Part shown: positions 1 to 64,000 of the stretch, piece after piece
How the letters are laid out: each line of letters opens with the position of its first letter
How positions within the stretch are numbered: position 1 is the first letter of the stretch
Assembly (NCBI GenBank): GCA_963920525.1
Contig: OY986437.1
Coordinates: 30,423,063-30,487,062, forward strand
DNA length: 64,000 nucleotides
Source: Dichetophora obliterata
Taxonomy: Eukaryota > Arthropoda > Insecta > Diptera > Sciomyzidae
Direction of reading: 5' to 3'
The notes under the pieces: model-generated
Told to the model about the DNA's origin: nothing
Seen by the model: only the letters and a program-made list of their open reading frames with translations
The model's database searches: none
Program-made: the position numbers and the translations under genes

Positions 1-60
1 ATGTTGATCAATGAATTTAATTTAATAATGATAATTTAATAATAATTAATTTAATAATGA
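1..60. other. AT-rich left edge, next to satellite
   Basis: Short AT-only sequence made of TTTAATAATGATAA-like words. It does not match the satellite monomer, whose homology starts at about 61. It may be flanking DNA or a degenerate array edge. The window boundary prevents a decision. Confidence 0.4.
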
Positions 61-3001
61 TAAAACTACATATCAGATAAGGACGATTCATGCATTAAAA
101 TGAGCACCAGGTCCTCGTCCTTAAGAAGGGATACTCCTTTGTCCAAATGCCGTTTGCTCTATCTCTTGTAGTTTAGGAGTTGTAGAACACTTTTTGGAGT
201 GGTAGCTGGCCAAAAACATGTGCTTTTTCCGTCATAACTCCCAAACCATACATCCTACAAGGACGATTTATACACCAAATTGTTTCTAATACATATAAAC
301 ACAAGACTGCATATTCAGAAAAAAGTTTTCTGGAATTTGATTTTTTTTCAAGAATCTTAGTTAAAATTTTTTACATGAATCATAGTTTTTGACGTGGTTT
401 TTTGCGATTTTTTTTATTTTTTAGCCATAACTTCTAAACCATACATCATAAAAGGACGATTTATGCATCAAAATGTTCCTTAAGCTACTGCCCACAAGAC
501 TGTATCCTTAAAATAATTTTAAAAATTTAATTTCATGTTAATTTCATGTGCCCTTTTTTGTCAATTTTTATTTTTTTTATTTATTTTCTAGCACCAGGTC
601 CTCGTCCTTAAGTAGGGTTACTTCTGTGTCCAAATGTATTTTGCTCTATCTCTTGTAGTTTAGGAGTTGTAGAACACTTTTTGGAGTGGTAGCTGGCCAA
701 AAACATGTGCTTTTTCCGTCATAACTCCCAAACCATAAATCCTACAAGGACGATTTATACACCAAATTGTTTCTAATACACATATACACAAGACTGCATA
801 TTCAGAAAAAAGTTTTCTGGAATTTGATTTTTTTTCAAGAATCTTAGTTAAAATTTTTTACATGAATCATAGTTTTTGACGTGGTTTTTTGCGATTTTTT
901 TTATTTTTTAGCCATAACTTCTAAACCATACATCATAAAAGGACGATTTATGCATCAAAATGTTCCTTAAGCTACTGCCCACAAGACTGTATCCTTAAAA
1001 TAATTTTAAAAATAAGATTTCATGTTAATTTCATGTGCCCTTTTTTGTCAATTTTTATTTTTTTTATTTATTTTCTAGCACCAGGTCCTCGTCCTTAAGT
1101 AGGGTTACTTCTGTGTCCAAATGTATTTTGCTCTATCTCTTGTAGTTTAGGAGTTGTAGAACACTTTTTGGAGTGGTAGCTGGCCAAAAACATGTGCTTT
1201 TTCCGTCATAACTCCCAAACCATACATCCTACAAGGACGATTTATACACCAAATTGTTTCTAATACATATATACACAAGATTGCATATTCAGAAAAAAGT
1301 TTTCTGGAATTTGATTTTTTTTCAAGAATCTTAGTTAAAATTTTTTACATGAATCATAGTTTTTGACGTGGTTTTTTGCGATTTTTTTGATTTTTTAGCC
1401 ATAACTTCTAAACCATACATCATAAAAGGACGATTTATGCATCAAAATGTTCCTTAAGCTACTGCCCACAAGACTGTATCCTTAAAATAATTTTAAAAAT
1501 TAGATTTCATGTTAATTTCATGTCCCCTTTTTTGTCAATTTTTATTTTTTTTATTTATTTTCTAAAATAAAAACTACATATCAGATAAGTACGATTCATG
1601 CATTAAAATGAGCACCAGGTCCTCGTCCTTAAGAAGGGATACTCCTTTGTCCAAATGCCGTTTGCTCTATCTCTTGTAGTTTAGGAGTTGTAGAACACTT
1701 TTTGGAGTGGAAGCTGGCCAAAAACATATGCTTTTTCCGTCATAACTCCCAAACCATACATCCTACAAGGACGATTTATACACCAAATTGTTTCTAATAC
1801 ATATATACACAAGACTGCATATTCAGAAAAAAGTTTTCTGGAATTTGATTTTTTTTCAAGAATCTTAGTTAAAATTTTTTACATGAATCATAGTTTTTGA
1901 CGTGGTTTTTTGCGATTTTTTTGATTTTTTAGCCATAACTTCTAAACCATACATCATAAAAGGACGATTTATGCATCAAAATGTTCCTTAAGCTACTGCC
2001 CACAAGACTGTATCCTTAAAATAATTTTAAAAATTAGATTTCATGTTAATTTCATGTGCCCTTTTTTGTCAATTTTTATTTTTTTTATTTATTTTCTAAA
2101 ATAAAAACTACATATCAGATAAGGACGATTCATGCATTAAAATGAGCACCAGGTCCTCGTCCTTAAGAAGGGATACTCCTTTGTCCAAATGCCGTTTGCT
2201 CTATCTTTTGTAGTTTAGGAGTTGTAGAACACTTTTTGGGGTGGAAGCTGGCCAAAAACATGTGCTTTTTCCGTCATAACTCCCAAACCATACATCCTAC
2301 AAGGACGATTTATACACCAAATTGTTTCTAATACATATATACACAAGATTGCATATTCAGAAAAAAGTTTTCTGGAATTTGATTTTTTTTCAAGAATCTT
2401 AGTTAAAATTTTTTACATGAATCATAGTTTTTGACGTGGTTTTTTGCGATTTTTTTGATTTTTTAGCCATAACTTCTAAACCATACATTATAAAAGGACG
2501 ATTTATGCATCAAAATGTTCCTTAAGCTACTGCCCACAAGACTGTATCCTTAAAATAATTTTAAAAATTATATTTCATGTTAATTTCATGTGCCCTTTTT
2601 TGTCAATTTTTATTTATTTTCTAAAATAAAAACTACATATCAGATAAGGACGATTCATGCATTAAAATGAGCACCAGGTCCTCGTCCTTAAGAAGGGATA
2701 CTCCTTTGTCCAAATGCCGTTTGCTCTATCTCTTGTAGTTTAGGAGTTGTAGAACACTTTTTGGAGTGGTAGCTGGCCAAAAACATGTGCTTTTTCCGTC
2801 ATAACTCCCAAACCATACATCCTACAAGGACGATTTATACACCAAATTGTTTCTAATACATATATACACAAGATTGCATATTCAGAAAAAAGTTTTCTGG
2901 AATTTGATTTTTTTTCAAGAATCTTAGTTAAAATTTTTTACATGAATCATAGTTTTTGACGTGGTTTTTTGCGATTTTTTTGATTTTTTAGCCATAACTT
3001 C

Positions 3002-3118
3002 TGGAAAGTTTTCTGGAATTGGATTTTTTTTCAAGAATCTTAGTTAAAATTTTTTACATGAATCATAGTTTTTGACGTGGTTTTTTGCGATTTTTTTGAT
3101 TTTTTAGCCATAACTTCT
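3002..3118. repeat. 117-bp internal duplication in one monomer
   Basis: The monomer starting at 2671 is 651 bp instead of 534. The stretch from AAGTTTTCTGG to the AGCCATAACTTCT box (about 2890-3001) is repeated directly at 3002-3118 with one base change. This is a partial-monomer duplication, as expected from slippage or unequal exchange inside an array. Confidence 0.85.
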
Positions 3119-6100
3119 AAACCATACATCATAAAAGGACGATTTATGCATCAAAATGTTCCTTAAGCTACTGCCCACAAGACTGTATCCTTAAAATAAT
3201 TTTAAAAATTAGATTTCATGTTAATTTCATGTGCCCTTTTTTGTCAATTTTTATTTTTTTTTATTTATTTTCTAAAATAAAAACTACATATCAGATAAGG
3301 ACGATTCATGCATTAAAATGAGCACCAGGTCCTCGTCCTTAAGAAGGGATACTCCCTTGTCCAAATGCCGTTTGCTCTATCTTTTGTAGTTTAGGAGTTG
3401 TAGAACACTTTTTGGGGTGGAAGCTGGCCAAAAACATGTGCTTTTTCCGTCATAACTCCCAAACCATACATCCTACAAGGACGATTTATACACCAAATTG
3501 TTTCTAATACATATATACACAAGATTGCATATTCAGAAAAAAGTTTTCTGGAATTTGATTTTTTTTCAAGAATCTTAGTTAAAATTTTTTACATGAATCA
3601 TAGTTTTTGACGTGGTTTTTTGCAATTTTTTTGATTTTTTAGCCATAACTTCTAAACCATACATTATAAAAGGACGATTTATGCATCAAAATGTTCCTTA
3701 AGCTACTGCCCACAAGACTGTATCCTTAAAATAATTTTAAAAATTAGATTTCATGTTAATTTCATGTGCCCTTTTTTGTCAATTTTTATTTTTTTTATTT
3801 ATTTTCTAAAATAAAAACTACATATCAGATAAGGACGATTCATGCATTAAAATGAGCACCAGGTCCTCGTCCTTAAGAAGGGATACTCCTTTGTCCAAAT
3901 GCCGTTTGCTCTATCTTTTGTAGTTTAGGAGTTGTAGAACACTTTTTGGGGTGGAAGCTGGCCAAAAACATGTGCTTTTTCCGTCATAACTCCCAAACCA
4001 TACATCCTACAAGGACGATTTATACACCAAATTGTTTCTAATACATATATACACAAGATTGCATATTCAGAAAAAAGTTTTCTGGAATTTGATTTTTTTT
4101 CAAGAATCTTAGTTAAAATTTTTTACATGAATCATAGTTTTTGACGTGGTTTTTTGCGATTTTTTTGATTTTTTAGCCATAACTTCTAAACCATACATTA
4201 TAAAAGGACGATTTATGCATCAAAATGTTCCTTAAGCTACTGCCCACAAGACTGTATCCTTAAAATAATTTTAAAAATTAGATTTCATGTTAATTTCATG
4301 TGCCCTTTTTTGTCAATTTTTATTTTTTTTATTTATTTTCTAAAATAAAAACTACATATCAGATAAGGACGATTCATGCATTAAAATGAGCACCAGGTCC
4401 TCGTCCTTAAGAAGGGATACTCCTTTGTCCAAATGCCGTTTGCTCTATCTCTTGTAGTTTAGGAGTTGTAGAACACTTTTTGGGGTGGAAGCTGGCCAAA
4501 AACATGTGCTTTTTCCGTCATAACTCCCAAACCATACATCCTACAAGGACGATTTATACACCAAATTGTTTCTAACACATATATACACAAGATTGCATAT
4601 TCAGAAAAAAGTTTTCTGGAATTTGATTTGTTTTCAAGAATCTTAGTTAAAATTTTTTACATGAATCATAGTTTTTGACGTGGTTTTTTTGCGATTTTTT
4701 TGATTTTTTAGCCATAACTTCTAAACCATACATTATAAAAGGACGATTTATGCATCAAAATGTTCCTTAAGCTACTGCCCACAAGACTGTATCCTTAAAA
4801 TAATTTTAAAAATTAGATTTCATGTTAATTTCATGTGCCCTTTTTTGTCAATTTTTATTTTTTTTATTTATTTTCTAAAATAAAAACTACATATCAGATA
4901 AGGACGATTCATGCATTAAAATGAGCACCAGGTCCTCGTCCTTAAGAAGGGATACTCCTTTGTCCAAATGCCGTTTGCTCTATCTCTTGTAGTTTAGGAG
5001 TTGTAGAACACTTTTTGGAGTGGAAGCTGGCCAAAAACATATGCTTTTCCGTCATAACTCCCAAACCATACATCCTACAAGGACGATTTATACACCAAAT
5101 TGTTTCTAATACATATATACACAAGACTGCATATTCAGAAAAAAGTTTTCTGGAATTTGATTTTTTTTCAAGAATCTTAGTTAAAATTTTTTACATAGTT
5201 TTTGACGTGGTTTTTTGCGATTTTTTTGATTTTTTAGCCATAACTTCTAAACCATACATCATAAAAGGACGATTTATGCATCAAAATGTTCCTTAAGCTA
5301 CTGCCCACAAGACTGTATCCTTAAAATAATTTTAAAAATTAGATTTCATGTTTATTTCATGTCCCCTTTTTTGTAAATTTTTATTTTTTTTATTTATTTT
5401 CTAAAATAAAAACTACATATCAGATAAGTACGATTCATGCATTAAAATGAGCACCAGGTCCTCGTCCTTAAGAAGGGATACTCCTTTGTCCAAATGCCGT
5501 TTGCTCTATCTTTTGTAGTTTAGGAGTTGTAGTACACTTTTTGGAGTGGAAGGTGGCCAAAAACATATGCTTTTTCCGTCATAACTCCCAAACCATACAT
5601 CCTACAAGGACGATTTATACACCAAATTGTTTCTAATACATATATACACAAGACTGCATATTCAGAAAAAAGTTTTCTGGAATTTGATTTTTTTTCAAGA
5701 ATCTTAGTTAAAATTTTTTACATGAATCATAGTTTTTGACGTGGTTTTTTGCGATTTTTTTGATTTTTTAGCCATAACTTCTAAACCATACATCATAAAA
5801 GGACGATTTATGCATCAAAATGTTCCTTAAGCTACTGCCCACAAGACTGTATCCTTAAAATAATTTTAAAAATTAGATTTCATGTTAATTTCATGTGCCC
5901 TTTTTTGTCAATTTTTATTTTTTTTATTTATTTTCTAAAATAAAAACTACATATCAGATAAGGACGATTCATGCATTAAAATGAGCACCAGGTCCTCGTC
6001 CTTAAGAAGGGATACTCCTTTGTCCAAATGCCGTTTGCTCTATCTTTTGTAGTTTAGGAGTTGTAGAACACTTTTTGGGGTGGAAGCTGGCCAAAAACAT

Positions 6101-7579
6101 GTGCTTTTTCCGTCATAACTCCCAAACCATACATCCTACAAGGACGATTTATACACCAAATTGTTTCTAATACATATATACACAAGATTGCATATTCAGA
6201 AAAAAGTTTTCTGGAATTTGATTTTTTTTCAAGAATCTTAGTTAAAATTTTTTACATAGTTTTTGACGTGGTTTTTTGCGATTTTTTTGATTTTTTAGCC
6301 ATAACTTCTAAACCATACATTATAAAAGAACGATTTATGCATCAAAATGTTCCATAAGCTACTGCCCACAAGACTGTATCCTTAAAATAATTTTAAAAAT
6401 TAGATTTCATGTTAATTTCATGTGCCCTTTTTTGTCAATTTTTATTTTTTTTATTTATTTTCTAAAATAAAAACTACATATCAGATAAGGACGATTCATG
6501 CATTAAAATGAGCACCAGGTCCTCGTCCTTAAGAAGGGATACTCCTTTGTCCAAATGCCGTTTGCTCTATCTCTTGTAGTTTAGGAGTTGTAGAACACTT
6601 TTTGGAGTGGAAGCTGGCCAAAAACATGTGCTTTTTCCGTCATAACTCCCAAACCATACATCCTACAAGGACGATTTATACACCAAATTGTTTCTAATAC
6701 ATATATACACAAGACTGCATATTCAGAAAAAAGTTTTCTGGAATTTGATTTTTTTTCAAGAATCTTAGTTAAAATTTTTTACATGAATCATAGTTTTTGA
6801 CGTGGTTTTTTGCGATTTTTTTGATTTTTTAGCCATAACTTCTAAACCATACATTATAAAAGGACGATTTATGCATCAAAATGTTCCTTAAGCTACTGCC
6901 CACAAGACTGTATCCTTAAAATAATTTTTAAAATTAGATTTCATGTTAATTTCATGTGCCCTTTTTTGTCAATTTTTATTTTTTTTATTTATTTTCTAAA
7001 ATAAAAACTACATATCAGATAAGGACGATTCATGCATTAAAATGAGCACCAGGTCCTCGTCCTTAAGAAGGGATACTCCTTTGTCCAAATGCCGTTTGCT
7101 CTATCTTTTGTAGTTTAGGAGTTGTAGAACACTTTTTGGGGTGGAAGCTGGCCAAAAACATGTGCTTTTTCCGTCATAACTCCCAAACCATACATCCTAC
7201 AAGGACGATTTATACACCAAATTGTTTCTAATACATATATACACAAGACTGCATATTCAGAAAAAAGTTTTCTGGAATTTGATTTTTTTTCAAGAATCTT
7301 AGTTAAAATTTTTTACATGAATCATAGTTTTTGACGTGGTTTTTTGCGATTTTTTTGATTTTTTAGCCATAACTTCTAAACCATACATTATAAAAGGACG
7401 ATTTATGCATCAAAATGTTCCTTAAGCTACTGCCCACAAGACTGTATCCTTAAAATAATTTTTAAAATTAGATTTCATGTTAATTTCATGTGCCCTTTTT
7501 TGTCAATTTTTATTTTTTTTATTTATTTTCTAAAATAAAAACTACATATCAGATAAGGACGATTCATGCATTAAAATGA

Positions 7580-10500
7580 GCACCAGGTCCTCGTCCTTAA
7601 GAAGGGATACTCCTTTGTCCAAATGCCGTTTGCTCTATCTTTTGTAGTTTAGGAGTTGTAGAACACTTTTTGGGGTGGAAGCTGGCCAAAAACATGTGCT
7701 TTTTCCGTCATAACTCCCAAACCATACATCCTACAAGGACGATTTATACACCAAATTGTTTCTAATACATATATACACAAGACTGCATATTCAGAAAAAA
7801 GTTTTCTGGAATTTGATTTTTTTTCAAGAATCTTAGTTAAAATTTTTTACATGAATCATAGTTTTTGACGTGGTTTTTTGCGATTTTTTTGATTTTTTAG
7901 CCATAACTTCTAAACCATACATTATAAAAGGACGATTTATGCATCAAAATGTTCTTTAAGCTACTTTTCACACGACTGTATCCTTAAAATAATTTTAAAA
8001 ATTAGATTTCATGTTAATTTCATGTCCCCTTTTTTGTAAATTTTTATTTTTTTTATTTATTTTCTAAAATAAAAACTACATATCAGATAAGTACGATTCA
8101 TGCATTAAAATGAGCACCAGGTCCTCGTCCTTAAGAAGGGATACTCCTTTGTCCAAATGCCGTTTGCTCTATCTTTTGTAGTTTAGGAGTTGTAGTACAC
8201 TTTTTGGAGTGGAAGCTGGCCAAAAACATATGCTTTTTCCGTCATAACTCCCAAACCATACATCCTACAAGGACGATTTATACACCAAATTGTTTCTAAA
8301 ACATATATACACAAGACTGCATATTCAGAAAAAAGTTTTCTGGAATTTGATTTTTTTTCAAGAATCTTAGTTAAAATTTTTTACATGAATCATAGTTTTT
8401 GACGTGGTTTTTTGCGATTTTTTTGATTTTTTAGCCATAACTTCTAAACCATACATCATAAAAGGACGATTTATGCATCAAAATGTTCCTTAAGCTACTG
8501 CCCACAAGACTGTATCCTTAAAATAATTTTAAAAATTTAATTTCATGTTAATTTCATGTGCCCTTTTTTGTCAATTTTTATTTTTTTTATTTATTTTCTA
8601 AAATAAAAACTACATATCAGATAAGGACGATTAATGCATTAAAATGAGCACCAGGTCCTCGTCCTGGAAGGAAGGAAAGAAGGGATACTCCTTTGTCCAA
8701 ATGCCGTTTGCTCTATTTTTTGTAGTTTAGGAGTTGTAGAACACTTTTTGGGGTGGAAGCTGGCCAAAAACATGTGCTTTTTCCGTCATAACTCCCAAAC
8801 CATACATCCTACAAGGACGATTTATACACCAAATTGTTTCTAATACATATATACACAAGATTGCGATCCTAAAAGGACGATTTATACACCAAATTGTTTC
8901 TAATACATGTATACACAAGATTGCATATTCAGAAAAAAGTTTTCTGGAATTTGATTTTTTTTCAAGAATCTTAGCTAAAATTTTTTACATGAATCATAGT
9001 TTTTGACGTGGTTTTTTGCGATTTTTTTGATTAACTCCCATTTAGCCATAACTTCTAAACCATACATTATAAAAGAACGATTTATGCATCAAAATGTTCC
9101 TTAAGCTACTGCCCACAAGACTGTATCCTTAAAATAATTTTAAAAATTAGATTTCATGTTAATTTCATGTGCCCTTTTTTGTCAATTTTTATTTTTTTTA
9201 TTTATTTTCTAAAATAAAAACTACATATCAGATAAGGACGATTCATGCATTAAAATGAGCACCAGGTCCTCGTCCTTAAGAAGGGATACTCCTTTGTCCA
9301 AATGCCGTTTGCTCTATCTCTTGTAGTTTAGGAGTTGTAGAACACTTTTTGGAGTGGAAGCTGGCCAAAAACATGTGCTTTTTCCGTCATAACTCCCAAA
9401 CCATACATCCTACAAGGACGATTTATACACCAAATTGTTTCTAATACATATATACACAAGACTGCATATTCAGAAAAAAGTTTTCTGGAATTTGATTTTT
9501 TTTCAAGAATCTTAGTTAAAATTTTTTACATGAATCATAGTTTTTGACGTGGTTTTTTGCGATTTTTTTGATTTTTTAGCCATAACTTCTAAACCATACA
9601 TTATAAAAGGACGATTTATGCATCAAAATGTTCTTTAAGCTACTTTTCACACGACTGTATCCTTAAAATAATTTTAAAAATTAGATTTCATGTTAATTTC
9701 ATGTCCCCTTTTTTGTAAATTTTTATTTTTTTTATTTATTTTCTAAAATAAAAACTACATATCAGATAAGTACGATTCATGCATTAAAATGAGCACCAGG
9801 TCCTCGTCCTTAAGAAGGGATACTCCTTTGTCCAAATGCCGTTTGCTCTATCTTTTGTAGTTTAGGAGTTGTAGTACACTTTTTGGAGTGGAAGCTGGCC
9901 AAAAACATATGCTTTTTCCGTCATAACTCCCAAACCATACATCCTACAAGGACGATTTATACACCAAATTGTTTCTAAAACATATATACACAAGACTGCA
10001 TATTCAGAAAAAAGTTTTCTGGAATTTGATTTTTTTTCAAGAATCTTAGTTAAAATTTTTTACATGAATCATAGTTTTTGACGTGGTTTTTTGCGATTTT
10101 TTTGATTTTTTAGCCATAACTTCTAAACCATACATCATAAAAGGACGATTTATGCATCAAAATGTTCCTTAAGCTACTGCCCACAAGACTGTATCCTTAA
10201 AATAATTTTAAAAATTTAATTTCATGTTAATTTCATGTGCCCTTTTTTGTCAATTTTTATTTTTTTTATTTATTTTCTAAAATAAAAACTACATATCAGA
10301 TAAGGACGATTAATGCATTAAAATGAGCACCAGGTCCTCGTCCTGGAAGGAAGGAAAGAAGGGATACTCCTTTGTCCAAATGCCGTTTGCTCTATTTTTT
10401 GTAGTTTAGGAGTTGTAGAACACTTTTTGGGGTGGAAGCTGGCCAAAAACATGTGCTTTTTCCGTCATAACTCCCAAACCATACATCCTACAAGGACGAT

Positions 10501-10937
10501 TTATACACCAAATTGTTTCTAATACATATATACACAAGATTGCGATCCTAAAAGGACGATTTATACACCAAATTGTTTCTAATACATGTATACACAAGAT
10601 TGCATATTCAGAAAAAAGTTTTCTGGAATTTGATTTTTTTTCAAGAATCTTAGCTAAAATTTTTTACATGAATCATAGTTTTTGACGTGGTTTTTTGCGA
10701 TTTTTTTGATTAACTCCCATTTAGCCATAACTTCTAAACCATACATTATAAAAGGACGATTTATGCATCAAAATGTTCCTTAAGCTACTGCCCACAAGAC
10801 TGTATCCTTAAAATAATTTTAAAAATTAGATTTCATGTTAATTTCATGTGCCCTTTTTTGTAAATTTTTATTTTTTTTATTTATTTTCTAAAATAAAAAC
10901 TACATATCAGATAAGGACGATTCATGCATTAAAATGA
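7580..10937. repeat. Higher-order repeat: 1,679-bp trimer duplicated in tandem
   Basis: Three consecutive monomers (534, 534 and 611 bp) at 7580-9258 recur in the same order at 9259-10937. Shared rare variants prove the block was copied as a unit: CTACTTTTCACACG in the first monomer, CAGATAAGTACGATT before the second, and in the third a GGAAGGAAGGAAAG insertion, a 60-bp internal duplication (8865-8924 and 10544-10603) and an AACTCCCAT insertion. A few point differences remain, for example AAAAGAACG against AAAAGGACG near 9070 and 10749. A related 60-bp duplication occurs at 11145-11204. Confidence 0.88.
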
Positions 10938-13900
10938 GCACCAGGTCCTCGTCCTTAAGAAGGGATACTCCTTTGTCCAAATGCCGTTTGCTCTATCTTT
11001 TGTAGTTTAGGAGTTGTAGAACACTTTTTGGGGTGGAAGCTGGCCAAAAACATATGCTTTTTCCGTCATAACTCCCAAACCATACATCCTACAAGGACGA
11101 TTTATACACCAAATTGTTTCTAATACATATATACACAAGATTGCGATCCTACAAGGACGATTTATACACCAAATTGTTTCTAAAACATATATACACAAGA
11201 CTGCATATTCAGAAAAAAGTTTTCTGGAATTTGATTTTTTTTCAAGAATCTTAGTTAAAATTTTTTACATGAATCATAGTTTTTGACGTGGTTTTTTGCG
11301 ATTTTTTTGATTTTTTAGCCATAACTTCTAAACCATACATTATAAAAGGACGATTTATGCATCAAAATGTTCCTTAAGCTACTGCCCACAAGACTGTATC
11401 CTTAAAATAATTTTAAAAATTAGATTTCATGTTAATTTCATGTGCCCTTTTTTGTCAATTTTTATTTTTTTTATTTATTTTCTAAAATAAAAACTACATA
11501 TCAGATAAGGACGATTCATGCATTAAAATGAGCACCAGGTCCTCGTCCTTAAGAAGGGATACTCCTTTGTCCAAATGCCGTTTGCTCTATCTCTTGTAGT
11601 TTAGGAGTTGTAGAAAACTTTTTGGAGTGGAAGCTGGCCAAAAACATGTGCTTTTTCCGTCATAACTCCCAAACCATACATCCTACAAGGACGATTTATA
11701 CACCAAATTGTTTCTAATACATATATACACAAGACTGCATATTCAGAAAAAAGTTTTCTGGAATTTGATTTTTTTTCAAGAATCTTAGTTAAAATTTTTT
11801 ACATGAATCATAGTTTTTGACGTGGTTTTTTGCGATTTTTTTGATTTTTTAGCCATAACTTCTAAACCATACATTATAAAAGGACGATTTATGCATCAAA
11901 ATGTTCCTTAAGCTACTGCCCACATGACTGTATCCTTAAAATAATTTTTAAAATTAGATTTCATGTTAATTTCATGTGCCCTTTTTTGTCAATTTTTATT
12001 TTTTTTATTTATTTTCTAAAATAAAAACTACATATCAGATAAGGACGATTCATGCATTAAAATGAGCACCAGGTCCTCGTCCTTAAGAAGGGATACTCCT
12101 TTGTCCAAATGCCGTTTGCTCTATCTTTTGTAGTTTAGGAGTTGTAGAACACTTTTTGGGGTGGAAGCTGGCCAAAAACATGTGCTTTTTCCGTCATAAC
12201 TCCCAAACCATACCTCCTACAAGGACGATTTATACACCAAATTGTTTCTAATACATATATACACAAGATTGCATATTCAGAAAAAAGTTTTCTGGAATTT
12301 GATTTTTTTTCAAGAATCTTAGTTAAAATTTTTTACATGAATCATAGTTTTTGACGTGGTTTTTTGCGATTTTTTTGATTTTTTAGCCATAACTTCTAAA
12401 CCATACATCATAAAAGGACGATTTATGCATCAAAATGTTCCTTAAGCTACTTTTCACACGACTGTATCCTTAAAATAATTTTAAAAATTAGATTTCATGT
12501 TAATTTCATGTGCCCTTTTTTGTCAATTTTTATTTTTTTTATTTATTTTCTAAAATAAAAACTACATATCAGATAAGGACGATTCATGCATTAAAATGAG
12601 CACCAGGTCCTCGTCCTTAAGAAGGGATACTCCTTTGTCCAAATGCCGTTTGCTCTATCTTTTGTAGTTTAGGAGTTGTAGAACACTTTTTGGGGTGGAA
12701 GCTGGCCAAAAACATGTGCTTTTTCCGTCATAACTCCCAAACCATACCTCCTACAAGGACGATTTATACACCAAATTGTTTCTAATACATATATACACAA
12801 GATTGCATATTCAGGAAAAAGTTTTCTGGAATTTGATTTTTTTTCAAGAATCTTAGTTAAAATTTTTTACATGAATCATAGTTTTTGACGTGGTTTTTTG
12901 CGATTTTTTTTATTTTTTAGCCATAACTTCTAAACCATACATTATAAAAGGACGATTTATGCATCAAAATGTTCCTTAAGCTACTGTTCACAAGACTGTA
13001 TCCTTAAAATATTTTTAAAAATTAGATTTCATGTTAATTTCATGTGCCCTTTTTTGTCAATTTTTATTTTTTTTATTTATTTTCTAAAATAAAAACTACA
13101 TATCAGATAAGGACGATTAATGCATTAAAATGAGCACCAGGTCCTCGTCCTGGAAGGAAGGAAAGAAGGGATACTCCTTTGTCCAAATGCCGTTTGCTCT
13201 ATTTTTTGTAGTTTAGGAGTTGTAGAACACTTTTTGGGGTGGAAGCTGGCCAAAAACATGTGCTTTTTCCGTCATAACTCCCAAACCATACATCCTACAA
13301 GGACGATTTATACACCAAATTGTTTCTAATACATATATACACAAGACTGCATATTCAGAAAAAAGTTTTCTGGAATTTGATTTTTTTTTCAAGAATCTTA
13401 GTTAAAATTTTTTACATAGTTTTTGACGTGGTTTTTTGCGATTTTTTTGATTTTTTAGCCATAACTTCTAAACCATACATCATAAAAGGACGATTTATGC
13501 ATCAAAATGTTCCTTAAGCTACTTTTCACACGACTGTATCCTTAAAATAATTTTAAAAATTAGATTTCATGTTAATTTCATGTGCCCTTTTTTGTCAATT
13601 TTTATTTTTTTTATTTATTTTCTAAAATAAAAACTACATATCAGATAAGGACGATTAATGCATTAAAATGAGCACCAGGTCCTCGTCCTTAAGAAGGGAT
13701 ACTCCTTTGTCCAAATGCCGTTTGCTCTATCTTTTGTAGTTTAGGAGTTGTAGAACACTTTTTGGGGTGGAAGCTGGCCAAAAACATGTGCTTTTTCCGT
13801 CATAACTCCCAAACCATACATCCTACAAGGACGATTTATACACCAAATTGTTTCTAATACATATATACACAAGACTGCATATTCAGAAAAAAGTTTTCTG

Positions 13901-14096
13901 GAATTTGATTTTTTTTTCAAGAATCTTAGTTAAAATTTTTTACATAGTTTTTGACGTGGTTTTTTGCGATTTTTTTGATTTTTTAGCCATAACTTCTAAA
14001 CCATACATCATAAAAGGACGATTTATGCATCAAAATGTTCCTTAAGCTACTGCCCACAAGACTGTATCCTTAAAATAATTTTAAAAATTAGATTTC

Positions 14097-15529
14097 CCTT
14101 CATAAAATAAACTAATAACTTGTAAATGTTTAATAAAAAAAAAACAACATCGTTTCAATATATGCTATTATACAATTATATAAATTATACTCACATGAAA
14201 TTTTACTCAAAAGTAATATATATGAAATAATTCATATATATTATGAATGTTTAAAACTGTATATATATATTATGTTTAAAACTGTTTATTTTTAAAATGT
14301 TTAAAATGCTTAAAACCAACCAATTAAGAAATGCATGACAAAAATGCTCACAACAAATTTCGTCACAATATTACATTTGTACAAAATTATTCTAATAAAT
14401 GTTAAAATTTTTATCATTGCATTTTAATTAAGTGATAAACAAAGTATATAAAAATATATAAAAAAATAAAATGTTCTAAATGAAATTGTTTTACTCGGAT
14501 TAGTTATATACATTTCAACATAAAATCGGTCTGAAATAAATATTTTATTATAACGAAATGGAATTCTTAAATTTTTTCCAATTGAATCAAAATATACTTT
14601 TGATTATGCTTGCAGGGTTTTCTGATTGGGCAGATAGGTATATTTTTGTTGGTGGTTTAAGATAACCTAATAAGAATACTAATAAAATTATAAGTATATG
14701 TGTATATAATAATAAATATAATATTAATATATATCTATACTATTCTATACTACAATATATATATATATATACATGCATCTACGATCAATGGTTTTGTCGT
14801 AAAATTGACATTTTAATAAAAAATAAAATCATTTTCTTAAATAAATTTCTTAAAATAAAATCATGACTGCTTGTAACTTTGGTATCTTTTAATAAAATAC
14901 CTATATAAAAACCATTTCAACAACATTAAAGCAAATGGGTAACAAGCAATTTTCTTCTCTTCATGAAAAAAAAAAAACATATTTGCAACTCCTTATTAAA
15001 GAATAATTATTTCTTTAGCCGAATCTGAATTCCGTCTTTTTATTCGGCTAATGAAAAAATTATTATTTGCAGATGCAACCAAAATCTAGCTAGAATAAAA
15101 TCGCAACAACAATGTCCAGCTAGAAACAACATCAATTCGTCAAACACAAGAAGATCCCAAAAATTAACACAAAAAAATAAGCTGTAAAAGTTGTGGCAAA
15201 TAGAAGTTACATTTTCATTCACATACATACTTATAATATTGTTTTCTTCTCCTTTCGTTACTTGTCGTATTCATTTTCATGTTTACTTCTTCTTACTCAC
15301 AGCAATGCGTCAATAACGAGTACAAAAACTCGTTGGTTGTCATTGTTTTGGTTTTTCTGTCGGTGGATGGCTGATAGTCTGGAAAGAAGTTGGAACGCTG
15401 GATGAAGCAATCTCTTGGTATAATTTATACTCGTTGTATATAATTTAATTTAGTGATTTTTAACATTAACATCATTTTCACTGAAAAATTTTTCAAGTTT
15501 TTCTAAGGAAAAGTCACTTAGAAAAACTT
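14097..15529. other. AT-rich spacer, no gene seen
   Basis: Very AT-rich unique-looking sequence with an (AT)n tract near 14755-14772. Open frames are short and show no recognisable domain. I see no RNA gene or transposon terminus. Confidence 0.6.
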
Positions 15530-16360
15530 ATGGATCCGAGATCTCGTGTTCGTTTCGAGCTCGGTTAGGAGTCCGAGATTGAGAGACCGAGATCTCGGAT
15601 TCGTTAGCGAGCTCGTTTACGAGTCCGAGATCTCGTATTCGTTTTTTCATTTCCGTGTAAAATTTTTTTAAAAAATTTTTAAAAATAAATCATTTATTCT
15701 TAGTTATTATTAAAAGTTTTAAGCAAAAAAATTTTTTATATATAAAATAAAAAAAGTTTATACAAAAATAAAATTTTGGACTTTCTTAAAAAAATGTTAT
15801 TTAAAAATATCTATATTTTAAAACAGCTCAACAAAAAAAAGTTTCTTCTTTTTCCCGGTTGGGGTCTGAACCCACAACCATAGGTTAGCTGTCATTCTTA
15901 ATGAAGCAAATTAAGCGGCGATTACTTAACAACTGCGATGGTCGAATGGATACTCTCATGGATTTACAATCACGCGGCCGAGGTTCAAATCTCCAGATGG
16001 TGGTAGTTTTTCAATTTAATTTAATGTTAATAATAAAACATTATGTTTGCAGTTTTTTTGCCAGTACAAAAATCACAACTCTCATACGATGCTGTTTAAA
16101 ATCTTAAAAAATTGGGTTTTTTTTTGCAAAAAAAGTTGTTGGCAATTATCTTATATTTCAGGCAGTTCAAGAAGGATTTGCTATTTTTAATTAACGAATC
16201 GTTCTCGAATCGTATTCTCGGACTCGTTAACGAATTGTTTCTCGGACTCGTTTATGAATCGTTTTCTCGGACTCATTAAAGAGTTGTGATTTTCTTCCGT
16301 TCGCGTATTCGAAAACGATAATCGTTAACAATTAAATTGTCCTAGAATGCGGATTCGTTA
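15530..16360. repeat. Foldback-like element with GAGTCCGAGATCTCG-type arms
   Basis: The left arm (15536-15646) is built of short GC-rich palindromic words (CCGAGATCTCG, GAGTCCGAGA, CGAGCTCG). The right arm (about 16195-16345) carries inverted, diverged versions (TCTCGGACTCGTT, AACGAATCGTTTTC). The middle is AT-rich and holds a tRNA-like SINE module. The layout of GC-rich subrepeat arms around an AT-rich centre resembles foldback elements. No target duplication was found, so the ends are approximate. Confidence 0.5.
15895..16111 (+). mobile_element. tRNA-like SINE module, copy 1
   Basis: About 215 bp that recurs at 47719-47923. It has an A-box-like TGGTCGAATGGATA at 15939-15952 and a B-box-like GGTTCAAATCTCC at 15982-15994. 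The spacing from A start to B start is 43 bp, as in tRNA-derived Pol III promoters, and the second copy has the same spacing. The 3' part is shared too (ATGCTGTTTAAAATCTTAAA). No target duplication or poly-A was identified, so SINE is an inference. It could instead be an internal module of the host foldback element. Confidence 0.5.
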
Positions 16361-17029
16361 CGAATTCTTTTGGCTTATTGGGTAGTAAGATCAAAAATGT
16401 GGTATTGTAAAAACCCAATATTGTCACTGAAAAGAATCAAAAAAATTTCATGGGCATACTTTCAGGTTGAACATTTTTGAGAACGAACTGTATTTCTTGT
16501 AAAAGTACTTTACTGTCAAAAACAATTACAGTTTGAGAAATACTGTGTGCGGAGCATCATGCTTGCCTTTTATGAATTAAGATGTACATACTTCTAGGCT
16601 GAATACTTTTGAGAACAGTTTGAGCGACATTGGACACGGAGCAGAGTGCTTGTCTTTATATACATACATATTTAGACTAAACATGTTTCACCACAAAATG
16701 GTTTATGTACATAATAGTTTTTCTTCATTTTTATAATTCACATTAACTTTTTTAACATGTCCATAATAAACAAAGTAAAGATTAAAAGTATTTGTTTTGG
16801 TGTCATTTTTTTATCTTCTAATCATTCATAATCGAGCCTTATAGGCCATGTATTCTGTCAAGAAAGTGCAGGGAATTGATGATTCAAAAAGCCCGATTTG
16901 AAAGATATAAAAATTATTTCTATATGACGCTGGACGTTTGAGCGTGATCTGTCGTTAAGTGTGTTTTTTAGGCCATTTTCTGAATTTCCGGCTAAGGAGT
17001 TTTTGGTGGTTTTAAAGATTTGTACTTTA
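16361..17029. other. AT-rich spacer, nothing recognised
   Basis: No coding signature, transposon terminus or RNA gene was recognised. Confidence 0.5.
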
Positions 17030-17440
17030 GCGCCATCTGGTGTTAAGGATAGACAAAAATAGATAGCACTAAAATACTCATCTGATCTGAAAACCTTTTT
17101 GTGCTAGTTTTCTAGATAATTCTATGAGCGGTTTTGGAGTGTTTGGCAGTTTTGTAAAATATTTGTAATACAGAACCTTTTAGTGTTAAAGATAGATCAA
17201 AATAGATAGCGCCACAGCAATCATCGTACCTGAAAAAATCATTATACAAAATTTCATGCTAATAGCATGAGAAGTTTAGGAGTTTATAGTTTTTTACCAT
17301 ATTGCAGCACCATCTACCGGGTCCAATTGTAAATGCCTATCCAGGGACCTACTAAAACATATACAAAAAATTTTATCAATTTCGGTCCAGCCGTTTATGA
17401 AAAGTTCAGTCACATACACAAGTACAGAAGAATTTTATTT
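17030..17440. repeat. Three diverged ~150-bp direct repeats, retroelement-tail-like
   Basis: The motifs GCGCCATCTGGTG, ATAGCGCCAC and GCACCATCTACC mark three imperfect units. Each is followed by AAAATTTCAT-type and GTTTAGGAG or CCAGCCGTTTATG words. Such words are common in the 3' regions of some insect non-LTR elements and related repeats. The attribution is from memory of style, not from a search. Confidence 0.35.
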
Positions 17441-17444
17441 ATAT

Positions 17445-18740
17445 CTGTTTAAGGTCGCATTTAGGGGGAGAATTTCAGGGGTTCTTGTCCCCCCACCCGA
17501 AATATGGAACAGTTATACCTTCGATTTCAAATGACACGTGAAACGTAGTTAATTTTGGCAAGGCAAAGCAAAGTAGCACTAAAAATAATTTTAAATATAA
17601 AAAATATTTACGCAAGTTAAAGCAACCCAATAGGCATTAACCAAGGATATGGGCTTGAATTCCAGTGTAGCTCCAGTTCGTTTCTCCAATCTCCAGAGCT
17701 GAATCTTTATTTTACTTTCTTTTGGGATCCAAGCCAATCTTCAGGGAAATGGATCTTTGATCTCCAGTTTAGATAAGGCTGAATCTCCACTTGAGCTCCA
17801 AGGTACTTGTCTAAGCAATCGCCAACCCAAAATGAAATGAGTTTTCATTTCGCCCCTCAAATAAAAATAAAAAAAATGATTTATTATTCAAATAAAAACT
17901 TTCGAATAATTGAAATTATTTATATATTTTATTATATTAATTATTAAGTAATAAATATTTTTTTATTCTTATTCGTTATTTGTATTCGAATTAATTTTGC
18001 CCATCTCTGCTTCGTAGTGCTGGGTCTAGTATTTTTCCGTCAATTTTTTCTCTTTTAAAAATATAGAGTTACTACTTGTACTGCAGAGCGATCCTTTTCA
18101 ACAATAAAAAGACTAAAAACTTACTTGCGGAACTCAACAGGACGAGAGAGACTAGTTGTTAGCTTGGCGTTGATGAGTGTGTATCGAACATTTGATATTG
18201 ATAATGAAGAAGTTATCAACGGTTTTGCAGAAAAAAAGCTAGACGGTTGAATTTTTTATTATATTTTGTATATAAAACTTATTTTTTCCATAAATAACTA
18301 TTTTTTGTGCATGTGATTCTTGCTTTTGTCATGTACATATGAAATTTAATTTTTGATAGTTCAGCTTTTTACATTTTTTATTTTTTTTATGTTTTTATGT
18401 TTTGTTTTATATATTGTTATATATTGTCTAATACATTGTTTTTAAAAATTAATTTTTATTTCAATTTCAATTTCATTTCGACGATTTTATTTCCATTTCG
18501 ACTTTAAATGTTTTATTTATCTATGGATTCTTTTAGAGCATTAAGCATTAAAAAACTGTATTAAAGTATTTTTTTTAAAAAATGAAAACAATAAAAATAT
18601 ATTTTTATTAAAAAAAATTTAAAATAAAAAAAATAAAATACAAAAATTTTTTTTTATTTTTATTGGCTATTGCCACTGGAATGTTTTTAGTGAACCCCTC
18701 CCCCCCCCCGAAAAAATCCTGGATACGGCTTTGTGTCTAT
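17445..18740 (+). mobile_element. Decayed hAT element
   Basis: Contains the terminal part of a hAT transposase (18067-18250). It is bounded by GC-rich ends that look like an old inverted pair: GTCGCATTTAGGGGGAG near 17452, and a C-run followed by CCTGGATACGGC near 18717-18730. The inner transposase regions are missing, so this is a deletion derivative. No target duplication was confirmed, and the outer limits are approximate. Confidence 0.45.
18067..18250 (+). pseudogene. hAT transposase C-terminal fragment (dimerisation domain)
   Basis: An open frame of about 60 codons ending in TGA at 18248-18250. It encodes the motifs VTTCTAERSFSTIKRLKTYL and LALMSVYR, then a tail ending EEVINGFAEKKLDG. 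This matches the C-terminal dimerisation region typical of hAT transposases of the zinc-finger MYM-like type, where the T/S-x-AERSFS-x-LKR-x-K-x-YLR core is conserved. A pyrimidine tract and TATAG lie just upstream, so the fragment reads like a last exon. The catalytic RNase H-like domain and the N-terminal zinc finger are absent. It is therefore a remnant that cannot act as a transposase. Family membership is confident and subfamily is not. Confidence 0.8.
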
Positions 18741-19462
18741 CAACACTTTTTTATAAAGTTTTATGATTAATATTTATGCTATAGCACTTTATAGGGGTAT
18801 TTTTATTTTAAATCATTAATAAGTATATTTAATACAAGAGTTATGTTTTTAAGAAATAACTTAATCAGACGCCACGCATAACTTAATCATTTTCTTTTCT
18901 CGCGTTTGTGTTGCGAGAGTTTCAATAAATTCCGCGTTGCTTACTGCTATTCTCTCTTTTTTCTCACTAGCTAGCGCACCGCAACAAAAAAAAAATATAT
19001 GAGCCTCTTGCAGTGTTGCCAGATTGTGAGAGAGATCATTCCCGTTTTGTTCATGTATTTCAATAAGTTTTTCCCGGTCTTTTCTTAACATTTTACCGTT
19101 TTTACAACTTTTTTGCAGTACAGTGTTTTATTTTAAATAGAAACCAACCTTACTAATGTAAATAAAACTATGTCTTAAAAAATAGATCACATTTAATGCT
19201 TGTACATATTACTTGAGTGTAACTGCAAACATTTTCTTTCAATTTCTAATGCTATGCAGTCTAAATTTTTCATATGTATTTTGGTGTGTAAAATATCATT
19301 TACGGAAAGGTTGTCAAAACGCTTTTTTGTATTAGTTTTATTTATATTTATGGCAGAAAAATCTCTCTGCGCTTGCACCGCTATGCGAAACAGAAAAATG
19401 AACGATATCAATTTTTTTTTAATTTTTGGGAGCATTTCATTTATATCTCAAAATTTTATATT
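18741..19462. other. Spacer, no gene supported
   Basis: Open frames of 76-122 codons exist on both strands around 18861-19568. They overlap each other in opposite senses, have low-complexity composition and show no motif. I see nothing else. Confidence 0.5.
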
Positions 19463-19697
19463 TAACACTAGAACTACAAACCAGGGTAGATTACTCCCCA
19501 GGCAAACTTTGAACTACGTTTCTAAGTTAGTCAGTGATATTATCGATGGCGATCTATACCATAGTTAAGTGCAAGGTTCAAACAATAGAGCGAGATAGCA
19601 AGAACAAGGACTATATGTTAACTGTGACGGAGTGAAGACGTGAAGCTCGTGCGGATTTGATGTCTACCCCGGTTTATAGTTACCGTTAGTGTTTTGT
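19463..19697. repeat. Imperfect inverted repeat, MITE-like
   Basis: The left end AACACTAGAACTACAAACC plus GGGTAGA is matched in reverse by the right end (GTCTACCCCGG, ATAGTTACC, TAGTGTT). The arms are about 35 bp with a few gaps, over a total of about 235 bp. No clear target duplication was seen. It is probably an old miniature element. Confidence 0.4.
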
Positions 19698-20971
19698 GTA
19701 GATTAGTGATAGATTTTTACAATAAAACATTAGATAAATAATTTTCGGCAATGATTTTCATATTTAAAAAAAGATACAAAATTTTTACTTTTATCGATTT
19801 TCTGTCAGTTTTGACTAAAACTCAAATAAGATCACATAAAATTGTTTCTTAGCAATCATAAACTAAATTATGCAAATCTTGAAATTTTTTTAATTTTCTT
19901 TTCTTGTTCTTTCATAGCAAGGCATAAAAACCTTGTCAAGTCCTCCTATTTTACTTGTCCTTATTTTTTATAGATATTAAGAAAAAACCATCGTTATACA
20001 TATTTTCTAAGCAAGCAAATATCTTAGCGAAAAAAATAATCTTACATATCAACATAAATCATACCATTTTAACTCAACCACCATCATCCGCGCTAACCAC
20101 ACACACACACACACTAACAACCACATTGAATGTAATCCACTTGGTTGGCCTAATGGGATTAAGTCGCTGCTAAATAAGCTCGCTTTTTATGGCTTATTAA
20201 AAAAATGAGCGGTGGTAAGAAGAACCCTCGCGTTAGCAACGTCAAAGCAATGTTTTTTTTTTGTAACTTCCTTCCATTACCTCTCTTAAGCAAGCGACCT
20301 CACATTTGTTGACCATGCATTAAGGCTCATCCGTCGTCGTTGGTAACGCAACTGCGGATTACTAAAGGTGGTAGTGGAAATGTTGGTGGTTTGAGGCGGC
20401 GCACGTGAAACTTGATGCAGGATTCTGTTGGTTTTATGCATTAGCATGTTTCATCGTTTTCATTGCCTGGTTTATGAATTTAATGCGTTTTTCATGTTTT
20501 CCATTTAATGAGCGATTTTTTGAGTCGTCTCTTGGAAGACAACTTTGCTCTAAGCAAAGCAAAGCAACTTTGCCAAGGCCATTAAATGTACATATAACAA
20601 ATAACGAGCATTGTGCTTAAGATGAAATTTGCTATGAAATTTGCTATGAAATTTGCTTTGAAATTGTGAATTTACTTTTTTAAATTTTGAATTATGTCTA
20701 TCTAGAAATAAAATCCCTTCATAAATAATATCTACTCTGGCAACAATGGCAAGAGTTTTTTTACGATAAAGCCATTTTCATCAGTTCTATAGGTACTGAA
20801 TTCGGGAGATTATTGAAAATAAAGAGCGTAAAAAAGTCATTTAACGTACAAAGTTATACAATGGTAGAAGTAGTCATAAAAAATAAGAAAAATAACGAAA
20901 AGATTTTAAATAAGCAATGTACACGTTATGCTTGAAGAGTCAATCATGGTGCAAGATACACTACTCGTCAC
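19698..20971. other. Spacer with microsatellite and 12-mer repeat
   Basis: Contains an (AC)n run at 20098-20115 and a TGAAATTTGCTA 12-mer repeated about 3.6 times at 20623-20666. No supported gene is present. The 71-codon frame at 20405-20620 shows no motif. Confidence 0.5.
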
Positions 20972-22485
20972 CAGTGTGACCAGAAGATTTTTTTGTTAAA
21001 AAAAAATATGCTAAATATTCCACTTTAAATTTTTATATTCCGCAAAAATATTCCACTTTCAATTTCAAAGATATATATCTAAATAAGTCTAAATATGCAT
21101 ATAAAAACAAACACAGAAGCAAGTTTTAAAACATTTATTTATTTGATTACTATCGCACTTAAATTTATTTTCTTCTCTTATAAAAAATTATAAACATTGT
21201 TATGGTTTTTTGAATTTTAAGTAACGATATATAATATACAAAACTAAAATTCAGGCACATCTTCGAGGTCAATTCTTAAATTGTTGCTTGTATTATTATC
21301 ATAGAAATTCGCATTTCTAAATTTTTTTATTAAGCTTTCTGGTATTTGATAGGTATTACAACACTTTTTTTGAACATGCAGCCAAGTTTTTACATTCAAC
21401 AAATTATTTAAGAATGTTTTGTATTCTATTTCGAATTTTCGTTTAAAAAAGAAAGATTCATATAACTAAAAAATTTCTCAACCTCAGCATTGCTAAATGG
21501 TAAGCTAAGCGAGAAAAGCACAAATTTTGATAAATCTTCAGATTCCGAACTTTGATCGATAACTTTTTTCTGCTTTATTGTTAGAAATAGCTATGTTAGC
21601 AATAATAGTGGTATTCACGATGTGGTAATTCAAAATTTTCAAAATATTCAAAATATTCAAAATTTACAATACTTACATTTTATTGTGATCGAACCTTCAG
21701 TAAAGTACATATTATATTTTTAAAATCAGCTGATTTTTTTATGTACTTATGTTTGGAAATATTAATTTAAATCATCATTTAACTAAAGGAAATCATACAA
21801 AAATTGAAATGAAAGAATAAATTATATCAATTTTTATTGAATATACTCACAGCGTAGCCTTTAGCTTGCTCCATGCTAAGTAGAAATGCTTGTACAATCA
21901 GCTGATCCAATACACAACGAAATTTACACAGAATTCAATAGTGTTCCATCGTTGTATATTTTCCACAGGGTTGCATTTTGAAAACTGTGCATTTTGTTTT
22001 TTTATATTACAAAATTTACTACAAATATCAAATTTATCAGAAATACACAATACAAGGGAAAATACAACACATCGTGAATACCCCTAATGTTTTCTGAAGT
22101 AAATTACTTACTGCTGTAACATAATCCATAAAAAAATCTAACCAAACAAACATATAAGCAAATTTACTTCACTTTTTAAGCTGCGTGAAGTTATTAAATG
22201 AATTGCAATAAAATTGACAACGAAGAAGTTAACCACAAAACGAGTTTCTTATATTGCGTTTTACAAGGTGGTTCAGAGACGAAAAAATATAAAGTGTCGA
22301 TAGCCAAAAAATAACCATTTAGTAACCAAATAGAAATTTTTTTTTGCAATTTTTGTGAATTTTGAAAAATATAATCATACGAAAAATATTCCACTTTTTA
22401 TGCTGCATATTTTTATAAAAAAAATGTACTTCCCGAAGTTTAAATATGCCAAAGTGGAATATAATATTCCACTCTGGTCACACTG
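20972..22485 (-). mobile_element. hAT element with transposase relic
   Basis: The inverted ends CAGTGTGACCAGA and TCTGGTCACACTG are flanked by an 8-bp direct duplication, CTCGTCAC (20964-20971 and 22486-22493). That is the hAT signature. The words ATTCCACTTT and AAGTGGAATAT recur near both ends and look like subterminal transposase sites. A degraded hAT transposase C-terminus lies inside on the minus strand. The length is 1,514 bp, so much of the gene has been lost. Confidence 0.92.
21244..21545 (-). pseudogene. hAT transposase C-terminus, frameshifted
   Basis: Reading the minus strand from about 21543, the translation contains FVLFSLSLPFSNAEVEKFFS. This is the hallmark of the hAT dimerisation domain (LPFSNAEVER-FS). 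The frame then meets a stop. A shifted frame continues with KTWLHVQKKC and ends ...LRIDLEDVPEF before TAG at 21246-21244. One frameshift therefore separates two conserved pieces. Upstream catalytic parts are not recognisable. It sits inside an element with matching hAT ends and an 8-bp target duplication, so it was probably that element's own gene. Confidence 0.8.
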
Positions 22486-22493
22486 CTCGTCAC

Positions 22494-23235
22494 AAGAATG
22501 GTAACCAGGGTTGATATTTTCGGTGCAATTGTACTTTTTTGGTACAATTTTATATTTTTCCTACTTTCCTACTACCAAAGCGTTTTCGATACATTTTATT
22601 TCACTCTATAATAAGCACAGAATTTAGAACTCTAAGTAAGCAAGAGATTTAAAAGAATTAAAAATTTTATCTAGTTCTGAATTTTGGTACTCTGTAAAAT
22701 ACATAAAAATTATTTTAAAGAGTCGATTTTCATTCGACAGCAAATGTTATTAGAATATTTAATTTTCAAAGTTTAATAAAAATCAATCACAGAAACAGAC
22801 TGCAGATTGCAACAATTTATTTAATTTAATTAAAGCAAAATATTTTTTTTAAATCTAGTGAACTAAATGCCACAATATTGATATTAGAAGTAATATATCA
22901 AATGAAAGAATTTCTAAAATTTGATTGAAAGTAAAGAATTGCTTGACTGCAAGATTTTACCATTAATTTTTTTCGTTATCTTAACATAGAAAGGCCCTGA
23001 CTAAGATTTGAAAAAAATTTCGGCTGGATTGCGCCAGATTTCGGGTGGATGGGTGGCCTTTCTATATTAAAGTAACGAAAGAAATTCGCACGTTTAAAGA
23101 AATTTTCGTTTTTTAATTATAAAAATACCTCTAAAATTTATGTTTATATGGTTTTTATTGCTTTAATTTTATGAGTATTTTAAGACCACTTGTGTTCCTT
23201 TTTAAATAAATAAAAACCTTTGTAATTTTTTATAA
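22494..23235. other. AT-rich spacer with small hairpin
   Basis: No gene seen. ATAGAAAGGCC (22986) and GGCCTTTCTAT (ending near 23065) form a short inverted pair around about 60 bp. This could be a tiny miniature element, but there is no confirmed target duplication. Confidence 0.4.
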
Positions 23236-23243
23236 GGTTTATG

Positions 23244-25217
23244 CAGGGTTCAGAATATTCACACACCTTCATTCACAAACATTTGCTTGAAGCACACAGC
23301 ACACACTTTTATTTTCATTTCATTTTTGAGTGTAACGTAGTTATAGTGTTGTTGATCATAAAACATGAATTCTTCGTTTTAATATTTGCTTGTGCGTCAC
23401 AAACTCAAACAATGATCGATCTCAACAATTCTCTGTTTCAGTTTTACACTTATGTTTGCGTCAAAATGTTCATGTTGGAGAATTCAGTCCTTTGATAAAA
23501 CCAAAACAAAGACAATTTTTCTAACATGAACAAGTGGTGTTAGCAAAATTGTCTTTGTTTGTGTCGGTCATTAAGATCGATCACTACCGTCGTGTGGCGT
23601 AAAAAACAAATGCTGTTCTGGTTGCAGGCAGCGTATTGAACTGGTTTTTGGCCAAGTGTAGCAAATTTCGGCGTCAATTAAAAAATATTTTAAAATATTA
23701 AAATAAAAACCTAATAAAATGTCTTTTCAAGAGTTTTAAACGTCATTTATCAGTGTTAAGGGGTCGCTGATTTCGAATCTAAAGTCAGAATGTTAAAATT
23801 CAAGATGGTGGATAGGGTTGCCACCTTAATTTTTTGTAGTTTTATGAATTCGGGGCTGGCAAAAAAAATGGCACACCAAAAATGGGTCGCTGAATCCGAA
23901 TCCGTTGTCAGAATTTCCAAATTACAAAATTTTGAAATAATTGGGCTGCCACCTAATATTATGTCTTTTCAAGAGTTTTAAACGTCATTTATCAGTGTTA
24001 AGGGGTCGCTGATTTCGAATCTATAATCAGAATTTTAAAATTCAAGATGGTGGATTGGGTTGCCACCTTAATTTTTTTAGTTTTATGAATTCGGGGCTGG
24101 CAAAAAAAAATGGTACACCAAAAATGGGTCGCTGAATCCGAATCCGTTGTCAGAATTTCCAAATTACAAAATTTTGAAATAATAGGGCTGCCACCTAATA
24201 TTATGTCTTTTCAAGAGTTTTAAACATCATTTATCAGTGTTAAGGGGTCGCTGATTTCGAATCTAAGATCAGAATTTTAAAATTCAGGATGGTGGATAGG
24301 GTTGCTACCTTAATTTTTTTTAATTTTATGAATTCGAGGCTGGCAAAAAAATGGTACACCAAAAATGGGTCGCTGAATCCGAATCCGTTGTCAGAATTTC
24401 CAAATTATAAAATTTTCGAAATTCGAAATCAGCGACCCCTAACACTGATAAATGACGTTTAAAACTTTTGAAAAGACATAATATTAGGTGGCAACCCTAT
24501 TATTTCAAAATTTTATAATTTGGAAATTCTGAAAATGGATTCGGATTCAGCGACCCATTTTTGGTGTACCATTTTTTTTTGCTAGCCCCGAATACATAAA
24601 ACTACAAAAAATTAAGGTGGCAACCCTATCCACCATCTTGAATTTTAAAATTCTGATTTTAGATTCGAAATCAGCGACCCCTTAACACTGATAAATGACG
24701 TTTAAAACTATTGAAAAGACATATTATTAGGTTATTATTTTAATATTTTAAAATATTTTCTAATTGCCGAAATTTGCTACACTTGGCCGAAAACCAGTTC
24801 AATACGCTGCACAGCAACCAGAACAGCATTTGTTTTTTACGCTACACGACGGTAGTGATCGATCTTAATGACCGACACAAACAAAGACAATTTTGCAAAC
24901 ACCACTTGTTCATGTTGGAAAAATTGTCTTTGTTTTGGTTTTATCAAAGGACTGAATTCTCCAACATGAACATTTTGACGCAAACATAAGTGTAAAACTG
25001 GAACACAGAGAATTGTTGAGATCGATCATTGTTTGAGTTTGTGACGCACAAGCAAATATTAAAACGAAGAATTCATGTTGGATGATCAACAACACGATAA
25101 CTACGTTACACACAAAAATGAAATGAAAATAACATTGTGTGTTGTGTGCTTCAAATAGTGTTTATTTACAGTTATGTTGGAGATTTCTGTTACATGAGTG
25201 AAAATTTCTGAACCCTG
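23244..25217. mobile_element. Palindromic (foldback) hAT element, 1,974 bp
   Basis: The ends CAGGGTTCAGAA and TTCTGAACCCTG are typical of hAT. They are flanked by an 8-bp duplication, GGTTTATG (23236-23243 and 25218-25225). The arms are inverted copies of each other almost throughout: the left arm 23244-24420 mirrors 24421-25217. The arms differ in length because the left holds three 242-bp repeats and the right only about 1.3. No transposase is present, so it must have moved in trans. The extreme self-complementarity suggests it would extrude or snap back, or yield double-stranded RNA if transcribed. Confidence 0.94.
23719..24420 (+). repeat. Three 242-bp tandem repeats in hAT left arm
   Basis: Units begin with ATGTCTTTTCAAGAG at 23719, 23961 and 24203, a period of 242 bp. 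Each carries GGGGTCGCTGATTTCGAATC, AAGATGGTGGAT and GGGTCGCTGAATCCGAATC. Inverted counterparts occupy 24424-24730. Copy number differs between arms, which points to slippage or exchange after the palindrome formed. Confidence 0.92.
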
Positions 25218-25225
25218 GGTTTATG

Positions 25226-25669
25226 AACTGAATTGTTAAAAACACATTCACTTTAATTTAATTTAAATAAAAGCTAACAAGGAATTATCTTCGACTTGGT
25301 CGAAGTTTAGATACCCCCAGAGTATATTCTTAGTTCTGCATGTTTTTAAAGTTTGATGACGTCACTTCGTATAGATTACGGTTGTGGTGTTTAGCCAATT
25401 TTGCGAAAACTCAAATGTAGATTATGTGTTATATATGTATGCTGTTAATACACACATTTTTCTGGAATTTATAAAAGTTATGCTACTTTGATGACGTCTG
25501 GGAGACTGGTCGAGTTTATATCAATCTTGCCAAATACTAAACTCAAAGTTAATTTTAATAAACAGTGAAACTTCCCTAACTCGAAGTGCCCAGAATTTTG
25601 CTTCGAGTTACGGAAAATTTGAGTTACAAAAAAAATATTATATAAATAATTAAATTTTTAGTTCATTAT
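25226..25669. other. Spacer, nothing recognised
   Basis: AT-rich with no coding or repeat signature that I can support. Confidence 0.4.
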
Positions 25670-25673
25670 TTAA

Positions 25674-26707
25674 CCCTCACGGCTTCCTTAAATTTTTAAA
25701 CAAAATGGTTCCATTGTATCATGATAGAAGAATACATGTAGATGCACTAAATAAGAGCATACTGCCGGAAATGTCAAAACGAAGCAAACATTTTTATTTA
25801 TTTTCTTTTGTTTCCATTCGCCACACAGCTGGATTTGACAGACATGGCAGTATGGAAAGAGAGCACAGTCAGCGCTGCAGCTACCTCTATCCTTATACCA
25901 TGTATTGTATGCGTACGCATATACAAAAATAAGGTCTGTTCGCGTAATAGAATGCAAACGAAATATTTCAAAAGTTTTTACTAGAAAGTGCCTGAAAAGC
26001 GTTCGTTTACTGAGAGAATTGTGTAATAGAGAGGAAATCACATTTTCCTTTTCAAGTTTCAAGTTCAAGTTTTTTAAAGTTTTTACAAGAAGATTTTCAT
26101 GTTGTAAAAATATGAAAACTGTCAAATGGTGGATGTGCGCATGTAGCAGCTGAGTTTTTTTAGATTTTCTTAGACGTATTTGATATTTTTCATTATTTTA
26201 CCAGAAAAGCGTTCGTTTACTTTTTAAAGTTAAATTCAATTCTCTCTCAATGTTATTACTTTTGACGTTTTTCATTTTTTACCAGAAAAGTACACGAACA
26301 GATCTACTATGTAACGAGTCAGAAATCGCAAACATTGCATGTGTGTAATGCACCAACAAAATCGTGAGTTTTTTGTTGTTTTTGTTGAATTTTTTTTTTG
26401 TTTTGTTCAGAAAAATATTTGACAGTTCAGTTGTTTTGGACATGAAAAGTTACGTATTGGTTCTTGCAAAAAACGAAATGCTTTGCAAGTAAAATTGTAT
26501 GCGTGCGCATACACAAGAACCATTACGTAACTTTTCGTGTCCAGAACAACTGAACTGTCAAATGGTTTTGTTGATTATTTCAAATGGTTAACCTGCCCTA
26601 AATTAGATATTTTACTAATTTTCATTATAATCCGTCTAAGCATATATGGCCTATGACCAAGTAAAGTTGCAAGTTGTATGCGCCCGCATACAAAGAACCC
26701 TTGAGGG
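25674..26707. mobile_element. piggyBac-like non-autonomous element
   Basis: The sequence reads TTAA then CCCTCACGG at the left and TTGAGGG then TTAA at the right (TTAA at 25670-25673 and 26708-26711). TTAA duplication and CCCT...AGGG termini are the piggyBac hallmark. Inside, three palindromes of the form TGTATGCG-N3-CGCATACA-like occur near 25907, 26495 and 26674, and CAGAAAAGCGTTCGTTTAC-type words recur near 25990 and 26202. A 145-codon minus-strand frame (25688-26125) has no transposase motif. The terminal match is only about 9-10 bp, so confidence is moderate. Confidence 0.68.
26417..26563. repeat. 50-bp-arm inverted repeat (hairpin)
   Basis: The left arm begins ATTTGACAGTTCAGTTGTT and the right arm ends AACAACTGAACTGTCAAAT. 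The arms match over about 50 bp with few mismatches around a loop of about 48 bp. It lies inside the piggyBac-like element, either as part of it or as a nested miniature element. There is no clear target duplication of its own. Confidence 0.8.
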
Positions 26708-26711
26708 TTAA

Positions 26712-27060
26712 TATGTATTTTTTTTGTTTGTTAAAATACTCAGAAATTTTGTTCTGTATTTAGCACACAAATTTCTCTATTTGCATAAAATTGCTGATTA
26801 TGTATAATGATATCAGTATGGATTCAATAAATGTCCGCACCCGTTCTGCGAAGTGATTTCTTTCGAAAATTGTTGGCGATGGAATATCCTCAACTTCATC
26901 ATAATCAGATTTATCACTTTCATATCGTCGTTAAGTCAATAAGCATCTTATTGAATACTGTAAAATGAGCAACAGTTACCTTGCAAATTCAAAAAATCTC
27001 TTTACTTACACAAAACATATATATATATATATATAAAAAAACACACAGCACAAGATACAA
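26712..27060. other. Spacer with (AT)n tract
   Basis: AT-rich sequence with an (AT)n run at 27017-27036. No gene seen. Confidence 0.4.
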
Positions 27061-27467
27061 TGGCCCATTATCATAGTCAAAATAAAAATCTACTCTAAAT
27101 TTACAGCCCTATTCTGGCAAATTAACAAATTGTTAACCAGTATTTTGAATATTTCTATGTGTTTTTTGTATTTTTTTTTATTTCAAAACAAAACTTGAAG
27201 CTCAAAAATAAAAAATTATGATAAAAATTGTCAACTGCTTTTCAGTTATTGACAATTTCATTAAAAAAATTTGTTTTTTAAGCTTTAAATTTTGTTTTGA
27301 AAACAACAAACACACAGAAATATTCAAAATACTGGTTAACAATTTGTTAATTTGCCAGAATAGGGCTGTTAGTATAAGCATTTTTGACAGTTTTTTAATA
27401 TAATATGTTGTCAAAAACTTGCACTAAATTTAGAGTCTACTTCTATTTTGACTATGATAATGGGCCA
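27061..27467. mobile_element. Short inverted-repeat element hosting a nested MITE
   Basis: The termini TGGCCCATTATCATAGTCAA and its inverse (ending TGGGCCA at 27467) continue into matching AAATCTACTCTAAATTT and AAATTTAGAGTCTACTT arms. Removing the nested element at 27104-27368 leaves about 140 bp. No target duplication for the outer element was convincing. Confidence 0.65.
27104..27368. mobile_element. PIF/Harbinger-like MITE, copy 1 (265 bp)
   Basis: The ends CAGCCCTATTCTGG and CCAGAATAGGGCTG are flanked by TTA on both sides (27101-27103 and 27369-27371). A 3-bp TWA duplication is typical of PIF/Harbinger. The inverted arms extend for more than 60 bp. The same element occurs at 42808-43068 with its own TTA duplication, which fixes the ends. 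Confidence 0.85.
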
Positions 27468-28484
27468 ATAACTTTTATATCTTTCAACGCAAGCTCACAA
27501 AGATGCCATGCAAATTTTTTTCATGCTGTTGCAGTGCATCCCAATCAGCCAAACAAGCTTAGAATAGGCTTGTAGTAAGCTTACAAGCGTAAGCATTGTG
27601 CTTGGAAAAAGCTTGTAAAAGTGGTTGTAAAATGCTTTCAAGTAATTGTAGAATAAGCAAAAGAGAACTCTTGGAAAAATATTCCTTTCTGTAATATTAT
27701 TACAATCGTTTACAATTCAATTGGATATAAGTGTTGTAAATAAGCTTGCTACAATACTTTCTTTGCAATTGGAAAAAGTGTTGTAAAAGTATTACTGAAC
27801 ATAATTATTAAATAATTGGAAGTAAGTATAATTGTAAGTTATTTACAACTGTTTATAAAAAAAGACACAGTTTCGATAGAATCGTAAGTATAGACGTAGA
27901 ATTCCTTTTTACGCAGTAATAGAGAAAAATTCTGATTTTCGCGTGTTTATTCTTCAAAATTTTTTAAGGTATTTCATCTTCTAAATAAAAATTATTCAAT
28001 AACAAATTTGTTGTTGTTGTCCTTCTTTAAACTTACCTGATCTTAAAAGCTCACTATTAAATTCATCTAAAAATTTGTTTTGTTTGATAAAAAGTTTTCA
28101 TTTGATATTTATGGTGATGAATTTGTTGTTCTTTTTCATTTGGTAAAACTTCAACTGGTTAAAACTAAATGTAATTCAAAGTTATGTTTAATTAATGGAA
28201 ATAAATATGGGAAAATTTGAATTATTTAGTTTTCCTGTAGTAAAGAGCACATACATATATGTATATTTTAAAAGTAATTTAAAATTAAAATTTTAGTTAA
28301 CAAAACAAACTTTTAAAATGGAAAGAATATAATGCATAATAAAAATAGTTCGAATTTATTATGGTACTTAAAAAATTAATGCAGTTTTTTAAACACAACG
28401 CATGCTTAGTAACGCATGCGCAAATTTACGTAGTAGTATACATACATGCAGAAAATAAACATTCGTTTTATTCGTACTCCAACT
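27468..28484. other. AT-rich spacer
   Basis: Contains many TTGTAAA/AAGCTTGTAA words near 27550-27850 without a clean period. No gene recognised. Confidence 0.4.
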
Positions 28485-28580
28485 CATGGCAGAATAACCA
28501 GGTAGGGCCGACTCGGAGAGGAATGAAGTAGAAAGCAGAAAAAAGCGAGCTAGTTGTCAAATACAGCTGTTCTTGTCGAG
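28485..28580. mobile_element. Orphan end of CATGGCAGAAT hAT MITE
   Basis: Starts CATGGCAGAATAACCAGG and matches, over about 95 bp, the inverted right end of the element at 57299-58066, including GAATGAAGTA and GCGAGCTAGTTGTCAAA. The opposite end is missing here, so the copy is truncated. It lies 78 bp from the Transib element. Confidence 0.7.
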
Positions 28581-28657
28581 TAAAAATTAAGAACATCTAA
28601 AAAAATTTCAGCTTACTGAACCAACAACAATTACCAAGCAAATCTAAAACAGCGACG

Positions 28658-28684
28658 CACTGTGGGATTTTGGCTGCAAAAACC
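28658..28684 (+). other. Transib left terminus, 12-RSS-like signal
   Basis: Heptamer CACTGTG at 28658-28664, an 11-bp spacer, then GCAAAAACC at 28676-28684. The vertebrate RAG signal consensus is CACAGTG plus ACAAAAACC separated by 12 or 23 bp. The nonamer-like box matches at 8 of 9 positions. The heptamer matches at 6 of 7 and keeps the essential CAC. Confidence 0.65.
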
Positions 28685-29388
28685 CCCTTTTTTGAGTGTA
28701 AAATATCAAAAATGTAATGATGCAGTTTTGTAGAGAATTGTTTAATTAAGATAAATTCATCATACAATTTTTTCTACAATTTTTTTTTTTACAAAATAAC
28801 GCGGTAAAGTCACCTAAACGAAATTCTGCAGTAACTGCCTTAGATTTTCATCCCATTTCAATGGGCTGGAAACATAATTTCTTTTTCTCGTATCTATATG
28901 ATGTAAGAATATTTGAAAAATATAGTATTTCAGCATTAATTTAGAAGTAAAGGAATTGCATTACCGTAATGTTTTAATATATATTTAGGTTCTTTTTTGA
29001 AGGCACTCAAAAAGTCAGTGTTTTTAGTTTTTCTTGGACAAAAAAAAGGTGAGCGTTATCGATCGTTGTGTTCTGGTTGCAAAAAAATGAAAGGTGGGAC
29101 TGTCTTCTTTAAATTTACTCAAAAAAATCCACCAACTTTTCTCAATATTTTACAAACGCATAAATTTTATAAAAAAAGTCAATAGTAGTACAACGAAATT
29201 TTGCAATTAAATGTAATAAAAAAAGTGTGCCTACTTTTAGGCATACACTTTAGCAACAATTTGTTAATAACTGATTGACAGCAATTCCAAAGAAAAGCAT
29301 AACAAAATAAAAAACAAAAACATATGATTAGGTAAATAAAATTTGGTAGACCAAAAGTGTAATAAAATTGTGAAAAATAATTATTAAA

Positions 29389-31295
29389 ATGAGTTCATTT
29401 TCTGTATCATATCATGAATTGTGTATGGAACTTATTAACTGTGGTAATAATGTTAATTTATTAACGGATTTTATAAAAGCAAAAAACTCGGTGCTTACGA
29501 TTAATGAAATCAAAATAGTGACAAAAAACATTCATTAGCGATTTCTTGGTAATTTTTGTAAACGCTGGGCGGAATCGCACAAAATAAAAGCGTATTTCTT
29601 TCAGAAAAATGATGTCTGGCTAAAAAGTAAGTTGCTAAACAAAAATCATTTATTGCTAACTTTGTAAACCATAACAAATTTTTTTAAGATATATTTGAAG
29701 TATCACTTGCTGATGATCAACCTTGTTGTTCAAGGAACAAGGGAAGGCCAGTTAAGGAATTCGATGATTGCAAATATCGTAGTAAAAGCTGCCGATTTAA
29801 CATCCCAGTACAGCCAACAACAATTAAAAATGGCAAGTGGAGTTACCGACTCAAAAATTAAATCATTTTCATATATTCCTTCGTCTACTGCGCTAGCGTT
29901 ATTGCTGGATGCAGAGTTAACAAAACATCAATACGAAACAATAAAAAATGTTTTGAAAGGAGAGGGATATGATATTTTACCACCTTATATAAAGGTATCT
30001 GAGGAGAAGAAAAAATGTTATCCCAATGAAATCCGAGTATCAGAAAAGGAAGCGTCTGCAAGCTTGCAAAGTATGATGGATCACACCACAAAGCGTCTCT
30101 TTGAAAGTTTTTCAAGCGAAAAGGTTAATGGTATGACAAATTCAAATTACACTCTTACGTCGAAGTGGGGTTGCGATGGTTCTTCGGGTCATGCAGAGTA
30201 CAATCAGAGTTTGCCACCTGATGTCAGCGATAGAAGTCTGCTATTAGCATCGATGGTGCCTTTAAGTTTGAAAACAAACACTGAAGAAGAACAATGGCGC
30301 AATAAAAGTCCATCATCAACAAGGTATTGTCGACCACTTTTCTTCGAATTTACTAAGGAGACTAAACAAAAAGTGTTAACCGTTGTTGAGAACATTAAAT
30401 CAGATATTGCTGCTTTGGGGAAAACGAATGTTGAAGTATTCGGCAAACAGTTCAATGTAACGCACAATTTAGTATTTACGATGCTAGATGGAAAAACGGC
30501 TCAGACAATTACAGGTACAGCTTCATGCGCCGTATGTTACATTTGTAATGCAAAGCCCTCTGAAATGAACCATTTGGACAAAATTTCAATGAGGCTTGTA
30601 AATTGGGCATTTCGTCATTACACGCCCGAATAAAATTTATGGAATGTATACTCCATATAGCGTATAACTTGCCTTTTCAAAAGTGGTCTGCGATCGAAGC
30701 AAGAAATAAGATTTTAAAACAAGAGAACAAGGATCGAATTCAGACGGCATTTAAAGAAAGAATGAATTTGAGAGTGGATGCTGTACAACAAGGATCTGGC
30801 ACTTCGAACAATGGCAATACCTCAAGGCGTTTCTTCTCCAATCCTGCACTTGTTGCTGATATAACTGGTGTTAATGAAGAACTAATAGATCGCTTCCGAA
30901 TCATTCTGCAGATAATAACGTGTGGACAGAAAGTTGATAGTGTGAAGTTTCAAAAATTTGCATGGGATACAGCTGAGCTATTTGTTCAAAAATATAAGTG
31001 GTACTTTATGCCTGTAACTGTGCATAAAGTACTTATACATGGAAAGGACATTATTGATGCAGCAGTACTTCCTATTGGTATGCTATCCGAGGAAGCAGAA
31101 GAAGCACGCAATAAAGATTACAGAAACTATAGATTAATGTTTTCTAGAAAGTGCAATAGAACTGCAACAAATACTGATGTTTTCCATCGTCTGCTTGCAT
31201 CATCTGATCCATATATAAGTAGTATAAGACGTCAGCCGCATAAAAATCTATTAGAACTAGATGATGTAGTTAAAGAAATGATAGTTGAAGAATAA
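29389..31295 (+). pseudogene. Transib transposase (RAG1-core-like), disrupted
   Basis: A DDE recombinase that would cut and paste the element. Exon 1 runs from ATG 29389 to 29626 and exon 2 from 29689 to TAA at 31293-31295. The 62-bp intron has GTAAGT and TTTTTAAG boundaries, and the frame is kept across it. Lesions are TAG at 29536-29538 (codon 50), a frameshift near 29795-29805 after a GRPVKEFDDCKYRSK segment, and a second near 30580-30600. Key RAG1-type residues can be placed by eye. The first Asp is in KWGCDGSSG (30175-30177, equivalent to D600). The second is in FTMLDGKT (30487-30489, D708). A CxxC finger follows at CYICNAKP, and two His in VHKVLIHGKDI match RAG1 H937/H942. The Glu is in SEEAEEARNK (31101-31103, E962). 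Segments such as STRYCRPLFFEF and RMNLR...GNTSRRFF also follow the RAG1 core order. No RAG2-like gene is nearby. Some lesions could be assembly errors. Confidence 0.93.
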
Positions 31296-31765
31296 AATTT
31301 ATAATTTATAATATAATTTTATAGTACAAATTTGACTTTTATTTGCAATGATTGGTTAATTAAAAAAAAAACGCTAAGCCATGGCCCCCTAATTTTTTTT
31401 GCAAATGTTCAGCTAACATATTAGTCTTTAGTTATTTATATAGATGTAAGTGCTGCTTGGCATCGATCACAAACTACAAAGGCTTAAATCTGTTTTTTTG
31501 AAAATCGTGAAAAATTAAATTTATCATATGGGCGTTGGGCGTGGCACTTAAAATTTTAATATAATTGAGGACTCAAATGCAACCACTGGTAGTAATTTTT
31601 ATTAATATACATATGAAAATAAGGAAAATACAACGTCTTTTAGTTTTACGTCATATGGGAGGTAGGCGTGGTTGTGGGCGGATTTTAACAAAAATTTATT
31701 TTTCATCTAATTTGGCAATATGAGAGATGTGTGCCAAATTTCAAAGCCCTACCTCGATTCCTTCG

Positions 31766-31803
31766 ATTTTTTGCAGCAGCTTGTATGAAGAAATCCCACT
31801 GTG
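31766..31803 (-). other. Transib right terminus, 23-RSS-like signal
   Basis: Read inward on the minus strand: CACAGTG at 31803-31797 is identical to the vertebrate heptamer consensus. A 22-bp spacer follows, then GCAAAAAAT at 31774-31766, which matches the nonamer consensus at 6 of 9 positions. The spacer is exactly 11 bp longer than at the left end. Confidence 0.6.
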
Positions 31804-31808
31804 CGACG

Positions 31809-32164
31809 TACAGAAAAGAGCAAGATCACAGCGGTTGAGCAGCGTTAGAGGGGATGAGCCGAATCGTCCACAGAAAATAAACATAACTTTGCTTACTATG
31901 TCCCGCTTTTCACTCGTTACACACGAAAATTCTCGAGCACTTCACTAGCAAGATCTCTTTGTTCCGCTTTTCACTCGGCAATAATTGCCTTTGCCGCAAG
32001 CAGTTTGTGGATTATTCGCCCGCATGAGGGGGCTTACGAAAGTCCCCTTTAGACCTAAGTAGGCAACAAACTACTTACGGCGAAAGCAATTATTACCCAT
32101 AGAATTGCCAAGTGAAAAAACGGCCCTTTGCAGCACATGCAGAACCAAAACAACAATATCAGCA
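31809..32164. repeat. Inverted repeat (MITE-like) 31964-32123 and flanks
   Basis: CCGCTTTTCACTCGGCAATA at 31964 is matched in reverse by a gapped arm ending TTGCCAAGTGAAAAAACGG at 32123. Inner arms TTGCCTTTGCCG and CGGCGAAAGCAATTATT also pair. The total is about 160 bp, with no confirmed target duplication. The upstream words CCCGCTTTTCACTCG near 31903 repeat the terminus. Confidence 0.55.
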
Positions 32165-32172
32165 GCTAGTAG

Positions 32173-32660
32173 CAAAGTTGCCAGTTATGTTGGAAAAATT
32201 AGAATTTTTCTTTCTGGGGATTCCTATTAAATTTTTTAATTCAGCGTGGCATTTTTTAATTGGCGTGGGAATTCAGCGGGGTATTATTTATATTTCCGTG
32301 GGAGTTTGGTTATATTCTTCTTACATTTTTTTTTCGTATTTAGTAAGCAAAGTTTCTTTGTGGTATTTCTAAATGTTTTTTAAATTATTTGTGAATATAG
32401 GACTTATTGAGGTATTTCTTAATGCAAATGAGATTTTTGTGGCAATTGTAAATGCATATGGAATTTGTGGTGGCATTTTTAAAACGCGTGGTATTTTTGT
32501 GATAATTTTTAATGATGGTAAGATTTTTTTTGATATTTTTTATTGCGGCAGAAACTTTTTTGTTTATCTGTACAATGGTAATTTTTGTTGTATTTAATTT
32601 ATGTTATTGTGAAAAGTAACTTTTTGTTGGAATTGTTTTAAATTTTAGCTGGCAACTATG
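32173..32660. mobile_element. hAT MITE with GTTGCCAG ends, copy A (488 bp)
   Basis: The ends CAAAGTTGCCAG and CTGGCAACTATG are flanked by an 8-bp duplication, GCTAGTAG (32165-32172 and 32661-32668). The interior is packed with GTGGTATTTTT and GTGGGAATTC-like words in one orientation. The same vocabulary, inverted, fills the arms of the larger relative at 50713-53229. No transposase is present. Confidence 0.9.
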
Positions 32661-32668
32661 GCTAGTAG

Positions 32669-32907
32669 TAGTATATTTTTTGAAGCCACAAACTGGCTCT
32701 CTATCTACATGCATCTGTATTCTCTATTGCATTACAACCCAGCAAGCCATGAATGTTACTGTGCCAGCTAAACGGTACTTAAAACGGCAGCGTCTGATTT
32801 GCTGGTATGAAAACGACATGTTCTTGTACCTTTAAACCGTTCTCTATATAAATGTGAAGTCCTTTTTTATAAATTTTTTTTTTCTAAATAACCTTGTTAT
32901 TTATTAT
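32669..32907. other. Spacer
   Basis: Unique-looking sequence. No gene or repeat is supported. Confidence 0.4.
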
Positions 32908-33292
32908 GTTGATTTTACATGATTTAAATACAAATTCTAAGTGTTTGATAGTTTAAATCATACTTGATTTTAAATACAAATTCTAGTTGTCTGATAGTTT
33001 AAAATCGTTTATTGAACTTAAGGTCAAAGTTAGAACAATTAATTGCTCTAACAAGTTAATCAATCAGCTAGTGATGTTTTTTTCTTTTAATATTGAAAAT
33101 GTTGTTGATGTTGTTTCTTTGAAAAAAATTCGTTAGAGCAATTAATCGTTCCAACATGACCTAAAGATCAATATTTTATTGATTTTATTGATACTTTAAA
33201 CAACTAGAAACAACTAGAAATTGTATTTTAAATCAAGAATGATTTAAACTATCAAACATTTAGAATTTGTATTTAAATCATAGAAAATCAAC
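32908..33292. repeat. Foldback repeat with internally duplicated arms (385 bp)
   Basis: The left end GTTGATTTTACATGATTT pairs with the right end AAATCATAGAAAATCAAC. Arms of about 190 bp are mutually inverted. Within each arm a unit of about 55 bp (TTTAAATACAAATTCTA...GATAGTTTAAA) occurs twice. The centre pairs TTAGAACAATTAATTGCTC with GAGCAATTAATCGTTCCAA. The target duplication is unclear. Confidence 0.8.
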
Positions 33293-35214
33293 ATTAATAT
33301 ACAACTTAATAAATGACACGCTTATACGAAACACACAATGAATAGTTTGCTGACAACGAAACGGTCCGCTTCAGTGCTTTTAAAAGTGAACACCGTTTTC
33401 TACCGAGCCGATTGGCTATCTGGAAAACGAAAAACATGAAAAGCAACTGATGTGTATTTATATATGTATGTTTTACACACATATTAATAAAAACAACAAC
33501 AACAACAACAACAACAAAAGCAGCACAACAACGAACGACGTGATAACGAACCAAACAAGCAAACACAACAACAACCTTAAAAACAGCATAAGCAGCTACT
33601 GCAGCTAAGCAGCTTATGCATATCTCATACGAATATATGAATTTTTCATCTTCTTAGATTTTGCTATTTTATTAGATATTCGTTTTATTCCCACTAAAAC
33701 TGATATTTTGGCATTTTTTGTTTCTGTAGGTATACCCCAAAGTGTCAAATATCACTTTGAAAAAATTCGTGAAAATGACCCCCATACAACCCGCGCTGTA
33801 AGACGTAATTCTACGTCAAAATTGGAAAAAGGTGTTATAAAAATAATGTTTGTGAATTAGTTACAAACGATTAGCTATAAATAAGTTGATAGAAAAAAAC
33901 CCATTTCTAAGTGTTGCGTAAATCTCGAAATCGGAAGCAATTAGTTGTTTGAAATCCCGCTTTACTAACTTTAGGTGTCTCTTTAAACATTTCTCGCCTT
34001 TGAATAAAACATTCCCAATTTAAAAAACTTTCCGAAACGGCATTAAAAACCCATTTAAATAAATGCATGAAAATGAAAAAAATTTAAATTCAATTTTATT
34101 AAAGTTTTCAATCCATAACCACGACGACTCTCTAAGGTTTGCCTCATTTCAAACAAGCTTGAAAACATATGTTCAACATTCACAAAACTCAACCATAAAA
34201 CAGTTGAAAACTTTGACCCTTGTCAACATGCTGCCAATTATTAATTTTTAGAAATGAGCTCCACAAAAAGGCAGTGCATAAAATTTTGTCACACTAATAA
34301 TCACCAGGGCGCAGTGGCAGGCCTCGTTGCGCACTACAAAAGTTTGAAAGGGAGTAAAAACAAACGCATACTTACGGGACACAATACAGTTCCAACGCCA
34401 AAATCTGCTTAACTACCGCAAAAATGCAACTTTTAAACTTTGGCATTTAATTAAACGAAAAAACACAGACGGACAGACTTATGCCTAAAAATAAAGTTAC
34501 AGCAACGTTTTTAGTTGCATGGAGTGGCGACGGCAATGGAAACGATGGCGGCGGTTAATGGATCTCACAAAGTGCCGTCAGAGCATTTAGGGTTAAAACA
34601 ACCAGTGCTTGGCCAGAGTAACTCAGCAAGCGGAAAACGAATTAGTGCCATAACACATGTTTTTGCCTGTTTTATATTTTCATGTCAGCGGGGGGTGGGT
34701 TAAAGGACGAGGTCAAAGGGTGTTGCAAAACTATTGAAACAAATTTCTGCAAGGGCGTCATTAAGGCAACCGCTAATGTAGTGGCACAACTTTAAGCAAA
34801 AAAAAAAAAAAATAAGAAAACAAGAAAATACAACAAACACGCACGCATAGTCACAAAATTTTGATTCGAGAAAATATAAATGGAAACGGAAGCGGCACCG
34901 GGTACGGAAGCGGATACGGAACTTCCACTCGAAAGACTCTACGCGTTTTGATAAATGAGCATCGGGCGACACTTAATATTTTTGGTGATATAGGAAGGAA
35001 TGCCGTGTGTGTCAGGATGCGGTATGCAGAGTGGTATAAAAGGCCGAAAATATATGTTTTTCCCTTTTTTTTCTTCCAAACAGCTACAAGTTCTTATTGT
35101 GTAGCTGGTTTTCTCATGCTGTTGTTGTTATTGCGGTTATTAACAATAATACCAGAGCAACGAGTTTCATTCGCACTGCAGTGAAGACAGCAGTGGCCAA
35201 ATGGGTGGTTGCCG
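33293..35214. other. Unique-looking spacer, no gene supported
   Basis: Contains an (AAC)n microsatellite at 33492-33519 and a short GGAAGCGG/GGATACGG-rich patch near 34880-34920, which explains the glycine/serine-rich open frame there. Two A-rich tracts are present. No domain or RNA gene was recognised. It may be ordinary intergenic or intronic host DNA. Confidence 0.5.
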
Positions 35215-35280
35215 CACAGTGGGACAGAGCCCTACTGATTCAACGAAATTGACTGTCTAGTCGTAGAATTTGAGCTAGTG
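35215..35280 (+). repeat. Transib-like terminal arm, left-facing copy
   Basis: Begins CACAGTGGGACAGAG and ends AATTTGAGCTAGTG. The start repeats the CAC(A/T)GTGGGA terminus of Transib-type elements. A matching inverted arm lies at 43982-44046 and shares CACAGTGGGAC and GTCGTA(A/G)AATTTGAGCTAGTG. The flanking pentamers (TGCCG and CACCG) do not agree, so the two arms may come from different copies. Confidence 0.55.
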
Positions 35281-36539
35281 AATAAGTTTTTCATGATAAT
35301 ATTAGTTTTTAAGTTGCACTAGAAAAGACTAAAAATATGACATTAAGGGAGGTTTTAGGCAAAAGCTGTAAAAATGAGGCATATTTTTGAAGATGTTTTC
35401 TAAAAAAGTTTATTCTATATGTATAAAAAAAAAATTGCATTTGCATTTTGATTTTACATCATCAGTTTAAGTAAAAAAATGTTTTGTTTTTCTTAACACA
35501 TACATATTTTATATACATAAAGATGGCGCTTTTTGTATATAAAGTTGGTGTGCTTAAAAAGTGGAAATCGAGCCACACCATAGGCCGGCTCCAGATCGTC
35601 ATAAAATGAAAAACAAGAATTCATTCGACCCGAAAATATTAAAAATTAAGCAAATAATGAAGCGTGAAAAAAGTCGAAAATTTTACGTTATTTTTGACCA
35701 TATTTTTGCGTATAAAAACAAGGCAAATTTTCCACAGACGCTAACTTGGGTAAAAGATGTGTAGTAATTCAGTACAAACAGAATAAAAAAAGAAAAATTT
35801 TAATCAGCCAATTAGTTTGTTTGCTGTAGTGTTTCCCGTTTTGAAAAAGTATGTTTCGAGAAAAACGCGTTCAAAGTTACTATGGTTAGTTAAATTTACT
35901 CTGGCGCACTGGGTTTAAAACGCTGTAGAATCTGTATTATAAGCTGGATTGATTTGAAAAATTTGTTTATATATTCTTGAATAGTTGCACAATAATAAAT
36001 TTAAAAAAAAAAAATCGATTTTCAAAAAATTGTTAGCCTAAAACCTCCTAACTAACTATATTTTCTAAACTAATTTGAGTTAGCCAAAAATAATTTTTTC
36101 TTTTAATTAATTATTTATTTTTTTAGTAACATGAGTACACTAAGAGCTATGTTTTTTTAATAGCACAACATCTATTTACATAAAATTTTAATTTGTTTAC
36201 TTAGCTACGAACACTTGTGAGAAAAAAGTGAATTTTTATTTTTACTGCATTCAGCTTCAACTAACAGAAAGCCGTAATGAATATCTGATCACTTAAATTT
36301 TTATGTGAATTCAACAACGCTTTCAGAAACAGAACAAACTTTGTGACGTGGTTTTATCAAAGGCTGACGTAAAACTCAGTCGCTGCAGGGTCCTGTGAAA
36401 AGGTCTACTAACTCTCAAAAATTATTTTGATAAAAAGAGACGCAGGGTTTTCAGTAATTCACAAAGTTACTTTATTGAATACGTTATCCTTATTATAACC
36501 TCTTAGTTATGCAGCTTCGGCTAGTCGGGGCTTAAAAAT
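35281..36539. other. AT-rich region with 13-bp inverted pair
   Basis: GGAGGTTTTAGGC (about 35349) and GCCTAAAACCTCC (about 36040) are exact inverses about 690 bp apart. Near 36310 a segment reading CAACAACGCTTTCAGAAACA resembles the tandem repeat at 38330-40935. No gene recognised. Confidence 0.45.
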
Positions 36540-36772
36540 CAGTTGGTAATCGATTTAGTACTCGGTCATCAGTTGGTAATTGCGTTAGAAGCCGGTAATC
36601 AGTTGGCAATCGCTTTGGTAATCGGTAACCAGTTGGTACTCGCTTCAGTAATAGATTGGTAATCGCTTCGGTAATGGGTAATTAGTTGGTAATCGCTTCG
36701 GTAATCAGTAATCGGTTGGTAATAGCTTCGGTAATCGGTAGTCCGTTGATAATCGCTTCGGTAATCGGTTGA
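36540..36772 (+). repeat. 30-bp minisatellite, about 8 copies
   Basis: Diverged tandem units of CAGTTGGTAATCGCTTCGG followed by TAATCGGTAAC, with a period of 30 bp. It shares the TAATCGGTA word with the unrelated-period array at 61304-61640. Confidence 0.85.
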
Positions 36773-36809
36773 CAACTGCTAAAAAGGAATGCTCCGTTAT
36801 TTTTAATAC

Positions 36810-36955
36810 GACAACTGTAGACGCCGTGGTGGCGTAGCAGAGAGTGCCTGCGTCGCAGTCCCGGTGATATGCCTTGCGGTCAACCGGGGTTGTGACGTGG
36901 CAGTGAGTGCCGGTGATAGACCTTGCGGTCAACCGAGGTAGCGCGGTAGCTTTCG
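36810..36955 (+). repeat. GC-rich imperfect duplication, possibly tRNA-like
   Basis: The block GAGTGCC...CCGGTGATA-GCCTTGCGGTCAACCG occurs twice, near 36840-36885 and 36904-36940. GTGGCGTAGCAGAGAGTGCC resembles a tRNA A box, but I see no convincing B box. The sharp GC rise against the AT-rich surroundings marks it as an inserted module of unknown kind. Confidence 0.35.
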
Positions 36956-37267
36956 AAAACAAGCAAAAAATAATAAAATAATAATAAATAAAAAAGAAAT
37001 AACTAACTACTCTTAAAGATAACAAAAAATTATCGTTGGCCACCCTCCCCGGACGATCAGCCCGAACAGAATCAAAAGTCGTTACGACCGGCGATCCTCT
37101 CTGGTCGCCAAACACACAGAACCCGTTCAGAATGAAATTGATTGCGACTGACGATGCAGGGTTGCTTTTATATAGCATAGTTTTGTTAGCAGCCATGTTT
37201 TTGTTGTTGTGTAAGTGAAACAGAAACAAAAAAGAAACGTGAGAATATAGCAAAAACTATAAAATCC

Positions 37268-37446
37268 CAAGGCTCATTTATAAGGTTGTGGCACTTGAGA
37301 GCGAGCTCGGTCGAACTGTCAGAATGGATGAAAAGAAATGAAGAAAATTAATGCTTAGAACAAAGAAAAGCATAGTGACAGTTCGAGCAAAGGCGGGAAA
37401 AAGAGTGCATTTCTCTCAAGTGCCACAACCTTATAAATGAACCTTG
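37268..37446. mobile_element. 179-bp MITE with 34-bp inverted ends
   Basis: The left end begins CAAGGCTCATTTATAAGG and continues through GTTGTGGCACTTGAGAG. The right end is its inverse with one mismatch. The arms are about 34 bp. The inner sequence pairs further (GTCGAACTGTCA with TGACAGTTCGAG). No clear target duplication, so the superfamily is unassigned. Confidence 0.75.
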
Positions 37447-37539
37447 AACATACCCAATTGTTGGAAAATATGACTGCACTAATTGCACTCAGAGAGGAAA
37501 TCGTCGGTCGTTAGCGAAAAAAATATAATAGATTCTATT

Positions 37540-38162
37540 AGAGCCCCCCATTACCCGGTTTTACGATCGACCGGTCTACCCGGTCTAGACCGGTTCTAAA
37601 CCGGTCGACCGGTCTTTACGGATAGACCGGACTACCCGGTCAGACCGGTTTTTAGTACTTTATACAAAGGAGTATGTTTTTTGGTACTTTTTGGTAAAAT
37701 ATGCTAAAGACTAGAAATAAATATAAAAAATCCATGTTTTTGGAAAAGTACTGAAATTTAAAAAAACAACTGAAAAAAAAGTTAAAAAAATCAAAAAAAT
37801 TTATAAAAATCGAAGAAATTTTTAAAAATTTTATAATTTTATAAAAAATCTAAAAAAGTGAAATTTTCCAAAAAAAGGTACTTTTTCAATTTTTACTCTA
37901 GCTCGACACAGCTGTGCGCGCGACAATGTCTTTACATCTGTTGACCAGTGAAGATTGGATTTTTTGTATTTATTTTTATTTTTTTGCGTATTTGCAAAAA
38001 AGTACCAAAAACAACCCTTTTAAAAAAACCGTTTAAAAACCCTTTTTAAAGACCGGTTAACCAGTCAACCGGATAGACCGTAAAGACCGTAAGAACCGGT
38101 CGACCGGTTTTTAAAACCGGTCTAACCGGTCTTTCGGTCGACCGGTTATGACCGTTGGCTCT
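37540..38162. mobile_element. ACCGGT-rich foldback element, 623 bp
   Basis: The ends AGAGCC and GGCTCT are flanked by a 10-bp direct duplication, AGATTCTATT (37530-37539 and 38163-38172). Both arms are dense in ACCGGTCGACCGG, GACCGG and TCTACCCGG words, inverted relative to each other, around an AT-rich core with no gene. A 9-10-bp duplication fits FB-like or Mutator-like transposition. Target-like sequence also occurs near 49257, in a related flank. Confidence 0.78.
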
Positions 38163-39154
38163 AGATTCTATTCAATTTTACTCTAGCGAGTAAATACTTG
38201 GTTGTTGTTGTCCAAGTTGTCAAAGTTGTCTACCCTATGCTGCATATATAAATAAATAGACTTAATTTATCGTAAGCCTAATTGTAACGTCTTGTTACAA
38301 CTTTATATACAGAAATTATTCTGAGTAGAAAAAACAAAGTCCGAACAAGGGTCGAACAGCGGTCGTAAGAAATTACGAATTTTGATTTATCTGCACATAG
38401 CTTTACTAATAGGAATATATATATATATAGAATTTAACAACGCTTTCAGAAACATGAAAACTTTGTGAGCCGATTAAAATTGGCAGTGTTATTGTATTCA
38501 AAAGATCGATTAAATAGGAACTACCCGAGTAAAAAACATGTTTTTTTTAAACTAAGCTCGAACCGTGACTGAACATGGGTCGAACGGCGGTCGCTAAAAA
38601 ATCGCGAATTTTGATTTTTATGCACATAGCTTTACTGATAGGAAAACATTCTAGATATCTGATAGCTTTATTTTTTATGCGATTGTATAGAGAATTTAAT
38701 AACGCTTTAAAAAACATGACGGTAAAATTGAGAGTAATTTTATTCAAAAAATTGATTCAAAATAAATTTCTCAAGTAAAAGTATTTTTGATTAACTAAGG
38801 TCGAACAGTGACTGAACAAGGGTCGAACGGCGGTCGTTAAAAAATAGCGAATTTTAATTTTTATGCACATAGCTTCACTAATAGGAATAAATTCTTGACA
38901 TCTGATCGCTTTATTTTTAATGCGATTGTATAGAAAATTTAATAGCACTTTCAGAAACATCATAAACATGGCGGGTAAAATTGATAGAGTAATTGAAGAC
39001 ATGAGTGTATGAAGGTAATACGTCGCAAAATTCTAAATACGAGAAAATTGAGTTTAAGTTTCGCATTTGTACTGAAATCTATTCTAAATCAAACTTTGTG
39101 GAAAAGTTATTTTCTAAAATAGCTACAAAAATGGTTGTTTTAAGGTTTAAAATA

Positions 39155-40442
39155 TTGGGGGTTGGAATTAATTTTAAAGTTTTTTTTTAGGTTTTTGAGC
39201 ATTTATTTAGAAACAACGGTACAATGTATATTATTCAAAGTATTGTCCATCGTTAGCTACAACATTTTCCCATCTTTCTGGCAGCATATGGATTCCGCGC
39301 CGGAAGAACGATTCGTCTTTTGAGGCAGTCCACGAATCGACCCATTTTTTGGTATCCTCGTAAGAAGTGAAGCGCTGCTCAGCCAAGCCATGCGTCATCG
39401 ATCTGAATAGGTGGTAGTCGGAAGGGGCTATGTCTGGGCTATAAGGTGGGTGGGGTAGCACATCCCAATTCAGCGCCTCCAACGTTTCCTTGACGGTTCT
39501 TGCAACATGTGGCCGTGCGTTGTCATGTTGAAAAACCACTTTGTCGTGTCTTTTGGCATATTCCGGCCGTTTAACCTTTAATGCTCGGCTCAATTGCATC
39601 AATTGTTGTTGGTAGCGTTCCCCAGTGATGGTTTCGTTAGGTTTTAGCAGCTCATAGTACATGACACCCTTCTGATCCCACCAAATACACAGCATAAGCT
39701 TGGCGCCATGAATATTCGGCTTGGCCCTCGATGTTGATGCATGGCCGGGTGGTCCCCACGATTTTTTTCGCTTAGGATTATCGTAATGGATCCACTTTTC
39801 ATCGCCAGTGACAATACGATGCAAAAAACTCTTCCTTTTATGCCGTTGAAGCAGTTGTTCGCACATGCAAAATCGCCGTTCAACGTCTCTCGGCTTCAAC
39901 TGGTACGGCACCCAATTTCCTTGCTTTTGAATCATTCCCATGGCCTTCAAGCGTTTGCCGACTGTTGATAAGTCGACTCCCAATGATTCTGACAATTCTT
40001 AAAGGGTTTGACACGGGTCTTCATCGAGCAAAGCCTCCAATTCCTCATCTTCAAACTTTTTCGGCTGGCCCGGACGCTCTTTGTCTTCCGTATCAAAATC
40101 ACCACTTTTAAACCGACGGAACCAGTACTCACAAGTAGAAATCGATGGAGCATAGTCCCCGTAAGCCTCAGTAAGCGTGCGTTGGGCTTCAACCGCTTTT
40201 TTCTTCAAATGGAAGCACAAAAGTAAACCTTCCCGCAAATTGCGTTTTGTTGGAACGAAAGTCGACATGTTCACAGAGAAAAAAAATATATGTTGTTTAC
40301 ACTTCAGTGGAATGACACATACTAAAAAATGAAGCTTAGACAATGTGCTTTGAAATGAATATAGTCACAGGTGTGCCCGATGCGATCTATTGATAGTTAC
40401 GCCATCTCTTAGAAAACCTTTAAAACTAATTCCAACCCCCAA
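39155..40442 (-). mobile_element. mariner element, mauritiana-like, full length
   Basis: 1,288 bp between TA dinucleotides (39153-39154 and 40443-40444). The inverted ends are TTGGGGGTTGGAATTA plus about 9 further bp with one mismatch. It contains one transposase frame on the minus strand. Mos1 itself is 1,286 bp, so the size and architecture are complete. The single internal stop and the good termini suggest a young but dead copy. Confidence 0.97.
39231..40268 (-). pseudogene. mariner (Mos1-like) transposase with one in-frame stop
   Basis: Reading the minus strand from ATG at 40268, the product starts MSTFVPTKRNL and would be 345 residues, exactly Mos1's length. Codon 90 is TAA (40001-39999), between DEDPCQTL and ELSESLG. 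The frame is otherwise open to the stop near 39231. Residues 1-110 hold the paired helix-turn-helix DNA-binding region (CFHLKKKAVEAQRTL, STCEYWFRRFKSGDF). The catalytic triad is present: Asp156 in VTGDEKWIHY, the second Asp in FQHDNARPHVART, and the third in PPYSPDIAPSDYHLF, giving the DD34D pattern of mariners. The WVP linker motif is seen as GNWVPYQL. A single nonsense change, probably at a Lys or Gln codon, is the only obvious defect. Confidence 0.97.
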
Positions 40443-40935
40443 TAGTTTATATGTACATTACATCTTCATCCATGTATAGAACAGCGAAAATCCAAAAATG
40501 CGACATATCACCTTCATCCACTCATGTCAGCAATTGTATGCAAAAGATTGATTTAAAATAAATTTCTCAAGTAAAACATAGTTTTGTCAAACAGTGGTCG
40601 TTAGAAAATTGCTAATGTTTACTTTTCCGCATATAGCTTCACTAATATTCGAGATATATGATGGCTTAAATTTGTATACGATTTGATAGAGAATTTAATA
40701 GCGCTTTCAGAAACATGATATATATGACGATTAAAATTGGAAGAGTTATTGCATTCAAAAGATCGCGTTAAAAGATATTTTCTAAGTAAAAATAAACTTT
40801 TTTAACTATGACTGAACAAGGGTCGAACAGAGTCTATTTATAAGTAATCTCAGCCAAACAAGAGCAGAACTTGTTCCGCAGGACTTTTTTGGAGAATGGT
40901 GGTGAAACCAGGGTCGAACAGTGGCCGTACAAGGA

Positions 40936-42470
40936 CCAAACTATATATTTATTCGTAGAGTTATGCTTATGTGTATACATACATTTTGTACATGCATATA
41001 CAAAAATTATATGCTGCATTTTTTTAAACATATTAATCTGGATTGTATGCGAATATTGTACGGATTTGGATGTTGGAAAAAACGCAGCTTTTATATATAT
41101 AATTTTCCTTTTATATTGTTTATTTGATTAGATCTTAGCCAAACATTAAAACATTGGTGGCTATTCTAAGACAATCAAGCAGAAAGCTTTTTATGCTGCC
41201 ATAAGAAACGCATGGTGGTAGAGAAGTGTAGCGTGGTTCTAATGTCACTATTACTTCCTAACAACTTTTTTATAAAAACCCTAAAGACTACTCATTCTTA
41301 CATCCGCATTCGTACTTTTCATTCCGTTTATCTTACTAGACATACATATCATAGCCTAGTGCTTGGCATAAGCATAAACAACAACAACAAAAACAACAAG
41401 AATAAAATTATGAAAACATTTTTTTTTTTTTGGATTCGCCCGCAGGTATGATATCTTCCAAAGATACGTATACCCGTCCTATACGCATGCACGATTTACA
41501 TTCTAAAATCTGCCCGAATCAGTCGGGACAGACAGAATGCACCTACGTACTAAAACATACCCCCTATTGGCAATTAGGATTTTCAACTAAGCACATTAAT
41601 TGGCTTTTCTAAAACGCGTATTTAAGTATACTTGATTCTATATAAATAAGCAACATCGAATTAAATAAAAGTAATTATCAATTTAAGGTACCCGAAATAC
41701 AATCAAAAACACTAAACACATTTTAACTGGTCTGCGGCCATTGTCCAACCCAAGGACCTACGTGGAAGCGAGATAAATCTCATATCCGCTAAATCAAAAT
41801 CCCAATTAGTTGGATATGCATTTGGGCCAACGCAGGCATAAACTTGTGTGGAAAAGAGATATACTCTGGCACACCAATCCAGGTGATAGTGTGAGTTCAG
41901 TCTAATTTCAAATCAGGAAACCACGTGAGCACGTAAATCCCAATTCGATTAAAAATTAAAATATTGAATAATTAAAAAGTAAGTTTTAAAAACGATTCAT
42001 ATTTGATGGTGCTTACTTTATAAAACATAATATTGCGACAAAAAAGAGAAACAGAACAATCTCAATTACCAATATTACATTGTTATAAAACTGCGTTAGG
42101 TATAATGAAGTTAAATTGATTTAATTTGAAAGGCAACACGAATGCACTTGTTGTTGTTGGCATTTTTTATTTCCATATGAAAAATTATGTATGCGATCGA
42201 CCAATATGAAATTAACTGGCGCTATGCGCTCGACATTAGAGACAAAAATAAGGAAGGAGTTTAGAAAATACTGGCAGAATAATTTTAAGAATAGTACTGG
42301 TAAATATTGTATATAAACTAAGATATTTTTTTAAAAAGACAGTTTTTAAAGAACAGGCGACACGTCTAAACGTAAAATTTAAATCTTTTTCTTATAAAAT
42401 TAGCCTTTGTGGCTAAAAACTAAAAAAAAACATAGCCTTGCGACTTATAATAAAATATAGCCTTTGTAGC
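40936..42470. other. Spacer with LTR-like promoter patch
   Basis: No gene. At about 41455-41690 a non-repetitive stretch has a TATA-like CTATATAAATAAGC (41638) followed by AATTAAATAAAAG. This recalls a solo LTR, but no TG...CA ends or target duplication could be fixed. 41700-41900 is moderately GC-balanced and unassigned. Confidence 0.35.
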
Positions 42471-42474
42471 TTGT

Positions 42475-42605
42475 ATGCCAGTTCGACCTGAATCCGGACG
42501 CCGTTTGAGGGTGTGGGCTTTTAAGGTTTCTTTAAGACCATATTCGACCCTTATTAGGCCGTTCGACCCTTGTTTGACCACCGTTCGGCCGATTGTATTT
42601 TTAGT
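42475..42605 (-). repeat. Inverted GTTCGACC words
   Basis: GTTCGACCTGAATCC, TATTCGACCCTTATTAGG and GTTCGACCCTTGTTTGACC are reverse complements of the GGTCGAAC/CAAGGGTCGAAC words of the array at 38330-40935. They suggest the opposite arm of one large foldback of about 4.3 kb. Confidence 0.5.
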
Positions 42606-42807
42606 CTTGCGTCAACGAATAAGAAAAAAATCAAATAAAACATTTATTTATTTTTAAAAAAATGATTGATATAATATTTTATTTTATTTAGTAGCACAGG
42701 CAATGTTTTACTTCAAGATTTCACAAAGTCGGATTAAAAAAAAAATATTTTATTTTTTGTTTCAAAGAAATTCTGTAGGTATTTGATAAATAAAAATCTC
42801 ATACTTA

Positions 42808-43068
42808 CAGCCCTATTCTGGCAAATTAACAATTTGTTAACCAGTATTTTGAATATTTCTATGTGTTTGTTGTTTTCAATACAAAATTTAAAGCTCAAAA
42901 AACAAAATTTGTTAATGAAATTGTCAATAACTGAAAAGCAGTTGACAATTTTTATCACAATTTTTTTTTGAGCTTCAAATTTTGTTTTAAAACAAAAAAC
43001 TTACAACAAACACATAGAAATATTTAAAATACTGGTTAACAATTTGTTAATTTGCCAGAATAGGGCTG
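42808..43068. mobile_element. PIF/Harbinger-like MITE, copy 2 (261 bp)
   Basis: The same CAGCCCTATTCTGG ends as the copy at 27104-27368, with TTA on each side (42805-42807 and 43069-43071). The internal sequence is collinear with small differences. Confidence 0.88.
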
Positions 43069-43071
43069 TTA

Positions 43072-43981
43072 TTCTTGGTTAACTCGAAGCATTTCTGTTT
43101 TATGAAATTTTTTTGTAAAGTTGATTTTCTTCTAGTATAAAATCTGCCGAAATGTTTTGTTTGTAGTAAAAACGTAATTTTTTCAATTTTAATTAAGAAA
43201 AATAAAAAAGGAACTGCGAAATTTCGGGCAAACACAAAAATACTAAGAACTGGGCAAAAAACCCTGTATGAATATTTTCAGAACTTTTTGATGCATTTTG
43301 AATTTTTCAAACAAATGACTAAAATTGATATTGCAAAACTAGCTCCAAAACTATTGAAAAACTTACACGTACTTATTCTTTGGCTTATTCTAAGCATTCC
43401 TGGTTTCATACATTTTTGTTATAGTTTTTGAGTTAAAAACCTTTCGTAAAGCTTGGATTTTACTATGCCATTTTCAATGCTTAGCTGTTGTCAGTCAAAT
43501 AAAAAATGACAACACGTTGTCGTTTTTTCTATCTCTGACAACGGTAAAAAACTGAGCTATCCAAAAATAATTCAGAACTAAATTGAGCTATGCAGAAAAT
43601 CTGTAATAGTTTTATTTAGGTGGCATTTAAGGCGATTAAATTTTTTTGTTGTTAAAAAACTGACATAGTAAAAACTAAGAATAACACTTCAAAAATCAAC
43701 ATTTTCGATACAAAAATTCTTAAACGAAATGAAAAAAAAAAATAAAAATAAAAAATTCGTCTTAAGAGGTTTTGAAAGAAATTAAAACAACGAAATATAA
43801 AAAAGTTTTAACAACCACAATTTTTTCGACCTTGATTTTTAATTTTAGTTTTCAAAACTGGGTTTGTTGTAAAAATACTATTTTTTAAGGAAAATTGTGG
43901 AAAATAGGAAATGGAAATCGAAAATATGGACAGGCAAATTCATAGATATTTCGAAAACAAATATTTTTAAAAAAAATTTCC
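43072..43981. other. AT-rich spacer, nothing recognised
   Basis: No coding, RNA or repeat signature that I can support. Confidence 0.4.
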
Positions 43982-44046
43982 ACTAGCTCAAATTTTACGA
44001 CCGTAAAATAAATTTGGACCGAACCGTAGTGTAGCGTCCCACTGTG
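43982..44046 (-). repeat. Transib-like terminal arm, right-facing copy
   Basis: Read inward from 44046 it begins CACAGTGGGACGCTAC and ends AATTTGAGCTAGTG at 43982. This mirrors the arm at 35215-35280. It is either the far end of one very large, heavily invaded element or an orphan end from another copy. Confidence 0.55.
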
Positions 44047-45391
44047 CACCGGGGTCTCTCAGCACCCATCTATGGCATTTATTTAATCCCACCGTTCATC
44101 TACAGCAAAACTATGCGACACATACTATACGCAGTTTCAGTGTTGCCGTTGTTGTTTTGGTTTGGGTTTTTCGCTTTTCGTAGTGCTCGCTCTAAAGTAC
44201 ACTGAACGAGCACTGAGCACTAAAGATTTATGTGTGCAAAAGTCAGCTGCACATAAATTTTAGTTTTTCTCCCATTAAACGGATATAACGACATTTTGAA
44301 CTCATACGCGCCAAAAATTTCAACTAGCTGAATATTAAAAAGTATAGCAAAAAAATGTAGCATAATAGCATGGATGGAGTCAGATAAATTCAACATTTTA
44401 GGCTGCTGTCACGAAATACAAAATAAAACTTATTTATTCATTATGCATAAAAACACATAAAAATAAGCAAAACAAAAACAAAAAAGATTAAAAAAAAACC
44501 AAAAGCGAAAAATCCGAAAAACTTGATAAAAGTAGCAACTTTTTCGAATTAAAAATTTTGCATTTTTATCAACACAAAATATTCCTGAAAAGTCGTGGTG
44601 AAAAAAGAAAAACAAAAATGTAATAGAATTCTATTAAAAAAAACATGCTGCCAACTTTATCCTTTATAGAGCAACTGAATCCCTTTTCAATCAAAGCAGC
44701 TTCTTTGCTTCATCCTCATCAGTATCTTATCTGGAAACTTTGTGCCAGTTTTTTATCTACTTCTACTTCTACGGTTTCATCATCAACATCTTCTTCACTA
44801 TTTCTTTTCCATTATTATTGCTGTGCTTCTTATGTCGTTGCTGCTGCTGCTTGTTCGTCTACGTCTTATGCCTCTTTAGCTGGCAGTCATTATGAATGAT
44901 AACGATTGTCACGAGATGAATTGCAAAAGTGTCGCATTCCCAGCATCACCAGCAGCAGCAGCAGCTGGGATAAAGTTTTCATGTCCTTTCAGTCCTCTAG
45001 ACGTTGGCAGCAGCAGCCTTCACTTCCTTTGCTTCCTTCGTTTCTCTGTCAATGAATTCATGATGAGGAAATAATAAGTGTTGCGTGTGATACGCATTAG
45101 AATCACTTGACATGAATACGAACGGACAAGTGTCACATTTTCGGGCTCAAGTCCGGTTTTGGTTTTGTTGACTGTCACTTTGACAGCCACCGGCATCATT
45201 TCATGTTAAAAAGAAACATTTTAAAATTAAGAAATTTCTCTTTAAACTTGTATTTAACATTTCTTGGAACTGCCAAACCAGGTTGGTCAGGATATCAAGT
45301 AGTAATTTAAAATTAATTTAAATTATGTGGTTATATTTTGCTTACGAGGGTTGTTTGATATTATGAGGTTTTGTTCTTTGCTATTGATGAG
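44047..45391. other. Spacer with trinucleotide-rich tract
   Basis: 44690-44880 and 44940-45030 are rich in TCT/CAG-type trinucleotides, giving serine- and alanine-rich open frames on the plus strand. They are low-complexity and have no domain. I do not call a gene. Confidence 0.45.
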
Positions 45392-45394
45392 TTA

Positions 45395-46740
45395 GGCCGC
45401 GTTCATAGTAAAAGCTTTTAGCTTAGCCGAGAGGTTTAGCTGAAAAACGCTTTGTATATAATCATATGGAAAAAGCTGAAAGTGTTCATAGTGCCAGCAG
45501 AAAGCTAGCATAAAGCTTATTTTCAAATGCTTTTCAGCGCTTATATCTCCTTCTTGCTTGCTCACACAGAAAAATAATTTTGTTTTTTATGCTTTGTTGT
45601 AGAGCATTTTTAAAATGCTATTCGGCACTTGTTTATTAATTTTGCTTGTTAACAATATTTTCGTTGATTTTGTTTTATTTGTTGGATTTTTTTGTGCTAA
45701 AGTTTTAACTGTTGTTGTGTTGTTGTTGCGTTGTTGTTTATTTTTGTGGTGCTTTTCAGTTGTATTCACTTGTGTATTCTATCTCGTTTGTTTACATAGT
45801 TGATTGTGTTTGAGCGCGAGTGTTTCGGTAATTTGTACTTAAAAACTTCATTACTCTAATTTTTTGTAAGTTAAGCCTACAAAATGTGTCATAAAGACAA
45901 AAAAATGTCAAAAAGACAGAAAAAATATAAAAATGTAAATAAAAACTACTTACATAGTACCAAAGCGCTAAGCAGGGGGCTAGAAACGGGGTAAAAAACA
46001 TTTTAAATTGGCCACTAAGTTTCTGTTAGTCCGTTTGTTCTGATTTTAATATATTACTTAAATTCAGGAAATAATTTATCCTTAAATTTAAGTATCACAA
46101 ACCAAATTTTTCCAAACTGTCTTCTACTTAAAATTCCTATTATAATTTTAAGAAAACATTTTTTCTTAAAATATCTACCTAAATATGACCAATGCTATAC
46201 AATATCACGTCTTCAATCTGACATAACACTATACAAAACATGCTATACAATGTCATATCTTCAATTACGATATAACACTATACATCATTAATCATGGTAT
46301 AAAATTATAAGCTAACTAAAACCGGAAAAATAATATAAACCTGAAAAAATCAATATATAAAAAGATAAACATTCCATCTATATTTAGTGAATCTATTTCT
46401 GTGTTTTCAAGTTCCTTTGAACTTTTGTTTGTTATTGGTTTTATCTTTCATTGGTGACCATCGCGAATCTAGATGCTCATCTAGATACTCATCTAGATAC
46501 TAGAATGATAAAAAAATTTATCATTTACTTTGCAAAACGCAATTGAGGGCATTATTTTCCAAAGAGGCAAATGAAAACAAAGCATCTCAGCCACAAGTAT
46601 AAAGCGCGCACTATGAACACCAATAAGCTCAATAAGCTACTTTATGCAGCGTTGAATAAGCGTTCACTATGATCAAAAAAAGCTTGACAAAGCAGCTTTA
46701 TGCATCAGCTTCAGCAACAGCGTCCACTATGAACGCGGCC
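45395..46740. mobile_element. PIF/Harbinger-like non-autonomous element, 1,346 bp
   Basis: The ends GGCCGCGTTCATAGT and ACTATGAACGCGGCC are perfect inverses flanked by TTA (45392-45394 and 46741-46743). Subterminal copies of CACTATGAAC or CACTATGATC occur near 46608 and 46665, and TTCATAGTGCC near 45485, together with AAGCTTTTAGC/GCTTTATGC words. These look like transposase sites. Near 46190-46285 a unit of about 62 bp (CTATACAAT...CAATATAACACTATACA-like) is duplicated. No transposase is present. Confidence 0.85.
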
Positions 46741-46814
46741 TTAGAATGTTGGCGCAGTTGAAAAGAAAAATAAATTATATGAGATTATATTGTGAGAGAT
46801 TGTTTCTTTTTTAG

Positions 46815-46915
46815 AGTCCTCTGATTCGTCTACTATATCTGCTACTAGTTCTTCCAAACCTGTGACGTTTAATATAATTCATAAATCAAATGAGATGATT
46901 GTGATACCGGTTTGA
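46815..46915 (+). CDS. Possible terminal coding exon (34 codons), unknown
   Basis: A pyrimidine-rich acceptor (TTTCTTTTTTAG) precedes an open segment translated as a serine/threonine-rich stretch, then KPVTFNIIHKSNEMIVIPV and TGA at 46913-46915. The composition change from S/T-rich to hydrophobic, and the acceptor, make it look exon-like. However, there is no upstream exon, homolog or poly-A signal that I can point to. It lies 75 bp past the Harbinger-like element and could be chance or part of an older transposon. Confidence 0.22.
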
Positions 46916-47089
46916 TGAGTTGTAAGGGAATAATTTTAATGAGCAACAAAAGTTCTTCTCACTTTTTTTTTTATTATATTGGTTTGCTAAGAAAAAGCCC
47001 AAAAAGAGGTACAAAATTAAAGTGGATCTATTTCTATTTACTTCTTACGGTTTTTGTTGCAAATAATTCTCTTATTTCGATCATATGCG

Positions 47090-48605
47090 TTGATTTTGAT
47101 CGAGCGAACAGCGGCCAATCAGCGGTCGAACCTAGGCCGCAAGGCCGTACAAGGGTCGAACATGGCCAAAAAATAATCCAAAAAGCCTACACTCAAAAAA
47201 ATTTGCTTCCCTTAAATTAAGAAACTGTGACATCAATTCATAAGCATGGGTTTTTCTATATTCTATAGAGCTTTGTCCTTAGCCCGAATCACCCTGAGTA
47301 AATTTATTAAATTTTCAGAATGATCTGTGAACGCAAATATAAAATTAATGAAGAGAATTTTTGCATGATTTAACGATCTCACGTCTTGAATCAAACAAAA
47401 CAGCTATCAAAACAGCTTCTTAGTTTTAAGGACAAAATTTTACTTAAATATAAGAAATGAAGGTATGATTAAAGTTAAATTTCCAAAACTTGTAAAAAAG
47501 CAGATATAATTTGAAGAAGAACTGTACTGATATCAAGTCCGCTTGCAACATTCTACAGCATGATTTCTTAAATTTGGAGAAATATAAGTTACAAAACTTG
47601 GATATTTCATAGAAATACATGTAAGTTTTTCTTCATTGTACACCAAAAGTAGTTTATTTTGAGAATCCTTTTCTTATATTTCTAGAAAATACTTCAAAAT
47701 TACTTACAAAGCGAACAATTCTAAATGAAGCAAATTAAGCGATGATGGTTTAACAACTGCGATGGTCGAATGGATAAGCTGATGGACTTACACTCATGAG
47801 GCCGAGGTTCAAGTCTCCGGATAATGGTAATTTTTCAATTTTATTTAATGCTAATAATAAAAATATGTACCGTCAGTATAGAAATAATAATTCTCACGGG
47901 ATGCTGTTTAAAATCTTAAAAAAGGCTTTCTCTCGAAGAAAAACTTCTTATTTTTAAAGAAAAAGTTTCTCTTAGTTATAGCCGATGATTTATAAACATT
48001 GCTTACTTTCAGTGAAAATTTTTCTCTTAGTTATAGCCCATGGTTAATAAAGTGTGGAAAAACTTACTCAAATGTCATAATATTTTAACGCTATTTGGCT
48101 AAGTTTAATCAATTTAGCGAAATAGTTCGTAAATGATTTGATAATTTTCCTTAACTATTTTACACTTCTGGTGTCAATTTGAAGAAAAATATGTACTTCA
48201 TTTTTAGAAAATCGGCCATGGCGCTAAATGAAGACCGATTTTTTAAAGATATTATTTGCTGGAAATTTTTTTCTGAGTTTAGCGGCCGAAAGTTGGGTCG
48301 AACACGATCGTACAAGGCCTAAATTAAGTTGTACGGCCGCTGTTCCCTCATTGTATGCCACCAAACTTTTCTAAGCTGTTATTAATCAGCAAACGAATGT
48401 GCAACAAAAAAGCCAAGAATCACTCAGCGATGCTGATGGTGATAGTATCATCACTGTTCGGTCGATGTACAGCCGTTGTACAGCAGAGCTAATTTAAAAC
48501 GGCCTCTGTACGATCGCTGTTTGGCCAAAAGGTCTGCAAACAACCCCCGTACGGCCGAGAAAAATATTAAAAATCCGGTCGTGTTCGGCCCCTGTTAGGC
48601 TTTAG
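47090..48605. repeat. Foldback-like element with GGCCGTACAAGG words
   Basis: The left part (47098-47170) has GCGGTCGAACC, AGGCCGTACAAGG and GTCGAACATGGCC. The right part (48283-48600) has GGGTCGAACACGATCG, GTACGGCCGCTGTT, CTGTACGATCGCTG and CCCGTACGGCCG, many of them inverted. The centre is AT-rich and holds the second tRNA-like module. The ends and target duplication were not resolved. The vocabulary overlaps that of the 38330-40935 array. Confidence 0.5.
47719..47923 (+). mobile_element. tRNA-like SINE module, copy 2
   Basis: Collinear with 15895-16111. The A-box-like TGGTCGAATGGATA is at 47763-47776 and the B-box-like GGTTCAAGTCTCC at 47806-47818, with the same 43-bp spacing. The B box is closer to the Pol III consensus than in copy 1. 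The 3' part again ends ATGCTGTTTAAAATCTTAAA. Confidence 0.55.
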
Positions 48606-48973
48606 TTACAAAATATGTATTTTTATTCGTAATATTGTATTATTCTTAACTCCTTAAAAGTTATTTTTAATATCGAATAGATGCGAGATAAGAAGTTGGT
48701 CTAGTTTGGTGAAGATAAAAGCTGATATAGTGGAACTATATTTTTCTGTAGATATCCTATTTAAAGTCGAAAGTTCAGTTATCAAACCAGTGATCTATGA
48801 TTAGGGCGTTTAGACGATAATACAACAGTAAACACTTTTGAATGACTCATTTCAAAAAATAGTAGAAAAACATTGCTTTGGCAAAATAAGCACAAATAAT
48901 TCTGTTTTTATTAAACAGAAGTTGTACGTATATGAGTTTATCAAAGTGGATGATGCAGAAACCACAGAAGACA
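48606..48973. other. Spacer
   Basis: AT-rich, with no feature supported. Confidence 0.4.
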
Positions 48974-49329
48974 AATAGCCGATACACATTGAGAGCCCGA
49001 ACAGAACCAAAGCGGATGTCAGATGGCGGGCCTCTCTCGGAGAAATCCGCTGAGAACACGCCCAGAATAGGAGCGGTTGTCGGTTGTCGGATCATGGTTG
49101 CATTTCACATTGGGAATGATACAAATTATTTTATTTTATGCTTTGAATTCACATGTAAAAACTAAGAACATAACACTGAACGTACCCAATCTTTAGCAAA
49201 AATATGGCAACATTTAAGTCACTCAGAGAGATATCCGCCACCCGTCAGAGAGAAATTAGAATAGATTCTATTCTGGCGTTTTTCCGTCACGCATTTCTAC
49301 GGCGATTTCATCTTTGGCGGCTGCATATA

Positions 49330-49823
49330 GACCCCTTTTATATTGGTCAAGACTTGAAGTCAAGTTTCAGAGTTTGTAGGCAATTCGCCGCACATCGGAA
49401 GCGACGGAAGGGAAAAAGAAACTGCAAGCTGTACCGGAAATTTTTCGTGTTTTTTCGTGTTCCTTTTGCTATTTTCGCGTTGTTGACAGTGCTTTTTATT
49501 TTATTTTTCGCATATCATTGTGAGTTTGTTAGACTACGGTTGCATTAAAATATTTTGCATCCAATATAATTTAATTTTGCATTAAATTTTTAAGCAAAAA
49601 CGTGTTGTTAACTTCCATCGTGGTAAAAAAATAAAATTCAGTTTGCAAATTTCAATAAACTATAATTCATTTGCTTGCTACCTATCTCGTTTTATTTTTA
49701 GAAAACAAGCAAAGAAGACAAGAACTTGAATTCAAGTCTTGACCAATGTGAAAGCTTTTGTCAAGTTCAAAAGAGAACGTAAAAAAAACTTGACTTCAAG
49801 TCTTGATCAATGTAAAAGGGGTC
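49330..49823. mobile_element. Inverted-repeat element with GACCCCTTTTA ends, 494 bp
   Basis: GACCCCTTTTATATTGGTC plus AAGACTTGAAGTCAAGTTT at the left is mirrored by the right end finishing AAAAGGGGTC at 49823. The arms are about 40 bp with two mismatches. A third, partial arm (CTTGAATTCAAGTCTTGACC, near 49725) shows an internal duplication. The flanks read ATA at both sides, so a 3-bp duplication is possible. Confidence 0.7.
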
Positions 49824-49975
49824 ATATTGTCATGTTTTTTGTAGCACGGCGAATCCGACAACCGACATCCACTTTGGTTCTGTTCGGGCTCTGACTGCAA
49901 CAGTCGTGTACCGACAAAACGAAAAATTGCCGTCAGAGAGAAATGTCGCAGTTTTCTCGAAGACTTGATTATAAT

Positions 49976-50190
49976 CATGGCAGAATTAGAGAAGGTATAT
50001 GCATTTCAGACTGCGCTCTCTTTCTCATAGCCAGAATTGCCAAACTCAAGCATTTTGGTATTCTTGCCTATTTTCGCTTTCTTATCGCATTCTCATCGTT
50101 TTCAGATTTTGTATGAGCTGTCAACTTCGTTTTGACAGTTGCGGCAGTCTCCCTCTCCAAAATGCATATACCTTCTCTAATTCTGCCATG
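49976..50190. mobile_element. hAT MITE with CATGGCAGAAT ends, 215 bp
   Basis: The left end starts CATGGCAGAATTAGAGAAGG and the right end is its inverse. The arms pair perfectly for 29 bp. An 8-bp duplication, ATTATAAT, flanks it (49968-49975 and 50191-50198). The first 11 bp match the ends of the element at 57299-58066, linking two size classes to one hAT lineage. Confidence 0.93.
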
Positions 50191-50712
50191 ATTATAATGA
50201 ACGCAACAGCGACAATCTGTATTTCATACAAAACATAAACAAACTCTGCTATGTTCGCTCTTGTCGTCTATCAAATTAAAAATAGATTGAAGTCTGCGGC
50301 AGCAACAATTGTGGTCGTGTTCTCTCTTTGTCGTGCCGTCTTCAAAAAATACATCTTAATAAGAAAACATGCGTTCTGTTTTTTGACAATTGGCGTTCAT
50401 CGCTAGTCGCAGTCAATGGCCGCATTCAGCGCAGACAACAGTTGGCAACTGCTGTGTAAAAATTCGCTGAATGGTACAAATTTGGTAGCGCTAACTAAAA
50501 CTGATAAAGTAGCGAACGCCTTTTAATCGAGCGAACAAATTCGATGCTACATGAACACAACTGTTTGCTTAACTGCCAAATGGTGTTACTGACGCTGTTA
50601 AATTAATAAACGCAGAAAGAACGCAGCAAATTTAAGTGAGAAACCTTTGCAATTGAATTAAATTTACATAAAAATTAAATTGAATCTAACTTCTGACGTG
50701 TAGAGTAGCAAC

Positions 50713-53229
50713 CAAGGTTGCCAGCCAAAATTCGTAACAATTCCCACGAAAATTACCTTTTTCCCAAAGTCACATAAATTAAATACCACCAAAATTCCCA
50801 TGGTAAAGGTAAACAAAAAAAAAATTCCTACAGCAATTAAAAAATACCAAAAAAAATCCCACGATCATTTAAAATTACCACAAAAATACCACGCGTTTTA
50901 AAAATACCACCAAAAATCCCATATGCGTTTAAAAATCCCATACGTATTAAAAAATACCACGAAAAATCCCATATGTATATAAGAAATTTTAAAAAGTTTA
51001 GAAATACCAGAAATTTTGCATTTAAATAAGCAGAATTAAATAGACACGTCGATAGTTAAAAATTTTGCATTTATTGTCTTTGTTTCAAAACTATAACAAA
51101 TAAATAACCCAAGTAGAATTTTGCGACCACAGGTTACTTAATATACATTTTTTAAATGATGACGTTGCAGAGATACTGATTTGGATAATATTTTATGGAA
51201 AAAGTTTGTAAAAATTCCTATTTGTAAAAATTCCTTTTCTTAAATAAAGCCTTCAATGTGACTTTCCTGTTTAATACTATTTTACCACTATGTCACGGAA
51301 TGTTGTAACGATTTATCAAGTTTTACCTTTAAAAAATGCGTCACTCAACTATGGAGTAATAACTTAAGAAGTTATCATTTTGTAACGATTAAATAATTGC
51401 GACCCAAGTGTAGGCTCTTTGTATTTAAAATGGTGGCCGCAAATTATTATTATATTTTCCTAACTATAAACATGAAATTGCTTTTATATTGTATTGTTAA
51501 GCTTTTCAACTATGTTTTATTGATTGCTTACATTAAAAACTATTCCAGAAATTTGTGTACAATACTTTCTTCACAAAACTTTTTAAAACATTTTTTATTA
51601 ATATATGAAATTATTAAAAAATTTCTGAATTTAGATTGCGCTTAAATTTTTAAGAAGTTATGGCTGTTTTTTACCGAAAATCTTCTTTCCCATTTACATT
51701 TAGCTCCAAAAAATATCCAAAACACCTAATGTTATGTTGTACTCTTTTATTTTATATAAATTCTAATTATAAAATAATTTATAATAATTATGGCTGTAAA
51801 CAAAATTGGCAACTCTATAATGCATTTATACTAAAATGTAATAAGTAACTTCAAAGTAATTTTTACTAAAACAATGTCGGCATTGTGTTGCACCACTTTC
51901 GAAAAATAGGGATCTCTGTAACGTAACCAATACATAACATCATGTCAATGTTGACACAAAAATAAACGCTACGACGTCGCTGCAACCCAAATATGGACCA
52001 TCAGTTCTAGTTGGGAACATACAAATTGTTTCACATAAAGTTAATTGTTACACATATCACATGTTTTCGTCTTATATTTGAGATCGTGAATTTTATTTGT
52101 ATGTATCCATTTAATAATTTCTAAAACGATAGTATGCTTATAAAAATAAAATAATAAAAAATAAACAAAATAAAATAAAAATATTGTTTTCAAAAATATT
52201 TGTGGATTGTGAGGTGATAAGCAATTCATTTTAACACAACATGACTTTTCAAAAATTTAGGTACTTATTTCTAATATCAAATAATTAAAGTGACTTCAGA
52301 ATAAAAAATAACCATAATGAAATATGTATACAGTTTTCAAAGATATTTGTGCTTTGTGAAGTGATAAACAGTGAATTTAACACAATATGATTTTTCAAAA
52401 AATTAGGCACTTATTTCTAATATAAAATAATGTCAGTGACTTCAAAAATAGAAAATAAACAAACTAAATCAAATATTAGTTTTCAAAGATATTTGTGTTT
52501 TGTAAAGAGATAAACAGTTAATTTCAACACAATATGATTTTTAAAAAATGTAGGTACTTATTTCTCATATAAAATAATATACATAAGTGACTTCAGAAAT
52601 AAAAAATTAACAAAATAAAATAAATATAAATTTTTTATGGCAACTGTTATTTAATTTTGATTTTAGCAGATAATTGCTGAATATTGGATTCGATAAGTAA
52701 ACTTGCAAATATTGTCTATTATTGTTTTAGTAGTCTTATATATTTCTCTTTTTTTGGACTTTTAAAATAATTTTTGTAAGCTTAACGCTTGCATGCAGAA
52801 ATGTGGAATTTTCAGAAAGGTCAGAATTTTAAGTTTAGAATTTTTTTCAGAAAAGAATGCGCTATTCGTTTTTATGCAATTTTGTGATGTCAACTTGTTC
52901 TTAAAACAAATATGTAATTTATTCATTTATATTAAGAGTAAGTTCGAAAAAATGTACAGCGTAAACTTATAGCTTTACTCTACTGTATATATACGTCGAT
53001 CATCTAATACTATGATTAAGATTTTGCTTAATAAAAGTGAAAAAAAAACTTTTTAAGAAAAAATTCCCAAATTCCCATGCAATTAAAAAATACCACGCTG
53101 AATTCCCACGCCAGTTAAAAAATACCACGCTGAATTAAAAAATACCATGGGAATTCCCAAAAAAAAAATTCCCAAGACCAATTAAAAATTACCACGAATG
53201 GGATTTTTCCCACAATACTGGCAACCTTG
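50713..53229. mobile_element. hAT element with GTTGCCAG ends, copy B (2,517 bp)
   Basis: The ends CAAGGTTGCCAG and CTGGCAACCTTG are flanked by GTAGCAAC (50705-50712 and 53230-53237). Both arms are filled with AAATACCAC, AAAATTCCCA and AAAATCCCATATG words, inverted between arms. The AT-rich centre holds three 148-bp tandem repeats and no recognisable transposase. It is a larger relative of 32173-32660. Confidence 0.92.
52185..52630 (+). repeat. Three ~148-bp tandem repeats inside the hAT element
   Basis: Units begin GTTTTCAAAGATATTTGTG-like at about 52185, 52333 and 52481. Each contains GATAAACAGT, AACACAATATGATTTTT and AGGTACTTATTTCTAATAT. Internal tandem repeats in the core parallel the 242-bp repeats of the palindromic hAT element. 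Confidence 0.85.
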
Positions 53230-53337
53230 GTAGCAACACATTCAGATAAAAACATCGTGAACTGAGGTAGCGCTACCATTACAGTTCACAACAGTTGTCT
53301 GCGCTGAATGCGGCCAATGTGTATCGGCTATTATGAA

Positions 53338-54480
53338 GAGTTGATGTAGCGATCAATGAAAAAGTCTGTCAAATCTGCTTGGTGGTTTTTTCTGCAAAGA
53401 ACTTGTTGTTGTTGCAACAGATTGCTCAGCTTCATGAACTTATTTGACACTAAGCTCAAATATAGTTCTAAAAAGTATTTTGTTTTTAGATTTATCAAAA
53501 CAATATCTTAATTTAAATGGTCCATTATTAATTTTCTATGTAAAAACTAATTATATTAACATACTACAACATCACAGGGAGATACATACGTATCATCCCT
53601 ATTTTTATTCCGTAATTTTTCCCTTGTTCCCCAGCTAATTTCACCTCTATTGCCAATGTCACTGGTGCAAGTGTAAATGCAACAAATACAAAATACGTCA
53701 TACTTAATTCTACTGCTCAACGGATGCACAGTTCATGCACACATTACATTGTTTTAGAAGTGTCTGTTGTTGTTGTTGCTTTTGTTGCTACCCATAAAGT
53801 TTATATAATTATGCCAGTAGGTAACGCACAGCAGCGTAAAGTAATGCAACGTAGCACCTAACGTGCCGTGTTCCTAGTACCAATACATCAGAGGTACGCA
53901 ACAATTGCAAAAGCCAAGTCTGCATATCCGCTAATGTTGCTAATGGCTGCATGCCTGGCACAATGGGGATGAGGAGCAGGATCATGCATGGAGATTGTAC
54001 GTTGCGCATCATATCAATTGCAGGTCAGTGAATTTTACTGTGGTGCTTGAATAATGGAGGACTATTTTATGCAGAGGCGACAAAGTTTACGTAATAAATA
54101 TTTACAAATATAGGTATAGAGTTTTAGATATGAGATAATAGTTATAGAAACAGACCCTATATTATTTTGTTGGGAGTAAGAATTCTCAAAAATAAATTCC
54201 AACGGAGACAAAAGTTTCTATAATTGTAATTATAGAAGAAGCATCGTAACTTCTTTTAGCGCGCGTTGTAAAGTTCTTGAGTTCAGTTCTCAAACATCGC
54301 ACACACAAAAAACCTTCAAAAGGTTGTTGTGTTCGCAACCCAAAAACAAGAAGACAATTAAGAATAAAATAAACAGACCACAATAAAAAAAAACAAACAG
54401 TCACAAGCAATGTCAGTAACATAAACAAACTTGGAAACACTGAGCACATGTGAGTGCAATATGATCAAGTTTAATAATAA
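53338..54480. other. Unique-looking spacer
   Basis: 53800-54010 is more GC-balanced than its surroundings and non-repetitive. The open frames there are short and lack motifs. No gene or RNA supported. Confidence 0.4.
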
Positions 54481-54612
54481 AGCATGAATGGAAACGATAA
54501 AAGGCAAATAGTAATTTCTAATGAATCACGAATGTTGGCTAAGCGCAAGCAGCCACTTATAGTATTAACAAAGAGCCGATCATATTGCAACTTGCACATG
54601 TGGGTCATTGCA

Positions 54613-54680
54613 TGTGACCAAATATTTAGTATTGCATTTTCGCGGAAGACACAAAATGCAAGTCTGCATATTTGGTTACA
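54613..54680 (+). other. 68-nt stem-loop, pre-miRNA-like shape
   Basis: TGTGACCAAATAT pairs with ATATTTGGTTACA (12 of 13). A symmetric 6-nt internal loop follows, then TTGCATTTT pairs with AAAATGCAA (9 of 9) around a 12-nt loop. The stem is single-copy in this window. It could be a microRNA-type precursor or a chance inverted repeat. The strand is undetermined. Confidence 0.35.
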
Positions 54681-55801
54681 TCAATTCATGATTGGTCGAA
54701 CTAAATATGTTGGAAATGTGACTGGAAAATGGGCGTGTCTTAGAAAAGGAAAAATTGTAACAAATTGTTATAAAAGAAAATTAAATTTAAAATAAAGTAT
54801 CATTATACACATGAAAGTCATACCGGCAGCATTGCCTTCTTTTTATTTTCACAAATCGGCCTTGTGGTCTTTATGCACAGCGCGGCTTGCTTAAAAGCCA
54901 GAACCTTTGTTTCGAATATTTAGTTAGGATTCTTAAATATTTTTAAACACAGTTCCAAACGTAACAAGGTAGATGTATTCAAAATTGTTGAAATTCTTAT
55001 TACTTAGTACGACTTTTTCATAAAACATTGTTACCTAAGAATGAGAAAAAAAACTACATGAAAATCAAAGTTTGACTTTTGATGCAAATATATCCGCTGT
55101 TTTTAAATATAGTTCATTCAAATTTTTTTGTTCAAAATTTAAATAAAAGTACTGACTTAATAGAAATGTCAGTGTATATATTTATTATATTTTTTTTCAA
55201 AAAAGTTTCAAAACATTGTCTTTTTACTAAAAAATAGACACAAAAGTTGTTTTTGTTGTTTTTCCCAATTTTAGGATGACATTTCAATTATCTCCAAAAC
55301 TATAACAGCTAGAAAAGAAGGGGTTTAAATAAAAAAAAAATGTTTGTATAAGAATTTATTTTTTTACTTCTTTTAATTTAAAGGCAAACAGTTTCTTGAA
55401 TATCAGCGCATTTTTGGGAAAAAACTGATTTTTAGGCTTTATATAAAATTTAGTATATTTTCTTATGCGCAACTATGCGCCACATATTTTTTAAGAAATA
55501 TAAGGCAAAAATATTATATTTTATGATAATTATAGCCTTCGACTAAATATTATACGATACTAAAGATTTTTACCTAAATATTAGCTAAATTAAAATTGCT
55601 CAAAGAATTAAGAGACCTATTTTTTAAGTGTTTCTATTTTTTTATAAATGTATTCTTTTTATTTTTTATTAAGTTCAATGGTTAATAAGACCTTTATAAA
55701 CAAAAAGAAAAGAGCAAATTATTATTTTTGCTTTAAATTAAAGTTGTTTAAAATTGACCCTCATTTTTGGTTTGAATACGCTACTTTTTGTTATAAAAAA
55801 T
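54681..55801. other. AT-rich spacer
   Basis: Nothing recognised. Confidence 0.4.
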
Positions 55802-56310
55802 TTAAACTTTGATGGCAGATACACAATTTGAAATATTATTGCGTGAGTAACTAACAAACAGTTGTACATCATCAGCGTACATATGGACGTTACAATATTG
55901 GAGAACTTTTGGTAAATCATTTACATAGAGTGAAGTCAGAAGGGGTCCAATTATAGAGCCCTGAGGAACACCCCTATTGAGGGTCAAAAATTCTGACGTC
56001 TTGTTATTGGCAAAAACAGCTTGAGATCGATCTGATAGGTATGACTGCAATAAGTTACTTGCTGAAGAAGAGAAATTAAACATTTGAGATAATTTACTCT
56101 TAAGAATAACATGATCAACTGTATCGAATGCCTTTGAATGGTCTACAAGAATTAAGAAACTTACTTTACTATCATCCAATCCTGCTCTTATTTCTTCAAC
56201 TACGTCTATTAGTGCAGTGACGCAACTCCTCTTTGCCCTAAACCCAGACTGCTTTTCGGATAGCAAGTTATTGTCGCAAATAAATTTGCTAGTTTGAATT
56301 TTATAAAAAT
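55802..56310 (-). pseudogene. LINE reverse transcriptase fragment with YADD
   Basis: An open minus-strand segment of about 165 codons from the palm of a non-LTR reverse transcriptase. It is missing both the N- and C-terminal parts. From the internal position at 56266 it reads SEKQSGFRAKRSCVTALIDV, then motif A (LVDHSKAFDTVDH), motif B (RGVPQGSIIGPLL) and the catalytic YADD in VHMYADDVQLF. Codons FYKIQTSKFICDNN just upstream extend homology to about 56310. The frame ends at a stop after SNCVSAIKV at 55802. Both catalytic Asp positions (motif A and YADD) are intact, but there is no endonuclease, thumb or tail. This is a dead insertion fragment, probably of a jockey- or CR1-like element. Confidence 0.88.
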
Positions 56311-56691
56311 ATCCAAAGAAGATATTAAGTTTTTAATATATGTAATTTCCATAAAATAGAATTTTTTTATCATTTCATTATATTTTAAATCATGGGTATT
56401 AATATAAAAAACAGAGTAACGCATAAACAAAAATATAAATTAAACTAATTTAAATAATTAATATACACATAAAATACGTATACATAGAATTTGTGTTTAC
56501 ATAAATTTCATTGAATTTCATTTACATTATTTTCACTGTTTGCGTTAATAATTGAATTATATTCTAAGAAAGTTACTATAGGCGTATGTTAGCTGAAATA
56601 AGAAAAAAAATTTTTGGACGATGCAGTCCCAGTCATGATAAAATTATTATTAGGTAGCCTTGACAACTACTTATTTTCTCACGAGCTGCGA
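56311..56691. other. AT-rich spacer
   Basis: Nothing recognised. Confidence 0.4.
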
Positions 56692-56889
56692 CCATCGAAT
56701 TTCACACAAAAGAAAACAATATAAAGTGCGTGTGTCACACACATTGGTGGCTTTCAGCGGAGTCAATAGTTTGCAACTATTTTTATTTAAATTTGAGTGA
56801 GAAACCTTTGCAATTAAATGATCCTGAATGCGGCCAATGTGTGTGACACACGTTCTCTATTTTGTTTTCTTTTGTTTGACATTCGATGG
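56692..56889. mobile_element. 198-bp MITE with ~60-bp inverted arms
   Basis: The left end is CCATCGAATTTCACACAAAAG and the right end is CTTTTGTTTGACATTCGATGG. The arms continue through GAAAACAA and GTGTGTCACACACATTGG on both sides. Inner sequence GAGAAACCTTTGCAATT also occurs near 50638, so this element shares modules with the nest at 49-53.3 kb. No target duplication resolved. Confidence 0.75.
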
Positions 56890-57154
56890 TTGAAACACGA
56901 AATGTGACTCCTACCTATTACTTATTATACCATGGTCCCAGTCAGAGAATATGCTGGCGACATTTATAAAACTACAAATGTTTTTATGATGGTCATGAAA
57001 CTCAAACACACGCTCTTGGATATTGGCTACCAAGCGCTCAGCTTTTTTCGTTTGAAATGATTTTGACAGAATTGTAAGTATTGTCGAAAAGGAATCAAAA
57101 CAAACACAGAATATAAGGGGTACTTTTTAAAGTCTCTCCGTATCGAGCCTACCT

Positions 57155-57228
57155 GGGGCCGAATTACAGCATCCGTGATCGAGCAAAATTACGAAGAGCA
57201 CGACGCTGTAATGCTGTAATTCGGCCTC
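57155..57228. repeat. 74-bp hairpin with GGCCGAATTACAGCAT arms
   Basis: GGGGCCGAATTACAGCAT pairs with ATGCTGTAATTCGGCCTC at the other end. It is a tiny inverted repeat consistent with a deletion-derived miniature element. No target duplication resolved. Confidence 0.6.
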
Positions 57229-57349
57229 TGATTAATATGCCTTGCTGAGCGTCTAGTAGTCAAGATCCAAAAGCGTCATTAAAAAACCTACTCGCTGTCA
57301 TGGCAGAATAACCAGGTAGGGCCGGCTCGCTTAGTGCTCTCACGCGTTA

Positions 57350-57472
57350 AGGGCCAAATAGACTACACAGACTGTTTGGGCAAACAAGACTTTTTTCTCG
57401 TCATAGCGACGACCATACAGCACACAGACAACACTTGTTTGCGCAAACAATCTGTATGGTCTGTTTGGCCCT
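57350..57472. mobile_element. Nested 123-bp Harbinger-like MITE
   Basis: AGGGCCAAATAGAC at the left and GTCTGTTTGGCCCT at the right are inverses, flanked by TTA (57347-57349 and 57473-57475). Inner CAAACA/TGTTTG words also pair. It lies within the hAT MITE. Confidence 0.72.
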
Positions 57473-57535
57473 TTAACGAAGAGTGGAAAATGAAAAAGTT
57501 GAAATAAGAATATTATGTTTTCAAATTGTAAATAG

Positions 57536-57792
57536 CAAAAACGCAATCGACTCGCGTCGTTTCATCACCGAGGTCGTGAAGCGCGACTAGCCAACGGTAA
57601 TTGTGTTTGTGGTCCATCCGCTGATGCGACTGACACAATTAAAGTACAGTTTTCAATAGAATCAAAGAGATTCGTAATTTGTGATGGCGTTATAAATCTT
57701 CGATTTGGCCAAATGATTTCCTCTTCAGGGAGGATTCTTCTTGAGCTAGGGAAGCCTAGCTTTCGGAGTAACCTAAATACAAAAAAAAAAAA
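57536..57792 (+). mobile_element. Retroposon insertion with poly-A and 13-bp TSD
   Basis: A 257-bp insert that ends in a run of 13-15 A at about 57780-57795. It is flanked by AAATTGTAAATAG on both sides (57523-57535 and 57793-57805). Long target duplication plus poly-A marks L1-type retrotransposition. The insert itself (relatively GC-rich, with CTAGGGAAGCCTAGC near its 3' end) is not recognised. It could be a SINE, a 5'-truncated LINE 3' UTR or a processed transcript. Confidence 0.85.
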
Positions 57793-58074
57793 AAATTGTA
57801 AATAGTGCGGACACGTGTGTTAAGTTTGTGTTAATTTGAATGAAGATATTATAAAAACAGTGTAAATAAAACTATAAAATGCCGAGGAAGTGTTCAATTT
57901 GCAAAAAAGCAAGAAAACAAGTTTAACCAAAAATCAACTGGTTATCAAAATAACCATGAACATAAAGAAACTCGAGATGAACAGCTGATTTTGACAACTA
58001 GCTCGCTTTTCTCTGCTTTTTACTTCATTCCTTTCCGAGTCGGCCCTACCTGGTTATTCTGCCATGCTCGCTGT

Positions 58075-61000
58075 CTGTATTGATGACGAGAGTTACTCGG
58101 AAAATCACGATGACGCAAACCAAAGATTTACCCTCTACCAAAATCGTTCAACGTGCCTAGAGAAGTTTTCACTTCAAAAAAACCTTTTGTCATCCCAAAA
58201 TTGATAAAAGCGCTGTTGAGATGTTTGAAGCATTTATTCTTGCCTCGTACTCCAGATATCCCTTAAGGAATAATCATCTGTTGATCCGTAAAGAATTTTC
58301 ACACCTAATAATGATTTACTAACGAACTTTCTTACAATTTTCCTCACAGTTTGCAAAGCACCAATCTGGTAACGCTGATTCATTATCAAACAAATGTTCA
58401 AAAGTTAAAAAGTTGTGCAAACATATAATTGAGTACAATTTATAATAAAAGATGGTAAATAAAATGGTTTATAATTAAAGATGGTATACTTAAATATTAT
58501 TAATATAAATATTTATAATACAGGTAAACAAAAAAAGAAAATAAGTCTTGGTTTCGTGCACGAAATTTTCTTCATCTCTTCGTTACAGAAATTTCTTTCA
58601 TATTTCTGATTTTATTTCATTGTAGAAATTTCCTTTGAATTTCCGTTTTATTTCCTTGGCAATATTTATTTCATATTTCACTCTTGCTTCGTTAACGAAA
58701 TTTCTTGCTTTTTTCTTTCAAAGTTTCGTCGGCAAAATTTGGATACTTGTATGAAATTTTCCTGTACGGTTTGTATGGGCGACTCCACAAGTTTCGTTAG
58801 CGATTGGTAATTTCCTCCATGAATCCTTAAGGAAACAGCCAACTGGGTGGTTAAAAAAATAATATTTTAATCAAAAATATACTGAAATACAACTGGAAAG
58901 CGACATTTTGTGGTGCCGAGCAAATAGAAACTTCATAAATATTAATTGAGCAATTGTAAACAGAAAAAACCTTTAATTGTATCTAAAGCAATTAAGGACT
59001 TTGTAACTTCAACTCTGAAATTTGGTAAATCGCATGCAATATTTTTTTGTCATATGAAAATATTACTATTTTTAGTGTTTATGAAAAATTATATAGAAAT
59101 ATGTATACAAGGTGTCCGATGTAAGAGTACGAATATTTACGGAGGTGAAAGAAGAGGTCGAATTGAGCAAAAAAACGTATGGAAAAGGGGGGGGTCTATT
59201 TTCGAACCCTAAGGAGTGACGGGGTTAATTGCCATTTCATGACTTTGATTCACACTATTGTTTCTAGCAGAAAAACTTTCTCATGTAAAACTTATTTTAA
59301 GATCTCATTCAAAGACAATGAAATTACTTTTCTAAAAATGTATCAACAAACCCATCCGATTTATTCATTCCCGAGCTTTGCTCGTGTGCAAATGAAAGCA
59401 ATCCATTCCAACTACTAAATTTAAACATTGAGCGTCATTTTTTTCTAAATTTTGTCTTATAAATCAACATTTTTTTGGCATTTAATATGTGATTTATATA
59501 ATTTACTTTAAAATTACATTGAAATTATAAACACATCTTTAAAAAAAAACAAAGTTTGTTGTACTCCAGCGTCGTGGACGCCAAAAATGGTTCAGACAAA
59601 AACAAGTAATTATATCAATCGAAAGAATTTTTTTATATACTATTTAATATTAGTACCGGAAACGGGGGTTAGATTTTTTCTTATACAAGTCGATACACTC
59701 TAATATATATATATATATATAACTTCTCGAGTAACACCAGGTTTATCAGCTAGTTTTTCATGAAATTGTCCTCGCTTGTTTTTTCTGAAATGTTTTTCTT
59801 GTTACTTTTTGTAATAATAAATCTTCTACGCCCCCAAACGCAAATACATTGTTCATTTACAGTGTATATTTTCACTTCCGCTCTCGTTTTTTGCTCAATT
59901 CTATGATAGCTTCCGTTTTAATGCCTTTCATAATTGTTGCTGATGCTGTTGTTGGTACTGTCATTGTTGTTGTTGTTGTTGTTGTTGTTCAGTTGCTGTT
60001 TTCATAAGCACTGTTACTGATAGTGTTGCAGTGTATTATTGTTGTTGTTGCTGCTGATTTTACACCTGCAACGCTTAAGGCATCAGGCAAAGCTCACTCA
60101 CACGCACTCACACTTACATGGATAGGACAAGGATATAAAATTTTGCTGCATTCATATCATCAGACATGTTCAGCCATATCATCCGTTTACAGGATGTGCA
60201 TCAACAGATGCATACACACACACACACACACTTACACTCACCCGTGGTTACATCTGCTGACACGCAGATAGACAAGAGTGCGCATTAAGTAGATATACAA
60301 ACATACATTATATATTATTTTTATCGTTCAGGTGATGACCCGCTTTTAGCACTCATGCACACGCACAGACATACATATATGTATATTGTATGTGACAAAG
60401 GCATACGGACACACGCTTTCACAATGGTTGTAAGGATTATAGCACAATTTTGAGTGATTTTGCGGATTGTGCCACTTTTGATGCTATGCGTTTTACGAGA
60501 TATGGTGTTGAAATTGTTGTGAGTGGCATTAAATTGGTTTTTTAACTGTTGCAAGACTTAATTTCCTTTTTAATTAAACGCTCACAATTTTAATCAAACA
60601 TTAAAAATTAATTTAGCAGTTTGTTTTCATGAAGAAAATATATTGACGTGATGTTTTTTTTTAAATGTTTTTTTATAAGCCAGGCAAGCTGTAAAGGTAA
60701 TGGCAGTGATATCAGAAGGCCTTTTAAATAGGGTAGATGAGTTTAGTTTTTGGGCAAGTCTGCCAAAGCTTTCACTTGGCCAAAGTCAAACGAGTAGATT
60801 GCATTAGATGTGTGGCAAGGAGAACTAAAAGGAGCTGTTTTCAACAGCCAAAGAAACAGAAACAAGCTTTGCTTATCTTGATTGTCAAGTGTTGCCAAGC
60901 AAATCTAGCTATTAACGAATTCATGTTGTGGAGCATTTATTCAAGTTTTCGAAAAAACTACATGTGAATTATTTTTGCCTTTTCTGATGCAAGAAAAAGG

Positions 61001-61300
61001 AGAATTAAAGCCTTGAGGAGCGTGAGAAACTCGAGGTGTTTCAGAGCAAGAAGTATGTTTGAAAATCCTATCAATCGGTTAAGCGTCTAAAATAAGGTTA
61101 CAAGCCCTGGTTACATTGTAACAGTGGTTTTTTCTTATGGCTGAGGTCAGCTCAGCCGTGCCAGGATCGAGTGAAAGATCCACAAACTTTCATCATATGA
61201 GAACGCAGTTGGTGTTGGTTTTAAAATTACAATTTCAAGTTTTATTGAGACTTGTTCCTTAATATTACTTAATGGTCGGAGGTTGTAGGTCCAGCTGGCG
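58075..61300. other. Spacer with microsatellites, no gene supported
   Basis: Contains (AT)n at 59704-59721, (TTG)n at 59963-59990 and (CA)n at 60213-60231. 58540-58760 is rich in TTCGTTA/GAAATTTC words. Open frames are short and without motifs. 60640-61260 is unique-looking. Confidence 0.5.
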
Positions 61301-61303
61301 GCA

Positions 61304-61640
61304 AAAACGGTATTCGGTAGATCGGTGAATCGGTAATCCGTAATCGGTGGTTCGGTAATCGGTGAATCGGTGAATACGTGATTCGGTAATCGGTGATTCG
61401 GTAATCGGTAGATCGGTAATCGGTAAATCGGTAAATCGGTGAATACGTAATCAGTAATCGGTGGTTCGGTAATCGGTAGATCGGTAATCGGTAAATCGGT
61501 AAATCGGTGAATACGTAATCAGTAATCGGTGGTTCGGTAGATCGGTAATCGGTAAATCGGTGAATCCTGCCAGGGCCCCTAATCGTTAGATCGGTATTCG
61601 GTAGATCGGTACATAGGTGAACCGGTGAATCGGTAAGTCC
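61304..61640 (+). repeat. AATCGGTA minisatellite with 68-bp higher order
   Basis: Tandem 7- and 8-mers of AATCGGTA, GATCGGTA and TTCGGTA. A compound unit containing GAATACGTAATCAG recurs at 61441 and 61509, a 68-bp period. TCCTGCCAGGGCCCCT and TCCTGCCGGGGCCCCT close two blocks near 61565 and 61637. The 138-codon minus-strand frame across it (YRFTDYRSTDYR) is an artefact of the repeat. Confidence 0.9.
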
Positions 61641-61764
61641 TGCCGGGGCCCCTGAAGCAAAGGTCATTATTAATATTAGAAACAACCAGTTGGAGTCATG
61701 GTGAAAAAACCTCTATGAGGTTCGCGCCATGGAAATATATAGTCAATAAGAAAGTTAATAATAT

Positions 61765-62011
61765 ATGCCGACTGCGTTGGACGAACCAAAGATTGGTTCT
61801 CACCGCAAGTGCGACTTTCAAACAGAGACTCAAAGGGAAGAACCAGCAAGCTGGCTCGCTATCGAGTCCCTGCGACAAAACCCAAGCAAACCCCCATTAG
61901 AGTATGCCGACTGAGTTGGACGAACCAAAGACTGGTTCTCACCGCAAGTGCGACACCTCAAACAGAGACCCAAAGGGAAGAACCAGCAAGCTGGCTCGCC
62001 ATAGAGTCACT
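61765..62011 (+). repeat. 139-bp tandem duplication
   Basis: ATGCCGACTGCGTTGGACGA at 61765 repeats at 61904 with few changes, through GGTTCTCACCGCAAGTGCGA and GAACCAGCAAGCTGGCTCGC. It is GC-richer than its surroundings. Two copies, the second incomplete (about 108 bp). Confidence 0.88.
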
Positions 62012-62285
62012 ACTTCAAGCTTACCTGAAGCAAAGCTGCTTTGGGTGGTTTTGTGTCGCCCTTTTATTTGATATGGCGTGAAAACAAGTTGGGAATTATA
62101 CGTTCGGTTATTAGCTTTCTTTATCTTTGGCCTGCCTGGCTATGCATAGATAGGTGGTGTGTGTATGCTTATGTTAATTAGTGGCTTATGCAGTAGTGCG
62201 GTTGTGTGTTGTCAATTAGTTTTATTTTTGTGGAGTCATGAGTAGGTATGTAGCGTGTGTCGGTATATATATATTTTTTTTTTAA
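62012..62285. other. Spacer before LINE
   Basis: No feature recognised. Confidence 0.4.
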
Positions 62286-64000
62286 TTTCAGAAGCTCTGA
62301 TGTGGCAAGGATTAGCTGTTTAATTGATAATCATAAATACTGTTTTCTTTGTATATACAGATTCCACGAAAATTTGAATAATGACGTGTTTTTGGGTGAC
62401 TTGGATGTCCTTTTCTCTAATGTTAAGTCAGATAATGTTATATTGTTGGGTGATATTAACATAAACATTTTACAAAATTCTTCGGTGGTTGATAAATATT
62501 TATTCTTGCTCTCTGTGTATGGTCTGGAATCGTGCATAAATGAACCCACGCGAATAACAGATAACTCTTCGACTTGCATTGATCACATTTTTGTGAAGAT
62601 AAGTCAATCTAGTAATTTATCTTTAAGTAGCTCTGTTTCGGACTTTCATTTTTCTGATCATTGTATGACGTGTTTACGTTTTGATAATGTGATTTTGCCA
62701 GAGAAAACGCATCCGCAGCTTGAAATTTCATTTAATAAAACTGATTTTGTTTCATTAAACAACAAACTAATGTTTGAACCTTGGTATAATGTGTATTGTG
62801 AGCCAAATCCATCAAACGTTTTTGATATGTTTTTAGATATTTTAACTGGTCACGTAAATTCATTTACAACTAAAGTGAACAAGTGTAACTCAAAGTTAAA
62901 AAAGTTAAAACCCTGAATGTGTAGTGACTTATTGAAAAAAATTAAAAGTAAAAAAAAACTTTTCAAAAAATGTTCCAAGAACCCTAATAACATGAATCTT
63001 AAATTTAGATACAAAGTTCTCTGCAAGGAAATTTCTATGGAAGTCTCAACATGTAAAACGAATTATTTCGTTAATGAATTTAATAAAATTAGAGGAAATG
63101 CTAAACAGGAATGGCAATTGGTAAACAATATTTTAAATAAGTCCACAAACAATAATAACAACAAAACTAATTTTGTAAATGTTGAAGGAACATCTTTATA
63201 TGAGGATATTGACAAGGCTAATGCCTTTAATAATTTTTTCGCTAGAATAGGCACGGATGTTTTTTCGAGCGAGGGAGTTAGCAGTTGTGTTTGTAAATGT
63301 TTAGATAATGAACCGTTATATCCAAATAGCTTTTTTTAACCTATTTCGTCTTTTGAGTTGTACAAAATTGTTATGTCTCTTAAAAACTCTAATTCATGTT
63401 CTGATGGGTGTTTTTCTAATATTTTTATTAAGAAAATTGTATTTAACATTGTTGATGTTCTTTGTAGTATCTTTAATAAAAGTATAAAACTTGGAATATT
63501 CCCTGATAGTCTTAAATATGCAGTAGTTATTCCATTATTTAAAAAAGGTGATGCATCTGTTTTAAATAATTACAGACCCATCTCGTTGTTGCCGGTTTTT
63601 TCGAAAGTTCTTGAAAAAGCTGTGAAATCGAGAATGCTTCAATTCTTAGATAAAACCAAATTTTTAAACAATTGTCAGTATGGCTTCAGAGAGGGTTTAT
63701 CCACCGAAGATGTACTTTTAAATTTTTGCACAAATATTTACAGTGGTTTAAATAATAAAAAAGTCTGTGCTGCGCTCTTCGTAGACATCACAAAAGCCTT
63801 TGATACTGTCGATCATGTAATTTTACTCAATAAAATTTGGAGATGTGGTTTCAGAGGTTCTATATATTGCTGGTTTCAATCATATTTGTCAAATAGAAAG
63901 CAGAGAGTAAGAATAAGTGGAGAGTTTAGTAGCTTTGTTAATATAAATATAGGTGTTCCACAGGGCTCTGTTCTGGGGCCTATTCTGTTTCTTGTTTACA
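62286..64000 (+). mobile_element. 5'-truncated CR1-like LINE, runs off window
   Basis: Starts inside the endonuclease domain at about 62290 and continues collinearly into reverse transcriptase to the last base. No 5' UTR, gag-like frame or endonuclease N-terminus is present, as expected of incomplete reverse transcription. The 3' end lies outside the window, so tail and target duplication cannot be judged. Confidence 0.9.
62290..64000 (+). pseudogene. LINE endonuclease/reverse transcriptase, two stops, partial
   Basis: One continuous reading frame. The C-terminal half of an APE-type endonuclease comes first (VILLGDININIL, STCIDHIFVK, then DFHFSDHCMT with the catalytic SDH). A linker follows, then a reverse transcriptase: VVIPLFKKGDASVLNNYRPI, YGFREGLSTEDVL, motif A FVDITKAFDTVDH, and motif B GVPQGSVLGPILF at the edge. 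YADD should follow beyond base 64000. Two in-frame stops break it: TGA at 62914-62916, where a Trp is likely (KLKP-stop), and TAA at 63337-63339 just before PISSFELYKIV. No frameshift is seen. The style is CR1/L2-group rather than R1 or RTE, by eye only. Confidence 0.9.

Follow-up and report, generated by a model that had tools for sequence, protein, structure and literature searches.

A Transib transposon of Dichetophora obliterata with RAG-signal-like ends spaced 11 and 22 bp, a layout shared by four families of its genome

The Transib transposase is related to RAG1, the enzyme that shuffles the antibody genes of vertebrates. An earlier note on a 64,000-nucleotide stretch of Dichetophora obliterata DNA (the window) proposed that a Transib copy lying there carries a 12/23-like asymmetric pair of ends. 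PMC8355894 discusses two possible origins of the 12/23 rule, inheritance from a transposon or emergence along with RAG2. The locus raises two questions: does this copy have such a pair of ends, and is the pair anything other than chance?

The element spans positions 28658-31803 (3,146 bp) and is the sole Transib in the window. The boundaries and end letters given in the earlier note proved exact. At the left end, on the plus strand, the heptamer CACTGTG (28658..28664) is followed by a spacer of 11 bp (28665..28675) and by the nonamer-like box GCAAAAACC (28676..28684). The right end, read inwards on the minus strand, consists of the heptamer CACAGTG (31797..31803), a spacer of 22 bp (31775..31796) in which CATAC and most of TTCATAC are kept in four families of this genome, and the box GCAAAAAAT (31766..31774). 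The element thus has the terminal inverted repeats starting with CAC and the 5-bp GC-rich target site duplication of a Transib, the latter being CGACG, read directly from the letters on both sides (28653..28657 and 31804..31808, no strand assigned). The two ends agree over their outermost 13 bases except at the heptamer centre, and the outer heptamer is accompanied by GGATTT; further in, a run of T occupies at the left end the place of a run of A at the right end. Compared with the vertebrate nonamer ACAAAAACC (letters taken from PMC8289069), the left box matches at 8 of 9 positions and the right box at only 6 of 9. With 11 and 22 bp in four families, the layout falls within the description of asymmetric-end Transibs (heptamer plus A-rich box, spacers of 12 ± 1 and 23 ± 1 bp) and outside that of a vertebrate RSS pair, which has spacers of 12 and 23 bp and ACAAAAACC nonamers. 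The comparison with 12/23 signals made in the earlier note therefore stands for the difference between the spacers, which is 11 bp in both cases, but not for the spacers themselves, each of which is one base pair shorter than in the RSS.

The left flank of the element (28485-28581) belongs to an inverted repeat, 93% identical over 97 bp, whose partner lies at 57970-58066; since this flank repeat recurs elsewhere in the window, the Transib lies within or next to repeats of greater age. A search of the window for an empty site returned only partial flank repeats, none of which spans the insertion point. A second inverted end pair, starting CACAGTGGGAC at 35215 and 44046 (71% over 78 bp, 8.8 kb apart), is flanked by TGCCG and CACCG, hence by no duplication. 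It was considered as a further Transib copy and rejected because tblastn found no transposase in it and no GCA box was seen by eye at 11 or 22 bp. The ORF at 39231-39995 (minus strand) within this pair is, judging by its motif, what we take to be a mariner-like transposase. The window also contains a long tandem array of units of about 534 bp (103-14242; 29 listed places match one 300-bp stretch) and an R2 retroelement RNA (Rfam RF00524) at 41438-41627 on the minus strand, with 56.3 bits against a gathering threshold of 38.

The transposase gene lies on the plus strand. Its probable first coding exon, recognized by translation (29389..29626), has an in-frame stop in the window copy and is probably spliced to the main exon through a GT at 29627 and an AG at 29687-29688, which are in consistent phase. 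The main, RAG1-core-like exon (29689..31295) is covered by two overlapping ORFs, 29695-30633 and 30603-31295, which are in different frames, so that the gene is broken in this copy. Both ORFs match the HzTransib transposase (PDB 6pqn), with E 3.7e-43 for the first and 6.6e-69 for the second, and show a weak match to RAG1. The alignment places the catalytic residues D126, D225 and E436 of HzTransib (numbering of PMC6941560) at 30175..30177, 30487..30489 and 31101..31103, respectively, and the D, D, E set of a RAG1-core-like DDE transposase, another mark of Transib, is thus present. The window ORFs themselves fall under the cut-off of the Pfam RAG1 profile (second ORF, 16.1 bits, E 0.003); protein P0121, which is 93% identical to the first ORF over 83% of it, scores above the cut-off (28.2 vs 25). 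Named protein relatives include proteins of Bactrocera latifrons (74% identity over 47% of the query) and Rhagoletis (60% over 72%). Apart from the two transposase pieces, the only ORF of at least 80 residues within the element is an antisense ORF of 87 residues lying over them; no candidate for a RAG2-like gene was found by ORF length, a measure that small exons would escape. By this same measure the element is a single-gene Transib and lacks the linked RAG2-like gene of a ProtoRAG-type RAGL element. Transposase relatives were also sought in viral_contigs and genome_contigs, where none of the 17 and 117 pattern stretches, respectively, was confirmed by tblastn. Furthermore, a scan of viral_contigs for the end pattern gave five stretches (L001-L005) for the CACAGTG form, which by a rough estimate are due to chance, and none for the CACTGTG form.

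The earlier note had called for an alignment of both ends across the family. We searched the 1.31-Gb genome for copies of the same family (family A) and scored 40 of 527 first-look candidates, so that all family-A copy numbers are lower bounds. This yielded 33 further copies, of which 28 gave a single continuous match and 5 a fragmented or shortened one. CACTGTG followed by a box at 11 bp is present in all 34 copies, the window copy included, and the right box can be read at 22 bp in 32 of them. The two exceptions are L041, in which a deletion removed the box but left the heptamer and whose TGCCG duplication is perfect, and L046, which is truncated. The right heptamer of L031 contains a one-base gap. 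By script, 31 of the 34 copies have perfect target duplications, or 32 if the gap of L031 is allowed by eye; the duplication of L040 is off by one base, and L046 has no right end. The 31 perfect duplications are 72% GC and follow the pattern C-G-N-C-G (C in 23, G in 26, any base, C in 24, G in 25). Leaving out L046, the 33 copies differ from their consensus by 0.42% on average, with 0.54% in the left 45 bases and 0.40% in the right 45 bases, and 13 of 33 have a frame of at least 490 residues from a Met. Judged by this divergence, family A is a young burst that was recently mobile. Because its copies differ by only about 0.4%, they count as one observation, and because their ends vary as much as the rest, the copies alone show no constraint. 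Conservation within family A was therefore dropped as evidence.

More distant families of the same genome were reached by a search with the transposase P0124, in which 80 of 8616 first-look candidates were scored and 91 matches obtained. Those with readable ends make up, with family A, the four families compared here. Transposase identity among them is 46-72%; relative to A, it is 67% for B, 70% for C (via P0124) and 46% for E, the most distant. Two further elements, D1 (57% to P0124), initially regarded as a family of its own, and a 59% match, were not counted separately, as the ends of both are those of decayed B copies. Family B has CACAGTG, 11 bp and GCAATAAGT at the left, and CACAGTG, 22 bp and GCAAAAAAT at the right. 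The corresponding ends are CACTATG-11-TCAGAAACC and CACTATG-22-GCAAAAACT in family C, in which variants exist, and CACACTG-11-GCATTAATT and CACACTG-22-GCATTAAAT in family E, both boxes of which read GCATTA in place of GCAAAA. Among the left ends matched by script, a heptamer or near-heptamer lies 11 bp from the box in 12 of 14 for B (the remaining ends show a distance of 10 bp in one case and a box whose heptamer is lost in the other), and the 11-bp distance is seen in 3 of 3 for C and 2 of 2 for E. All right ends matched by script have 22 bp (B, 17 of 17; C, 5 of 5; E, 3 of 3). The script required an ungapped match of at least 72% to a family reference, so these counts favour kept spacing and under-count ends with altered spacing. 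In several elements of families B, C and E the left end was looked for and not found. Family E has a region similar to exon 1 in one uninterrupted frame, and its copy L079 offers a stop-free single-exon frame of 633 codons. In the window copy, a subterminal GGCGTGG-like block is repeated 127 bp apart (31524-31544 and 31651-31671), and in family B units of about 122 bp are tandemly repeated close to the right end.

The asymmetric pair proposed for the window copy is therefore supported, in that family A and the three others all have 11 and 22 bp. The earlier note had named a missing box or equal spacing at both ends as signs of chance, and neither was seen in any of the four families. At random anchors in the window, a box of at least 8 of 9 at 11-13 bp has P = 0.001, a box of at least 6 of 9 at 22-24 bp has P = 0.07, and the pair in either orientation has P = 0.00015. 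We also permuted the columns past base 13 jointly in the four families and took the best summed left-right similarity of 9-mers; a single permutation in 2000 reached the observed value, 28 of 36 (2/2000 with 12 letters, 1/2000 with 14). For family C, one decayed copy supplied the ends in this permutation and another copy those in the shuffles of single families. In the latter, with the offset preset to +11 from family A, 9-letter shuffles gave 0/3000 for A, 0.027 for B, 0.081 for C and 0.001 for E, and 11-letter shuffles gave 0/3000, 0.026, 0.009 and 0/3000, respectively. With the offset left free, the values were 0.002, 0.71, 0.99 and 0.06 for 9 letters, non-significant for B, C and E, and 0.004, 0.60, 0.41 and 0.004 for 11 letters; the best 9-letter match of family C falls at an offset other than +11. 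In the four-family alignment, the block holding the right box is the best conserved, with 10 of 15 columns identical. The block holding the left box, with 4 of 15, does not stand out from the remaining left blocks (0-6), and the agreement among A, B and C is higher further inward at the left end than it is at the box. The right-hand signal is thus firm. The left-hand signal is suggested by its fixed distance and by how closely it resembles the right box, the GCATTA of family E included.

A module that might read these boxes is found at the N-terminus of the predicted protein. A GRP motif is present in relatives, in the E copy L079 and in the translated reading frame of the window copy (29742..29750, plus strand, frame 29301), as part of a module resembling a nonamer-binding domain; it is missing in 5 of the 26 relatives whose N-terminus is long enough. 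The correspondence of this module to the RAG1 nonamer-binding domain is suggested only weakly by the alignments. A profile of the transposase relatives aligns to zebrafish RAG1 from GGRPR onward (10.3 bits, E 1.8 for this stretch alone), and the AlphaFold model of P0124 aligns from residues 18 and 16 to RAG1 391-1007 and 408-1029, respectively. In the structural alignment, only 4 of 30 RAG1 rows extend to the GRP end of the model, with an rmsd of 5 to 11 Å, as do two P-element rows. The solved HzTransib chains align to the P0124 model from residue 61 or 62 onward, leaving the GRP module uncovered. The closeness to HzTransib in this model alignment suggests membership in Transib Subgroup II, which PMC9435367 marks by a CTT2 tail and the loss of the α11-α12 region.

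The observations describe a Transib with two-part ends, spacers of 11 and 22 bp in four families, CGNCG-like duplications and a RAG1-core-like transposase with D, D and E. We think it probable that this is a cut-and-paste element with unequal two-part ends in which boxes shifted by one turn and held by the GRP modules favour the pairing of left with right. Each end would present an outer heptamer, together with GGATTT, and an inner GCA or A-rich box, 11 bp away at the left and 22 bp away at the right. The catalytic core would read the heptamer and cleave there, while the GRP modules of a transposase dimer would hold both inner boxes, whose separation of 11 bp, about one turn, would place them on roughly the same side of the helix. 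As for its function, which we infer, the asymmetry would make unlike ends, one left and one right, pair more readily than two ends of the same kind. Going further, it is possible, and we propose it tentatively, that the one-turn asymmetry is under selection and that a module resembling the nonamer-binding domain reads both boxes, so that a 12/23-like rule could exist without RAG2. This reading draws on the box changing jointly at both ends while 11 and 22 bp stay fixed.

The layout may also be real and merely inherited, from an ancestral block of 11 bp in the right end, with a left box that does little and transposition depending mainly on the outer heptamer and the bases next to it. This would agree with the left box not rising above the background between families, with the absence of visible constraint within family A, with the solved HzTransib chain aligning to the profile only from position 62, past the GRP module, and with the argument of PMC7204232 that invertebrate RAGL elements rely mainly on the terminal 15-17 bp. 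However, the exact 11 and 22 bp persist down to a transposase identity of about 46%, at which A and E agree at only 4-12 of 20 positions per full aligned block in their left non-coding DNA, and E carries the same altered box at both ends; we therefore hold inheritance alone to be unlikely. More doubtful still is that the right inner signal is no counterpart of a nonamer but a longer block (TTCATAC to GCAWWAAATATAAGGA) which, along with subterminal repeats, is recognized elsewhere in the transposase. The GCA box on the left would then be a different or partial site, and the ends would be unlike rather than copies shifted by one turn. Right-hand conservation does continue through the box into AAGGA, within the same 10 of 15 columns, and reappears about 136-150 bp in, where a GGCGTGG-like block is conserved in A, B, C and E (9 of 15 columns), but in A and E the letters of the left and right boxes, offset by 11, are nearly identical. 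That the A-rich boxes are chance products of AT-rich DNA (32% GC, with 7% of random anchors showing a match of 6 of 9 at 22-24 bp) is very unlikely because of the comparison between families, in which four share the same spacing, besides the low probabilities of the pair and of the column permutation.

Returning to the one-turn-shifted boxes, asymmetric Transib ends and a domain of the nonamer-binding type are already in print (PMC8355894, PMC9435367). PMC8355894 credits the 12/23 ± 1 asymmetry to Drosophila melanogaster Transib5 and several Anopheles elements (A. gambiae Transib2, N1, N2 and N3), citing the 2005 Transib paper; these likewise have RSS-like heptamers, A-rich boxes and a one-turn spacer difference. 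The present families are from another genome, have spacers of 11 and 22 bp and boxes of GCAAAA or GCATTA, and, compared with those elements by description rather than by alignment, may be identical to a named family. According to PMC9435367, TIRs are asymmetric in every Transib of Subgroup I and of both kinds in Subgroup II. According to PMC8289069, most Transib families are symmetric, and HzTransib of Helicoverpa zea has symmetric TIRs with little or no nonamer similarity. ProtoRAG (spacers of 27 and 31 bp; PMC8355894) and AanRAGL (spaces of 4 and 13 bp after a 13-bp element; PMC9435367) also have asymmetric two-part ends, but with other spacings and boxes and, as PMC9435367 describes them, with a RAG2-like gene. 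The likeness to the vertebrate system lies in the right heptamer CACAGTG, the left box, the one-turn difference and possibly the GRP module, whereas the 11/22 spacing, the weaker right box, the setting in a transposon rather than in dispersed signals and the lack of a RAG2-sized second ORF set the element apart.

The element is therefore a new Transib member of a kind already in print, with good comparative support, and adds a comparison of four families within one genome, among them a young family with open frames. Its bearing on the origin of the 12/23 rule hinges on whether unlike ends are preferred in pairing. With four families carrying boxes one turn apart, one of them young and with open frames, this question of origin becomes directly testable by cleavage assays.
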